From Staphylococcus lutrae (GTDB lineage Bacteria; Bacillota; Bacilli; Staphylococcales; Staphylococcaceae): a stretch of DNA of 64,000 nt. The notes below the pieces were generated by a model. That model made no database searches. It worked only from the letters and a program-made list of their open reading frames with translations, and was not told the origin of the DNA. The stretch lies in contig NZ_CP020773.1 of the NCBI RefSeq assembly GCF_002101335.1, forward strand, positions 496,001 to 560,000, given 5' to 3'. Position numbers and translations under genes: made by a program. How positions within the stretch are numbered: the first letter of the stretch is position 1; each line of letters opens with the position of its first letter. Of the stretch, positions 1-64,000 are shown one piece after another.

Positions 1-494
1 TAATGTATCAAAAACCAGTCATAAGTTCAATTAACTGAACGTCTGTTAGCAAGCGAATCGGTAACTCTATTATCTGTTTATGGCATCTCACCTGTATGAA
101 CAGGAGGCCTTTGTTATCGTAATCATGCGTCGACGGGTTTTATAAATAGATGCATTCTTATTCAAATGAATCAAAAATTATGTATCGTAGTTCTCAATAT
201 CAATGGTGAATAAAAGTCATCATTATGATGGAAACATTAACGATCAAAAGCGGCAGTTGCCCTTAAATATTTTTCAATATTTAAGAACAACTTGCGCCAA
301 CATTTTAACATGCCGCATCATTTAAATTTTTCATTTGGCTATTGCCGCTTTTAAAAATGTGATGATTGATAAAAATTTTGAAGAATAAAAGGATAATGTG
401 AGATAAATCAAATTATTTTATTTGGAGAATATACTTAGAGAAGGTGGTTTGCATTATTGGTGGGATATCCAATAATAAATTATTCGACACACGT
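1..494. other. Gene-free left edge
   Basis: No open reading frame with a credible ribosome-binding site is visible. The stretch holds a 5-bp-arm palindrome at 25-40, a small hairpin (CCTG/CAGG) at 91-104, and the larger structured element described separately at 246-352. It lies downstream of the SSB paralogue, whose stop codon is at 495, so it may also carry that gene's transcript end. I recognise no known riboswitch class here. Confidence 0.5.
246..352. ncRNA. Candidate structured RNA with competing stems
   Basis: A 10-bp outer stem (AAAAGCGGCA at 246-255 with TGCCGCTTTT at 343-352) encloses a 10-bp AU-rich hairpin (262-285, loop TTTC). GCGGCA at 250-255 has a second possible partner, TGCCGC at 311-316, so two mutually exclusive folds exist. 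A T-rich end follows the outer stem on the plus strand and another follows it on the complement, so the transcribed strand is undecided. Seen only as base pairing; no promoter or known family is assigned. It may be an sRNA, an attenuator remnant or simply an elaborate terminator. Confidence 0.3.
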
Positions 495-845
495 TTACTC
501 TTGAGTTGGATGTGTGTCAATCCTTATTGTGGGTGATGATGCCAAAATAGGAGAAATTTCTGAAACGAGCAATTCTGTAGCATAGCGTTTTTCGTCATTT
601 TGATAAAAACGCCTTGATTGTATTTGCCCGCTCATTGCTACAGTCATTCCTTCAGTTATCGTTTCGTTAATTTGAAGCGCAATATTACCGAACGCTTTAC
701 AATTTAAGTAATCCGTGATGGGTTTTGGACTTTTACTTAAATCATTTCTAGTGACTGCGACAGTAAAAATAATAAAGTAACGCGCTTCATTTTCATAGAA
801 CTTCGGCGGGCGCTGAATATGACCGACAATCTGAAAATGATTCAT
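495..845 (-). CDS. ssb: Single-stranded DNA-binding protein paralogue
   Basis: A 116-residue OB-fold protein of the SSB family. It begins MNHFQIVGHI and keeps the conserved core strands (NCKAFGNIA, GQIQSRRF). The ATG at 845 follows GGAGGTG with good spacing; a longer reading frame upstream lacks a binding site and is rejected. It ends in THPTQE and lacks the acidic DDDIPF-type tip through which replication SSB recruits partner proteins. It is therefore probably an accessory SSB rather than the essential copy usually found with rpsF/rpsR. Divergent from ywpF. The family call is firm, the role inferred. Confidence 0.85.
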   Translation of the reverse strand: MNHFQIVGHIQRPPKFYENEARYFIIFTVAVTRNDLSKSPKPITDYLNCKAFGNIALQINETITEGMTVAMSGQIQSRRFYQNDEKRYATELLVSEISPILASSPTIRIDTHPTQE

Positions 846-1033
846 GTGGTTCACCTCCTGTACGCATACTATATCGCTTTCAAGAAAGAATAACAAACTA
901 CCAATCATGAAAAAATCGTCATTAGACACGCACAGGAAATCATGCAATCCGAGAATTATTTTAAAAATTGCGCTATAATAAGGGATATCATAAAATGATT
1001 CGTAAAGTTTTTAATGTGAAGGAGGCGACGCTG

Positions 1034-1468
1034 ATGAAAACTTTTAAAGCAGTGCGTTTTCAAATTGTATCAGACCATAGTAGCGTTACTGAATATGAAC
1101 TTTTAGATGGTGTGATTATCAATAAAGAAAATAGCGGTACGGGTTGGTTGTTGGAAATTGTGATTTCAGATATACATCAGGAACAAATGGAAACTTACAT
1201 GGAAGCGGAGGCGTTACTGGATATTCGTGTCGTTATCACTCGTCCTTCAAATGATCCTGCACTTTTTGATGCAACGATCAAACATATTACTCCTTTAACT
1301 GACGCCATTTCAGTTGTTTTTGAATGTCATATATACACATTGCGACAAGTCTATGCAGAAAATTTACTAGAACAACTTGTTAACGAAGGATTGCAAGGTC
1401 AACAACTCATTACGACGTTTAATCGTATGATGAAATCTAAACCACGTTTAAAAGACGAACGACAATAA
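1034..1468 (+). CDS. ywpF: YwpF-like protein
   Basis: A 144-residue protein matching the YwpF family found beside fabZ in staphylococci and bacilli (start MKTFKAVRFQIV). The ATG at 1034 is preceded by AAGGAGG at 8-9 bases; a longer frame from 968 has no binding site. No signal peptide, membrane segment or catalytic motif is visible. The function of the family is not established. A -10 box (TATAAT at 975-980) lies upstream with a poor -35. It converges on fabZ across a shared terminator. Confidence 0.75.
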   Translation: MKTFKAVRFQIVSDHSSVTEYELLDGVIINKENSGTGWLLEIVISDIHQEQMETYMEAEALLDIRVVITRPSNDPALFDATIKHITPLTDAISVVFECHIYTLRQVYAENLLEQLVNEGLQGQQLITTFNRMMKSKPRLKDERQ

Positions 1469-1650
1469 ACAATAGGCTGTGTTGAATGATTATCACGCGT
1501 TGTCATACATCACGTCGAATCAACAGTATCTTTTCTTCCTTCTCATCACCTTGAAAAGTCAATTGAGGACTACATTGAATGTTGTGCGCATAAAGCTAAG
1601 CTGGCCATCAAGTACTGAATCCTGTCACGTCTAACCCGATTCAATACAAA

Positions 1651-1683
1651 ATGCCCCTAAAAAACTTCTGTTTTTAGGGGCAT
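1651..1683. terminator. Bidirectional terminator between ywpF and fabZ
   Basis: A perfect 13-bp stem (ATGCCCCTAAAAA with its complement) and a 7-base loop. The A/T-rich base of the stem gives a U-run in both orientations, so it can end both convergent transcripts. Confidence 0.9.
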
Positions 1684-1735
1684 TTAAGCCATTTCATCTC
1701 TATGAAACAACACTTGACTTCCTTATTCTCAGTAC

Positions 1736-2179
1736 CTATGCATTGGGGTCTTGGAGTGCAAATGTCAACTCACAACTACATGCGATTTGACCATCTACAG
1801 TAGCCACTGCCGTTCCTTTACCAATAGGCCCTTTAATTTTTGTAATTTCTACTTCTAACTTTAATGTATCACCCGGTACGACTTGCTTTTTAAAACGACA
1901 TTTATCAATCCCTGCAAACAAAGCTAACTTTCCTTTGTGTGCTTCGCTGTTCAACATCGCTACTGCACCTGTTTGTGCTAAAGCTTCTGTAATAAGTACC
2001 CCAGGCATAACTGCATAATTTGGAAAATGACCTTGGAAAAACGGTTCATTTCCAGATACTTGTTTAATCCCTACACAACGTTTGCCAGGTTCATATTCAA
2101 CCACTTTGTCAATTAACAAAAAAGGTTGTCGGTGCGGGATAATATTTTTGATTTCATTGTAATTAAAAATCGTTTCCAT
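1736..2179 (-). CDS. fabZ: (3R)-hydroxyacyl-ACP dehydratase FabZ
   Basis: A 147-residue hot-dog-fold enzyme of type II fatty acid synthesis that removes water from 3-hydroxyacyl-ACP. The catalytic pair is visible: His51 in [12 protein letters not shown] and Glu65 in ITEALAQTG. Length is normal for the family. Its ATG overlaps the stop of the upstream small membrane-protein gene (TAATG), which indicates translational coupling in a murA-small ORF-fabZ operon. The pairing of murA with fabZ puts wall-precursor and lipid synthesis in one transcript. Confidence 0.97.
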
Positions 2180-2388
2180 TAATTATTGCCTCCAATTGTT
2201 TCAATGATACGATGCCAAAACTTAAAACTAAACGCGTTAAGCACGTTATCATGATTAATAATAAAACCTACCATGACGCCTATGATAAACATCATTATCG
2301 TTACCAGTACAAAAAGCGTTAATTTAAAGCTCACTGAAACGATCATTGTTTGTACAAGTTGTTTCCATTTAGTCATTAATTCTTTCAA
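2179..2388 (-). CDS. Small membrane protein, EpuA family
   Basis: A 69-residue protein with one hydrophobic helix (about residues 18-45). It occupies the place between murA and fabZ of the EpuA family (Pfam DUF4811-like small proteins, often annotated as DNA-directed RNA polymerase subunit beta). That annotation is misleading: nothing here resembles the catalytic beta subunit. The frame starts at a TTG preceded by GGGAG six bases away; an in-frame ATG at 2376 is the alternative. It overlaps the 3' end of murA by 20 bases. Function unknown. Confidence 0.7.
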
Positions 2389-3634
2389 TAGCCGCTCCCA
2401 AAGACTTCAGCTTTCCATGAAAATTTACATAACCACGGTCAAGATGCTTTAATTCTGTGACAATTGTTTCACCGTCCGCAACAAGTCCCGCCAATATTAA
2501 TGCAGCGGCGGCACGTAAGTCGGTCGCTTTCACTTGTGCACCTTGCAAAGCACTTTTGCCTTCAATTTTTGCGCTACGCCCTTCAACAGATATTTTCGCA
2601 TTCATACGTCTAAATTCTGCAACATGCATAAAGCGATTTTCAAAAACGGTCTCTGTTATCACTTTATGCCCTTCTGCCGTTAAAAGTAAAGCCATCATTT
2701 GAGATTGCATGTCAGTTGGAAAACCTGGGTGCGGTAATGTTTTGATATCGACGGGCTGAAGCTGCTCTGGCGCCGTAACACGTATACCTTCTTCAGTATA
2801 TTCCAAATTCACACCCATTTCTTCTAATTTATATACTAAGCTTGTCATGTGCTCTTTGATTGCACCTTTGACCAACACATCTCCACGTGTAATCGCTGCG
2901 GCAATCATCAGCGTCCCCGCTTCTATTCGATCAGGGATAATGGCATGTTTAACGCCTTTTAAATTGTCCACACCATGAATAATAATCGTGTCTGTCCCTG
3001 CACCTTTGATATCGCCACCCATTTCATTGATGTAGTTTGCTAAATCAACAATTTCGGGTTCTCTTGCCACGTTTTCAATAACCGTACGTCCTTTCGCTAA
3101 TGATGCTGCCATCATGACGTTTTGCGTTGCACCGACACTCGGAAAATCAAAATGGATATCGTTACCAACCAAGCCTTGTGGGGCTTCCGCAAATATAAAA
3201 CCAGCTTCTTGATGAATGTGCGCACCGAGTGCCTCTAATCCCTTTAAATGCTGTTCAATTGGACGAGACCCAATTGCACATCCTCCAGGTAATGCCACTT
3301 TTGCACGGCCTAAACGTGCTAGCAATGGGCCCATGACCAATATACTCGCTCTCATTTTACTCACATATTCATAGGGCGCTTCTTCTTTTAAATTTTTTGA
3401 TGCATCTACTGTCACAGATTGACGCTTTTCACTATATTTAATTTTTGCATTTAATACACTTAACACATTATTAATTGTTTCAACATCACTTAAAGCTGGC
3501 ACATTCACTAATTCGCTTTTCCCATGACTTGCTAACAAAGAAGCTGTTAATATGGGTAAAACTGCATTTTTTGCTCCTTCTACGCCGACTTCACCTTTAA
3601 GTGTATTTCCACCTTTAACAATAATTCTATCCAT
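2369..3634 (-). CDS. murA: UDP-N-acetylglucosamine 1-carboxyvinyltransferase MurA
   Basis: A 421-residue EPSP-synthase-fold enzyme. It transfers enolpyruvate from PEP to UDP-GlcNAc, the first committed step of peptidoglycan synthesis and the target of fosfomycin. The catalytic cysteine is Cys119 in [14 protein letters not shown], so the Cys-to-Asp resistance form is not present. Lys22/Asn23 of the GAKNA motif are conserved. The ATG at 3634 follows GGAGG. A second paralogue, murZ, lies 20 kb away, as is usual in low-GC Gram-positives. First gene of an operon with the small membrane protein and fabZ. Confidence 0.97.
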
Positions 3635-3745
3635 CTCATTAATCCTCCACTATGTTTACAGCTCTATTCTTTTTATCTCTTCAAAAACTTAATCAGTCTA
3701 CCCATGACTATTAACTTATTTTATGATAACTAAACATTTTTTGTA

Positions 3746-3976
3746 TTAAAATAAGTATTTTATTTGTGTGGAAAATCGTAATAAATCAATAATAAAACGA
3801 CTCACACTTGTACCGATGAGTATTGCCAAAAATATCATGATGACTTGTACTTGTAATGGAAAACCTTTTTTAAAAAATTGGTCCAACCGGATTGCATTAA
3901 GTCCCCAGTATGCGGTACAAATACATATTACATGCATCACAATATTTGCAATCGCAAATTGTCCGATGTAATCCAT
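3746..3976 (-). CDS. DUF1146 family membrane protein (YwzB-like)
   Basis: A 76-residue protein with two predicted membrane helices (about residues 8-28 and 44-64) linked by a short basic segment (LDQFFKKGF). It fits the DUF1146/YwzB family that lies between the ATP synthase operon and murA in staphylococci and bacilli. The start is supported by GAAGGAG upstream of the ATG at 3976. No enzymatic motif is present and the function is unknown. Confidence 0.8.
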   Translation of the reverse strand: MDYIGQFAIANIVMHVICICTAYWGLNAIRLDQFFKKGFPLQVQVIMIFLAILIGTSVSRFIIDLLRFSTQIKYLF

Positions 3977-4347
3977 TTTATTGCTCCTTCACTTATCATC
4001 TCTCTATTAATTTTACATGATTTATAAGTTAAATCATACTATAAGTGACTTAAAATAATACAATTTTTGATTATATGTTTTTTCTAGGCCTATACCTTTA
4101 ACAGTCATCCACATGTATCCCATTATTATGATCATCAAACATGAACATATTGAAGAAAAGCCCGTTACGTTTAATCCCTTTCAGTCATTTTATAAGCTCA
4201 TAACAGTCCTTAAGAAAAACATGGGAAGAATGTGACGTATCTCGTACAAGTTATCGTTTAATGAGAAAATGCAAAATTCAATTCGAAGTTGTCATAATAA
4301 AAGCTCGGTCTGTCGTGTCGACAAACCGAGCTTTTAACTCACATATA
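3977..4347. other. Intergenic region, atpC to ywzB-like gene
   Basis: AT-rich, with no credible ORF. It must contain the promoter of the DUF1146 gene on the minus strand, and it ends with the atp operon terminator at 4299-4335. I see no further structure. Confidence 0.5.
4299..4335 (-). terminator. atp operon terminator
   Basis: A GC-rich stem (AAAGCTCGGT pairing with ACCGAGCTTT, continued by GTCG/CGAC) sits just after the atpC stop. A U-run follows in the minus-strand direction. Confidence 0.9.
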
Positions 4348-4752
4348 TTATTTAAATTTAGCAACTTCGATACGATTTTCTGCGCGCTTTAATGCACGTT
4401 CCGCACGTTTTAAATCCGTATCTGCTTTGTCACCTTCAAGATAAAATGTTGCACGTTGTTTTGCTGATTTAGCACGTTCCAAATCAATATCATCCGCTGA
4501 TTCAGCAGCTTGTGCAAGAATATTGACTTTTTCATGGCGAATCTCAGCAAACCCTTCTGTTACAGCTATATAATCCGATTTTCCATTTTTAGTCACTTTT
4601 ATATGACCAATTCTTAATGGTGTAACCGTCGGAATGTGACCGTACATCACACCCATCTCGCCTGCTGTCGTTTGTAAGACAACAATTTCAACATTGTCTT
4701 CTTTGTAAACAGAACCATTAGGAGTGACGATATCTAAGGTTAATGTGTTCAT
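4348..4752 (-). CDS. atpC: F1Fo ATP synthase subunit epsilon
   Basis: A 134-residue central-stalk subunit with an N-terminal beta-sandwich (start MNTLTLDIVTPNG) and a C-terminal helical hairpin (about 90-134). That hairpin can brake rotation in this family. The ATG follows GGAGG. Last gene of the atp operon, 22 bases after atpD and followed by the operon terminator. Confidence 0.97.
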   Translation of the reverse strand: MNTLTLDIVTPNGSVYKEDNVEIVVLQTTAGEMGVMYGHIPTVTPLRIGHIKVTKNGKSDYIAVTEGFAEIRHEKVNILAQAAESADDIDLERAKSAKQRATFYLEGDKADTDLKRAERALKRAENRIEVAKFK

Positions 4753-4774
4753 TATCCAGGCCTCCTAATTAGAA

Positions 4775-6199
<1,425 letters not shown>

Positions 6200-6211
6200 T
6201 TATAATAAAAA

Positions 6212-7081
6212 TTATTCTAACGCTGCTGAACCACCAACAATTTCAGTGATTTGTTGGGTAATGGCTGCTTGTCGCGCTCTGTTATATTGTAATGATAAAT
6301 CGTCAATCATTTCTGTTGCATTATCTGAGGCATTCTTCATCGCATTCATACGTGATGCGTGTTCACTCGCTTTTGCATCAAGAATTGTTCCATAAATCAA
6401 GCTTTCGATGTACTGAGGTAACAACACCTCTAATATCGCATCTTTATCCGGCTCAAATTCATATGATGACATGGCACCGTGACCTAAACTTGAATCCTCT
6501 GGAGATAATGGTAACAACTTTTTACTGCTCGGCTTGTTTTCGATTACACTCAAGTAATGGCTATAATAGATGTGTAATTCATCGATTTGTTCGTCGACGT
6601 ATAAATCGACAGCTCGTTTGCCAATCGCTTGAACGGCTTTGAACGAAGGCTGATCTGGAATGTCAGTTAATGTGTTTTCGAGCTTATAACCTCTATTCCG
6701 CAAAAAAGTCGCACCGATTTGTCCTAATACAATTAATTTATATTCTTCGGGACTGTTATGTCGTTGTTCAATGTCACGAATCATTTTCTTTAATACATTT
6801 GCACTATACGCACCGGCTAGTCCACGATCACTAGTAATGATCATATAACCTACACGTTTGACCTGACGTTCATTAAGCATTGGGTGTGTTGCCGTTTTAT
6901 TTGCACCTGCAATTGCTGTAATCGCATCTTTCATTTTCTCCATGTATGGGCGAAAAGTTAATGCATTTTTTTCGGCTTTGCGCAATTTAGAACTCGAAAC
7001 CATGTTCATCGCATTGGTAATCTGCTTTGTCTTCTTGGTCGATTTAATACGAGAATCAATTTCTTTTAATGAAGCCACCAT
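6212..7081 (-). CDS. atpG: F1Fo ATP synthase subunit gamma
   Basis: A 289-residue rotor-shaft subunit. Long N-terminal ([21 protein letters not shown]) and C-terminal ([12 protein letters not shown]) helices form the coiled coil that turns inside the alpha3beta3 ring. The signature [15 protein letters not shown] is present. The central Rossmann-like region has normal length, without the long insertion seen in photosynthetic organisms. Placed between atpA and atpD as usual. Confidence 0.98.
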
Positions 7082-7115
7082 CTCACCACCTTATCTATTT
7101 TGATCGTCTGTTTTA

Positions 7116-8627
<1,512 letters not shown>

Positions 8628-8653
8628 CTATGTCACTCCTCCATTTAATCTAA

Positions 8654-9193
8654 TTAATGTGCTCTGTTAAATTTCTTAACGAGTTGATTTAAATCATTCT
8701 GTATACTGCCATCATACACTTTTGTTCCGATTTTCACGCGCACGCCACCGATAAGTGATTCGTTCACTGTAGCATGAATGATTAAATCTTTAAGTCCTGT
8801 ACGTTTGATTAATGCTTCTTTCACTTGCATCACTTCTTCTTCATCCAATACAGAAGCTGATTCAAGATACGCATCTGCTAAACTTTGATCAGCATAATAC
8901 TGCGCTTCAAATGCCTTAAAAATCTCAGGCAATAAATATAAATGGCGGTGTCCCGCAACAATTTTTAAAGTGTTCATTAAAAAAGGTTGTACACCTGAAA
9001 AAACATTTTCTACGATTTGGTGTCTCGCCGTCATCGTAATCTTTGGTTCGTAATCGATGCTTTTCAAATCGTTCATTTGACGCGCTACAGCAGCATTGAT
9101 TTCAGTGAATTCTTCATATACTTCAGACAACACGTTTTGTGTCGAAACGACATCGTAAAGTGCTTGGGCATATTTTTGAGCAACGTTTGCCAT
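8654..9193 (-). CDS. atpH: F1Fo ATP synthase subunit delta
   Basis: A 179-residue peripheral-stalk subunit that joins the b dimer to the top of F1. The N-terminal six-helix domain begins [15 protein letters not shown]. The C-terminal region has the family signature (ESLIGGVRVKIGTKVYDGS). The start ATG overlaps the atpF stop (TAATG), which suggests coupled translation with the b subunit. Confidence 0.97.
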   Translation of the reverse strand: MANVAQKYAQALYDVVSTQNVLSEVYEEFTEINAAVARQMNDLKSIDYEPKITMTARHQIVENVFSGVQPFLMNTLKIVAGHRHLYLLPEIFKAFEAQYYADQSLADAYLESASVLDEEEVMQVKEALIKRTGLKDLIIHATVNESLIGGVRVKIGTKVYDGSIQNDLNQLVKKFNRAH

Positions 9194-9708
9194 TACTTAT
9201 CCCCTACCTCTTTAACGTACTTTTCAACTAACGCTTTTTGATCTTGTTCAGAAATTTCTTTACGCAATACTTTTGATGCGATCAGTACTGAGAGTTCAGA
9301 AACTTGATTATTAATTTCTGCTAATGCACGTTCTTTTTCACTCTTAATTTCACTTTGTGCTGTTTCAAGCATACCGTTTGCACGTCTATTTGCTTCATGA
9401 ATAATTTCTTCTTGTTGACGCATCGCTTGTAACTTCGCGTCTTCAAGAATTTTATGAACTTCATCTTGCGTTTCTTTTAGTTTTTGTCTATTTTCTTCTT
9501 CTAAACGTTGAGCATTCATTTTTGCACGTTCAGCATCATCAATATCTTGATTAATTGAACGCTCACGATCGTCCATGACTTTTTTTAGTGGGCCCCATGC
9601 AAACTTCTTAAGCAGTGCGAGTAAAATGAGGAAAGTTGCCATTGTTACAACGATATCTCCAATATTTACACCACTACCTGCTGCAAAGGTAAATAAATTA
9701 GCAGTCAC
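9193..9708 (-). CDS. atpF: F1Fo ATP synthase subunit b
   Basis: A 171-residue peripheral-stalk subunit: an N-terminal membrane helix (about residues 15-35) followed by a long charged coiled coil. I choose the GTG at 9708, because AAAGGAGTG lies 9 bases upstream and the resulting N-terminus ([11 protein letters not shown]) matches the staphylococcal form. The ATG at 9738 precedes the ribosome-binding site and would add ten residues atypical for the family. Confidence 0.93.
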
Positions 9709-9874
9709 TATGCTGTACACTCCTTTCAACCATTTCATCTATTCAAACAATAAAAACGAATGGCGAAAGCCTATCAACACTAGACCTCGCCGTGACAAAT
9801 GTTTTTCGTATGTAAAAGATATGAAAAGAACAAATGTCTTGATTACGTCATAATTCCTTACCGAGTTAGGCGTA

Positions 9875-10123
<249 letters not shown>

Positions 10124-10128
10124 TTATT

Positions 10129-10869
<741 letters not shown>

Positions 10870-10887
10870 TCAAAATAACATTCATTG

Positions 10888-11241
10888 TTACGCCTTTTTT
10901 AACCAAGGCCTAAAAACCATTAACACATATGAAACCATTAATCCTATCAGTACACCTAGAATATGGATGTGAGACTGATTAAATGCCCAAATGGTACATG
11001 CAATGATCGCAACTAAATAGCGCCAACCGTTACCTGTTGAAATCACATGTTCATCGTCACGTTTAGAACGCCATAAATAATATTCAAAAATGCATGTATT
11101 CATAATTGATGCAATCATTCCTATAATCAGTCCGAGTACTATTCGTTGCTGTACATCAAAAAAATAAAGGATTAACAGCCCTGCTAAAATCGTAGCGTAA
11201 TATGATAAAAACGGCTGAAACATTTTGCGAAAACAATTCAT
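10888..11241 (-). CDS. atpI: ATP synthase assembly protein AtpI
   Basis: A 117-residue protein with four predicted membrane helices. It fits the AtpI family, whose members are encoded first in atp operons and have been linked to c-ring assembly or cation uptake. Start chosen at the ATG at 11241 (MNCFRKMFQPFLSYYA), preceded by AGAGG; the frame continues upstream but runs through the promoter at 11302-11330. Sequence conservation in this family is low, so the call leans partly on position and topology. Confidence 0.88.
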   Translation of the reverse strand: MNCFRKMFQPFLSYYATILAGLLILYFFDVQQRIVLGLIIGMIASIMNTCIFEYYLWRSKRDDEHVISTGNGWRYLVAIIACTIWAFNQSHIHILGVLIGLMVSYVLMVFRPWLKKA

Positions 11242-11301
11242 ATTGAGCCTCTTTTCTGCCTTAAGACACAATTTGAAAGCCGTTCCACACATACAACTTT
11301 C

Positions 11302-11330
11302 ATAATAATATAGGGCGAAAAGTGTGTCAA
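11302..11330 (-). promoter_or_regulatory. atp operon promoter
   Basis: A perfect -35 TTGACA (11325-11330), a 17-base spacer and a -10 TATTAT (11302-11307) on the minus strand, about 50 bases upstream of the atpI start. It fits a strong vegetative sigma-A promoter for the whole ATP synthase operon. Confidence 0.85.
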
Positions 11331-11406
11331 TTGCACAGTGAAAAGGGTTGTTTTTTGTCTTTAATACCGACACAATTTAGACACATTTAGCCCGACTTTA
11401 TACTTT

Positions 11407-12546
11407 TTAACTTTTCACTTTAAAAGAATCTGGTTTATCTTGAATTAAACCAAAATAATATTTAATGTTTTCACAAATGCGTTCCGAGGCATGACCATCA
11501 CCATAAGGGTTTTGCGCAACGCTCATTGCATTGTACAGCGATTCATCTGTTAACAACGTTTTTGTTGCTTCATATACATCTACTTCTGCTGTACCAACAA
11601 GACGCAATGTGCCTGCTGCAACCCCTTCAGGACGCTCCGTTGTATCTCTTAATACGAGCACAGGCTTACCAAGTGATGGCGCCTCTTCTTGAACGCCGCC
11701 AGAATCTGTCAAAATAAAATGTGCTTGATGTGCGAAATTGTGGAAATCCACCACTTCTAGCGGTTCAATTAATTCAATGCGTTCGTGATCACTTAAATGT
11801 TGATAGGCGATTTCACGTACTTTAGGATTTTTGTGCATTGGATAGACGATGACTGTATCTTCAAATTCTTCAACAATTCTTCTCACTGCCTTAAAAATAT
11901 GGTGCATTGGCGTTCCAATATTTTCTCTTCGATGTGCAGTTAACAAGATAATGCGTTGTCCTTTATGACGTTGAATAATTTCAGAATGGTATTGAGGATC
12001 AACCGTCGTATGCATGGCATCAATTGCTGTATTACCCGTGATAACAACTTTCTCAGGCGCTTTATTTTCTTGTAACAAGTTTTTTTGCGCCTGTTCAGTT
12101 GGAGCAAAATGTAAATCAGCCATAATACCGGTCATTTGACGATTTATTTCTTCTGGAAAAGGAGAATACTTATTCCAAGTTCGTAACCCCGCTTCGACAT
12201 GCCCAATACTAATCTCATTATAAAAAGCAGCAAGACTACCGGCAAAAGTCGTCGTTGTATCTCCGTGTACTAATATCATATCGGGTTGTGCCTGTTGGAT
12301 GACATCCTCTAACCCTAAAATCACTCGCGAAGTGACTTCTGAGAGCGATTGGCCCTGCTTCATTACATTTAAATCATAATCTGGTTCAATACCAAATGTA
12401 TCTAATACAGAATCTAACATTTCACGATGTTGTGCAGTGACAACAACAATAGGCTCGAGTAATGTCTCTTTTTTAAGTTGTAATACGAGCGGTGCCATTT
12501 TGATTGCCTCAGGCCTAGTACCAAAAATCGTCATAATCCTTTTCAT
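11407..12546 (-). CDS. mnaA: UDP-N-acetylglucosamine 2-epimerase (non-hydrolysing)
   Basis: A 379-residue GT-B-fold enzyme interconverting UDP-GlcNAc and UDP-ManNAc. In staphylococci, ManNAc feeds the linkage unit of wall teichoic acid. It starts MKRIMTIFGTRPEAIKMAPL; the family residues GTRPE, HGDTTT, HVEAGLRT, TAHRREN and SGGVQEEAP are all seen. The ATG at 12546 follows AAGGGG. The reading frame continues upstream into upp, but that extension is unlike the family. wecB is the equivalent symbol. Confidence 0.95.
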   Translation of the reverse strand: MKRIMTIFGTRPEAIKMAPLVLQLKKETLLEPIVVVTAQHREMLDSVLDTFGIEPDYDLNVMKQGQSLSEVTSRVILGLEDVIQQAQPDMILVHGDTTTTFAGSLAAFYNEISIGHVEAGLRTWNKYSPFPEEINRQMTGIMADLHFAPTEQAQKNLLQENKAPEKVVITGNTAIDAMHTTVDPQYHSEIIQRHKGQRIILLTAHRRENIGTPMHHIFKAVRRIVEEFEDTVIVYPMHKNPKVREIAYQHLSDHERIELIEPLEVVDFHNFAHQAHFILTDSGGVQEEAPSLGKPVLVLRDTTERPEGVAAGTLRLVGTAEVDVYEATKTLLTDESLYNAMSVAQNPYGDGHASERICENIKYYFGLIQDKPDSFKVKS

Positions 12547-12568
12547 CTCTATGCGCCCCTTGTATGAA

Positions 12569-13198
12569 TTATTTTGTACCGAATAGACGGTCTCCCGCAT
12601 CACCGAGACCTGGAGTGATATAGGCATTTTCATCTAATTTTTCATCTAATGCGGCAATAAAAATATCCACATCTTCATGTGCAGCTTGAAGTTTTTCAAC
12701 CCCTTCAGGCGCAGCAATCAAACACATAAACCGAATATGCTTTGCACCTCTTTTTTTCAATGAGTTGATGGCTTCAATCGCTGATGCGCCTGTTGCTAAC
12801 ATAGGATCCACAACAATGATATCACGTTCCTCAATATCTTGTGGCAACTTGACAAAGTATTCAATGGCTTCGAGTGTTTCAGGGTCACGATATAAACCTA
12901 CATGACCAATTCTCGCGGCAGGCACGAGGTTTAAAATACCTGTTGTCATACCTAAACCTGCACGTAAAATAGGAACAAATGCCAACTTTTTACCTGATAA
13001 ACGCTTGGCAATCGCTTTTGTCACAGGTGTTTCAATTTCAACATCTTGTAATTCTAAATTACGTGTCACTTCATAAGCCATCAGCATACCTACTTCATCC
13101 ACAAGCTCTCTAAAAGCTTTTGTACCAGTATTTACATCTCGAATATAGCTCAGCTTATGTTGAATTAAAGGGTGATCAAATACATGTACTTTACCCAT
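12569..13198 (-). CDS. upp: Uracil phosphoribosyltransferase
   Basis: A 209-residue salvage enzyme converting uracil and PRPP to UMP. The PRPP loop [10 protein letters not shown] and the C-terminal uracil-binding segment ([17 protein letters not shown]) are intact. The ATG at 13198 follows GGAGG. It lies 36 bases after glyA, so glyA-upp-mnaA may be cotranscribed. In S. aureus this gene determines 5-fluorouracil sensitivity. Confidence 0.98.
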
Positions 13199-13234
13199 AG
13201 TCTTGCCTCCGTTTGCTCTATATTGTTCTATTTA

Positions 13235-14470
13235 TTAGTATAAAGGGTACTGTTCAGTCAATTTTTTCACACGTAATTTCGCATCTGCTAAAACTTTTTC
13301 ATCTTCATGGTTTTTAAGTACATCACTAATAATGCGACCGACTTCTTCAAATGCTTGTTCATCAAATCCACGTGTTGTGGCTGCCGGTGTACCTAAACGT
13401 ACGCCACTTGTCACAAACGGTTTTTCTTGATCAAATGGAATTGTATTTTTATTACATGTAATTCCAATTTCATCCAAAGTTTCTTCAGCAACTTTACCAG
13501 TAATACCCACTGATTTTTTTACGTCTACAGAAACAAGATGGTTATCTGTTCCACCTGAAACGATTCTGAATCCATTGTCTTGTAACGTTTTTGCAAGTAC
13601 TTGTGCATTTTTAATCACTTGTTGCTGATACGTTTTAAATTCTGGTTGTAACGCTTCGCCAAACGCAACGGCTTTCGCAGCAATCACATGCTCAAGTGGA
13701 CCACCTTGAATACCAGGGAAAATTGTTTTATCTATCTCTTTTTTGTATTCTTCTTTACATAAAATCATTCCTCCACGAGGACCCCGTAGCGTTTTATGTG
13801 TTGTCGTCGTTACAAAGTCTGCATAGTCAACTGGGTTTTGATGAAGTCCAGCTGCGACAAGCCCCGCAATGTGTGCCATATCGACCATCAATTTCGCACC
13901 GACTTCATCAGCGATTTCTTTAAACTTTTTAAAATCGATTTCACGAGAGTATGCTGATGCACCTGCAACAATCAATTTAGGCTTATGCTTTTGCGCAAGC
14001 TGACGCACTTCTTCATAATCAATGCGCTCTTCTTCTTTTGATACACCGTATTCGACAAAGTTATAAAACTTGCCGCTAAAGTTGACAGGTGCCCCATGTG
14101 TCAAATGGCCACCATGACTTAAATTCATACCTAAAACCGTATCCCCATGCTCAAGTGCAACAAGATAAACGGCCATGTTGGCTTGTGAACCTGAATGTGG
14201 TTGAACGTTAACATGCTCGGCATTAAAAAGTGCTTTCGCTCTATCGATGGCAAGTTGTTCTGTTTGGTCTACAAATTTACATCCACCGTAGTAACGTCGC
14301 CCAGGGTAACCTTCTGCATATTTGTTTGTCATGACAGAACCTTGTGCTTCCATAACTGCTTCCGAAACAAAATTTTCTGATGCGATTAATTCAATGTTAT
14401 TATTTTGGCGATGAAATTCCTGCTGGATACTTTCAAATACAGACTGATCTTGCTTTGCAAGAAATGACAT
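13235..14470 (-). CDS. glyA: Serine hydroxymethyltransferase
   Basis: A 411-residue PLP enzyme that turns serine and tetrahydrofolate into glycine and methylene-tetrahydrofolate, the main one-carbon source. The PLP lysine is in [13 protein letters not shown]. The ATG at 14470 ([12 protein letters not shown]) is chosen because AAGAGGG precedes it; a TTG two codons upstream falls within the spacing. Length is typical. Confidence 0.97.
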
Positions 14471-14490
14471 AGGCAATTCCCTCTTTTCTA

Positions 14491-15018
14491 TTAAAGTTGA
14501 TATTTAGCACGTTCGCCACCGATTTTTTTAGGTCGAGATGTCGCAACAGTTACAATTGCTTGGCCAATTTGTTTCACTGTCGTGCGCACAGGAACCGCGA
14601 CGTGTTTGATGTGCATACCAATCAATGTTTGACCGATATCGATTCCTTTATCTGCTTGAATATGTTCAATGACCATGGGTTGCGTCATATGACGATATGC
14701 ATATGTAGATAAGGATCCCCCTGCATGCACGTCTGGAACGACTGACACTTCAGTCATGAGATAAGGGTCAAAGTCTTTGCGTTCAATTGTAATAGCACGG
14801 TTAATATGCTCACAACCTTGAAATGCAAACGAAACACCTGTCTCCTGTTGCAATTGTACAAGTGCTTCGAATATGACTTGGGCAACCGCCATTGACCCAG
14901 TCGTTCCTATTTGTTCTCCTTGAACTTCTGAAGTCGAACATCCTATGACACATATCTCTCCCGGCAAAAAAAACGATTGCGCTTTAAGTTCTTTTAATAA
15001 TTGATTTAATTCTTGCAT
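14491..15018 (-). CDS. TIGR01440 family protein (UPF0340)
   Basis: A 175-residue protein matching the TIGR01440/DUF436 family by its [17 protein letters not shown] start region and its [10 protein letters not shown] segment. It normally sits next to glyA or ywlE in Firmicutes, as here. The ATG at 15018 follows AAGGGGG; ten upstream residues are rejected. No established function. The conserved Cys and His residues (GCEH) suggest a catalytic or metal site, which is inference. Confidence 0.85.
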
Positions 15019-15135
15019 ATGGTTAACCCCCTTGACATACGCATGCATCAGAAAACAAAATTCAAAGAACTACGAAACATGCTATACGTCCTTTATTATA
15101 ACGCATTTTTTCATGAACTTATACTGATTATACAA

Positions 15136-15561
15136 TTATTCAATGACTAATTTTTCCTTAAGTTTTTCAATCAACCGGCTCAACTGATCAAATACTTTTT
15201 CATACGTTTCAAACCCACTTCCATATGGATCCACTACGGTCCCCGTTTCATTGACGTACTGATTTAATGTATGCACATTAACCTTTGTGCCATACATGGC
15301 TTGAATCATTTGTTGGTGCGCCGACGTCATTGTTAAAATCAAATCTGCCGTAGCATCCCTTTCATCAAAGAGGCGCGCTGTATCCGGTCCTGAAAGTTGA
15401 TGGCGGTCTAATAATTCACGACTATGTGTTGAAATCGGTTGTCCTGTTTGTGCCATCAGTCCTTTAGATTGAATATCAAAATCTGGCATTAAACGGTGTG
15501 CAATCCCTTCAGCTAGCGGGCTTCGACAAGTGTTCCCTGTACAGACAAAAATAATCCTCAT
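15136..15561 (-). CDS. ptpB: Low-molecular-weight protein arginine phosphatase (YwlE/PtpB type)
   Basis: A 141-residue phosphatase with the CX5R loop at the N-terminus (VCTGNTCRS: Cys7, Arg13) and the general-acid aspartate in VDPYGSG. Thr11 in the loop is the residue that steers Bacillus YwlE toward phospho-arginine instead of phosphotyrosine, so an arginine phosphatase opposing McsB is inferred. It overlaps the sua5 stop by four bases (ATGA), a coupling also seen in B. subtilis and S. aureus. Length is slightly below the usual 150. Confidence 0.9.
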   Translation of the reverse strand: MRIIFVCTGNTCRSPLAEGIAHRLMPDFDIQSKGLMAQTGQPISTHSRELLDRHQLSGPDTARLFDERDATADLILTMTSAHQQMIQAMYGTKVNVHTLNQYVNETGTVVDPYGSGFETYEKVFDQLSRLIEKLKEKLVIE

Positions 15562-16610
15562 AGCGCCTCATCCTTTACAATTTGTTGGTTGACCGCTTTG
15601 AGCATTCGATTTCTTAAAGCTTCGGTATCATGATGCTCTTCAAAACCATAAATATATGCCATTTCTATTTGCTCTAAATAATCAAGATCGTGCAGCACCG
15701 CATACAAGTTGTAATTCGCACCTTGAATGTCTGTCTCGCTCTGACTGATGATAATCACTTGTGCCTCTTTCGGTAGCAATGAGACTTTAGTTTCCGGTAC
15801 GATGAACGCAATTTTAGACCAATCTTCATGTGCATCACGACGTACGGGACCATTTAATTGTTGCACCATTTTAAGTGGTGTTGACGGTGCATAATGTTGA
15901 TATTTCATTCCGGGCGCGATGGGTTTTTCATCATTAACCTGGTGATATGATTCTACTGATTGTGGTAAAATTTCGTTCAGCATTTGTCGCGTAATCGTTC
16001 CTGGACGTGCAATACGAAATGGAAACGATGTACAGTCGACCACAGTACTTTCTAAGCCCGCATCACTTTGCGTCGATTGTATGATGCCGTCGACCCGTTG
16101 ATTTAAATCTTGAAACGCATGCTCAAAAGTGGTTGGAGATGGGCGGCCGCTTAAGTTTGCACTTGGAGCGGCAATTGGAAGATTGACTGCTTGTAACAAT
16201 GCAAGTGCCACCGGATGACTCGGCATACGCACTGCAACTGAATTCAAATCTCCAGTCACGCGTTTGCTCAATCCCCCTTTTTTTAGAGGCAAAATAAATG
16301 TGATTGGTCCTGGCCAAAAAGCCTCCATTAATTTTTGTGTAGATTCTGAAATCTCTTCAACAAAATCTTTTAATTGCTCCGTATCATGGATATGCACAAT
16401 CAACGGATTATCAGAAGGACGTCCTTTTGCTTCGTATATTTTATTTATCGCTGTATCATCTGTTGCATTTCCACCTAAACCATAGACCGTTTCTGTTGGA
16501 AACACAACCACGCCACCCTCTTGAAACGTTTGAATGATTTCAGCCAATTTCGGATATTCTGCTAAACGTGTTGTATATGCGCGAACATCCCAAATTTGTG
16601 TATTTCGCAT
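15558..16610 (-). CDS. ywlC: L-threonylcarbamoyladenylate synthase Sua5/YwlC
   Basis: A 350-residue two-domain enzyme. An N-terminal YrdC domain (about residues 20-205, with FPTETVYGLGG, KGRPSDNPL and SANLSGRPSP) and a C-terminal Sua5 domain (about 225-345) are joined by the SPGMKYQHYAP-type linker (here APGMKYQHYAP). It makes threonylcarbamoyl-AMP from threonine, bicarbonate and ATP for t6A at position 37 of ANN-decoding tRNAs. The ATG at 16610 is chosen after GGAGAGGTGG; a GTG three codons earlier is less likely. Confidence 0.95.
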   Translation of the reverse strand: MRNTQIWDVRAYTTRLAEYPKLAEIIQTFQEGGVVVFPTETVYGLGGNATDDTAINKIYEAKGRPSDNPLIVHIHDTEQLKDFVEEISESTQKLMEAFWPGPITFILPLKKGGLSKRVTGDLNSVAVRMPSHPVALALLQAVNLPIAAPSANLSGRPSPTTFEHAFQDLNQRVDGIIQSTQSDAGLESTVVDCTSFPFRIARPGTITRQMLNEILPQSVESYHQVNDEKPIAPGMKYQHYAPSTPLKMVQQLNGPVRRDAHEDWSKIAFIVPETKVSLLPKEAQVIIISQSETDIQGANYNLYAVLHDLDYLEQIEMAYIYGFEEHHDTEALRNRMLKAVNQQIVKDEAL

Positions 16611-16652
16611 GACATCCACCTCTCCTTCTCTTTTATTTTACTACAAAGTGAA

Positions 16653-16710
16653 AAATGGGTGTATGACTTGAGTCATCAGAGTAACACTTTGACCTCGTCT
16701 TACACCCATT
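16653..16710 (-). terminator. Terminator-like hairpin after prmC
   Basis: AATGGGTGTA pairs with TACACCCATT around an inner GACTTGAGTC stem, and a T-run follows in the minus-strand direction. It probably ends the tdk-prfA-prmC transcript before ywlC. Confidence 0.75.
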
Positions 16711-16806
16711 ATGGATTGATTTGCAATCACTTGCATTAAAGTAATTTTCTTACAATGTTAAGCCATCGTCTAACCTGTTCTTCCGATCATACTTTAATAA
16801 GTAGCC

Positions 16807-17652
16807 TTACGACGATGACGTCCAATTAAAATAAAACATACGTGCGTTACCGTTAATATCCTCCAAAACTTCTGTCGCAATGTGTGGATACCATGAGGCC
16901 ATTAATGTCGTCAACGCCTTTCCTTGTTGAAAACCAATTTCAAAAACAACCGGTGCCCCTTCACGCATCACTTTAGGTAAATCTCGCAAAATCGACTCAT
17001 AAACTTGAAAACCTTCATTGTCAGCAAACAACGCAACATGTGGTTCATGGGCAATGACATGTGCATCCATCCATTCACGTTCATTCACGCCAATATATGG
17101 CGGATTGGAAATCAAACCATCTAAGCGAATGGCATTGTTTATCAGCGGTTGCAAAGCATCACCTTCATAAAAAGTGATGTGCTGCTGGTGTGCGCGAGCG
17201 TTGTCCCGTGCCACTTCTAAAGCCTCAGCAGAGATATCCGTCGCAATGACTTCAAGCGCCTCATTTTCTGCTTTTAAAGTTACAGCAATGGCACCACTTC
17301 CTACACCAATGTCAGCCACTGTCCCAGGTTGCTTCATTTTGCTCAAGAAATATTGTACGACCTCTTCAGTTTCTGGACGCGGGATTAATACATCGGGGGT
17401 TACTTTAAATTGACGACCGTAAAACGCCGCTTGTCCCACAACGTATTGTACGGGTCTACCCGATAACAGTTGTAGCAATCGTTCATCAAGCAATCGCATC
17501 GTCTTCTCTGGAATCGAATCCATTTCATGCATGACTGCTTGCGCACTTGACCACTGAAGTGTATCCATGATCAACCATTTCACAGAGGTTGCCTCATACC
17601 CCTTCCATTGCATCTGTTGTTCTGCTTGTTGCCGCCACGTCTTATAATCCAC
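16807..17652 (-). CDS. prmC: Release factor glutamine methyltransferase PrmC
   Basis: A 281-residue SAM-dependent enzyme that methylates the Gln of the GGQ motif in release factors 1 and 2. The N-terminal helical domain is followed by the Rossmann fold ([13 protein letters not shown], about residues 117-130) and the catalytic NPPY motif (SNPPYIG). It starts at a GTG inside the last codons of prfA (11-base overlap), so it is translationally coupled to its own substrate gene. No separate strong ribosome-binding site is seen. Confidence 0.95.
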
Positions 17653-18718
17653 CAGTATTAAGCTCTTTCAATTTTTCAGTTTGTTCATGCATCGTCAAAG
17701 CATCAACGATTTCATCCAACTTCCCTTCCATAATTTGGTCGAGTTTTTGTAATGTTAAACCAATTCGGTGGTCTGTAACACGACTTTGTGGATAGTTATA
17801 AGTACGAATCCGTTCTGAACGATCTCCAGTCCCAACTGCCGACTTACGTTGCGCGGCATATTTTTGTAATTCTTCTTGCAATTTCATATCATAAAGTCGC
17901 GCTTTCAATACTTTCATTGCTTTTTCACGGTTCTGAATTTGTGATTTTTCAGATGATGTTGCAATCACCCCTGTAGGGATGTGTGTAATCCTTACAGCTG
18001 AGTCTGTCGTATTGACATGCTGACCCCCAGCACCACTTGATCGATATGTATCGATTTTCAAGTCTTCATTCCTAATTTCAATTTCTACATCTTCTACTTC
18101 AGGTAATACCGCCACTGTTGCAGTGGAAGTGTGAATACGTCCTCCCGATTCAGTTTCAGGTACACGTTGCACACGATGCGCACCATTTTCAAACTTCAAT
18201 TTACTATAGGCCCCATCACCTGAAATCGAAAAACTGATTTCCTTATAGCCACCATGATCGCTTTCAGTCGCTTCAACAACTTCAAGTTTAAATTGATGAG
18301 ACTCTGCAAATTTAGCATACATACGGAACAAATCACCCGCAAAAATAGCAGCCTCATCGCCACCTGCTGCACCACGAATTTCAACGATAACGTCTTTCTC
18401 ATCATTAGGATCTTTAGGAATTAATAAAAGTTTGAGCTTTTCTTCAAGTTCAGGAATTTCTGTTTTTAGCGTTGAAGCTTCCTCTTTTAACATTTCAACC
18501 TCATCCGCATCATTTGTTTCTGATAGCATGAGTTCGATTTCCTCAACATCCTCTTTTACTTGTTTATAATGTCTGTAAACTTCTACAGTTTTTTGTAGTT
18601 CCGATTGTTCTTTGGAATATTTTCTAAGCAAATCAGAATCGCTGACGACTTCTGGATCACTCAACAATTCATTCAACTGTTCATAACGCTCTTCAACAAT
18701 GTCTAACTGATCAAACAT
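17642..18718 (-). CDS. prfA: Peptide chain release factor 1
   Basis: A 358-residue class I release factor reading UAA and UAG. The codon-reading tripeptide is in the anticodon-like loop region ([10 protein letters not shown], residues 185-194). The catalytic GGQ is at 231-233 (GAGGQHVNT). N-terminal coiled helices (1-100) and the C-terminal domain are complete. It adjoins tdk upstream and overlaps prmC downstream, the standard arrangement in bacilli. Confidence 0.98.
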
Positions 18719-19320
18719 TATTCTAACGCCTCCTTTTTATTTTCACTTGGTGCAACAACGTGATGTGCCCGACAACGGGGTTCATAGCGTTCGTCTGCAC
18801 CTACCAAGATAATGGGATCGTCTACTTTAGCCGGTTTACCATCAATAAGACGCTGTGTCCGACTTGATGAAGCCCCACACACTGCGCATACGGCTTGTAA
18901 CTTTGTAATATGTTCACTCACTGCGAGCATTTCAGGAACAGGGTGAAAAGGTTCGCCTTTAAAATCCATATCAAGTCCAGCAGTAATCACACGATAACCT
19001 TTTTCAGCAAGCATTTCAGCAACGTGTACAATTTCTTGATCAAAAAATTGAATTTCGTCTATTCCGATAATGTCAACGCCTGTCAAATCATGCTGCCATA
19101 TTTCACTCGCTTTTGAAATATTAATCGCTTCTATTTCATTACCATTGTGAGATACAACTTTCTCTTTGTGGTAGCGATCGTCAATAACCGGCTTAAATAC
19201 AACCACTTTTTGTTTAGCAAAAACGCCTCGACGCAAACGTCTAATCAGTTCTTCTGATTTACCGCTAAACATACTTCCAGTAATGCATTCTATCCAACCT
19301 GAATGATACGCTTCATACAT
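18718..19320 (-). CDS. tdk: Thymidine kinase
   Basis: A 200-residue type II thymidine kinase phosphorylating thymidine for dTMP salvage. The P-loop [11 protein letters not shown] lies near the N-terminus, a DEIQFF magnesium site follows, and a zinc lasso is formed by CAVCG and the later PRCRAHH. The ATG at 19320 (MYEAYHSGW) follows AAGGTGG by 8 bases; an upstream GTG lies within that site. Its stop overlaps the prfA start. Confidence 0.97.
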
Positions 19321-19521
19321 GACTCTTTCCACCTTTTTTCAAATCAAAATCACTTCATTATATCATAAAATAGAAGGGTTCGTTGATGTTATCCACATGT
19401 CCATGAAAGTCTATATTTTTAGAACATATTGATGAATTGTACTTAATTTAAAACATTGACTTAACCGGATGCAATCCCTTCATTTACACACATATGGATA
19501 ACACTTTTTAATAATTTGCGC

Positions 19522-19553
19522 AAAAAAATAAGTGGATGTCTCACCACCCACTT
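19522..19553 (-). terminator. rpmE2 terminator
   Basis: A hairpin of AAGTGG with its complement sits downstream of the rpmE2 stop, followed by seven T residues on the minus strand. Confidence 0.85.
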
Positions 19554-19564
19554 GAATCGGTTTT

Positions 19565-19819
19565 TTAATTATTTGATTTAAGACCAAATTTTTTGTTGAA
19601 ACGTTCAACACGCCCATCTGCCGCAGCAAATTTTTGACGTCCTGTATAGAATGGATGTGAGTCAGATGAGATATCTAAACGAATAACTGGGTACTCATTA
19701 CCATCTTCCCATTTCATTGTTTCATTAGAAAATTTAGTTGAACCGCTTAAAAATTTGTAATCAGTTGTTGTATCTAAAAAGATCACTTTACGGTATTCCG
19801 GATGAATGCCTTGTTTCAT
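19565..19819 (-). CDS. rpmE2: 50S ribosomal protein L31 type B
   Basis: An 84-residue L31 paralogue of the zinc-free type. The CXXC zinc ligands of type A are absent, and the family segment [16 protein letters not shown] is present. Two tandem ATG codons (19822 and 19819) follow AAAGGAG; the second gives the usual staphylococcal N-terminus MKQGIHPEY. In bacteria that have both types, the zinc-free form replaces L31 under zinc limitation. Whether that holds here depends on a second copy outside the window. Confidence 0.95.
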
Positions 19820-19889
19820 CATTTTCAGCTCCTTTGCCCTGAACCATCTGGAACAGAGTTATTTGTGAGTTTTTACCCAATACTTAAAC

Positions 19890-19918
19890 ATTATAGCGGG
19901 CATAACGTTAAATTGCAA
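19890..19918 (-). promoter_or_regulatory. rpmE2 promoter
   Basis: TTGCAA (19913-19918), a 17-base spacer and TATAAT (19890-19895) on the minus strand. The resulting leader is about 60 bases long and contains a small hairpin (19837-19854, CTG..CCA/TGG..CAG) just before the ribosome-binding site. Confidence 0.85.
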
Positions 19919-19942
19919 CCCCACATCTTAAATTCATCGTAT

Positions 19943-21256
19943 TTAAATAATAGGTTTCCCTGTTTTACTGCTTTCTACTGCACTTTGTTGTAAAACTTCG
20001 AAAAATTCTGCATTCGATTTCGTTTTCTTTAATTTACGGATGAATCGTTCTGTAAAGTCAGGTGAGTTTGAAAACATATTTCGTAATTGCCATAGACTAT
20101 CGAGTTCACTTTTTGGAATTAATAGTTCTTCTTTGCGCGTAGAACTTCTAGAAATATCAATCGCTGGGAAAATTCGTCTTTCAGAAAGGCGTCTATCGAG
20201 ATGTAACTCCATATTCCCTGTTCCTTTAAATTCTTCATATATCATATCATCCATACGCGAACCCGTATCGACCAATGCAGTCGCTAAAATCGTCAAACTC
20301 CCGCCTGCTTCGATATTTCTTGCCGCACCAAAAAAGGTCTTTGGTCCATGCAAAGATGCGGGGTCTAATCCTCCTGATAAAGTACGTCCACTCGGTGGCA
20401 CAACAAGGTTATACGCACGTGCCAATCGCGTTATGGAGTCCATTAAAATAATCACATCTTCGCCAATTTCGACTAATCGTTTGGCGCGTTCGAGCAATAA
20501 TTCTGCTACTTTGACATGATGTTTTGGATGCTCGTCAAATGTGGAATGAACCACTTCTGCTTCATCAACGGAGCGTTCAATATCAGTCACTTCTTCCGGT
20601 CTTTCTCCAATAAGTAATATGAAAAGTTTAGCGTTGGGTTTGTTCATAACAATCGCATTAGCAATTTCTTTGAGTAAAGAGGTTTTACCTGCTTTAGGTG
20701 GTGCAACAATCAAACCACGTTGGCCTAATCCAATCGGCGTGATTAAGTCCATGACACGGGTTGAATAGTTATGGGGTTCCGTTTCTAATCGGATACGTTC
20801 ATCTGGATATAAAGGTGTTAACGCTTGAAAGTGAGGACGTTTTTTGACTTCTTCTGCATTGTGATCATTAACAAAGTCAACTTGAAGTAATCCGTAATAT
20901 TTTTCGTTTTCTTTAGGCTTCCGTACTTTACCAGTTACCTTATCGCCTAATTTTATTTCGAAGCGACGAATTTGGCTTGCGGATATATAGATATCTTTTT
21001 CCCCTTTTGAAAAGTTAACAGTTCTTAAAAAGCCATAACCGTCTTGCTGTATATCATCAAGAATGCCTTCCATATAATAATTGCCGTCTTGTTCCATTTG
21101 CGCTTCCATAATTGCAAGGACAAGTTCTTTTTTGTTTAATTTACTATAGTTAACAAGTTTAAGAGACTTTGCCTTTTCAGTGAGGGCCTTTGTTGTATAA
21201 TTCTTATATAATTCATGAAAAGATTCATATTGCGGAGATGTTCTTTCCCTTGTCAT
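19943..21256 (-). CDS. rho: Transcription termination factor Rho
   Basis: A 437-residue RNA-dependent helicase. It has an N-terminal helical domain, a cold-shock-like RNA-binding domain (DGYGFLRTVNFSKGEKDIYIS) and a RecA-like motor with Walker A PPKAGKTSLL and Walker B VIILMDSITR. The Q-loop/secondary RNA site (GPKTFFGAARNIEAGG) is intact. The ATG at 21256 has only GAGTG upstream, so translation may be modest. Lacks the long Asn-rich insertions seen in some phyla. Confidence 0.97.
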   Translation of the reverse strand: MTRERTSPQYESFHELYKNYTTKALTEKAKSLKLVNYSKLNKKELVLAIMEAQMEQDGNYYMEGILDDIQQDGYGFLRTVNFSKGEKDIYISASQIRRFEIKLGDKVTGKVRKPKENEKYYGLLQVDFVNDHNAEEVKKRPHFQALTPLYPDERIRLETEPHNYSTRVMDLITPIGLGQRGLIVAPPKAGKTSLLKEIANAIVMNKPNAKLFILLIGERPEEVTDIERSVDEAEVVHSTFDEHPKHHVKVAELLLERAKRLVEIGEDVIILMDSITRLARAYNLVVPPSGRTLSGGLDPASLHGPKTFFGAARNIEAGGSLTILATALVDTGSRMDDMIYEEFKGTGNMELHLDRRLSERRIFPAIDISRSSTRKEELLIPKSELDSLWQLRNMFSNSPDFTERFIRKLKKTKSNAEFFEVLQQSAVESSKTGKPII

Positions 21257-21312
21257 GTTAAACACTCATTTCATTATAAAGTCTTTAATCGCAAATGTTA
21301 CGATTAAACCTT

Positions 21313-21341
21313 ACTATATCAAATATTATGCGTTATGACAA
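21313..21341 (-). promoter_or_regulatory. rho promoter
   Basis: TTGTCA (21336-21341), a 17-base spacer and TATAGT (21313-21318) on the minus strand. The predicted transcript would begin at the base of an 8-bp hairpin (21284-21308) in a short 5' leader. rho genes are often autoregulated, but nothing here proves it. Confidence 0.75.
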
Positions 21342-21447
21342 AATATCATAAAAATTTTAGGCAAAATTTTAAATTTCGTATACAATGCAACCTCAACAGC
21401 AGACGATTCTAGTTCATTACAACAACGGATTGATTGATTTTGCATAC

Positions 21448-21475
21448 AAAAAGCCGAGGTGTCCTCGGCTTTTTT
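21448..21475 (-). terminator. Terminator after aldehyde dehydrogenase gene
   Basis: AAAAAGCCGAGG and its complement form a perfect stem around the loop TGT, with A/T runs on both sides. It sits about 60 bases past the aldehyde dehydrogenase stop. Confidence 0.92.
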
Positions 21476-21538
21476 ACAAGAAAGAATGACTGATGCACGT
21501 TGTCATTTTATAGTATCATCCACACAGGTCAGTTGAGG

Positions 21539-22972
21539 TTATTCACCTTCATAGTAACCTGCTATAGATTTCACTTCTAAAAATTCTTCAATTCCATAAT
21601 CTCCCCATTCACGACCAAGTCCAGATTGCTTGTAACCACCGAACGGTAAATCCGCTGCTCGACCTGCCTCATTAATCTCTATTGTTCCGGCTTCAACCGA
21701 GCGTGCAACACGAATTAAATCGTCTCTGTTTTTTCCAAATACATAGCCTGCCAGACCATATTTTGTATCATTAGCAATCGCAATGGCTTCATCTAAATCT
21801 TTGTAAGTGATAACCGACATAACAGGACCAAAAATCTCTTCTTGCGCAATCGTCATTGCATTATCTACATCGACAAAAATTGTAGGTTTTGCAAAATAAC
21901 CTTTATCTAGACCCTCAGGTTTTCCTGGTCCACCATAGTATAGCGTTGCGCCTTCATCAATTCCTTTTTGAATATAGGATTGAACTTGATTGAATTGTTT
22001 CTCACTTACTAACGGTCCAACTTGTGTCTCACTCTTTTGTGGGTCTCCTACTTTCACTTGCGCCATTTGCTTTTTCGCTTCAGCAATAAAGGCATCCTTA
22101 AAGCTTTCAGGTATCAATGTCCGTGTACCAGCAGTACAAACTTGTCCCGTGTTGTTGACCACTTTCATGACTGCTGCCTTCGCGGCTTCTTCAATATCAG
22201 CATCTTCTAATATGATGAAAGGCGATTTTCCACCTAATTCAAGAGAAACCTTTTTAAAATCTTGACTCGCTTTCTCCATGATTTTTGTACCTGTTGGGCC
22301 TGAACCTGTAAATGACATCATACGTACATCTGGATGTTCGCTCAGTGGTGTACCTACACCTTCACCGTCACCATTCACTAAATTAAATACACCTTTAGGA
22401 ACACCGGCTTTTTCAAATATCTCTGCTAATATGATGGCAGCAAATGGCGTCATCTCAGAAGGTTTGAGTATAACTGGACTTCCCGCTGCAAATGCTGCTG
22501 CGAGTTTTAATGATGTTTGGTTCGTTGGGAAGTTCCACGGTGTGACTAATCCTGCAACACCAATGGCTTCTTTCAAAATTAAATTTTTACCACGGCGTTC
22601 TTCAAAACGCATGTCGTTAAGTGCATCACGTGCTGCCTGAAAATGTTTCAATCCCATTTGATAATGAACCATTTCAGATTTTGTTACTGGTGCGCCAAGT
22701 TCTAAAGTAATGGCTTCTATTAAATCGGCTTTACGATTTTCATATTCTTTTACGATACGGTCTAGTAAAGCTTGACGTGTTTCAACAGAAGTGTGACGAA
22801 ATGAAAGATAGACATCATGTGCCGCTTGAACCGCACGATCTACGTCCGCTTGATCACCTTTTGCAATTCGACCGATAACTTCTTCTGTGGCTGGATTAAT
22901 CACGTCAATCGTTTCTCCACTATGACTTTCAACCCATTCCCCATTGATAAATTGTTTTGTTTGATCTCTCAT
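21539..22972 (-). CDS. NAD(P)-dependent aldehyde dehydrogenase family protein
   Basis: A 477-residue aldehyde dehydrogenase. The catalytic cysteine is in [14 protein letters not shown] and the general-base glutamate in [10 protein letters not shown]; the cofactor-binding FTGSGPTG segment is present. The ATG at 22972 ([14 protein letters not shown]) follows AAGGAGTG. The substrate cannot be told from sequence. The same type of gene lies between rho/rpmE2 and murZ in S. aureus. Its neighbour is an HxlR regulator, a family that often responds to reactive electrophiles, so an aldehyde-detoxifying role is possible inference. Confidence 0.9.
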
Positions 22973-23082
22973 AAACCAACACTCCTTCATTTAATGTCCT
23001 GCCCTTATCATACCACTTCATTATTTTTTTAAACGCTCAGACGACTTATCAAAGTTTCAAGATCGTACAATTCAAAGCACAA

Positions 23083-23131
23083 AAAAAGAGCAAGGCAACC
23101 ATTGTATGACCAATGAGACCTTACTCTTTTA
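23083..23131 (-). terminator. Terminator after HxlR gene
   Basis: AAAAGAG...AAGG pairs with CCTT...CTCTTTT around an inner CATTG/CAATG stem, giving a long imperfect hairpin with a T-run. It separates the HxlR gene from the aldehyde dehydrogenase gene. Confidence 0.8.
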
Positions 23132-23158
23132 TTAACATTGCGATTAAATTGATAAATT

Positions 23159-23488
23159 TTATTGTACTTCTTCCTTAAGCTCAATATAATCATGCGCCCA
23201 AGATTCGAGTGGTTCCAATGCTTTTGCTAATGCTACGCCTTTTTCAGTTAAATGGTAACAAACTGAAGGAGGTGTATTAGAAATGACAACTTTAGTTACC
23301 AAACCCGCTTCTGCGAGTTCAGCCACTTTCATAGATAATGCTCTGTTCGTAATGGGTGTCAAATCCCTCTTCATCTCTGAAAAGTGCGCTTTATAATCAT
23401 CACAAGTGGAAAGATAATGTAAAATCAACCCATTCCAACTGCGACCTAATATTTTAAAAGTTTCTTCTAAATATGGACAAACTTCCAT
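23159..23488 (-). CDS. HxlR-family winged-helix regulator
   Basis: A 109-residue DUF24/HxlR transcription factor: winged helix at about residues 15-90 (LGRSWNGLILHYL, TNRALSMKVAELAEAGLV) and a C-terminal dimerisation helix. A single N-terminal cysteine (Cys4 in MEVCPYLEE) is at the position that senses thiol stress in YodB/HypR/QsrR-type members. The ATG at 23488 follows AGAGGTG; a GTG three codons earlier is part of that site. The target is unknown; the downstream aldehyde dehydrogenase gene or the gene itself is a reasonable guess. Confidence 0.85.
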   Translation of the reverse strand: MEVCPYLEETFKILGRSWNGLILHYLSTCDDYKAHFSEMKRDLTPITNRALSMKVAELAEAGLVTKVVISNTPPSVCYHLTEKGVALAKALEPLESWAHDYIELKEEVQ

Positions 23489-23535
23489 AGTTATCACCTC
23501 TCATCATTAAATTTGTGATAACAAGAGATTCTGGA

Positions 23536-24801
23536 TTAAGCTTCGATTTGTTCCGTCCAAATATCTGCACCTAACCTTTTCAGTGTTTGAACTATATTCG
23601 TATAACCTCGGTAAATGTGCTTGACGTTATAAATCGTTGTCTCACCTTCTGCCAATAAACCTGCAATAATCAAACAGGCACCTGCACGCAAATCACTTGC
23701 ATACACTTCTGCACCAGTTAAATGTGACGGTTTAACTGTCGCTGTACCTTGATCCGCTGTTATCAATCCATTCATTTTTTGTAGTTCTTTCACATGTCTG
23801 AAACGTTCTGGATAAATCGTTTCAGTCACAAAACTCGGTCCATTTGCTAGGAAGAGTAATGGTGTGATAGGCTGCTGTAAATCTGTTGCGAAACCGGGAT
23901 ACACGAGTGTTTTAATGTCCACACTTTTATAAGGTAAAGAAGACGTGACGCGCATATAATCATCACCAGTCTCTATTCTAACACCTAACTCTCGCAATTT
24001 CACCGTGAGGGGCTCCACGTGTTTCGGAATAATATTATCAATCAACACTTTTTCTCCACAAGCTGCCGCAATGCACATATACGTCCCTGCCTCAATACGA
24101 TCAGGAATTATCGTATGACGACTTCCATGTAAATGCGGGACCCCTACAATTTTGATTGAGCTTGTTCCTGCACCTGTCACCTTCGCACCCATGCTATTTA
24201 AAAAGTTAGCAACATCTACAACTTCAGGCTCTTTCGCTGCATTTTCAATAATCGTTTGACCTTCAGCACGACTTGCAGCCAACATGATGTTAATCGTTGC
24301 ACCCACACTCACAATATCGAGATAAATATTCGCACCAACCAGCCGTTCTGCTTCAATCTTCATTGAAGACGTACTCGACTCATCAACCGTTGCACCTAAC
24401 GCTTTAAACCCTTTAATGTGCTGATCAATCGGTCTTGGCCCAAGCGGACACCCTCCTGGTAATCCAATGACACATTTTTTAAAGCGACCCAGTAACGCAC
24501 CCATCATATAATATGACGCACGTAAAGATTCAACTTTATTATTCGGCAAAGGGGCATTTTCGATTTGAGTCGGATCGACGGTTAAAGTGGTATCGTCCAA
24601 TTCCGCACTTATGTTCAAATCTTCTAATAAACTCACTAAAGTCTCAACATCTGAAATTTTAGGCAACCCTTCTAAAGTGACCGGCGATTCTGCCATAAGT
24701 GCTGCTGGAATGATCGCCACGGAACTATTTTTAGCGCCATTAATTTCAACACATCCCTTTAAAGTTTGACCACCTCTTATTTTTATCACTTCTTGTGCCA
24801 T
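23536..24801 (-). CDS. murZ: UDP-N-acetylglucosamine 1-carboxyvinyltransferase MurZ
   Basis: The second, 421-residue MurA-type enzyme. It starts [16 protein letters not shown], with the NGAKNS motif and catalytic Cys118 in [14 protein letters not shown]. It catalyses the same PEP transfer to UDP-GlcNAc as murA at 2369-3634 but is clearly diverged. In S. aureus, MurZ levels respond to wall stress. It adjoins fbaA upstream but has its own strong promoter (24858-24886). Confidence 0.97.
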
Positions 24802-24857
24802 GTCATTGAACTCCTTTTCCCTTGCTCATTTTATCCATAAAATACTATATTAAAAGC

Positions 24858-24886
24858 ATTATAATGTAATTTTTTTCAAATTGCAA
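24858..24886 (-). promoter_or_regulatory. murZ promoter
   Basis: TTGCAA (24881-24886), a 17-base spacer and a consensus TATAAT (24858-24863) on the minus strand. The predicted start is about 50 bases before the murZ ATG. Confidence 0.85.
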
Positions 24887-25070
24887 AATGAAGTATCACC
24901 CGCTTGAAACGATGACGCCATACAAAAATAGGTTGGACACTTATTATCATTGCAGAACAAAAAATTTAAACATACATTCTTTTACAAGTGCACCTAAACA
25001 TGTGCCTTCCTTAAGTTGAATCAGTAAAGTGAGCTAGAAATATCACAACGCTATATCCTCTCATAATATA
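24887..25070. other. Intergenic tail between fbaA terminator and murZ promoter
   Basis: Together with the promoter and terminator on either side this makes a gap of 402 bases without a gene. I see no ORF or further structure in it. Confidence 0.4.
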
Positions 25071-25128
25071 AAAAGAGTAGCGACTCACACATATGCATCA
25101 TCACATGTGCCATCCAACTACTCTCTTT
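25071..25128 (-). terminator. fbaA terminator
   Basis: AGAGTAG/CTACTCT arms enclose an inner CACATGTG-type stem, followed by TTTTTATATT on the minus strand. Confidence 0.8.
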
Positions 25129-25203
25129 AAATACATCAATGGTATGCACCCGCCGATTATCTTACAATCACTCGTGTACAATCCACCTTCATTCTATAGT
25201 GAA

Positions 25204-26076
25204 TTAACCTTTAATGTTATCCGCTTTGTTTGAAGTACCAAACTCTTTAATTTTACCGATCACTGTTGCTTTAATCGCTTCACGTGCTGGTCCTAAGTAT
25301 TTACGTGGATCATAAACCTCTTGATCTTCCGCTAAAACTTCACGCACACGTTTTGCAGAAGCAATTTGGTTTTCAGTATTGACATTAATTTTTGCTGTAC
25401 CGAAAGAAATCGCTTTTTTAATATCGTGAGTTGGGATACCTGTACCGCCATGTAAAACCAATGGTAAACCAGTTGAAACACCGATTTCTTCCATTTCTTT
25501 AAAACCTAAGTTTGGTTCACCTTTGTAAGGACCATGAACAGAACCTAATGCAGGGGCTAACGTGTCGATACCTGTTTCTTTCACTAAATTTTGACATTCG
25601 ATTGGATCAGCATAAATCACGCCATCAGCAACAACGTCATCTTCTTGACCTCCAACAGTGCCTAATTCAGCTTCTACAGAAACACCACGTTCATGTGCGT
25701 ATTCAACAACTTTTTTAGTGATTTTTACATTTTCTTCATAAGGCTCGTGAGATGCATCAATCATCACTGAAGTAAACCCTGCATCAATCGCTTCTTTACA
25801 TTTTTCAAAGCTTGAACCGTGATCTAAATGAATCGCAACTGGGATTGTAATTTGATAGTCATGTAATAGTCCCTCAACCATTTTAACGACCGTATAAAAA
25901 CCACCCATGTATCTTGCTGCACCTTCAGAAACACCGAGTATAACAGGTGCATTTTCTTCTTGAGACGCTTGCAAAATGGCTTGAGTGAATTCTAAGTTAT
26001 TCAAGTTGTATTGACCTACAGCATAACCGTTTTCTTTCGCGTCGATTAACATTTCTTTCATTGAAACTAAAGGCAT
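25204..26076 (-). CDS. fbaA: Fructose-bisphosphate aldolase class II
   Basis: A 290-residue zinc-dependent TIM-barrel aldolase cleaving fructose-1,6-bisphosphate. Zinc ligands lie in [22 protein letters not shown] and [10 protein letters not shown]; the catalytic aspartate is in HLDHG. Length is typical of the staphylococcal enzyme. A short GC-rich hairpin (CGTGC/GCACG, 26092-26106) sits in its leader just ahead of the ribosome-binding site. Divergent from the DUF2529 gene. Confidence 0.97.
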
Positions 26077-26217
26077 GAAAGTTCCTCCTTGCGTGCATAG
26101 CGCACGAATATTTATAAGTACAGTATAGCAAAGTCACCATTAATATGCACAGACAAATCAGCTGAAATTTGTGAAAAATATCGTAATTTATCATGTAAGC
26201 GCAACCATTGATAAACA

Positions 26218-26246
26218 TTGATTCTCAACGCTTTATTTTATAAAAT
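26218..26246 (+). promoter_or_regulatory. Promoter of the DUF2529 gene
   Basis: TTGATT (26218-26223), a 17-base spacer and TAAAAT (26241-26246) lie about 70 bases before the start codon. Confidence 0.7.
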
Positions 26247-26318
26247 GAATCTTGGTATTCATCAATATACATCAACTTATTCATCGGTTTCGTGAACGAC
26301 AAAAAGGAGGATGACACA

Positions 26319-26846
26319 ATGTCAAAAATGCTAACGACACAGTTAACGGGTGTATTTAATCGACTCGATCAACAAGCGCTTGATATTCAAATGGCTGCTC
26401 AAAGCCTCATTCAAGCTATCGGTGGAGAAGGGCATGTTTATATTAAAGGGTACGGAGATTTAAAATGCTTTGAACCGTATATCCTCTCAAGCTTCGAAAA
26501 ATTGCATTCGAGCTTGTCCCTTGAAACTTGTACGTCATTTGATGATTTAGACTCGACAGATAGAGTCCTCTTATTCGGTCCAGATTATCAAACGGAAATG
26601 CAAACGGATTTAGAGGCATTGCTTGCAGACGATCGAGATGTTGTCGTCATTACAAACAAGCCGAAATCCGAGTCACTCCCGGACCATTTACTCCATTTCA
26701 TTGACTTGTCAACACCAAGACCCATTGTTTATACCGAAGATTATGATAAAGTGGTGCAACCGCATTTAATTGCATTGAATTATATTTACTATGAAATTTA
26801 TACACAAATGGTAGAAATGATGCGTGATTTGGATTTAAATGCATAA
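26319..26846 (+). CDS. DUF2529 family protein
   Basis: A 175-residue protein of the DUF2529 family (Bacillus YwjG), regularly found between fbaA and pyrG in bacilli and staphylococci. The ATG at 26319 follows AAAAAGGAGG. The fold looks like a SIS-type sugar-phosphate-binding Rossmann domain (VLLFGPDYQTEMQTDLEALL, VVVITNKPKS), which is inference. No membrane segment or signal peptide. Function unknown. Confidence 0.85.
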   Translation: MSKMLTTQLTGVFNRLDQQALDIQMAAQSLIQAIGGEGHVYIKGYGDLKCFEPYILSSFEKLHSSLSLETCTSFDDLDSTDRVLLFGPDYQTEMQTDLEALLADDRDVVVITNKPKSESLPDHLLHFIDLSTPRPIVYTEDYDKVVQPHLIALNYIYYEIYTQMVEMMRDLDLNA

Positions 26847-26858
26847 ACTCAAAAATAA

Positions 26859-26901
26859 TAAGGACAGGTATGTCGGAGATTTGCTCCGTGTCCTGTCCTT
26901 A
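26859..26901. terminator. Shared terminator, DUF2529 gene and glpT
   Basis: TAAGGACAGG and its complement enclose GGAG/CTCC, with T/A runs on both sides. It serves the convergent genes on both strands. Confidence 0.9.
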
Positions 26902-26918
26902 CTTTTATATTTTCTCTG

Positions 26919-28277
26919 TTAATGAATCCATTCTTGGCCTCGCTTGTTCCATGTAAGGATAAAGCTTAACATGGCAAGAACACTAATCACAGTGAGCAAA
27001 AGGAAACCTGCACCCCAACCTAAATGCTCCACGAGTGCTCCCATGATTACATTTGCCATCACTGCTCCTCCAAGATAGCCAAATAAACCTGTTAGTCCCG
27101 CCGCCGTACCTGCTGCTTTTTTAGGGACATAATCCAACGCTTGAAGTCCAATCAGCATGACAGGGCCATAGATTAAAAATCCTATTGTAATCAATGCCAG
27201 ATTATCAATAAGCGGTTGTCCTGGTGGATTTAACCAATAAACAACAACTGCAATCGTCACACCTATCATGAATATAAAGCCCGCAGGCCCCCGTCGACCG
27301 TTGAACACTTTATCCGATAACCATCCGCATATCAATGTACCAGGAATTCCCGCCCATTCATATAAGAAGTAAGCCCAGCCTGAACTTTTCATATCAAAGT
27401 GTTTGACCTCACTCAAATACAATGGCGCCCAGTCTAACACCCCGTAACGGACAAAATATACGAAAATATTTGCAATTGCAATAATCCATACCCATTTATT
27501 ATTAAGTACATATTTGAATAAAATCTCTTTTGTTGTTAATTCTTTCTCGAATGTTTCTTTTTTATGTGTTGGATAATCTTGACGATACGCTTCAATAGAA
27601 GGCAAACCCACAGATTGTGGCGTATCACGAATCAAACTGAATGAAAGAATAGCAATAATCAAAGCGAGTAAAGCAGGATATATAAATGCCCCTTCAAAGC
27701 CTTGTAAATAACCAAAGTGCCATACACCTGTAAGAGATATACCGGCTAAAGCAATAGGTGCCATTAACCCGCCACCTACGTTATGTGCCACGTTCCAAAC
27801 TGCTGTTTTGCTCCCGCGTTCACTCACACTAAACCAATGCACAAGCACACGTCCAGACGGCGGCCATCCCATTCCTTGAAACCAACCGTTAAGGAATAAC
27901 ATGATAAACATAATCGCAACACTTGATGTTAACACAGGAATGAATCCCATCATTAAATTCACAATGGCCGTTAATATAAGTCCTAATGTGAGAAACGTCC
28001 TTGCATTACTTCTATCACTGACTGTTCCCATCACAAACTTACTTATCCCATATGCAATAGAAATCGCTGATAAAGCAAAACCGAGTTCCCCTTTCGAAAA
28101 TCCCATATCAGCTAAATACGGCATCGCAATAGAAAAGTTTTTACGCAACAAGTAATAGCCTGCATAACCTAAGAAAATTCCCAAAAACACTTGGCGTCTA
28201 AGCCTTTTATATGTCTCATCTTTTTGGTTTTCTGGTACGGGCGTCGTTGCTGCAGGCGGTTCTAACCATCGAAACAT
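26919..28277 (-). CDS. glpT: Glycerol-3-phosphate transporter GlpT
   Basis: A 452-residue MFS antiporter of the organophosphate:phosphate family, with 12 predicted helices. The family signature is visible ([39 protein letters not shown]). It resembles Bacillus GlpT more than UhpT in the [12 protein letters not shown] and [13 protein letters not shown] regions. It should import glycerol-3-phosphate in exchange for phosphate and also admit fosfomycin. The ATG at 28277 is chosen over one two codons upstream because GAGGAGG abuts the latter. Confidence 0.9.
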
Positions 28278-28817
28278 ACGCATCCTCCTCGTTTAAAAAT
28301 TATGTTTTATTTTTATGTAAATTTTATTCATTGATTTGATATCTGTCAATAACACTTACACCGCTTTAAAAAGAAGGAAATGATAAAGGTTGGCAGCGCT
28401 ATCTGATGCTTCATTTTGTCATTTCAATGTTCAACCTATCGGGCCTTTCATTCATGACGATCCAAACTTATAAAGTTAGACGTAAAAAGCGCCTCCGTTT
28501 GTGTTTAGGCATCATGGCGTCGATTTGGAGAAGCAAGCATCAGACGTGACTGATACCGGATACAGATAACCACAAATAGGAGCTAGGACCTAATGTCCCA
28601 ACTCCTATTGTGACGTATCATCTATACGTATGATAACCCCTACACCATCGATGAAATAAGGATTTAAAAGTATGATGTCAATATCAGCAACTTCTTAATT
28701 TCACAAGTTCTGTCGACATACCAAATGAGGAATGATGATGAAACTTCGCAGTTCTACATGGCTCAACCTTTCCCATGCGCTTTACAGTATGATATACATG
28801 TTTTGAAGGTCAGGCAT
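28278..28817. other. Long intergenic region, pyrG to glpT
   Basis: 540 bases with no credible ORF. It holds the glpT promoter (28321-28349) and an imperfect inverted repeat at 28571-28612 (CACAA..TAGGAG with CTCCTA..TTGTG, inner GGAC/GTCC). That repeat lacks a U-run and may be the end of the pyrG transcript or an unrecognised element. I see nothing else. Confidence 0.5.
28321..28349 (-). promoter_or_regulatory. glpT promoter
   Basis: A perfect -35 TTGACA (28344-28349), a 17-base spacer and a -10 TAAAAT (28321-28326) on the minus strand, about 40 bases before the glpT start. Confidence 0.85.
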
Positions 28818-30428
<1,611 letters not shown>

Positions 30429-30548
30429 TCATTTCCTCCTCTTTAGTTGTCAGAAGTGCTTTCAAACGCTTCAATGTATAGGGGTTATACTTTATGTTCA
30501 ATTGGATATCGAAACATGCTCACTCATTCTTTATTTTTAAAATAAAAA

Positions 30549-30584
30549 GGCCCCACTCACAATGTCATGATTGTAAGGGGAACC
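30549..30584 (-). promoter_or_regulatory. pyrG leader attenuator hairpin
   Basis: On the minus strand a 15-bp stem with one mismatch is formed by GGTTCCCCTTACAAT and ATTGTGAGTGGGGCC around a CATGAC loop, then TTTTT. It lies inside the pyrG leader, before the coding region. The C/U-rich 5' arm (TTCCCCTT) is the part that, in the B. subtilis mechanism, pairs with a poly-G 5' end added when CTP is scarce and so prevents termination. Confidence 0.85.
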
Positions 30585-30668
30585 TCAACGATAGAAAACT
30601 GATACATTCAGGTGCTATAATCGCACTCTATCGCTCTCATTTATTTATCCGTCCTTTTTAAAGGAGCC

Positions 30669-30704
30669 CGAATAAAATTTTATCATGTTGTCATCAAAAG
30701 TCAA
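30669..30704 (-). promoter_or_regulatory. pyrG promoter with GGGC start
   Basis: TTGACT (30699-30704), a 16-base spacer and TAAAAT (30677-30682); seven bases on, the transcript would start at GGGCTC (30669). This start sequence is what reiterative G addition requires in the pyrG mechanism. Confidence 0.85.
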
Positions 30705-30728
30705 TAAACTTTCATTAGAAATCAGAAA

Positions 30729-31262
30729 TTAAAACGCTTCTTCTTCCTCATCTTCCAGTTCATCATCATACGTTTCATCAATATCTTCGTCGCTTTCTTC
30801 TACAACGAGATCAGACTCTTCAATTTCATCTTCCACACGTTCATCTTCTGGATCATTCAAACCTTCTTGATCATCTGTATGGTTCGGAATGTTAGCATCA
30901 CCGTCTAAATCATCTTCACCGAGCAATGTCAGGTTTTGATCTTCTTCGTCGTCTTCATCAAGAATATCAAATTTTTGAATTGTCGGGGCAATTTTTTCTT
31001 CAATATCATCAACTGAATACCAGTCACGGAGTCCCCAAACATTGTCACCGACACTTAAAAAACGTCCATCTGTATTTAAATCAGTATAAAACTGAACAAT
31101 ACGATTTTCAATTTGTGCATCATCATAATGACCAATACGTTTAAATTCATCAATAATATCATACAAATTCATTGTTGCATTTTGTTCATTTAAAAGTGTA
31201 TAAGCCATATCAATAAATGATCTTTCATCAACCATTTCTTGTGTGTAATCTTGCAATTTCAT
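30729..31262 (-). CDS. rpoE: RNA polymerase delta subunit
   Basis: A 177-residue Gram-positive polymerase factor. The N-terminal HARE-type winged helix (about 1-90, ending [17 protein letters not shown]) is followed by a highly acidic, probably disordered tail of Asp/Glu repeats to the end. Delta helps recycle polymerase and influences promoter selection by nucleotide level. The ATG at 31262 has AAAGGAAG 8 bases upstream; a GTG two codons earlier is unlikely. Located before pyrG as in other staphylococci. Confidence 0.96.
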
Positions 31263-31542
31263 CAGCACATCTTCCTTTCAAAGGTTAACATTTCTCTACA
31301 ATTCGATGCTTCCCATAATAAAAAATAGGCGCACATCTGGCAATTTCTAGCGTTTGACGTCATTCATCACCGCTTCATGACACGTCAATCTACACATCCG
31401 CGTTAACAAAACTAAATTATAAATCACTACTGATGATTTCGCAATGTTTTCTGTTACATTTTTCTATGAGATGCAAAAAGACCACCTTCAGTTCAACGTA
31501 GCATTCTCCAATGACTTCATCATTTCTGCGTTGCACACTTAT

Positions 31543-32406
31543 TTAATAGTTGATGTATTTTTCAAATGTAACATAGTCTTCGGTTGAGACAGTTTCAACA
31601 AAATTACTTTTATAAAACAAAGCTGTGTACTGGTGATTAGGTCCGAACAATGTTGTTTCAATCACTTTAATCGCTTGATTTTGTTTGCGTACATACGTGG
31701 CTAACTGTCGCAATGCATTTTGTGCGATACCTAATGTTCGATATGCATCATCCACGTATAACGCTCGGATCATTAGACGTGTATTAAAGGCCTCAATTGC
31801 GATAAACCCGACTTTCTGATTATCTAACATGAAATTCACAATTTCAATCCCATCAGATGCATCTACTTCATTTCGCACTAACTTTAACGAGGAGACATAT
31901 TTATGATCTAAATCCAAATAATAAAGTCGTTCTTTCCCAATAGGTCCTTCCTCTTTCGTCGCTGTATGCATAAACCCAGCCCGTTCATAAACATTCCAAG
32001 CTGCTTCATTTTCAGCATCTACCACTAAATACAAATGATTAAAGTCAGGGAAAAGCATTTGAACGTATTCTGGCAATGACATCATAATTTTTGTGCCATA
32101 CCCCTTCCCTTGAAACGCTTCATTAATGGACAGCGAGCGAATATAAATCACTTCATGTGGTGTGTCGTATCCTTCGTGTTGATAATGTTGATGTAGCACA
32201 AAAAAGCCAATCACCGCACCCTTGTCATTTAAAACGATATTGGCTTCTCGATTATCATCGTTTAATGCATCATCCAAAACCGCTTTGGGTAAAGAAGAAT
32301 ACACTTGCTGTCTTTCACTTAACTCAAATTGGTATAGTGCATCACGGTATTGCGGATCATAGCATTGTATAGTAATATCATCAAAGCGTTTACTTTTTTT
32401 AGTCAT
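31543..32406 (-). CDS. Tandem-GNAT acetyltransferase
   Basis: A 287-residue protein with two GNAT domains. The first (about 10-165) has the acetyl-CoA loop in NEAFQGKGYGTKIM and the beta-strand pair ending NVYERAGF. The second (about 185-285) has the looser loop DAYRTLGIAQNALR and ALFYKSNF. The start is uncertain: ATG at 32406 (after GGGG) or four codons upstream. The substrate is unknown. It lies divergent from the BCCT transporter gene across a palindrome. Confidence 0.8.
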   Translation of the reverse strand: MTKKSKRFDDITIQCYDPQYRDALYQFELSERQQVYSSLPKAVLDDALNDDNREANIVLNDKGAVIGFFVLHQHYQHEGYDTPHEVIYIRSLSINEAFQGKGYGTKIMMSLPEYVQMLFPDFNHLYLVVDAENEAAWNVYERAGFMHTATKEEGPIGKERLYYLDLDHKYVSSLKLVRNEVDASDGIEIVNFMLDNQKVGFIAIEAFNTRLMIRALYVDDAYRTLGIAQNALRQLATYVRKQNQAIKVIETTLFGPNHQYTALFYKSNFVETVSTEDYVTFEKYINY

Positions 32407-32476
32407 TGTTTTCCCCATCCCTTTTACTTTTCATTCCTAAGTATAATGTTGACAAAAATAATGGGGTTTAAACATT

Positions 32477-32506
32477 CTTTTAACAGGTTGGATTCAACTT
32501 GTTAAA
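32477..32506. repeat. 30-base inverted repeat between divergent genes
   Basis: CTTTAACAGGTTG and CAACTTGTTAAAG face each other over a GATT centre: 12 of 13 pairs match, the other being G/T. It lies between the divergent GNAT and BCCT genes with no U-run, so an operator is as likely as a terminator. Confidence 0.55.
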
Positions 32507-32580
32507 GCCACATCACGAATCAACATCAGAGCATCATCTTTGAAAAGCATTCCATTCACTGTACCAAGAAAGGGGTATTT

Positions 32581-34173
32581 ATGAAGAACCACAATCAATC
32601 AAAGAAGAAGCATAGCATGATCGTTTATCTCGTGTCATTTAGTATTATTTTAGTTCTCACTTTACTCGCTGCTATTTTCCCTAAAACGTTCGGGACTTAT
32701 GCACAAAATACATATGATGCTTTAGCCCTCAATTTCGGTTGGCTCTTTTTAATCATTGTCTTCGTTTTAGACATTTTCTTGATTTTCTTAGCCATCTCAA
32801 GATATGGCCGTTTTAAATTAGGCGGTGATGATGAAGCACCTGAATTTTCATTTATATCTTGGATCGGGATGTTATTTTCTGCAGGTTTAGGTGTCGGCAT
32901 CGTATTTTGGGGTGTCGCTGAACCGCTGACACATTATTTACATTCTCCTTTTCCTAAGCAGATTAACGGTCAAACTGTCGAATCTGCAAGGTTAGCAATG
33001 GGCTACACATTCTTTCATTGGGGGATTTCGCAATGGTCTATTTTTGCAATGAGTGGATTAATCGTTGCATATTTCCAATTTCGTAAGGAACGGGATGGCC
33101 TGATTTCAACAGCGATGGAGCCTGTATTTGGTGAAACGTATCGACGACCATTTCGTAACATTATTGATATTTTAGCGATTATCGCAACAGTGATGGGAAT
33201 TGCCACTTCTATTGGCTTAGGCATTTTGCAAATCGCTGGTGGCCTTAATCACGTCTTTCATGTGCCTAATACATCCATAACGCTAATCGTCATCACACTA
33301 CTGATGACAACGATTTTCCTTGGTTCAGCATTAACGGGTATCAATCGAGGCGTTAAATGGTTAAGTCAATTAAACATTATTATCGGCGCATTACTATTGA
33401 TCTTTATATACATTTTTGGTGACTTGCGTTTTATTGTCGAAACGTTTACAGTATCCATCGGCGATTACCTGACGCATTTTGTTCAATATAGTTTGCGTAT
33501 GGATCCGTATACAGGGGATAATTCTTGGATTCAGCAATGGACTGTGTTTTATTGGGCTTGGGTCATTTCTTGGTCTCCTTTCATTGGTGGTTTTGTCGCA
33601 CGTGTTTCACGCGGACGAACAATACGTGAGTTTATTGTTGGTGTGCTTATTATTCCACCGTTTATTTCCTTTCTCTGGATTTCTGGGTTCGGTGGGACAG
33701 CCATCAATTGGGCATTGCACCATAACGATGGCATTGAAAAAATCGTCGACCAAGACTATACCGTTGCACTTTTTGAGTTGTTAAGTAAGTTTCCGCTCAA
33801 TGAATTGACCAGTGCGTTGGCGATTATTTTGATTTTTACATTTATTGTCACGAGTGCAGATTCCACGACGCATATTGTATCAGGAATGGCGACCGGGGGC
33901 GTCCAAAATCCTAAGCGTAAACACAAAATGGTATGGGGCATTCTGATTGGGGCTATTTCCGTTTCACTCACTGTTGCTGGTGGTCTCACGAGTTTACAAA
34001 CTGCTTCAGTTGTGACAGGACTCCCCTTCTCCATTATTTTATTGTTGATGATTTTCTCATTGATGAATGCATTGAGACGTGAACCGACGAAACATTTTAA
34101 AATGACACATATAGAGGATGAGAAGGACTTTTCAAGAACGATAGAAGAACGGGAAAGAGATAATGAGATGTAA
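32581..34173 (+). CDS. BCCT-family betaine/choline/carnitine transporter
   Basis: A 530-residue secondary transporter with 12 predicted helices. The glycine-rich segment GMLFSAGLGVGIVFWGVAEP and the WAWVISWSPFIGGFVARVSRGRT signature define the family. It takes up trimethylammonium osmolytes with sodium or protons in the cytoplasmic membrane. Which one (betaine, choline or carnitine; OpuD/BetT-like) is not decidable here. The charged C-terminal tail (DEKDFSRTIEERERD) may sense osmotic state, as known for BetP. The ATG has AAAGGGG upstream. Confidence 0.92.
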   Translation: MKNHNQSKKKHSMIVYLVSFSIILVLTLLAAIFPKTFGTYAQNTYDALALNFGWLFLIIVFVLDIFLIFLAISRYGRFKLGGDDEAPEFSFISWIGMLFSAGLGVGIVFWGVAEPLTHYLHSPFPKQINGQTVESARLAMGYTFFHWGISQWSIFAMSGLIVAYFQFRKERDGLISTAMEPVFGETYRRPFRNIIDILAIIATVMGIATSIGLGILQIAGGLNHVFHVPNTSITLIVITLLMTTIFLGSALTGINRGVKWLSQLNIIIGALLLIFIYIFGDLRFIVETFTVSIGDYLTHFVQYSLRMDPYTGDNSWIQQWTVFYWAWVISWSPFIGGFVARVSRGRTIREFIVGVLIIPPFISFLWISGFGGTAINWALHHNDGIEKIVDQDYTVALFELLSKFPLNELTSALAIILIFTFIVTSADSTTHIVSGMATGGVQNPKRKHKMVWGILIGAISVSLTVAGGLTSLQTASVVTGLPFSIILLLMIFSLMNALRREPTKHFKMTHIEDEKDFSRTIEERERDNEM

Positions 34174-34183
34174 CATTTAATCA

Positions 34184-34222
34184 CGTCAAAATGGGGCCCT
34201 AGATACATGCCTCATTTTGACG
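34184..34222 (+). terminator. Terminator-like hairpin after BCCT gene
   Basis: CGTCAAAATG with its complement, extended by GGC/GCC, just past the stop codon. There is no long T-run, so efficiency is uncertain. Confidence 0.6.
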
Positions 34223-34341
34223 ATGTTCACTTTCAAAAATATCGTACAACACAATTTGATGTTCACTTAAAATTTAGTCTTGTAATTTTGTCATTATCCT
34301 ATAGTATATATGGGTGATAAACATTTTTTGAGGTGACGTAT

Positions 34342-35142
34342 ATGCGTATAGGTATAGATGCTGGTGGAACGTTAATTAAAATCGTTATTGAGGGCAACGG
34401 CAAACGAACATTTAAAACATATCCAACGACAGAGATACAAATTGTTGCGGATTGGCTTAATCAGCTTCCATGTAAAGCGATTCATGTCACAGGTGGCAAT
34501 GCAAAAGTGTTAAGTGCGTTACTCCAGTGCACACCTAAAAATTACATTGAATTTGATGCAGCGGCAAAAGGGGTTCAAATTTTATTAAAAGAGCAAAACA
34601 TACAAATTCAACGTTATATTTTCACAAATGTCGGGACAGGAACGTCACTTCATTTATCTGATTCGTCCGGTCAAAAACGGGTCGGCGGAATTGGAACGGG
34701 TGGCGGGATGATTCAAGGGCTAGGTTATTTACTGACTGGAATATCCCATTATGCGACCTTAACAAAACTCGCATTAGAAGGCAACCGTGATATCATTGAC
34801 TTAAAAGTTAAACATATTTATAAAAATGATACGCCCCCTATTTCAGGCGAATTAACGGCTGCGAATTTTGGACATGTCTTACTCAATATGGATCAGACAT
34901 TTACTGATGCGGATAAAATTGCTTCAGTAATTGGCGTTGTGGGTGAAAGTGTGACAACGGTAGCAATTCATGTTGCCAGAGAGCATCAAGTGGAAGATGT
35001 TGTTTATATCGGCTCTTCTTTCCATGAAAATCCGTTGTTGCAAAAAGTGGTTACGGATTATACTGTTTTGAGAGGATTCAAACCACATTATTTGCATAAT
35101 GGTGCATTTTCAGGCGCTTTAGGTACATTATATTTATCATAA
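34342..35142 (+). CDS. coaW: Type II pantothenate kinase
   Basis: A 266-residue ASKHA-fold kinase that starts CoA synthesis by phosphorylating pantothenate. The nucleotide-binding motif [10 protein letters not shown] is at the N-terminus, and [11 protein letters not shown] and [14 protein letters not shown] follow. Staphylococci use this CoA-insensitive type instead of CoaA/CoaX. The ATG at 34342 (MRIGIDAGG) follows GAGGTGA; a start three codons earlier overlaps that site. Confidence 0.96.
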
Positions 35143-35188
35143 TATCTCCAATGTGTGTCAATAGAACATGTCATCAGCAGCACAATCT

Positions 35189-35235
35189 AAAAAGATGAAT
35201 GTCCGTCGAGTACGCTCGATAACATTCATCTTTTT
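35189..35235. terminator. Shared terminator, coaW and DUF2750 gene
   Basis: AAAAAGATGAATGT and its complement around an inner TCGAGTACGCTCGA stem. T-runs on both strands serve the convergent genes. Confidence 0.9.
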
Positions 35236-35239
35236 CATT

Positions 35240-35911
35240 TTAAAATGTAAGTTCGTTTGCCAACTTTTGAGCTGACACGATTGTGCCGACTACACCTGGC
35301 TTAATATCAATCGCAACATAACGATTGTCATCTCGCAATTCATCTAACCATTCCGAGAATACTTCACCTTCCACATCAATCAACTCAAAACTTTCAAAAT
35401 CTGCTTCAGCTACTTTTTTCGCACGTTGACTCAAGCTCCACACTGGCATGAAATACGATTGATCAAAATGGTCATTCTCGTCATAAACAAGCATAAACTG
35501 CTTTTCACCTTTTTGACTTAAACCGTACACCATATCTGTTTTGGCAACATCTTGTACGAATTCACGAATACGAATATTATCCAAATCCGTCATTAAGTCA
35601 TTAATGGCCTCAACGATTTTAATTTCGTGCCCTTCCACATGATCCGTCACGTTCACGAGTGCTTCATCCTCTTCGTCAAACATTTCATCTAATTCATAAG
35701 TAGCGAAGCGGTCGATATCCATCTCTTTAATTTTATCGTAAGCGATGTTTAGATTTTCTAGGTATGCTTTTGCTAATGATTCACGTGTCCAAAAACAGAA
35801 TAACAATTTGCCATTGTGTTGATGCTTAATCATCTTTTTATCTTTCACAGCAATAAAAAATTGTTCGTTTATTAATATATCTTTATAAAAACGTTCATTC
35901 TTATATGACAT
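35240..35911 (-). CDS. DUF2750 domain-containing protein
   Basis: A 223-residue soluble protein with two copies of a DUF2750-like unit: residues about 5-85 (EQFFIAVKDKKMIKHQHNGKLLFCFW) and about 110-220 (DMVYGLSQKGEKQFMLV). Both carry the pattern of a hydrophobic strand, a tryptophan and a short helix. An acidic linker (DEMFDEEDEAL) joins them. The ATG follows AAAGGAG. Function unknown; it sits next to coaW as in other staphylococci. Confidence 0.75.
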   Translation of the reverse strand: MSYKNERFYKDILINEQFFIAVKDKKMIKHQHNGKLLFCFWTRESLAKAYLENLNIAYDKIKEMDIDRFATYELDEMFDEEDEALVNVTDHVEGHEIKIVEAINDLMTDLDNIRIREFVQDVAKTDMVYGLSQKGEKQFMLVYDENDHFDQSYFMPVWSLSQRAKKVAEADFESFELIDVEGEVFSEWLDELRDDNRYVAIDIKPGVVGTIVSAQKLANELTF

Positions 35912-36029
35912 GACTCCGCTCCTTTACAGATCAAAATCCAATGACAAATATAAACAAAATCGCTCTATTCGTCAAATTTCGTCCGTCTCATTCTCTTTTA
36001 ACTCTACTATATCAGTAAACATCTTTACG

Positions 36030-37219
36030 TTAAAGCCCCGCTTTTTCTATAAATTCTTGCTCATAAGCCTCGATCTCAGCTAAACTTTCGGCATGCCAAA
36101 TACAACCAAATCTCGAATTTACAGCTTTGTCTGTATACCAATCCCCATCATAATAAGATAATGGATACAAAACACCCCGTGTGACAAACTCACAAATAGT
36201 ATCAAAAAAACGTGCATTATCCCCATTGGCAAAGTAGCTATAAAACTTATGATGCTGACTGACTAATTCATTGCGTAACAACAACATACTTGTCGAACCA
36301 TTCTGTCTGAAGTTTAAATCAATCGCAAAAATATCACCTTGCGCATCAACGAGTAAGTCAAAACCAGCAATTCCAAAAAAGCCTTGTTGCACTGCTTTTT
36401 CCATAATTTCATATCCTGCTTGTATGACACTTTCAGGGACATGCGTCGCATTGATATTACCATTGTAAAACCCATATTCATCCGTCAGTTGTTTGGCTGC
36501 ACCTAAATATACAATGCCCGCTTCAGGGTGCAAGGCATATTGAACACAATAATTTTCCACTGCTTCAATGCATTGTTCGATGATCAATGTTTTTGTCTCA
36601 GCTTCAGCCTGCTCTATACGCCTTACAGCTTTTGCTAAATCTTCATTGTTATAACAAATCATTACCCCATAACCCCCGCAGTCGGTAAATCATCTCCGGG
36701 TTTAATCACTAAAGGACAGCTCCAATGTTTGAGTGCCGCTTTAAAATCATCGAATGTAACCACTTCTCTTTTCGGCAAATATTTGCCAGATGTCCATTGG
36801 GGAATCAATGATTTATTGTTTAAATCTTTAAATAGTTGTTGATTCATCGCATAATGAGACGGATCCACTACCGTATCATCATGTACATATTGAAAATAAA
36901 TCACGCGGTTTTGATTTTCAGTCAATGTTTTTAACTGTGCTTCATACGTCTCTTGATCACGAAATGGAATGATTTGTTCTGGCAATGTTTTACCAATCAA
37001 TTGAAAGAGTTGTACAAGTTTATCTGTAAAACTCGCTTCATGGACTATTACTGGTAAATTCGCAATTAATAATTCCCTACCTGTTAAAAAGTTAGATTGG
37101 TGTTCATCAGGGGCTAACCATGGATTCGACACGTAAGAAGGTCTTGATGAATATACGACATTGGTATCATAAATCTCCCCCATTGTAATATGCTGTAAAT
37201 CTTTTTCATAATTTTTCAT
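36030..37219 (-). pseudogene. ATP-grasp ligase-like gene, frameshifted
   Basis: Two adjacent frames read as one ATP-grasp protein of about 397 residues. The first part (37219-36662, 185 residues) ends PGDDLPTAGVMG and the second (36662-36030, 210 residues) begins MICYNNEDLAKAV and holds the magnesium/ATP region (GFDLLVDAQGDIFAIDLNFRQNGST). One extra G in the G5 tract at 36673-36677 would restore a continuous LPTAGGYGVMICY reading. As written the upstream frame stops, so the protein is broken. The lesion could be true decay, phase variation or a base-calling error. It is three bases after the M20 hydrolase gene and probably under the same SAM riboswitch. The substrate of the ligase is unknown. 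Confidence 0.8.
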
Positions 37220-37222
37220 CGT

Positions 37223-38404
37223 TTATGACTCCCTTTTATTTTGATGTTGCCGTTGAATCGTTTGTAACAACGCATCATCTTGTATCAATCTCGCTCCCAT
37301 CAGTGCAATCGTTTTTGCGCCTATAATCAATGCTTGATCCCCCATCGGACTTACTGCTGCTTCACGAAAACGATGTGTATGACCCACTAAGCTTTTAGGT
37401 CCTATTTTAATATGCGGATGAATCGTTGGGACAACATGACTCACATTGCCTGTGTCCGTTGAACCGTAACCGAAATCATCATGACTCACTTCCTCCCCAA
37501 GTAAAGTCGCATATTGCTCAAATAAGTCATCTAACGCATCAGATTGAATAAATTCATTAACGCCATTTTGAATTGGCCCAAATTCAAATTCACAACCCGT
37601 TTGTATGGCAGCGCCCTTTGCAATATCATGTACTCTTGCCGTCAATACATCTAAATCTTTGCGCGTCGTTGCACGTGTATAAAATCGTGCGTGCGTAAAA
37701 TCTGGTATAATATTCGCCGCTTGTCCACCTTCTAAAATGACGCCATGGACGCGTTCCGTTTTTTTAATATGTTGACGGAGCTGTGCCACGCCATTGAAAT
37801 AGCTTAACATCGCATCCAAAGCGTTACGGGCTTCTTCTGCGTTTTCCGAAGCATGTGCACTCTTCCCATAAAATTTAATATCCAGAACATCGACGGCAAG
37901 TGTCGGAACTGTACGATATGTTTCATTACCTGGATGTACCATCAGTGCAACATCAATCTGATCAAATAAACCTTCACGAACATATGATGCTTTTGCACTT
38001 CCGTTCTCCCCACCTTCTTCAGCGGGACAACCAAACACAATGACCTGTCCCCCAATCTCATCAATAACTTGTTTTAACGCAATGGCCGCTAACACACTCG
38101 CTGTTCCGATAATATTATGTCCACATGCATGACCGAGCCCTGGTAATGCATCATATTCGGCAAGATAACTGATTTTAGGACCCGGTGCGCCTGAGTCGTA
38201 TGTCGCAATAAATCCAGTTGAATGCCCAGCAATGTCTCTCTCTATTTGAAATTGTTGTGCCTTTAAATGTTCGATTAATAATCTCGAAGCGAAAATTTCT
38301 TCATTTCCGATCTCTGGCCGATCATGTATTTGATGACTGATATCGATATAGGTCAATCTATGTTGGTCAATATAATCTAAAATCCGCTGCGCTCTCTCCT
38401 GCAT
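37223..38404 (-). CDS. M20 family amidohydrolase
   Basis: A 393-residue M20D-type metallohydrolase. The metal-binding motifs are GLGHACGHNIIG, PAEEGGENGSAK and a late GHTHRF; a lid domain sits in the middle (about 180-290). This group removes acyl groups from N-acyl amino acids, including N-acetyl sulphur amino acids in Bacillus (YxeP-like). The SAM-I riboswitch in its leader points to methionine or cysteine metabolism. The ATG at 38404 follows AGGAGGAGG; a TTG one codon upstream is part of the spacer. The acyl substrate is not known. Confidence 0.88.
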   Translation of the reverse strand: MQERAQRILDYIDQHRLTYIDISHQIHDRPEIGNEEIFASRLLIEHLKAQQFQIERDIAGHSTGFIATYDSGAPGPKISYLAEYDALPGLGHACGHNIIGTASVLAAIALKQVIDEIGGQVIVFGCPAEEGGENGSAKASYVREGLFDQIDVALMVHPGNETYRTVPTLAVDVLDIKFYGKSAHASENAEEARNALDAMLSYFNGVAQLRQHIKKTERVHGVILEGGQAANIIPDFTHARFYTRATTRKDLDVLTARVHDIAKGAAIQTGCEFEFGPIQNGVNEFIQSDALDDLFEQYATLLGEEVSHDDFGYGSTDTGNVSHVVPTIHPHIKIGPKSLVGHTHRFREAAVSPMGDQALIIGAKTIALMGARLIQDDALLQTIQRQHQNKRES

Positions 38405-38420
38405 CAAATCCTCCTCCTTA

Positions 38421-38489
38421 AAATAAAAAAGTTATCGCATCGTTCTCTCACCAACAAGTACCGTATGACTGATGAACGTATGTGATAAC
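38421..38489 (-). terminator. Riboswitch expression platform terminator
   Basis: GTTATC..CAT..GTTC (38474-38489) pairs with GAAC..ATG..GATAAC (38431-38445) on the minus strand, followed by TTTTTT and immediately by the M20 ribosome-binding site. It is placed to stop transcription when SAM is bound. Confidence 0.88.
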
Positions 38490-38500
38490 GCCTCTGTTTT

Positions 38501-38610
38501 CATTTATCTTTCAGTCGTCAAACTGTTGGAATTCGCACCTTTATCGTCAATCCGATGAGGTTGCTGGGTTTCGTTGGGCCAATTCCCTCCACCACTCTCG
38601 ATAAATTTGA
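38501..38610 (-). promoter_or_regulatory. SAM-I (S-box) riboswitch
   Basis: The complement shows the S-box core in order: closing stem TTTATC/GATAAA, AGAGTGGTGGAGGGA, TTGGCCC, AAACCCAGCAACC, AAGGTGCGAATTCC and GAAAGATAAATG. These are the universally conserved positions of the class. A possible promoter lies upstream (TAAAAT 17 bases after ATGACA). High SAM would turn off the M20 and ATP-grasp genes; sulphur amino acid shortage would turn them on. Confidence 0.95.
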
Positions 38611-38856
38611 TTCAATTGTGTAACCATTTTAACTAATTTTGCGTGTTTTGTCATGTTATTTCAACACTGTTCCAAATCTTCTAACAATTATTGTTTTTAT
38701 ACTGCTTCACTTTCAATTGTATCCTTCTTATTTGTATACTTGTATTTGAAGTTTTTAAAACTTATAAAACCACTCGTATAACTCGGTTTGAAGCCTTTTT
38801 TCCTTATCACTCAAGACGTCAACACATCTCAAAATTCTTTTTTCTGCAATTGAATA

Positions 38857-38865
38857 TGTTAAAAT
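38857..38865 (+). promoter_or_regulatory. luxS extended -10 promoter
   Basis: TGTTAAAAT (TG plus one base plus TAAAAT) about 28 bases before the start codon; the -35 is not clear. Confidence 0.5.
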
Positions 38866-38892
38866 GAAGGTAATGATGAAGGAGGGATCACC

Positions 38893-39375
38893 ATGCCAAA
38901 AATGAATGTAGAAAGTTTTAATCTCGATCACACTAAAGTCGTTGCACCATTTATTCGGCTTGCTGGCACAATGAAAGGGCTCAATGGAGATGATATTTAT
39001 AAATATGATATACGGTTTAAACAACCGAACAAAGCGCATATGGAAATGCCCAGTCTCCATTCTTTGGAACATTTAATGGCAGAAAACATTCGCAATCATA
39101 CAGATAAAGTCGTTGATTTAAGTCCAATGGGGTGTCAGACTGGTTTCTATGTCTCGTTTATTAATCACACAGATTATGATGACGTACTCAATATTATTGA
39201 AAAAACGCTCAACGACGTGATTTCAGCTAAAGAAGTCCCTGCATGCAACGAAGTCCAATGTGGTTGGGCCGCTTCTCACTCGTTAGAAGGCGCTCAAGCC
39301 ATTGCACAATCCTTTTTAGAACAACGCGATCAATGGCACGATGTTTTTGGAACAGGAAACACGGCCACTTCTTAA
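38893..39375 (+). CDS. luxS: S-ribosylhomocysteine lyase LuxS
   Basis: A 160-residue metalloenzyme cleaving S-ribosylhomocysteine to homocysteine and the AI-2 precursor. The metal ligands are seen: His56 and His60 in HSLEH and Cys123 in EVQCGW. Catalytic Cys81 lies in PMGCQTGF. It completes recycling of the SAM by-product and sits head-to-head with the SAM-riboswitch operon. The ATG follows GGAGGG. Confidence 0.98.
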
Positions 39376-39398
39376 AAGTTACATTTAAGCAATAATCA

Positions 39399-39442
39399 AG
39401 CGTGAAAAGTGAAACTCACCTAGAGTTGCTCCTTTCACGCTT
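39399..39442 (+). terminator. luxS terminator
   Basis: AGCGTGAAA and its complement with inner AACTC/GAGTT. It may also serve the convergent pdp gene. Confidence 0.8.
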
Positions 39443-39493
39443 TGTTCATTCATCTCAAATGAATTAAGATTTTATTGTTATGATTTTCCAGAT

Positions 39494-40795
39494 TTATTCT
39501 GTAATCACCTTATGAATCAGCTGCGGTGTTTCTGCATGATCTGAAATCATAATATTATCGTACAATTTTTGTTTCACTTGTTCTACATCTTCACTATTTG
39601 CATAAATCGTAAGTAGCGATTCTCCAGCTTCTACTTTGTCGCCAATTTTTTTGTTTAAAACCAATCCAACCGCTAAATCAATCTCATCTTCTTTCGTTTG
39701 ACGACCCGCACCTAACATCATTGAGGCGATACCAATTTCATTTGCAATCATTTCTGAAACAACCCCACTTTGTTTGGCAGGTAATTCAAATTGATATTGT
39801 GCTGTCGGTAATTTTGAAGGATCATCGACCACTGACGCATCGCCACCTTGATTACTTAAAAATGTTTTGAATTTCTCAAGCGCTTGACCATTATCAATCA
39901 CTTCTTGTAACATTGTGCGCGCTTCGTCTAAATCCGTTGCCTTTTGAGCCAATACGACCATTTGTGAACCTAATGTCAGTACAAGTTCTGTTAAATCTTC
40001 CGGCCCTTCCCCTTTCAAAGTATCAATCGCTTCTTTAAGCTCCAACGCATTCCCTATTGCACGACCGAGTGGTTGGCTCATATCAGAAAGAATCGCCATC
40101 GTTTGACGCCCCACCTGATTACCGATTTTAACCATCGCATGTGCTAACGCTTCGGCATCTTCTATCGTCTTCATAAATGCACCGTTACCCGTTTTTACAT
40201 CTAATACAATCGCATCTGCACCCGCCGCAATTTTTTTACTCATAATTGAAGAAGCAATCAATGGAATAGAGTTAATTGTTCCTGTTACATCACGTAAAGC
40301 GTAGATTTTTTTGTCCGCAGGCGTAAGATTTCCGGTTTGTCCAATCACAGCGACACGGTCTTCGTTAACGAGCTTGACAAATTCTTCCTCTGAAATTTCA
40401 ACATGAAAACCCGCCACTGATTCTAATTTATCAATTGTCCCACCAGTATGCCCTAATCCACGGCCACTCATCTTAGCAACAGGGACATCCAATGCAGCGA
40501 CTAACGGCGCAAGCACAAGCGTTGTCGTATCGCCTACACCCCCAGTAGAATGTTTGTCCACTTTAATGCCTTGAATATTCGATAAATCAATTTGATCACC
40601 AGATTCCACCATTGCCATCGTTAAATGTACACGTTCCTCATCTGTCATATCTTGGAAAAAAATTGCCATGGCCAAACTTGACATCTGATAGTCTGGAATG
40701 TCATCGTTCGTATATCCATTCACTACAAATTCAATTTCTTCTTTCGTTAATGCGTGACCATCCCTCTTTTTCGCAATAATGTCCACCATTCTCAT
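39494..40795 (-). CDS. pdp: Pyrimidine-nucleoside phosphorylase
   Basis: A 433-residue enzyme that splits uridine and thymidine/deoxyuridine with phosphate. Motifs KHSTGGVGD and [18 protein letters not shown] are intact. A C-terminal biotinyl-like domain ([22 protein letters not shown]) is present as in the family. The start ([11 protein letters not shown]) has GAGGGA upstream. In S. aureus the next gene would be deoC; here deoD follows divergently. Confidence 0.96.
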
Positions 40796-40852
40796 GGCTA
40801 TTCCCTCATTTCTTTATCAAATTTAAGTTGTAAAATATTTGTATACATCTTT

Positions 40853-40881
40853 ATTATAAACGAACATGTATCATTTGTTAA
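40853..40881 (-). promoter_or_regulatory. pdp promoter
   Basis: TTAACA (40876-40881), a 17-base spacer and TATAAT (40853-40858) on the minus strand, about 60 bases before the pdp ATG. Confidence 0.75.
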
Positions 40882-41014
40882 ACCAAAATAATTCCTTTCA
40901 TCCCTTAAATAACGGCGATTTAATGACACTTTTTATTCAAGACATTCATCGACATTTGATTATACATCTGTTATCTTTAAATTAATAACTAACCATTCAA
41001 GGAGATGTTTAAAT

Positions 41015-41728
41015 ATGACACAAGGTACACCCCATATTCAACCCAATGGTAAAAAAATCGCTAAAACGGTTTTAATGCCTGGAGATCCATTACGCGCTAA
41101 ATTTATCGCTGAAAACTTTTTAGAAAATGTAGAACAATTCAATGAAGTGCGTAACATGTTCGGTTATACAGGGACTTACAAAGGGAAAACGATTTCAGTG
41201 ATGGGTTCCGGTATGGGCATTCCAAGCATCGGTATTTACTCTTATGAACTGTATCACTTCTTTGATGTTGATACGATTATCCGCATCGGTTCTTGTGGCG
41301 CAATGCAAGAGGATATCCAACTTTACGACATCATTATTGGACAAGGGGCTTCGACAAACTCTAATTACGTCGATCAATTCCAAATTCCAGGACACTTTGC
41401 ACCACTTGCTGATTTTGATCTCGTTGTTAAAGCAAAAGAAGCCGCAGATACAATAGGTGCACGTGCACATGTCGGCAATATTTTATCATCTGATACTTTT
41501 TACAACGCAAATCCTGATTTCAATCAAAAATGGATTGATATGGGCATCTTAGGTGTGGAAATGGAATCGGCAGGACTTTATCTCAATGCAACAAAAGCCG
41601 GTAAGAAAGCTTTAGGTCTTTTTACTGTTAGTGATCATTTACTTCGTGATGAAGCCACAACTGCAGAAGAACGTCAAAATTCATTTACACAAATGATGGA
41701 AATTGCATTAGAAATCGCAGAAGGATAA
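41015..41728 (+). CDS. deoD: Purine-nucleoside phosphorylase DeoD
   Basis: A 237-residue hexameric-type nucleoside phosphorylase. The phosphate-binding loop GDPLRAKF, GMGIPSIGIYSYEL, RIGSCGAM and the catalytic Asp in VSDHLL are visible. It salvages purine (deoxy)nucleosides. The ATG follows AAGGAG. It is divergent from pdp and ends at its own terminator. Confidence 0.97.
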   Translation: MTQGTPHIQPNGKKIAKTVLMPGDPLRAKFIAENFLENVEQFNEVRNMFGYTGTYKGKTISVMGSGMGIPSIGIYSYELYHFFDVDTIIRIGSCGAMQEDIQLYDIIIGQGASTNSNYVDQFQIPGHFAPLADFDLVVKAKEAADTIGARAHVGNILSSDTFYNANPDFNQKWIDMGILGVEMESAGLYLNATKAGKKALGLFTVSDHLLRDEATTAEERQNSFTQMMEIALEIAEG

Positions 41729-41736
41729 ACGCACTT

Positions 41737-41790
41737 AAAGAAGCGCGCAGAGATTCATCATCTAAATGAATCCGCTGTCGCGCTTCTTTT
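41737..41790 (+). terminator. deoD terminator
   Basis: AAAGAAGCGCG and its complement with inner ATTCAT/ATGAAT, followed by a T-run. Confidence 0.9.
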
Positions 41791-41835
41791 TAATATTTAA
41801 TTCTAATATGCTTTCAACTGTTTTGTGTCTTTGAA

Positions 41836-42216
41836 TTATAGAAAAAATGATTGCTCGTCATCCGTTGCTTGGGCCCAATCCGTCTGCCACATTTTGTCCC
41901 TATTATTAGCAAAAAGTTGATATCCTAAATTTCTAAGTGGTCGAGGGATAAGCCACAGTAATACGGCTAAAGCTTTATAACGATCTAACGCATAAATCAA
42001 TTTTACAATTGCTGTTGATTGAAAAGTGAGTTGATCTCCTTCCTGTAACACAACGCTATTATACGCCAACACTTCGGGATGTGATGCCCTTAAAGCATCC
42101 CCAGCCGCACTCTTTAACGGAACGAATACATAACGTCTAGATAAACCATGGCGAATTAACCAAATGGCATAATTATAACAATATACACAGCGATCGTCGT
42201 AATAAACGATTGGCAT
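41836..42216 (-). CDS. DCC-family thiol oxidoreductase-like protein (DUF393)
   Basis: A 126-residue protein of the DUF393/DCC family. The defining DxxC motif appears at the N-terminus (YYDDRCVYC, residues about 4-12), giving a CxxC-like pair. A hydrophobic helix (about 83-100, LAVLLWLIPRPL) follows. The ATG at 42216 follows GGGGTGAT; six upstream residues are rejected. Probable redox function is inferred from the motif; no substrate is known. Confidence 0.85.
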   Translation of the reverse strand: MPIVYYDDRCVYCYNYAIWLIRHGLSRRYVFVPLKSAAGDALRASHPEVLAYNSVVLQEGDQLTFQSTAIVKLIYALDRYKALAVLLWLIPRPLRNLGYQLFANNRDKMWQTDWAQATDDEQSFFL

Positions 42217-42390
42217 TGAATCACCCCATTCCATAGTTTCATTTTATAGGAAATGGCTAAAAAATTAAAAAGAAACCTTCGCAATCTAATGATTTAAACG
42301 CTAGAGTCAAACGTTGGTGTCAATCATCAATCATGCCAAAAACGGCAAAACAATATTAGTTTGCCCACCACCTGATTTGACAAGGAACGC

Positions 42391-42428
42391 AAAAACATCC
42401 CGTCACACAGTCATTGATGGGATGTTTT
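42391..42428 (-). terminator. Terminator after the EVE-domain gene
   Basis: AAAACATCCC and its complement around a 17-base loop, followed by TTTTT on the minus strand. Confidence 0.85.
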
Positions 42429-42443
42429 AACGTTTAACTGATT

Positions 42444-43808
42444 TTATTGTTTGACTTGTACAATACGGGCATATTTAAGAAATTGTGCAGGATATTGCGC
42501 TTTCACTTCTTGTGGTGTCAAATACGTCACACCAACGATATGCCAATTGGGATTAAAACGGTAAAAAGAGTCTTTCTCTTTACTCCACTTCACCATACTC
42601 CCATTTTTATGATAGCGTGGTAAAGTCATTTCATAGCCTTCCAAGACATTAATAAATGTTTGGAAAATAGCGACATCGATACGCTCAAACTGATCAATCA
42701 CTAAAAACTGACGATCTGTTTTAGGCATCAACTCTGTAATAAATCCTTCTCTATAATATAATGCACCGGCTTCATTTGGTAAATATCTGCCATAGAGCAT
42801 CTCTTCTGTAAAGTCTGGATGACCCACAGTCATCACAGGCGTTGCGTTCGCTTTTTCAACAAGTGCTTGTGCCGAATTTAATCCGCTCTCATGCGCCTCT
42901 GCTAAGAGCAAGATAAATGGCTTGAGTTCATCATCCTGTCCCCCGCTTTCAGTGGACGGAACTGCTTCGAATTGGCCTTTTAAACCATCATTTTCGCTCA
43001 TTTCCATAATCGCATTAAATTGTGTAGGCGTTAAGCTCGCAATGGCTTGTTTTGCGTTTTCTTGCAAAAAGTACAAATTTTTAAGTTTAGGATGCTTATT
43101 TAAAGTCATCAAGCTGACAGGATGTATATCCTCTATGTAACGTAGCTCAATCGCAGTGCTATTCGTTCTCCCCGCTTCAGGTGGTCGCTGATGAATATGA
43201 TGTGCAACTTCTGCGCGTCCCACAACGGATTGATTGGAAAAGCGATTGTAGACAATCATCTGATCTCCGACTTCCAGTTGTGTGTAATGATGATAGCCAT
43301 TGCGTTTAATACCGTTTAATGTATGCGTATAAATCGTATACGTTTCACCACATTCAAAGTTTTCCGTTTCGGCAATAAAAAAGTATCGTGGAATGGATAC
43401 TTCTCCACTTCCCAAGCCTTTAATCAATTCAAACTCATCATAGGAAATCTTGTTGAAAAGCGTTTCTTTCATGTTATTCATTCGAAACTCTAACGCTTCA
43501 CTTCTCTTAAGATAGTCCGTCGTCAACGCCTTAAACATTTCATTGAATTTAAATTCTACATGTATTTTATTTTGTGCACCTGTTTGTACACGAGTGATTT
43601 CTCCCCACCCGAGTAAACCTGCATCCGTTTGCACTTGGTAGAAGATGACCTTATCACCGATTTTGGCTTGTTTAAAAGCACGAAAACCTTGTGTTGGATT
43701 AAACTGTGCACCTGATTCAAACACGGTTGTTTGCCCAACAAGTGGTTCATTGTGATTCCATCTATTATAACCGCAATTCAGCCAAAAATAATTCGTTTCT
43801 GCTGTCAT
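42444..43808 (-). CDS. Double EVE-domain protein with degenerate McrB-like AAA region
   Basis: A 454-residue protein. Residues about 5-130 and 140-270 are two related EVE/PUA-like units: NYFWLNCG..GDKVIFYQ..GLLGWGEI and RYFFIAET..GDQMIVYN..SVVGRAEV, each ending in a similar helical stretch. Residues about 296-450 follow the order of a McrB/AAA_5 ATPase: FTEEMLYGRYLP (332-343), a Walker B-like FLVIDQFER (368-376), and the sensor-like strand NWHIVGVTY (421-429). The P-loop that should lie near 302-312 is AEAHESGLNSA, with no GKT/GKS, and the Walker B glutamate is Gln373. ATP hydrolysis is therefore unlikely. No mcrC, nuclease or methylase gene adjoins it. A modified-base or RNA reader is inferred. 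Confidence 0.75.
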   Translation of the reverse strand: MTAETNYFWLNCGYNRWNHNEPLVGQTTVFESGAQFNPTQGFRAFKQAKIGDKVIFYQVQTDAGLLGWGEITRVQTGAQNKIHVEFKFNEMFKALTTDYLKRSEALEFRMNNMKETLFNKISYDEFELIKGLGSGEVSIPRYFFIAETENFECGETYTIYTHTLNGIKRNGYHHYTQLEVGDQMIVYNRFSNQSVVGRAEVAHHIHQRPPEAGRTNSTAIELRYIEDIHPVSLMTLNKHPKLKNLYFLQENAKQAIASLTPTQFNAIMEMSENDGLKGQFEAVPSTESGGQDDELKPFILLLAEAHESGLNSAQALVEKANATPVMTVGHPDFTEEMLYGRYLPNEAGALYYREGFITELMPKTDRQFLVIDQFERIDVAIFQTFINVLEGYEMTLPRYHKNGSMVKWSKEKDSFYRFNPNWHIVGVTYLTPQEVKAQYPAQFLKYARIVQVKQ

Positions 43809-44129
43809 GGTAATGTTGTATCTCCTTTAAAATATTTTTCTCATCCATTATAAAAGCAATAGGATGAATCAACAACCACTTTTTAGTCTCCGTTCATACT
43901 TGAAAAGTGTCTTACGGCCATTGGAAAACCATATCTCTATAGGTTTTCCTGTTTTAACTTGCGTCAGTCACTTAACATCTCGTCAAACCAACCTATTCTA
44001 TCGTGACCACACCAATTAGGGCAATAAAGGAAAGTCATGTCACACTTGAAAGCAACTGGCTACAACGACAACCCCTATTCCCCATCAAAGCGCTATCTAG
44101 CCCGATTTTCACTTTACTGGCTATTGGCA
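43809..44129. other. Intergenic region, manA to EVE gene
   Basis: 321 bases without a credible ORF. An inverted repeat GGAAAACC/GGTTTTCC lies at 43923-43949 with no U-run on the minus strand. No promoter of the EVE gene is obvious. Confidence 0.4.
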
Positions 44130-45068
44130 TTAAACGTAGCTCACCATGAGCGTAAATTCCCCTTCAAACACATTATCTAAATCTTCTGCTGTTAAAATTA
44201 AATGATTTCCTTTTTGAATATCATAAATCTCGCCATCTGTAATCAATTGGCCTTGTCCTTCAAGTACAGACACAAGCACAAACTCTCGTGGTTTCATATA
44301 ATTCAATGTCCCGTTGACTTCCCATTTCGCTACTGTGAAGAAATGGTTTTGAACAAAAGTCGTACATTTATGGTTTTCAATGACTTCTGTTTGCGGAATA
44401 ACATTCGGACTTTCTTCGCCTATACTAATGACATCTTTACCCTTTTCAATGTGTAATTCACGTTTCTTTCCATCTTGATCCACGCGGTCATAGTCATAAA
44501 TACGATAAGTCGTATCCGATGATTGTTGTGTTTCCAAAATCATTATCCCTTCACCAATTCCATGCACAGTCCCAGCTGGAACGAAAAAGAAATCCCCTTT
44601 TTGTACAGGAACACGTTTAAATAAATGTTCAAACTCATGGTCATCTAACATTTGATTTAATACTTCACGTGATTCCGCATATGTTCCATAAATAATCTCT
44701 GCACCTGGTTTCGCTTCAAGTATATACCAACATTCCGTTTTACCATATTCACCATTTTCATGTTCATATGCATATGTATCATCCGGATGAACTTGGACAG
44801 AAAGCTTTTCAGTTGCATCTAAAATCTTAGTTAATAATGGGAATTTCTGTGTTGGAAACTCCCCGAACAATTTAGGTTGGTTTTCCCATACTTCATCCAA
44901 TGTTTGCCCTTTATACGGCCCATTTAAAATGCGGTTGGCGCCGTGTGGATGCGCTGAAATCCCCCATACCTCTCCAGTATGGTCACTTGGTAAATCATAA
45001 CCGAATTGTGCGAGATTTGTTCCACCCCAAATTCTTTCTTGAAATACAGGTTCAAGTATTAATGGCAT
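44130..45068 (-). CDS. manA: Mannose-6-phosphate isomerase, class I
   Basis: A 312-residue cupin-type zinc isomerase linking fructose-6-P and mannose-6-P. Metal-site residues are seen in SVQVHPDD, KTECWYIL and FFVPAGTVHGIG. It is the short Gram-positive form. No PTS mannose genes adjoin it. The ATG at 45068 follows GAGGTGATC. Confidence 0.96.
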   Translation of the reverse strand: MPLILEPVFQERIWGGTNLAQFGYDLPSDHTGEVWGISAHPHGANRILNGPYKGQTLDEVWENQPKLFGEFPTQKFPLLTKILDATEKLSVQVHPDDTYAYEHENGEYGKTECWYILEAKPGAEIIYGTYAESREVLNQMLDDHEFEHLFKRVPVQKGDFFFVPAGTVHGIGEGIMILETQQSSDTTYRIYDYDRVDQDGKKRELHIEKGKDVISIGEESPNVIPQTEVIENHKCTTFVQNHFFTVAKWEVNGTLNYMKPREFVLVSVLEGQGQLITDGEIYDIQKGNHLILTAEDLDNVFEGEFTLMVSYV

Positions 45069-45578
45069 TGGGGATCACCTCTCAATCTTTCATAGTTTGC
45101 TCAATTTTTATGTATATTAGATGTGATATGTACAATCACCTCTATAAACGCGCACATACCTCTATCGGTATTGTAACATATCTACTTTAAATACGCTCCT
45201 TATTTCAGAAAGGTGCAGCTCAATGGATGCCCCGTATTAAGACCATATAGGACTGTGCTACAAACCGCAGCCCATCACCCTGTCATTTGAGAAACGTAGG
45301 ATAGTGATATACATGAAAATATAGTATCTTTGCGCAATTGTCAATAGTCACTCATCAGACATATGAAAACGCCCCTCAAAATCGCCACTTCCAATGGTTT
45401 CTTTGAAGCACGTCTCCCCTTGCTCATATTCACGTATCGAATCATCAGCTTAAACTGACTATCATCGAGTATAAGACAACATATTGTTGCCATGTGACTC
45501 AATGACCGTTTTCACGTAAAAGGCATCATCTCATACGATTTAGCAATGCTGTACTCAACTCTACTCTACATGCAAGGC
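45069..45578. other. Long intergenic region, GntR regulator to manA
   Basis: 510 bases with no ORF that has a ribosome-binding site. It contains the manA leader (a TGTTACAAT extended -10-like box on the minus strand near 45173-45181) and presumably the end of the GntR transcript. I see no strong hairpin or repeat; it may be decayed coding sequence. Confidence 0.4.
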
Positions 45579-46283
45579 TTAATCTGCATTCACGATATAA
45601 TTCTCTACTAATGTTTGACGTGTCTCTGCCAAATGCGCCGCCATCAGTTGAGACGAAGCTGCCCCTTCTTTATTTTTAATCGCTTCTAAAATAACAAGAT
45701 GCTCCTCCATCAACTTTTCCATTGTTTTTTGACGACTATAAATGTAGATATGACGCGTTCCTTTCATTGTTTGTTGAATTAAATCCGCAATGTTATTCAA
45801 CAGCTCGTACAAAAGTTGATTGTCTGATGCTTTCGCAATAGCCAGATGAAATCTTAAATCCGCTTCTTCTCCCGACTTGTTATGCTGAATCGCTCTGTTC
45901 ATTTCTTCTAATGCGACCGTCATCACTTGAATATCTTCTTCTGTCCGTCGTGACGCTGCCAACTGTGCTGTTGCAACTTCCACAACTTCACGCAGCTCCA
46001 AAATTTCTTGAATGCGTTTTTGTGTCAACGCTTGTGATGTAAAATCGAATAACAATGGCTGTTTTTGTTTAACGAACGTGCCATAGCCATGCTTGATTTC
46101 AATCAATCCAATAATACGTAATGCATTGAGTGCTTCTCGAATGGAAGCGCTACTCACGCCATACGTTTCTGCAAGTTTTTGAATGGAAGGCAAACGTTCC
46201 CCTTCTTTCAAAATGCCTTCTTCAATTTGTTGAATCAATATATCCGCAATCTTTTCATAAATTTTTTGACTTGAAATCTTCAT
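45579..46283 (-). CDS. GntR/FadR-family regulator (FCD domain)
   Basis: A 234-residue repressor-type protein. The N-terminal winged helix (about 1-70, with SSASIREALNALRIIGLIEI and GYGTFV) is followed by an all-helical FCD ligand domain (about 80-230, with DLRFHLAIAKASDN supplying metal/ligand residues). FadR-type members bind small carboxylates. The start is ambiguous: ATG at 46283 behind GGTGGAG, or a GTG at 46292. It is divergent from an unknown membrane protein gene, a plausible target. Confidence 0.85.
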   Translation of the reverse strand: MKISSQKIYEKIADILIQQIEEGILKEGERLPSIQKLAETYGVSSASIREALNALRIIGLIEIKHGYGTFVKQKQPLLFDFTSQALTQKRIQEILELREVVEVATAQLAASRRTEEDIQVMTVALEEMNRAIQHNKSGEEADLRFHLAIAKASDNQLLYELLNNIADLIQQTMKGTRHIYIYSRQKTMEKLMEEHLVILEAIKNKEGAASSQLMAAHLAETRQTLVENYIVNAD

Positions 46284-46466
46284 TTTCTCCACCACAACCC
46301 TTCTACTTCATTTTAACAAAAATAAAGGTGTAACTCTTTAATCAATTTCAATCTATATCTATTGTTTTGTTATAATTGAACTAAAAATAACATTTCATGA
46401 CCCTATTATTTTGCAAATGCCCAAGATTTTGATAATGTGGTGTATATGCGAAAGGAGTGCTCTCAA

Positions 46467-47372
46467 TTGTTTACATTTACCAAACTATTCTGGCACAATA
46501 CACAAAATCAGAAACCTAAATTATTCTCAATTTCTATCATTGGTTTTGTCATTTTATTACTGCTAACAATATTATCCATGTCACCTTTTAATGTATTGCT
46601 TCAACTATGGCAATTTTCTGTCTTATCAGGAAACCAAAACTTTACTTATTTAATTCTTATGATGGTTGCCTCTATTATTTTAACCATTTGCTTATTTACA
46701 ATGTTGATTTTCCCATTTTTTGTTGGCGTGATTCAGGCAATCCATCACAGTATCGTTGATGGTTACACCTTGCAATGGAAAAATTTAGTTGGTGCGTTTA
46801 AGAAAGGCGTATGGGGTAAAACCGTTCTCACAGGTGTATTTGTACTATTATTCATTGTATTCACACTGATTGTCTATGCTTTAGTGAATGCCGGCGTAAC
46901 ATTTTTGATACAAAAACTGTTCAATCTTATTCGTTCAACGAATAACGGACAAAGCTTTTTACAATTGATCATTAGTATTCTCATCGTCATCGCTTCATTT
47001 GTGTCAAGTATCGTAGTTTGGCTTGCAGGGATTTATATCACTCATGTCGCTGTTTCTATCAATGAAGATGCGACGCGCTCACTTAAAATCCATTTTAAAG
47101 AGGCATGGAGAGGAATGAGAAATGGACATCAAACATTTTTCCGTTTCTTATTAGGATTACTGTTAATCAATTTACTGTTTATCATCATTAATGAACCGGT
47201 CAACTTTTTAATTCAACAAAACCTAGCACATATCTCACAAAATATCGCGAATACTTTATCAATCGTGTTGAGTATTTTATTACTATTGATTCGTTACTTC
47301 ATTTACTTCATCCTCATCGGGAGTATCGTACAATACTTTGTACGTCGAGGCAGTCAATCTCCTACCTTATAA
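46467..47372 (+). CDS. Polytopic membrane protein of unknown function
   Basis: A 301-residue protein with about six strongly hydrophobic segments (near 20-40, 65-95, 115-140, 165-190, 225-245 and 265-290), rich in Ile/Leu. I recognise no family with confidence. A TTG start at 46467 is chosen because AAAGGAG lies exactly 9 bases upstream; the ATG at 46446 precedes that site and lacks its own. Divergent from the GntR regulator, which may control it. No transporter or enzyme motif seen. Confidence 0.65.
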   Translation: MFTFTKLFWHNTQNQKPKLFSISIIGFVILLLLTILSMSPFNVLLQLWQFSVLSGNQNFTYLILMMVASIILTICLFTMLIFPFFVGVIQAIHHSIVDGYTLQWKNLVGAFKKGVWGKTVLTGVFVLLFIVFTLIVYALVNAGVTFLIQKLFNLIRSTNNGQSFLQLIISILIVIASFVSSIVVWLAGIYITHVAVSINEDATRSLKIHFKEAWRGMRNGHQTFFRFLLGLLLINLLFIIINEPVNFLIQQNLAHISQNIANTLSIVLSILLLLIRYFIYFILIGSIVQYFVRRGSQSPTL

Positions 47373-47625
47373 TGTGCGATAACCGGACAACAACGTAGCC
47401 ATTTGAGTAAAATGGTGCACCGCACTGAGGCAGCGATGACTAGAGTTGAAAAATCTTGCAAAAGCAGCATTTCTTCTCAGTCATCACTTGCCCAAGTGTT
47501 TTAAAAACGATAGCAATTCTCATATCCCCTCTTTTGATTGCGTCACCAACCCCCATCTATACTGACTGCTGATCTCTATAGGCTTCTCACTTTAAAACGA
47601 TCATTCATTTTCAACATAAAAATAA
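47373..47625. other. Intergenic region after the unknown membrane protein
   Basis: With the terminator at 47626-47662 this is a gap of over 300 bases between convergent genes. I see no ORF and no clear terminator for the plus-strand gene. Confidence 0.4.
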
Positions 47626-47662
47626 ATGCGTCGCCATACACTCTATGGTTCATGCGACACAT
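47626..47662 (-). terminator. Terminator after HAD phosphatase gene
   Basis: ATGCGTCGC/GCGACACAT arms with an inner CCATA/TATGG stem, then TTTATTTTTA on the minus strand. Confidence 0.85.
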
Positions 47663-47684
47663 CTACCATTTTTAGATTCGTGTT

Positions 47685-48554
47685 TTAAAGTCCTTCATTT
47701 TGCAATAGGTGTTGCTGTAAAAACAGGGCTGCTCCATCAGCGTTATTGTCAAATTCTGTTTCGTAAGTTGCCATCGCTTTAATGTGTGGCGCAGCATTTT
47801 TCATTGCAACAGTGATGGCGCCTTTTTCAAACATTGTTCGATCGTTATCACTATCACCCATCACTAATGTTTCAGAACGATCTATATTGAAATGACGACA
47901 CATTTCCACAATACCTGTGCCTTTATTCACTTGATACGCCATCGTTTCAACGTTATTCGGAGTAGAGTTAGACACTTCAATGCGCAACGCCTCTATCTGT
48001 TCAATCATACGATTGCGAAATGGTTCGATTTGCTTTAAATCCGGATGGAATAAATATATTTTTGAATAGCCCAGATCAGCTGGTAACGAAGACCGCCAAG
48101 TTAACTTTTCTTTAATCGCCTCATGTCGAGAAAGCCATTCACTTTGATGGACAGCTTCAGGCTTATCACCTGCTACCATATTCAACATCCATGTTTGATC
48201 TTCTTCCAATGCAAATCGAGGTTCTGTAAACGGAAAAATTTCATAATATATCCCATCCTGCTGTGCAGCAGCGACGATTTGAGCAACAGTTGCCTCACTT
48301 AAATCATGTTCGAATAAAACATGGTCTCCCACATGGCCCAACGTACCGTTTGATGAAATGACACCGTCAAAGACCAAATCATCTGGAATTAAAAGATGAA
48401 TTTCTTCATATGCGCGCCCAGTCGCTAAAAAGACTTTATAGCCTTTTTCACGTAATTGATTCAATATTTGTGCTGTCTTTTCAGAAGCTCTATTGTGGCT
48501 TTGCAGAATTGTACCATCCATATCTAAAAAAATTGCTTTTACATTTTGCATCAT
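47685..48554 (-). CDS. Cof-type HAD-IIB family phosphatase
   Basis: A 289-residue hydrolase with the HAD nucleophile motif FLDMDGTIL, motif II in VFLATGRAYEE, and the C-terminal KGTGIVEMC with MGDSDNDRTMF. The type IIB cap lies between. Such enzymes remove phosphate from sugars or cofactors such as FMN and PLP; the substrate cannot be predicted. Start chosen at one of two tandem ATGs at 48554 after AAAGGAAA; the longer frame from 48614 has no site. Confidence 0.9.
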   Translation of the reverse strand: MMQNVKAIFLDMDGTILQSHNRASEKTAQILNQLREKGYKVFLATGRAYEEIHLLIPDDLVFDGVISSNGTLGHVGDHVLFEHDLSEATVAQIVAAAQQDGIYYEIFPFTEPRFALEEDQTWMLNMVAGDKPEAVHQSEWLSRHEAIKEKLTWRSSLPADLGYSKIYLFHPDLKQIEPFRNRMIEQIEALRIEVSNSTPNNVETMAYQVNKGTGIVEMCRHFNIDRSETLVMGDSDNDRTMFEKGAITVAMKNAAPHIKAMATYETEFDNNADGAALFLQQHLLQNEGL

Positions 48555-48736
48555 GACTTTCCTTTCATTACATAATGATAAATTTATTGTGGCATCAAAC
48601 ACAAAATATCGCAACTCCTGTCATTCATGCAACACTTTTACAACGTACTTTAGATAATAGTCGAGAATATGCGTCACAGTCTAACAGCGCCAGCGCCCTT
48701 AGTTTGACAGGCTTGTTCCATTTTAGCATGCGCCAT
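48555..48736. other. Intergenic region, glmS to HAD gene
   Basis: Part of a 331-base gap. The only clear element is the glmS terminator at 48737-48783; the HAD promoter is presumably here but I cannot place it. Confidence 0.4.
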
Positions 48737-48783
48737 AAAAAATCGACCTCGTAAAATGAAATCATTCATTTCACAAGGCCGAC
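48737..48783 (-). terminator. glmS terminator
   Basis: A long hairpin (GTCGGCCTTGTGAAATGAA with its near-complement) followed by TTTTTTA on the minus strand. Confidence 0.85.
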
Positions 48784-48885
48784 GTTGACAAAGAGCCCGT
48801 TGACAAAACGTCTATTATTCTTATTGCTCACTATTTCAATTCAACATATCATCGGACATTTCGTCTGATAAATGAGGCATGCTTG

Positions 48886-50688
48886 TTATTCCACTGTCAC
48901 GGATTTCGCAAGATTACGTGGTTTATCCACATCTAATCCACGATGCAATGCGGCATAATAAGAAATCAATTGCAATGTAACTACAGAGACAAGCGGTGTC
49001 AGTAATTCATGAACATTCGGTATCACATACGTGTCTCCGTCTTTCTCAAGCCCTTCCATTGAGATAATACAAGGTGCTGCACCACGCGCAACAACTTCTT
49101 GAACATTACCTCTAATTGAAAGATTAACATTTTCCTGAGTCGCAAGGGCAATGACTGGTGTGCCTTCTTCAATCAAAGCAATCGTCCCATGTTTTAATTC
49201 ACCACCCGCGAAACCTTCCGCTTGAATGTATGAAATCTCTTTCAGTTTCAAAGCACCTTCTAAGCTGACATTGTAGTCAACCGTACGACCGATAAAGAAT
49301 GCATTACGTGTCGTCTCTAAAAATTCTGTCGCAATGTCTTCCATTTTCGGTGCATCATCAACAATCGTTTCAATTACTGCAGTGACTTTACCCAATTCAC
49401 GAAGCAAATCAATATCCGCTTGACGGCCACGTGATGACGCTACCACTTGAGATAAAATAGATAGAACGGCAATTTGTGCAGTATATGCTTTTGTTGAAGC
49501 GACAGCAATTTCTGGACCTGCATGTAACAACAATGTATGATCCGCTTCACGAGACAGGGTCGATCCCGCAACATTCGTAATGGTCAATGATTTGTATCCT
49601 AGTTTTGTCGTTTCCACTAATACCGCACGACTATCCGCTGTTTCCCCTGATTGAGAGATATAAATAAACAATGGATTTTCAGAAAGCAACGGTATATTGT
49701 ACACAAATTCCGATGAGACATGTACTTCTGTCGGGATACCGGCCCACTTTTCAATAAATGTTTTACCTACTAGGCCAGCGTGGTAACTTGTCCCCGCTGC
49801 AATGATATAAATTCGATCCGCCGCTTGAATATCTTTAATGATTTCTGAATCAATTTTCAATTCACCTTTATCGTCTTGATACTCTTGAATGATACGTCGC
49901 ATGACTGCAGGCTGTTCGTAAATTTCTTTTAACATGTAATGATCGTAAATTCCTTTTTCAGCGTCCGAAGCATCGATTTCTGCAATATAGCTCTTTCTCT
50001 CTATCTTTTCGCCATTTAAGTTTTTAATGATCACTTGATCACGTTTAACTAAAACGATTTCCTGATCTTTTAATTCTTTATATTCGCTTGTAATTTGAAT
50101 CATTGCTAAAGCATCTGACGCAATCACATTGAAATCATCGCCAATCCCAACGAGTAACGGCGATTTATTTTTAGCAACGTAAATCGTATCATCATCTTCG
50201 CGATCCAATAAACCTAATGCATATGATCCATGTAATAATGAAACCACTTTTGTAAATGCTTCTTCTGTTGATAAACCTGTTTCTGAAAAATGCTCAATTA
50301 ACTGTACAATGACTTCGGTATCCGTGTCAGAAACAAACGTGACATTTGACAGATATGTTGCTTTTAACTCCTGATAGTTTTCAATCACACCATTGTGCAC
50401 TAATGTATAGCGCTCACTTGTTGACTGATGTGGGTGTGAATTTTCAAAACTCGGTACGCCGTGCGTCGCCCAACGCGTATGACCGATACCTGTTTGTCCA
50501 TCAATCTCATGTGCCGCCGCTTCACGCAAATCTGCAATACGTCCTTTGGCTTTTGTGACTGTCACTTCATTCCCTTCTCGCGTTGCAATTCCGGCTGAAT
50601 CATAACCACGATACTCTAGCTTTTCTAACCCTTTTAACAGTAATTCTTTTGCATTTTGACGTCCAATATAACCAACTATTCCACACAT
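48886..50688 (-). CDS. glmS: Glutamine:fructose-6-phosphate aminotransferase
   Basis: A 600-residue enzyme making glucosamine-6-phosphate for wall synthesis. The N-terminal class II glutaminase has its nucleophile at Cys2 (MCGIVGYIG). Two SIS domains follow ([25 protein letters not shown]). The ATG at 50688 follows GGAGG; the longer frame would bury the catalytic cysteine and is wrong. A glmS ribozyme in the leader should cleave the mRNA when the product accumulates. Confidence 0.98.
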
Positions 50689-50819
50689 AAATAATTTCCT
50701 CCACGACGAAATAACGGTGCAATTGTTCAATTTTTCACATATTGTGACATGCTGTTTTCATGCCCCAATAATGAAAATTGCATTAGCATCGTTCTCTAAT
50801 TATTATTTTGCTATTGGCG

Positions 50820-51015
50820 ATCTTACTAACTTTGTCCAACAAGTTACCCTGTTGATTTGATTAATAAGCTAACGAATGAGCCACATCCGGGATAGCATCC
50901 GCCGATCATATTCGATCACTATCCTCCTCGTCCACAACTACATTCTATACATCTGCTACACACTCTGCTTTAGTATGTAGGTCATCAATCTATAGCGTGT
51001 ACTTGCGCTGGCGCT
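50820..51015 (-). promoter_or_regulatory. glmS ribozyme
   Basis: On the minus strand: AGCGCC at the cleavage site (51015-51010, cut before G at 51014), then the core GACGAGGAGG, AGTGATCGAA, ATCGGCGGATGC, CCCGG and the downstream pseudoknot hairpin with CAGGGTAACTTGTTGGA. Order and conserved bases match the glucosamine-6-phosphate-activated ribozyme of Gram-positive bacteria. The 3' boundary is approximate. Confidence 0.95.
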
Positions 51016-51060
51016 TTGTAATGCTGACTACCTCTACCCTCCTTCATCAGAATATAACCT

Positions 51061-51090
51061 ATTGTACAATGAGTGAAACTTTCTTTGCAA
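51061..51090 (-). promoter_or_regulatory. glmS promoter
   Basis: TTGCAA (51085-51090), an 18-base spacer and TACAAT (51061-51066) on the minus strand, about 45 bases upstream of the ribozyme cleavage site. Confidence 0.65.
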
Positions 51091-51551
51091 ATAAAAGTAC
51101 AATATTTTCGAAAATTATTGTTGTGTGTTTGAGCCTCATATCCTGTACTTTTTAGTTAATTATATATTTTTGATATTCAATGCTGTTCAATTATAATCTT
51201 TAATCATTATTTGCGCACAATGGTCAATGCAATTCCCTCATCTATCCTTTAAAATCGCTTTCATTTTAAGTTAAACATCAGTTTGTCCTCGTTAACACCA
51301 TTTGTGATTTTCCTCTCTCAAAAGGCCTTTCTAAAAAGTGGCCTCGAGACATTATTTGTCATTTTACACTTAACTACATGTCGTATCTTGAATACACCAC
51401 GAAACCGCCTCATTCCTTTTTTACTATTGTCGCATAATTATGAACTGTCATTTTCTAAAGCGTTTCTTCATCATGAGCCTGTTTCTTCTATATTTATATC
51501 ACTAAATGTATTTTGTCATTTTCAACGTGACAAGTTGGTATTTTCTATTTA
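51091..51551. other. Divergent control region, glmS and mtlA
   Basis: No credible gene. The region must hold MtlR and possibly CcpA sites for the mannitol operon. A weak cre-like AAAGCGTTTC occurs at 51457-51466. I cannot define an MtlR operator by eye. Confidence 0.4.
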
Positions 51552-51580
51552 TTGTAAACGACTAAATAACGCTTTAAGAT
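51552..51580 (+). promoter_or_regulatory. mtl operon promoter
   Basis: TTGTAA (51552-51557), a 17-base spacer and TAAGAT (51575-51580), about 40 bases before the mtlA start. Confidence 0.75.
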
Positions 51581-51620
51581 GTACACACAAACCAATTTTT
51601 TATTAAGGGGTGTCAAATAG

Positions 51621-53195
51621 ATGGCAAATCAAGAAAAAACAGAACAACAGCCGATGAAAGAACAGATTCAACGTCGCGTTCAAGCATTCGGTTCATTTTT
51701 AAGTAGTATGATCATGCCGAATATCGGTGCGTTCATTGCTTGGGGTTTGATTACTGCGTTATTCATTCCTGATGGCTGGCTTCCAAATGAGGAACTTGCC
51801 AAAATGGTCGACCCGATGATCAAGTTTTTAATTCCACTACTCATCGCCTTTAGCGGAGGGCGTCTTGTCCATGATTTACGTGGTGGGATTGTCGGTGCGA
51901 CTGCAACAATGGGTATCATCGCTGCATTCCCAGATACACCTATGTTAATCGGTGCCATGATTATGGGTCCATTAGTCGGTTGGCTGATGAAAAAAGTGGA
52001 TCAGTTTTTACAACCACGTACACCAAACGGCTTAGAAATGCTATTCAATAACTTCTCAGCAGGTTTCCTTGCATTCTTCATGACGATTTTCGGTTTTAAA
52101 ATTTTAGGCCCTATTGTTGAAGGCTTAATGAAAATTCTCGGTGCAGGTGTGGATTTCCTAGTTTCACATCACTTGCTTCCACTTGTAAGTATCATTATTG
52201 AACCTGCAAAAGTTGTCTTTTTAAACAATGCGATTAACCATGGTGTCCTTACACCGCTCGCATCAGAACAAGTGAGCCAAGCAGGTCGTTCGATTCTTTA
52301 CACATTAGAGTCTAACCCTGGTCCTGGTTTAGGTATTTTACTTGCTTATATGGTCTTTGGTAAAGGGACTGAAAAAGCAACATCATACGGGGCAGCATTC
52401 ATCCACTTTATCGGTGGTATTCATGAAATTTACTTCCCTTACGTTCTTGCACGTCCATTGTTAATCTTTGCAGCAATGGCGGGTGGTATGACAGGTGTTG
52501 CAACATTTAGCTTATTCAACTTTGGTTTAACAGGCCCAGCGTCACCAGGTTCAATCCTTGCATACTTTGCAGTCACACCTAAAGGCAGTTACTGGGTGAT
52601 GTTACTCAGCATTTTCTTATCAACATTAGTGACATTCATCGTCGCATCTGCCATTTTGAAATTTTCTAGAGGTTCTAAAACAAGTCTTGCGGATGCAACA
52701 GCGAAAATGGAAGCGACAAAAGGTAAAAAATCTCGAGTTCGCGACACATTCATTCAAGAAGATGAAACAACAACTGACCATACAACTGCAACTGCTGAAG
52801 CGACATCTACAACAACTGATAACGCAACACTTGCAGAAGAAGATCCAGAAGTATTGTTAGACAAATATGACACTGAAAATGTTGAAGCACATGACTATAG
52901 CCATATCGACCACATTATTTTCGCTTGTGACGCAGGTATGGGCTCAAGTGCGATGGGTGCAAGTCTGTTGCGTAAAAAATTTCAAAAAGCTGGTATCGAC
53001 AATGTAGAAGTGACAAATACAGCGATCAACCAACTTCCAGGTGAGTCACAACTTGTCATTACTCAAAAAACATTGACAGACCGTGCGATTAAACAAGTAC
53101 CTAACGCGATTCATCTTTCTGTAGATAATTTCTTAAACTCACCGCGCTATGAAGAGTTAATTAAAAACATTAAAGAAAAAGAGAATCAAGAATAA
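51621..53195 (+). CDS. mtlA: Mannitol PTS enzyme IICB
   Basis: A 524-residue permease. The membrane IIC domain (about 1-350) contains GGIHEIYFPYVL, the substrate-binding motif. A Thr-rich linker (about 385-410, DHTTATAEATSTTTDN) leads to the IIB domain (about 425-524) with the phospho-cysteine Cys436 in IIFACDAGMGSSAMG. It takes up mannitol as mannitol-1-phosphate. The IIA domain is separate (mtlF). The linker is longer and more Thr-rich than usual. Confidence 0.97.
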   Translation: MANQEKTEQQPMKEQIQRRVQAFGSFLSSMIMPNIGAFIAWGLITALFIPDGWLPNEELAKMVDPMIKFLIPLLIAFSGGRLVHDLRGGIVGATATMGIIAAFPDTPMLIGAMIMGPLVGWLMKKVDQFLQPRTPNGLEMLFNNFSAGFLAFFMTIFGFKILGPIVEGLMKILGAGVDFLVSHHLLPLVSIIIEPAKVVFLNNAINHGVLTPLASEQVSQAGRSILYTLESNPGPGLGILLAYMVFGKGTEKATSYGAAFIHFIGGIHEIYFPYVLARPLLIFAAMAGGMTGVATFSLFNFGLTGPASPGSILAYFAVTPKGSYWVMLLSIFLSTLVTFIVASAILKFSRGSKTSLADATAKMEATKGKKSRVRDTFIQEDETTTDHTTATAEATSTTTDNATLAEEDPEVLLDKYDTENVEAHDYSHIDHIIFACDAGMGSSAMGASLLRKKFQKAGIDNVEVTNTAINQLPGESQLVITQKTLTDRAIKQVPNAIHLSVDNFLNSPRYEELIKNIKEKENQE

Positions 53196-53226
53196 GAAAT
53201 CATGTAATGGGGATGTGATCTGCTGC

Positions 53227-55257
53227 ATGTATATCAGACGTCGGGAGCGTGACATTTTAGAAATACTGCTGAAAAATCAAGGGTTACCTATTTCTAGATA
53301 TGATATCGCTCAACAATTAGGGGTATCTTCGCGAACGGTGCATCGAGAACTGAACAATCTCGATGCAACCCTCGCACCTTTTGAAATCACCATTCAACGT
53401 CCTAAAAATCAAGGACTCCTCTTGGTCGGTGCACATGATGATATTGCCCGATTACAACAAGAACTCGGTCAAGACACTGTCATTGATTTAAGTACAGAAG
53501 AACAAAAAGTCATTATTTTATATGCCTTAATTCAGTCAAATGAACCCGTGAAACAAATCGGTTTAGCTTCGGAAATTGGCGCATCTCTGCAACAACTGAG
53601 CAAAGTGTTGGATAAACTCGAACAAGATTTGAATCAGTTCAAAATTGAGCTCATTCGAAAACGCGGTGTCGGAATTTCAATTCTCGGTAGCGAAATGCAT
53701 AAACGTGAACTGTTAAGCCAACTGATGATGGAACGTTTAGATAGTACGAGTGTGTATTCCGTCATTGAAAATCATTTTGTCTTTCAATCGTTAAATCATA
53801 ACCGACTGCCTATGGTCGACATGAAAGAGATTTTCCAAGTTGAACGGTTGCTTATGGATGATTTGGATCACTTGCCGTATTCATTGACAGAATCAAGTTA
53901 TTTGGCACTCATTGTTCACATTGTCTTAAGTATTGAACGTATGCGCCATGAACAATATGTCTCTATTAACGATGACACTATGGCAGAAGTTCAAGCGACT
54001 GATGAATATCACATTGCTTGTCAAATTTCAGATCGCCTCGGACAACATTACGGCATTACGTTCAAGCCGGCAGAAGTTGCCTTTATTACGATTCATTTAC
54101 GCGGGTCAAAGCGAAAAAATGATAAAGAGGATCAACAATTATCGCAAAATGTACCACAAGTTGCTGCGTTAATTGACATGGTCGCGATGGAAACTGGGCT
54201 GAAATTTAACAATACCCATGAATTAAAAGAAGGCTTGTTGTTACATCTCACGCCTGCTTTAAATCGGATACACGCTAAAATCGAAACTTACAATCCGATG
54301 ACGACACGCATTCAAAGCGCTTATCCGCGATTATTTGAAGCCGTACGACATGCGGTCACTGATTTATGGCCACACCTTCATTTTCCAGACCATGAAATTG
54401 CCTTTTTAGTCTTACATTTTGGTGGCGCTTTACAAAAACGCCAACATGCATCATCTGTACTTGTCGTATGTAGCAGTGGTGTCGGAACAAGTCGTATTTT
54501 GGCCAATCGCTTAAAAGAAACGTTTCCTATGATTGACTGTACGACGCAAATGTCTGTAAGTGATTTAAAATCGCATGACCTCACACAGTATGACGCGATT
54601 ATTTCTACCGTGGAGTTGGATTTAGAACAGCCGTATTTAACGGTAAATCCCCTACTTCCTGAACATGAAATTGCGAAAACTTCTTCATTTTTGCACCAAC
54701 AACTGCCGCAAATGTCAGGAGTGCATCCGCGTTTAAACGATACGGATACAAAGCCTACTGTAACGGGTACGACTGATGCGACAAAAGTGGACCAAAAAAT
54801 TGATGCGATGCGCGAAAGTTTACAACTGTTAGATGCATTAGAAGTATTCCAAACGGATCTGACGGATTGGTCGTATGATATCGCGCAACATCTTTATCAC
54901 AAAAAGATTACGCATGATTTAACTGCTGTACAACAACTTTTGAAAGAACGTCACGATAAGCAATCTTTTGTATTATCACCATTTCGAGTCGCGATTCCAC
55001 ATTTTGCCAGTGCACACGTCGAAACACCTTACATCGGCGTATGGCACTTAGCGACACCTTACGACTTTGGTGAAGGGCACACTGTCGACACGTTATTCTG
55101 TGTTTTTTTACCGGAAGATACACAACTTCAACGTCTCGTCAGTGAAATCTATGGTCAGTTGTCACTCACTTTAGATGAACATGAGGACGCACTGACCGAC
55201 GCAACGCACATTGAACAATGGATTAAGCAAAGTATTATCACATTGAATCAACTATAA
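53227..55257 (+). CDS. mtlR: Mannitol operon transcriptional activator MtlR
   Basis: A 676-residue PTS-controlled activator. Domains in order: DNA-binding HTH (about 1-60, [21 protein letters not shown]), a second helical region, two PRD domains (about 185-390), a IIB-like domain ([19 protein letters not shown], phospho-cysteine) and a MtlA-type IIA-like domain (PFRVAIPHF with its histidine). Phosphorylation on these domains tunes it to mannitol and PTS state. The start is uncertain: ATG at 53227 lies 14 bases past GGGG; a GTG at 53215 is the alternative. Confidence 0.93.
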
Positions 55258-55273
55258 CAAGGAGCGATTGATT

Positions 55274-55708
55274 ATGGAAAACTTATTAAGAGACGAAAAT
55301 ATTTTATTAAACCAATCTATTTCTACACAAGAAGAAGCAATTGAAAAAGCAGGACAACTACTTGTAGATAGTGGTGTCGTTAAAGCAGGCTACGTACAAG
55401 CGATGAAAGACCGCGAACAAATTGTATCCACATTTATGGGTAACGCTTTAGCCATTCCACACGGCACAGATGAAGCGAAAAATGAAGTAATCGCATCAGG
55501 TTTATCATTATTACAAATTCCTGAAGGCTTAGACTGGAATGGTGAAGAAGTGAAAGTTGTGATTGGTATTGCTGGTAAAGATGGCGAACATTTAGACTTG
55601 TTATCACAAATTGCGATTACATTCAGTGAAGAAGAAAATGTAGACAAAGTCGTCAATGCGGCATCTCCACAAGCAATTCGTCAAGTGTTCGAGGAGGCGG
55701 ATGCATAA
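55274..55708 (+). CDS. mtlF: Mannitol PTS enzyme IIA
   Basis: A 144-residue IIA protein passing phosphate from HPr to MtlA. The active histidine is His63 in [12 protein letters not shown]. The ATG at 55274 ([12 protein letters not shown]) follows AAGGAGCG; a TTG two codons upstream is not favoured. Its stop overlaps the mtlD start (TAATG), which implies coupling. Confidence 0.97.
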
Positions 55709-56814
55709 TGAAAGCACTTCATTTTGGAGCAGGTAATATCGGTCGTGGTTTTATCGGCTTTATCCTCGCAGACAACCAGTTTGACGTGACATTTGCAGAT
55801 GTTAATACAGATATCGTCAATGCCCTTAAAGCAGAACAAGCTTATGAAGTGACACTTGCTGATGAGGCGCAAACAAAGACGACCATTCACAACGTCAATG
55901 CCATTCATTCTGCTGAAGAACCAGAAGCACTTAAAAACGCAATTTTAGAAGCAGATTTGATTACAACTGCAGTCGGTGTGAACATTTTACCTATCATCGC
56001 AAAATCATTAGCACCGATTTTAAAAACTCGTACCACACCTGTAAACATCGTCGCTTGTGAAAATGCGATTAATGCGACAGATGCATTGAAAGCAGCAATT
56101 TTAGATGAAGTGGAGACTTTAGATGACAACATTCATTTCTCTAACGCTGCCGTAGACCGTATCGTCCCTATTCAACACAATGAAAATATTTTAGATGTGA
56201 CAGTAGAACCATTTTACGAGTGGGTGATCGAACAAGCGACTTGGCACGGTCAACAATTGGACGGAGTGAAATATGTAGATGCACTCACACCTTATATCGA
56301 ACGCAAATTGCTGACAGTGAATACAGGTCATGCTTATCTTGCTTATGCAGGTCATTATTTCGGTCATCAAACGATTTTAGAAGCGGTTCATGATGAAAAG
56401 ATTGCAAAAGAATTAGAACGTACATTAACAGAAACAAGTCAATATATTACTAACACATTTGACTTTTCTGCAGAAGAACAAGCCGTATATCGTGAAAAAA
56501 TCATCGGCAGATACCACAATCAATATTTGTCAGATGACATTCAACGTGTCGGACGCGGTGTCTTAAGAAAATTAGGACCACAAGACCGTATTATGAAACC
56601 ATTGAAAGCATTATATGAATCCAACGAACCGCATGATGCGTTAACACAACTGGCCGCTTATGCACTCGTGTACAAAGATGCACAAGATCCAGAAGCTGTT
56701 CAAAAAGAAGAACGTATTCAAGCAGTCGGGGTTGAAACGTTTTTACAAGAACATGCTGAACTAGATGACAAATTGGCACATGCCATTGCGAACAAATATC
56801 AACAATTATCATAG
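55708..56814 (+). CDS. mtlD: Mannitol-1-phosphate 5-dehydrogenase
   Basis: A 368-residue NAD-dependent enzyme turning mannitol-1-phosphate into fructose-6-phosphate. The nucleotide-binding [11 protein letters not shown] is at the N-terminus, and the family signature [17 protein letters not shown] with its catalytic lysine lies in the middle. It ends the mtlA-R-F-D operon. In S. aureus this enzyme is linked to redox and osmotic tolerance. Confidence 0.97.
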
Positions 56815-56818
56815 CATT

Positions 56819-56847
56819 TAAAAAGCTGGGTGTACATCCCAACTTTT
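56819..56847 (+). terminator. mtl operon terminator
   Basis: AAAAG..TGGG with CCCA..CTTTTT directly after the mtlD stop. Confidence 0.85.
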
Positions 56848-56939
56848 TATTACTTTTATAAAAATGAGTGATAAACTCTATGACCTAACTTATTACGCTT
56901 TATGTCTTTTTAAATACACTAAATAAGGAGGCAATACAA

Positions 56940-56975
56940 TTGAGTTTCTACCAACAAATGAATGGTATTTCTTAA
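56940..56975 (+). other. Eleven-codon TTG-started mini-ORF with strong SD
   Basis: AAGGAGG (56925-56931) is followed after 8 bases by TTG and ten further codons (LSFYQQMNGIS) to a TAA that lies at the base of the following hairpin. The spacing is ideal, but the peptide is very short and no other coding sequence follows on this strand. It may be the left-over start of a deleted gene or a leader peptide. Confidence 0.35.
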
Positions 56976-57037
56976 AAATAATGAACCCCCTCTCAACAAG
57001 GTATAGATGATACTTGTTAGAGGGGGTTCATTATTTT
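56974..57037. terminator. glmM terminator, bidirectional
   Basis: A stem of about 17 bp (AATAATGAACCCCCTCT and complement), continued by ACAAG/TTGT and TAT/ATA, with A/T runs on both sides. It touches the glmM stop codon. Confidence 0.95.
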
Positions 57038-58392
57038 TAAGTGTCTAAGCCCATTTTTTCTTCTACTACTTTTGCAATACGTTCTGCAAAGCCATGTGCA
57101 TCTTCGTCTGTTTTAGCTTCTACCATGACACGTACGAGTGGTTCTGTACCTGATGGGCGCACTAAAATACGACCTTCGTCATTCATTTCCGCTTCAACTT
57201 CCGCAATCACAGCTTTAACTTCTTGATTCTCTTCCACACCATATTTATCAGATACGCGGATGTTAATCAGAGATTGAGGATACTTCTTCATTTGAGCTGC
57301 CAATTCACTTAACTTCTTACCAGAACGTTTAACAACAGCTGCCAATTGAACACCTGTCAATAGACCATCACCCGTCGTATTGTAATCCATTAAAACGATG
57401 TGCCCCGATTGCTCACCACCTAAATTGTAATGACCTCGACGCATTTCTTCTACGACATAACGGTCTCCCACTTTGGTTTGATTGGATTGAATCCCTTCTG
57501 CTTCTAATGCTTTGTAGAAACCTAAGTTACTCATCACTGTGGACACAATCATATTATCATTCAATTCTTGATTTTTCGCCATCTCTTGTCCGATAACAAA
57601 CATAATTTGGTCACCATCGACAATTTGACCTTTTTCATCGACTGCGATTAATCGGTCCCCATCACCATCAAATGCTAAGCCAAAATCACATTCATTATCG
57701 ACAACTTTTTGTGCTAACGCTTGTGGATGTGTAGATCCTGTTTCATCATTAATATTGTAACCATCTGGATTACAGCCAATTGTCACTGTATCTGCTTCAA
57801 GGTCACCGAATAAAAATGGTGCTAGTGCTGCTGTTGAACCGTGTGCACCGTCCAACGCAATTTTTAACCCTTCTAAATTCACTTCTATCGTCGATTTCAA
57901 ATAACTTAAATATTTTTGAGCGCCTTCAAAATAGTCGGAAATATGGACAAGATCCGTACCAGTTGGGCGCGGTAAATCTGGATGATCTTGATCGAGTAAT
58001 TGTTCAATTTCGTTTTCTTGTTCGTCTGATAGTTTGAAACCATCTGAACCAAAAAACTTAATACCATTGTCCGCTACCGGATTATGTGAAGCTGAAATCA
58101 TCACACCTAATTCTGCATCCATTTCTCTCGTTAAATAAGCAACACCCGGAGTAGAAATCACGCCTAAACGCATGACTTCAGCGCCTATTGACACGAGTCC
58201 AGCAATCAATGCATTCTCTAACATTTCTCCTGACACGCGTGTATCTTTTCCGACGAGTACACGAGGATGTTTTTTGTGTTCATTATGTGCTAAAACATAA
58301 CCACCATAACGTCCTAACTTAAACGCTAATTCAGGTGTGAGTTCTTGGTTAGCAACGCCTCTTACACCGTCTGTACCAAAATATTTACCCAT
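57037..58392 (-). CDS. glmM: Phosphoglucosamine mutase
   Basis: A 451-residue alpha-D-phosphohexomutase converting glucosamine-6-P to glucosamine-1-P on the way to UDP-GlcNAc. The phospho-serine is Ser102 in ISASHNP, the metal loop DGDGDR and the sugar-binding GEQSGH are present, and the phosphate-binding [10 protein letters not shown] is near the C-terminus. Third gene of the cdaA-cdaR-glmM operon; in several Firmicutes GlmM binds and inhibits CdaA. Confidence 0.98.
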
Positions 58393-58420
58393 AAATCATA
58401 TCTCCTTTTATGTTCATTCA

Positions 58421-59353
58421 TTATTCAACTTTTATCTTTGCTTTTAAAGCTTCTGGTTTGGCATCTGTCACATTTTTCGGCAAATCTAATTTGACTTCTT
58501 TTTCTGTATCAGATGAAATACCGTTGACATCCACTTCACCAGTAATTTCAGATATATTGGCTAAATCTTGACGGTTACCTATAATTTCAATCGTATCAGA
58601 ATCGACATCAATATCAGAAACCTTTAAGCCATTTGCAGGCGTCCCTTTTAAAGACACTTCCAGTTTCACCTTTTTGGAATACGGTTCAACTTCTGTCGTT
58701 AATGTCACCGTCGAAGGTACGACTTGGACATCGAGCTTATTCATATTTTTATCGAATACAAATACATTTGCTTCTCCTGTTGTTTTATCCGAAATATTAT
58801 TTTCGTTACGGTAGCTGGCTTTCACAAATGCAATCCGATCCAATTGGGCCTTACCTCCCGTAATTTTAACCGTTTCTGGTGACACAGTTGTTTCTTTAAT
58901 TTTGTAGTTTGGATGGATTGAATATGGACTGACATTCGGCTCAACATTATAAGTTCTCGTTTCCTTTTTTTCAACAGATAAGGTCACTTCTTTCGGATAA
59001 ACACGATAATTGATGTCTTTGTCTAATCCACGGACTTGAAAACCGACTGTATATTCACCTGGCTGTGTATTTGAAGCATCTAATACGACTTTAAAGTCCT
59101 CAATTTTTTGTGCTCGTAATACTTTGGATTGCGGACCAGTGAGCTCGACATCTACAGTATCAGGTGCACCCGAAATATAAAGGCTATTGTCATTGTTAAT
59201 CACTTCAACAGCGACATTTTTAATCGTTTTATTACCATCATTCGATACATTGTCCGTACTAAATGCATCTCCCAATACATGATTGACTGACAAGAAGAGT
59301 AATAATGCTAAGATTAAGGCTGTAAAACGTAAACCCCATTTTGATTCCAACAT
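58421..59353 (-). CDS. cdaR: CdaA regulatory protein CdaR (YbbR domains)
   Basis: A 310-residue protein: one N-terminal membrane helix (about 8-28, RFTALILALLLFLSVNHVL), then extracellular YbbR repeats (about 50-310; recurring KxVxLxVxxxG and PxxVxxTG patterns). It regulates the cyclase CdaA. The ATG directly abuts the cdaA stop. Confidence 0.95.
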   Translation of the reverse strand: MLESKWGLRFTALILALLLFLSVNHVLGDAFSTDNVSNDGNKTIKNVAVEVINNDNSLYISGAPDTVDVELTGPQSKVLRAQKIEDFKVVLDASNTQPGEYTVGFQVRGLDKDINYRVYPKEVTLSVEKKETRTYNVEPNVSPYSIHPNYKIKETTVSPETVKITGGKAQLDRIAFVKASYRNENNISDKTTGEANVFVFDKNMNKLDVQVVPSTVTLTTEVEPYSKKVKLEVSLKGTPANGLKVSDIDVDSDTIEIIGNRQDLANISEITGEVDVNGISSDTEKEVKLDLPKNVTDAKPEALKAKIKVE

Positions 59354-60160
59354 TTACTTCATACCTTTCTTTCCAAAGTGTGCACCGAACCAATGCTCAG
59401 ATAACAGTTCTTCAAAGACTTCTGGTGAAATATCTTTTCTGAGTTTCCCATCAAATGTCACTGAAATAGACCCTGTCTCCTCTGATACAACCACTGTAAA
59501 AGCATCAGAAACTTCAGAAATACCAACCGCTGCACGATGACGTGTTCCAAGGCTTTTAGCAATTTTGGGGCTGTCTGACAGCGGTAAATAACTGGCAGCA
59601 GTCGCAATTTTGTCCCCTTGTATAATCATCGCACCATCATGTAAAGGCGTATTTGGAATAAAAACATTCGTTAAAAGCTCTTGTGAGATATCAGAATGCA
59701 TCGGTATACCTGTCTCTATGTAATCCTGTAGCCCTGTTTCTTTTTCAAAAACGATGAGCGCCCCAATTCGTCGCTTTGCCATATACTGTACAGCCTTTGA
59801 TACAGCATCCACGAGCTTTGGTACTTCAACAGTAGATGTCGCCGAATAACGTTTGAACAAACTCCCTCTTCCAAGTTGCTCTAACGCACGTCTGATTTCT
59901 GGTTGAAAGATGACAATAATGGCTAAAAATCCCCATTGCAAGACCAAATCAAACAATCTTGAAGTTGTCGTAAGTTGTAAATATTCACTTACCGCTTTCC
60001 CCACAAGTATGAATAATATCCCTTTTAATAATTGAATTGCTTTCGTCCCTTTAAAGACTGTAATCAGTAAATAAATGACATACCATACAATTAATAAATC
60101 TAGAATACCTGTGATAACCTCAAGCGTACTTAAATTTTCAAAGAGGTGTGTGATTTGCAT
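59354..60160 (-). CDS. cdaA: Diadenylate cyclase CdaA (DacA)
   Basis: A 268-residue membrane enzyme making c-di-AMP from two ATP. Three N-terminal helices (about 10-95) anchor a DAC domain with the catalytic DGA (175-177) and RHR (207-209) motifs. c-di-AMP controls potassium/osmolyte transport and wall stability in staphylococci. The ATG follows GGAGGAG. First gene of the operon with cdaR and glmM. Confidence 0.97.
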   Translation of the reverse strand: MQITHLFENLSTLEVITGILDLLIVWYVIYLLITVFKGTKAIQLLKGILFILVGKAVSEYLQLTTTSRLFDLVLQWGFLAIIVIFQPEIRRALEQLGRGSLFKRYSATSTVEVPKLVDAVSKAVQYMAKRRIGALIVFEKETGLQDYIETGIPMHSDISQELLTNVFIPNTPLHDGAMIIQGDKIATAASYLPLSDSPKIAKSLGTRHRAAVGISEVSDAFTVVVSEETGSISVTFDGKLRKDISPEVFEELLSEHWFGAHFGKKGMK

Positions 60161-60436
60161 AGTATCTCCTCCGGTAATCTATTCCCATGCCCTATATTAT
60201 ACCAATGTTAATCTCAGTTTGTCATATAGGAGTATGATGAAATCGCATTTAAATTTTCATATTTACGTATTGCTTAAAGGGACCTCTGTTTTACTGTTGA
60301 TCATTATGTATACTTTTCCCTATTTCTCTTAATATTCTCCATTTCAAAGTAAGGATAGTAGTGGCGACCGTCTCTGCTATAGATGTCTACATGTCTCGAC
60401 AGACTTGTACAAAAGTCCGATGAAGCACAGACAACA
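60161..60436. other. Intergenic region upstream of cdaA
   Basis: Part of a 355-base gap ending with the rocF hairpin at 60437-60474. It should contain the cdaA promoter; I see no ORF worth calling. Confidence 0.4.
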
Positions 60437-60474
60437 TCAAACGAGGTGAATACGTGCACGTTCACCTCGTTTGA
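60437..60474 (-). terminator. Perfect 14-bp hairpin after rocF
   Basis: TCAAACGAGGTGAA and its exact complement flank a 10-base loop that is itself self-complementary (CGTGCACG). It lies 40 bases past the rocF stop. The U-run is poor (TTTGATGTTGT), so it may act as a stability hairpin as well as a terminator. Confidence 0.65.
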
Positions 60475-60515
60475 TCTAGATAAGACTAGCGCTTATCCGA
60501 TTGAATATGACGCGT

Positions 60516-61421
60516 TTACAATAACGTTTCTCCAAAGAATGAGCCGAGTAATGCGACCGCTTGCTCTGCAGTCCGATTTTCTCTATCTAATAACGGATTG
60601 ACTTCCACAATATCCATTGACGTAATCAATCCTGAAGCATTTAACAATTCTAACGCGTAGTGGCTTTCCCGATAAGTTAACCCTCCCGAAACTTTAGTGC
60701 CTGTACCTGGTGTTTCATTTGGATCTAATGCATCAACATCTAATGATAAATGAACGCCGTCTGTTTTATCTTTCAAATACGCAATACTTTCTTCAATTAT
60801 AGGACGTATACCTCGTTCATCAATGTCGGCCATTGTATACGTTCTAATTTGATGTTGTTTGATATAGGCCCGTTCCCCATAATCCAAATCTCGCATACCG
60901 ATAAGGACAATATTTTCAGGTTTCACTTTCGGCATAAAACCACCGAGTTGAACTAATTGTGAATCCCCTTCACCAGCCAAAATGCGAAGTGGCATGCCAT
61001 GGACATTTCCAGAAGGTGATTCTTCAGGGACATTTAAGTCACCATGGGCATCATACCAAATAACGCCTAATTGCTGATAATGTTCTGCTACTCCGGAAAT
61101 AGAACCAATCGCTAACGAATGATCTCCGCCAAGAATAACTGGAAAATGGTTTTGACGAATACTTTCCGATACTTTATCTTTTAACGCTTTAGAAAATGTA
61201 AGAATTTCCTCATAGTTTTGTAATCCCTCTTGTTGAGAGGTGAATTTCTCAATATCTACTCGAGGTGCTTCAACATTTCCTGAATCAATGACTTGATGCC
61301 CTATACGTTTTAATCTTGGTAATGCACCTGCATAACGAATTGCATCTGGACCTAAATCAACCCCTAATTTCTTTTGTCCAAAAGTTGTTGGTGCACCGAT
61401 AAGTTCTATTGTCTTATCCAT
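60516..61421 (-). CDS. rocF: Arginase
   Basis: A 301-residue binuclear manganese enzyme splitting arginine into ornithine and urea. Metal ligands are seen in [18 protein letters not shown] and SLDVDALDP. In staphylococci it feeds the urea cycle remnant and urease and supports acid resistance. The start follows GGGGCGAGG. It is monocistronic between its own promoter (61501-61529) and hairpin. Confidence 0.97.
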
Positions 61422-61832
61422 TTGCCTCGCCCCTTCATTATCGTTTATCTGATGCGGTTAAACTACCCCTTTGTTCTTATTTAACACACATACAATGTCA
61501 GAATAATATTTTAAAGACTTAAATTCAAGTCAGGTATCATTTGTACAAACAGCTCGTATTCAACTATATGTTATTTTATGAATTTTTATTTAGTAAAAAC
61601 GAGGAGAATCGGTTTTTTTATTTATGAAAACGATATTTTTATGCATTAAAAATATATCTTATTATCGATATTCAAAATACATCTAGGAAAACAAACCACA
61701 CATGATATTGATAAAAAACGCGCTTTTGAATAAGACATCACATACATAATGATGAAAATAGGAGAGTCGGAATGAAGACTTTAGAGAGAAGGAAACCATC
61801 GCTTGTTGACGCCACTTTTTGATCAAAATAAA
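61422..61832. other. Intergenic region, rrn terminator to rocF
   Basis: About 410 AT-rich bases. It holds the rocF promoter (61501-61529) and no ORF that I would call. It may contain regulatory sites for arginine or carbon control that I cannot define. Confidence 0.4.
61501..61529 (-). promoter_or_regulatory. rocF promoter
   Basis: TTGAAT (61524-61529), a 17-base spacer and TATTCT (61501-61506) on the minus strand, about 75 bases before the ATG. Confidence 0.65.
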
Positions 61833-61860
61833 AAACCTTATTCAATGAAGAATAAGGTTT
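61833..61860 (-). terminator. rRNA/tRNA operon terminator
   Basis: AAACCTTATTC and complement around a short loop, followed by TTTTTTATTTT on the minus strand just after tRNA-Lys. Confidence 0.92.
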
Positions 61861-61865
61861 GATAG

Positions 61866-61938
61866 TGAGCCATAGAGGATTTGAACCTCTGACCCTCTGA
61901 TTAAAAGTCAGATGCTCTACCAGCTGAGCTAATGGCTC
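61866..61938 (-). tRNA. tRNA-Lys (TTT)
   Basis: A complete cloverleaf of 73 bases: acceptor GAGCCAT/ATGGCTC, T-loop GTTCAAATC, anticodon TTT in CTTTTAA, discriminator A. CCA is not encoded. Last gene of the operon. Confidence 0.97.
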
Positions 61939-61942
61939 TTGG

Positions 61943-62014
61943 CTGGGCTAGCTGGATTCGAACCAGCGAGTGACGGAGTCAAAGTCCGTTGCCTTACCGC
62001 TTGGCTATAGCCCA
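61943..62014 (-). tRNA. tRNA-Gln (TTG)
   Basis: A 72-base cloverleaf: acceptor TGGGCTA/TAGCCCA, T-loop GTTCGAATC, anticodon TTG in CTTTGAC, discriminator G followed by an encoded CCA. Confidence 0.97.
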
Positions 62015-62024
62015 TAAACAATGG

Positions 62025-62105
62025 TGGAGGGGGGCAGATTCGAACTGCCGAACCCGAAGGAGCGGATTTACAGTCCGCCGCGTTTAGCCACTTCGCTACC
62101 CCTCC
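62025..62105 (-). tRNA. tRNA-Tyr (GTA)
   Basis: An 81-base class II tRNA with a long variable arm (TCCTTCGGG region): acceptor GGAGGGG/CCCCTCC, anticodon GTA in CTGTAAA, encoded CCA after the discriminator A. Confidence 0.97.
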
Positions 62106-62127
62106 GTATGTATGAAATTTAAAATGG

Positions 62128-62200
62128 TGGAGAATGACGGGTTCGAACCGCCGACCCTCTGCTTGTAAGGCAGATGCTCTCCCAGCTGAGCTAATTCTCC
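62128..62200 (-). tRNA. tRNA-Val (TAC)
   Basis: A 73-base cloverleaf: acceptor GGAGAAT/ATTCTCC, anticodon TAC in CTTACAA, T-loop GTTCGAACC, encoded CCA. Confidence 0.97.
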
Positions 62201-62210
62201 ATATTTGAAA

Positions 62211-62282
62211 TGACCCCTACGGGACTCGAACCCGTGTTACCGCCGTGAAAGGGCGGTGTCTTAACCGCTTGACCAAGGGGCC
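62211..62282 (-). tRNA. tRNA-Glu (TTC)
   Basis: A 72-base cloverleaf: acceptor GGCCCCT/AGGGGTC with one G/T pair, anticodon TTC in CTTTCAC, T-loop GTTCGAGTC. No CCA is encoded after the discriminator A. Confidence 0.97.
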
Positions 62283-62286
62283 ATGG

Positions 62287-62358
62287 CTCCACAGGTAGGA
62301 CTCGAACCTACGACCGATCGGTTAACAGCCGATAGCTCTACCACTGAGCTACTGTGGA
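62287..62358 (-). tRNA. tRNA-Asn (GTT)
   Basis: A 72-base cloverleaf: acceptor TCCACAG/CTGTGGA, anticodon GTT in CTGTTAA, T-loop GTTCGAGTC, discriminator G and an encoded CCA. First tRNA after the 5S gene. Confidence 0.97.
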
Positions 62359-62368
62359 ATAATTTGAA

Positions 62369-62482
62369 CCTGGCACCGTCCTACTCTCGCGGAACGTAAG
62401 TCCGACTACCATCGGCGCTAAAGAGCTTAACTTCTGTGTTCGGCATGGGAACAGGTGTGACCTCTTTGCCATTGGCACCAGA
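62369..62482 (-). rRNA. 5S ribosomal RNA
   Basis: About 114 bases. Terminal stem CTGGTGCC/GGTGCCAG; the conserved interior (CACACCTGTTCCCATGCCG, GAAGTTAAGCTC, GATGGTAGT) matches bacterial 5S. End points are approximate. Confidence 0.96.
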
Positions 62483-62563
62483 TTCATCATATTGAATGTG
62501 TATACATTCAAAACTAGATAGTAAGTATCGTATTTATCAATAAAACCTAATGAACATCATTTT

Positions 62564-64000
<1,437 letters not shown>

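Follow-up and report, generated by a model that had tools for sequence, protein, structure and literature searches.

The gene at positions 42444..43808 (−) of the window, the 64,000-nucleotide stretch of Staphylococcus lutrae DNA analysed here, encodes a protein of 454 amino acids (open reading frame and translation). It is confirmed to consist of two EVE domains followed by a decayed McrB-like AAA+ domain. Judged by its sequence, it is an orthologue of PcdA (SAUSA300_2094), an already described division-plane protein, and as such is already known; on this basis it very probably has the division-plane role of PcdA, which we transfer from S. aureus. The PcdA study by Ramos-Leon and coworkers is said to have a journal version in Nat Microbiol (2024; doi 10.1038/s41564-024-01821-8). 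A 2023 preprint describes PcdA as belonging to the McrB family and carrying two EVE domains (Ramos-Leon et al., bioRxiv, PMC10602043, cited throughout from excerpts). The domain make-up, orthology, distribution and selection were computed here, as was the presence of FtsZ and DivIVA family members in the window genome; the division phenotype, the binding of FtsZ and DivIVA and the weak NTPase activity come from the published work, where S. aureus is the one species whose protein was assayed for function.

Domains and decayed motifs of the window protein

Both N-terminal domains have the EVE fold when predicted structures are compared with the PDB: EVE domain 1 (about residues 5–140; 43389..43796, −) includes R16, E31, Q60, Y57 and K114, and EVE domain 2 (about residues 141–272; 42993..43388, −) includes Y187 and K253. 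The PF01878 (EVE) profile scores 45.3 bits against the whole protein for a cut-off of 23, and the two tandem EVE units of the initial annotation are thereby upheld. A structure search of the PDB with the whole model gave matches over residues 140–272 and 290–454 only, and EVE domain 1 was therefore folded and searched separately. The structure search also showed that the EVE domains resemble THYN1 bound to 5mC DNA (PDB entry 5j3e) and YTH domains. The best match in a direct sequence search of the PDB was an EVE protein (E = 0.034); rows for DNA polymerase gamma (E of about 0.3) were taken as chance, and the sole NCBIfam match, to a galactonate dehydratase model, was discarded as far below its cut-off. 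When the genome itself was scanned for Pfam EVE domains, the window gene reached just 13.9 bits, compared with 45.3 bits for the whole protein, and because of this limit of the scan the absence of a second EVE gene is weakly supported.

A variable linker (about residues 273–296; 42921..42992, −), with pLDDT below 50 at residues 274–294, leads to the decayed McrB-like AAA+ core (about residues 297–454; 42447..42920, −). The predicted structure of residues 290–454 is indeed an AAA+ core, with a fold shared with McrB (for example PDB entries 6ut3 and 6ut6). The place of the lost Walker A motif is taken by AEAHESGLNSA (residues 303–313; 42870..42902, −), in which N311 occupies the position of K313 in S. 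aureus numbering. In the decayed Walker B motif LVIDQ (residues 369–373; 42690..42704, −), D372 is retained and the position of the catalytic glutamate is Q373 (DE to DQ). The translation and the predicted-structure matches thus agree with the McrB-like order of elements, devoid of a P-loop and with Gln373 for the Walker B Glu, that had been read from the DNA. The AAA+ part stops at the last core strand, too early for a C-terminal helical lid to fit within the frame.

A functional McrB of a type IV restriction system was rejected, as the protein has no P-loop and a search of the window genome for the McrC family (PF10117) at E ≤ 1 came back empty, though a divergent mcrC could escape it; within that limit, the gene stands without mcrC, as initially proposed. 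A defence system was also rejected, the only PADLOC match having 14.7 bits, an E value of 0.0031 and a length of 38 residues. In another locus, L148, positions 3722–6791 (−) hold an intact McrB (GPPGTGKS) and then an overlapping gene of 425 amino acids without a Pfam match at 1e-5, which by its position is probably a McrC-like nuclease. Counts from a promoter and terminator scan around pcdA in the window were at chance level.

Orthology with PcdA and distribution

The window gene is tied to PcdA by a primer match, by numbered residues and by conserved gene order, with S. schweitzeri (locus L010) as the stand-in for S. aureus in the sequence comparisons. Reverse-complemented, part of the published R1 primer for pcdA agrees at 20/20 bases with the start-codon region of the orthologue in S. 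schweitzeri, where chance alone would give 0.01 matches with three or fewer mismatches. The 27-base downstream primer stretch in the excerpts of PMC10602043, which, judging by the primer design, apparently starts at the stop codon, has no match in L010 with three or fewer mismatches. L010 carries all 11 residues numbered in these excerpts (R16, E31, Y57, Q60, K114, Y187, K253, K313, D374, T430 and R450) under the same numbers, and 10 of the 11 are unchanged at the aligned window positions, the exception being K313, which is Asn. This Asn, together with an identity of 70% between the window protein and its S. schweitzeri orthologue, counts against the transfer of function.

An orthologue of pcdA is present in 108/108 sampled genomes of the family, in one copy each, with an open frame and no internal stops (where two matches appear for a genome, both sit within one open frame). 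In the order sample, 71 of 120 genomes match, all from the family; the other 49 have no pcdA match, and the 20 of these that are listed belong to other families. The class sample yielded 25 matches among 299 genomes, namely 24 genomes of the family and G260, in which only the AAA part is matched, so that no full-length match lies outside the family among these 299 genomes. G260 was considered as an intact ancestor and rejected: this sole class-level match from outside the family is an ordinary McrB with GPPGTGKS, and it was used as a yardstick.

The gene lies between manA (mannose-6-phosphate isomerase; 44130..45068, −; TIGR00218, 214.6 bits) on its upstream side and a DCC1-like thiol-disulfide oxidoreductase gene (41836..42234, −; PF04134, 64.4 bits) on its downstream side. 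The order manA, pcdA, DCC1-like gene, deoD is shared among the 31 named loci, some of them shortened by contig ends: manA is upstream in 27, the DCC1-like gene downstream in 30, and deoD is present in 27. Going by the named loci, we treat group g1 as Staphylococcus and g4 as Mammaliicoccus; from the list in the excerpts of PMC10602043, we infer that g2, g3 and g5 are Macrococcus-type. At the pcdA loci of g2, g3 and g5, the three more distant genera, a search at E 1e-8 recovered no neighbour from the window (14/14 loci, in stretches of 6–10 kb from 14 of the 16 genomes). The core-genome position claimed for the gene is supported.

Elsewhere in the window, positions 35240–35911 (−) encode a DUF2750 protein in which the match spans just residues 116–221 of 223. 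A membrane-type protein encoded at 46437–47372 (+) has no family above the curated cut-off, and its relatives in the named loci, where there are any, share between 68% and 27% identity with it, less than is seen for its neighbours. According to Pfam, the stretch 48886–61421 holds glmS-like, phosphoglucomutase/glmM-like and YbbR genes, a PTS transporter with a PRD regulator, a mannitol dehydrogenase and a member of the arginase family.

Selection and residue variation among the orthologues

Selection was measured on the window gene and 20 close relatives. With 110 of the 210 full-length pairs saturated and set aside, the median dN/dS of the whole protein is 0.042 (100 pairs); by domain, it is 0.027 for EVE1 (107 pairs), 0.038 for EVE2 (91 pairs), 0.052 for the AAA part (137 pairs) and 0.295 for the linker (129 pairs). 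Invariant columns amount to 31/136 in EVE1, 14/132 in EVE2 and 6/157 in the AAA part, and between g1 and g2 or g3 the identity is 46–50% for EVE1 compared with 19–20% for the AAA part. R16, Y57 and Q60 are invariant in 108/108 orthologues, and the E31 position is Glu or Asp; since EVE1 is the most conserved part overall, this invariance is not specific to the FtsZ face. In loci L047–L060 (g2, g3 and g5) the linker is poorly conserved and often longer, with open frames of up to 523 amino acids.

One may wonder whether the gene is a decaying McrB relic heading for loss, given that the P-loop and the Walker B Glu are gone, that the frame stops where the lid would begin and that the AAA part diverges so quickly between genera. 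This has next to no chance of being correct: the frame is open in every one of the 108 genomes, the AAA part has the low dN/dS given above among close relatives, and a deletion phenotype is published for S. aureus (PMC10602043). For Staphylococcus, that phenotype, taken with the purifying selection, refutes a relic.

A P-loop (GxxxxGK[ST]) was looked for among the orthologues, close ones included, and found in 0/108, which rules out a sequence error hiding it. At position 313, the 92 orthologues of g1 and g4 have Lys in 75 cases and Asn (as in the window), Glu, Thr, Gln, Ser or Ala in 17, with seven state changes on their tree, counted without comparison to shuffled labels; in g2, g3 and g5, Lys is found in 2/16, counts that are uncertain because the Walker A alignment with g1 is gapped. 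This variation argues against lysine 313, taken as the Walker A remnant in PMC10602043, being a working P-loop residue. This does not contradict the effect reported for K313 to Ala in S. aureus, which is moderate (cells 21% larger) and keeps self-interaction intact (PMC10602043). The D374 position (Walker B Asp) is Asp in 92/92 orthologues of g1 and g4 and Glu in 14/16 of g2, g3 and g5. The T430 position is Cys in 8/8 orthologues of g4 and Thr in the remaining 100, and the R450 position is Lys in 16/16 of g2, g3 and g5. At the level of sequence, the contribution of this comparison is detail on how far the AAA+ motor has decayed across orthologues. It also supplies, in 108 orthologues, natural variants testing the need for weak nucleotide chemistry.

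A tentative extension, which we consider possible though rather doubtful, is that the AAA+ domain of PcdA is losing its handling of nucleotides, EVE1 being the conserved business end, and that in some species PcdA may be a nucleotide-independent scaffold from a membrane landmark to FtsZ. The species meant are the lineages without Lys at position 313 and the genera with a Walker B Glu (AAA part about 20% identical to g1 in g2 and g3, the two measured). If true, the ATP switch would be a feature of some lineages only. The D374A defects in S. aureus, where self-interaction is abolished and placement nearly abolished (PMC10602043), stand against it.

The EVE clefts of PcdA hold Y57 and K114 in EVE1, and Y187 and K253 (PMC10602043). 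The mutants Y57A, K114A, Y187A and K253A enlarge S. aureus cells as the deletion does (PMC10602043), Y57 is kept throughout the orthologues, and the EVE folds are real, down to their likeness to the THYN1–5mC DNA complex and to YTH domains. All of this would suit a protein that reads modified bases of DNA or RNA on its own and serves phage sensing or the regulation of restriction, with the EVE clefts binding the modified base and the decayed AAA domain relaying the signal. We hold such a reader to be very improbable, since the remaining cleft residues drift among the 108 orthologues (K253 to Asn in 16, Y187 to Leu or Phe in 14, K114 to Arg, Thr or Ser in 19), PADLOC returned only the short match described above, and PcdA is correctly placed in cells without a nucleoid (PMC10602043). 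Moreover, one copy in each of the 108 genomes and a gene order common within Staphylococcus are the behaviour of a housekeeping gene, not of a patchy defence gene. The sensor, RNA-modification reader or inhibitor of anti-restriction put forward in the initial annotation likewise find little in their favour beyond the EVE fold.

Probable division-plane role and comparison with known systems

We retain the division-plane role. In S. aureus, PcdA has FtsZ and DivIVA as binding partners and makes successive division planes orthogonal, and its deletion widens the spread of division angles (a mean of 69.9 degrees compared with 82.1; PMC10602043). According to the same excerpts, PcdA-sGFP often precedes FtsZ at the division site, PcdA binds FtsZ polymers and, with ATP present, unpolymerised FtsZ too, its redeployment needs DivIVA, and its predicted FtsZ face is located on EVE1 (R16, E31 and Q60). 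It hydrolyses ATP and GTP weakly (kcat of about 0.9 per min; PMC10602043). The same model is repeated in the excerpts of two 2025 reviews. The initial annotation was therefore right in its reading of the domains, of the core position and, as far as the search reached, of the missing mcrC; its view that no role was described, its proposed functions and its label of catalytically dead gave way to the published work on PcdA.

In the window genome, the tubulin family (FtsZ) is matched once and the DivIVA family twice. From orthology, we infer the same use of PcdA in the window's own species. PcdA would gather at the future division site via DivIVA, hold itself together via its decayed McrB-like AAA+ domain and bring FtsZ to the site via EVE domain 1, and the next septum would then form roughly at right angles to the previous one. 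In this reading, a restriction-system McrB has been taken over for cell division, a rare case, already in print, of a defence motor turned division protein.

PcdA of S. aureus and the window protein share the EVE–EVE–McrB architecture, the lost Walker A, a Walker B with the Asp alone, the missing lid and the absence of an mcrC found, and both are limited to Staphylococcus and its near relatives. They differ in N311, which stands for the Walker A remnant K313; the position of Gln373 is Asn in the S. schweitzeri orthologue. The McrB of McrBC type IV restriction (6ut3, 6ut6 and the intact McrB of L148) has an AAA+ core with an order of elements and a fold like those of the window protein, which, unlike it, has neither P-loop, Walker B Glu nor lid, and for which no mcrC partner gene was found. 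Finally, single-domain EVE proteins (PDB entries 2eve, 1zce and 2gbs; THYN1) have the fold of both N-terminal domains, whereas in the window protein two tandem EVE domains are joined to an AAA domain, with the predicted FtsZ face on EVE1 (PMC10602043).
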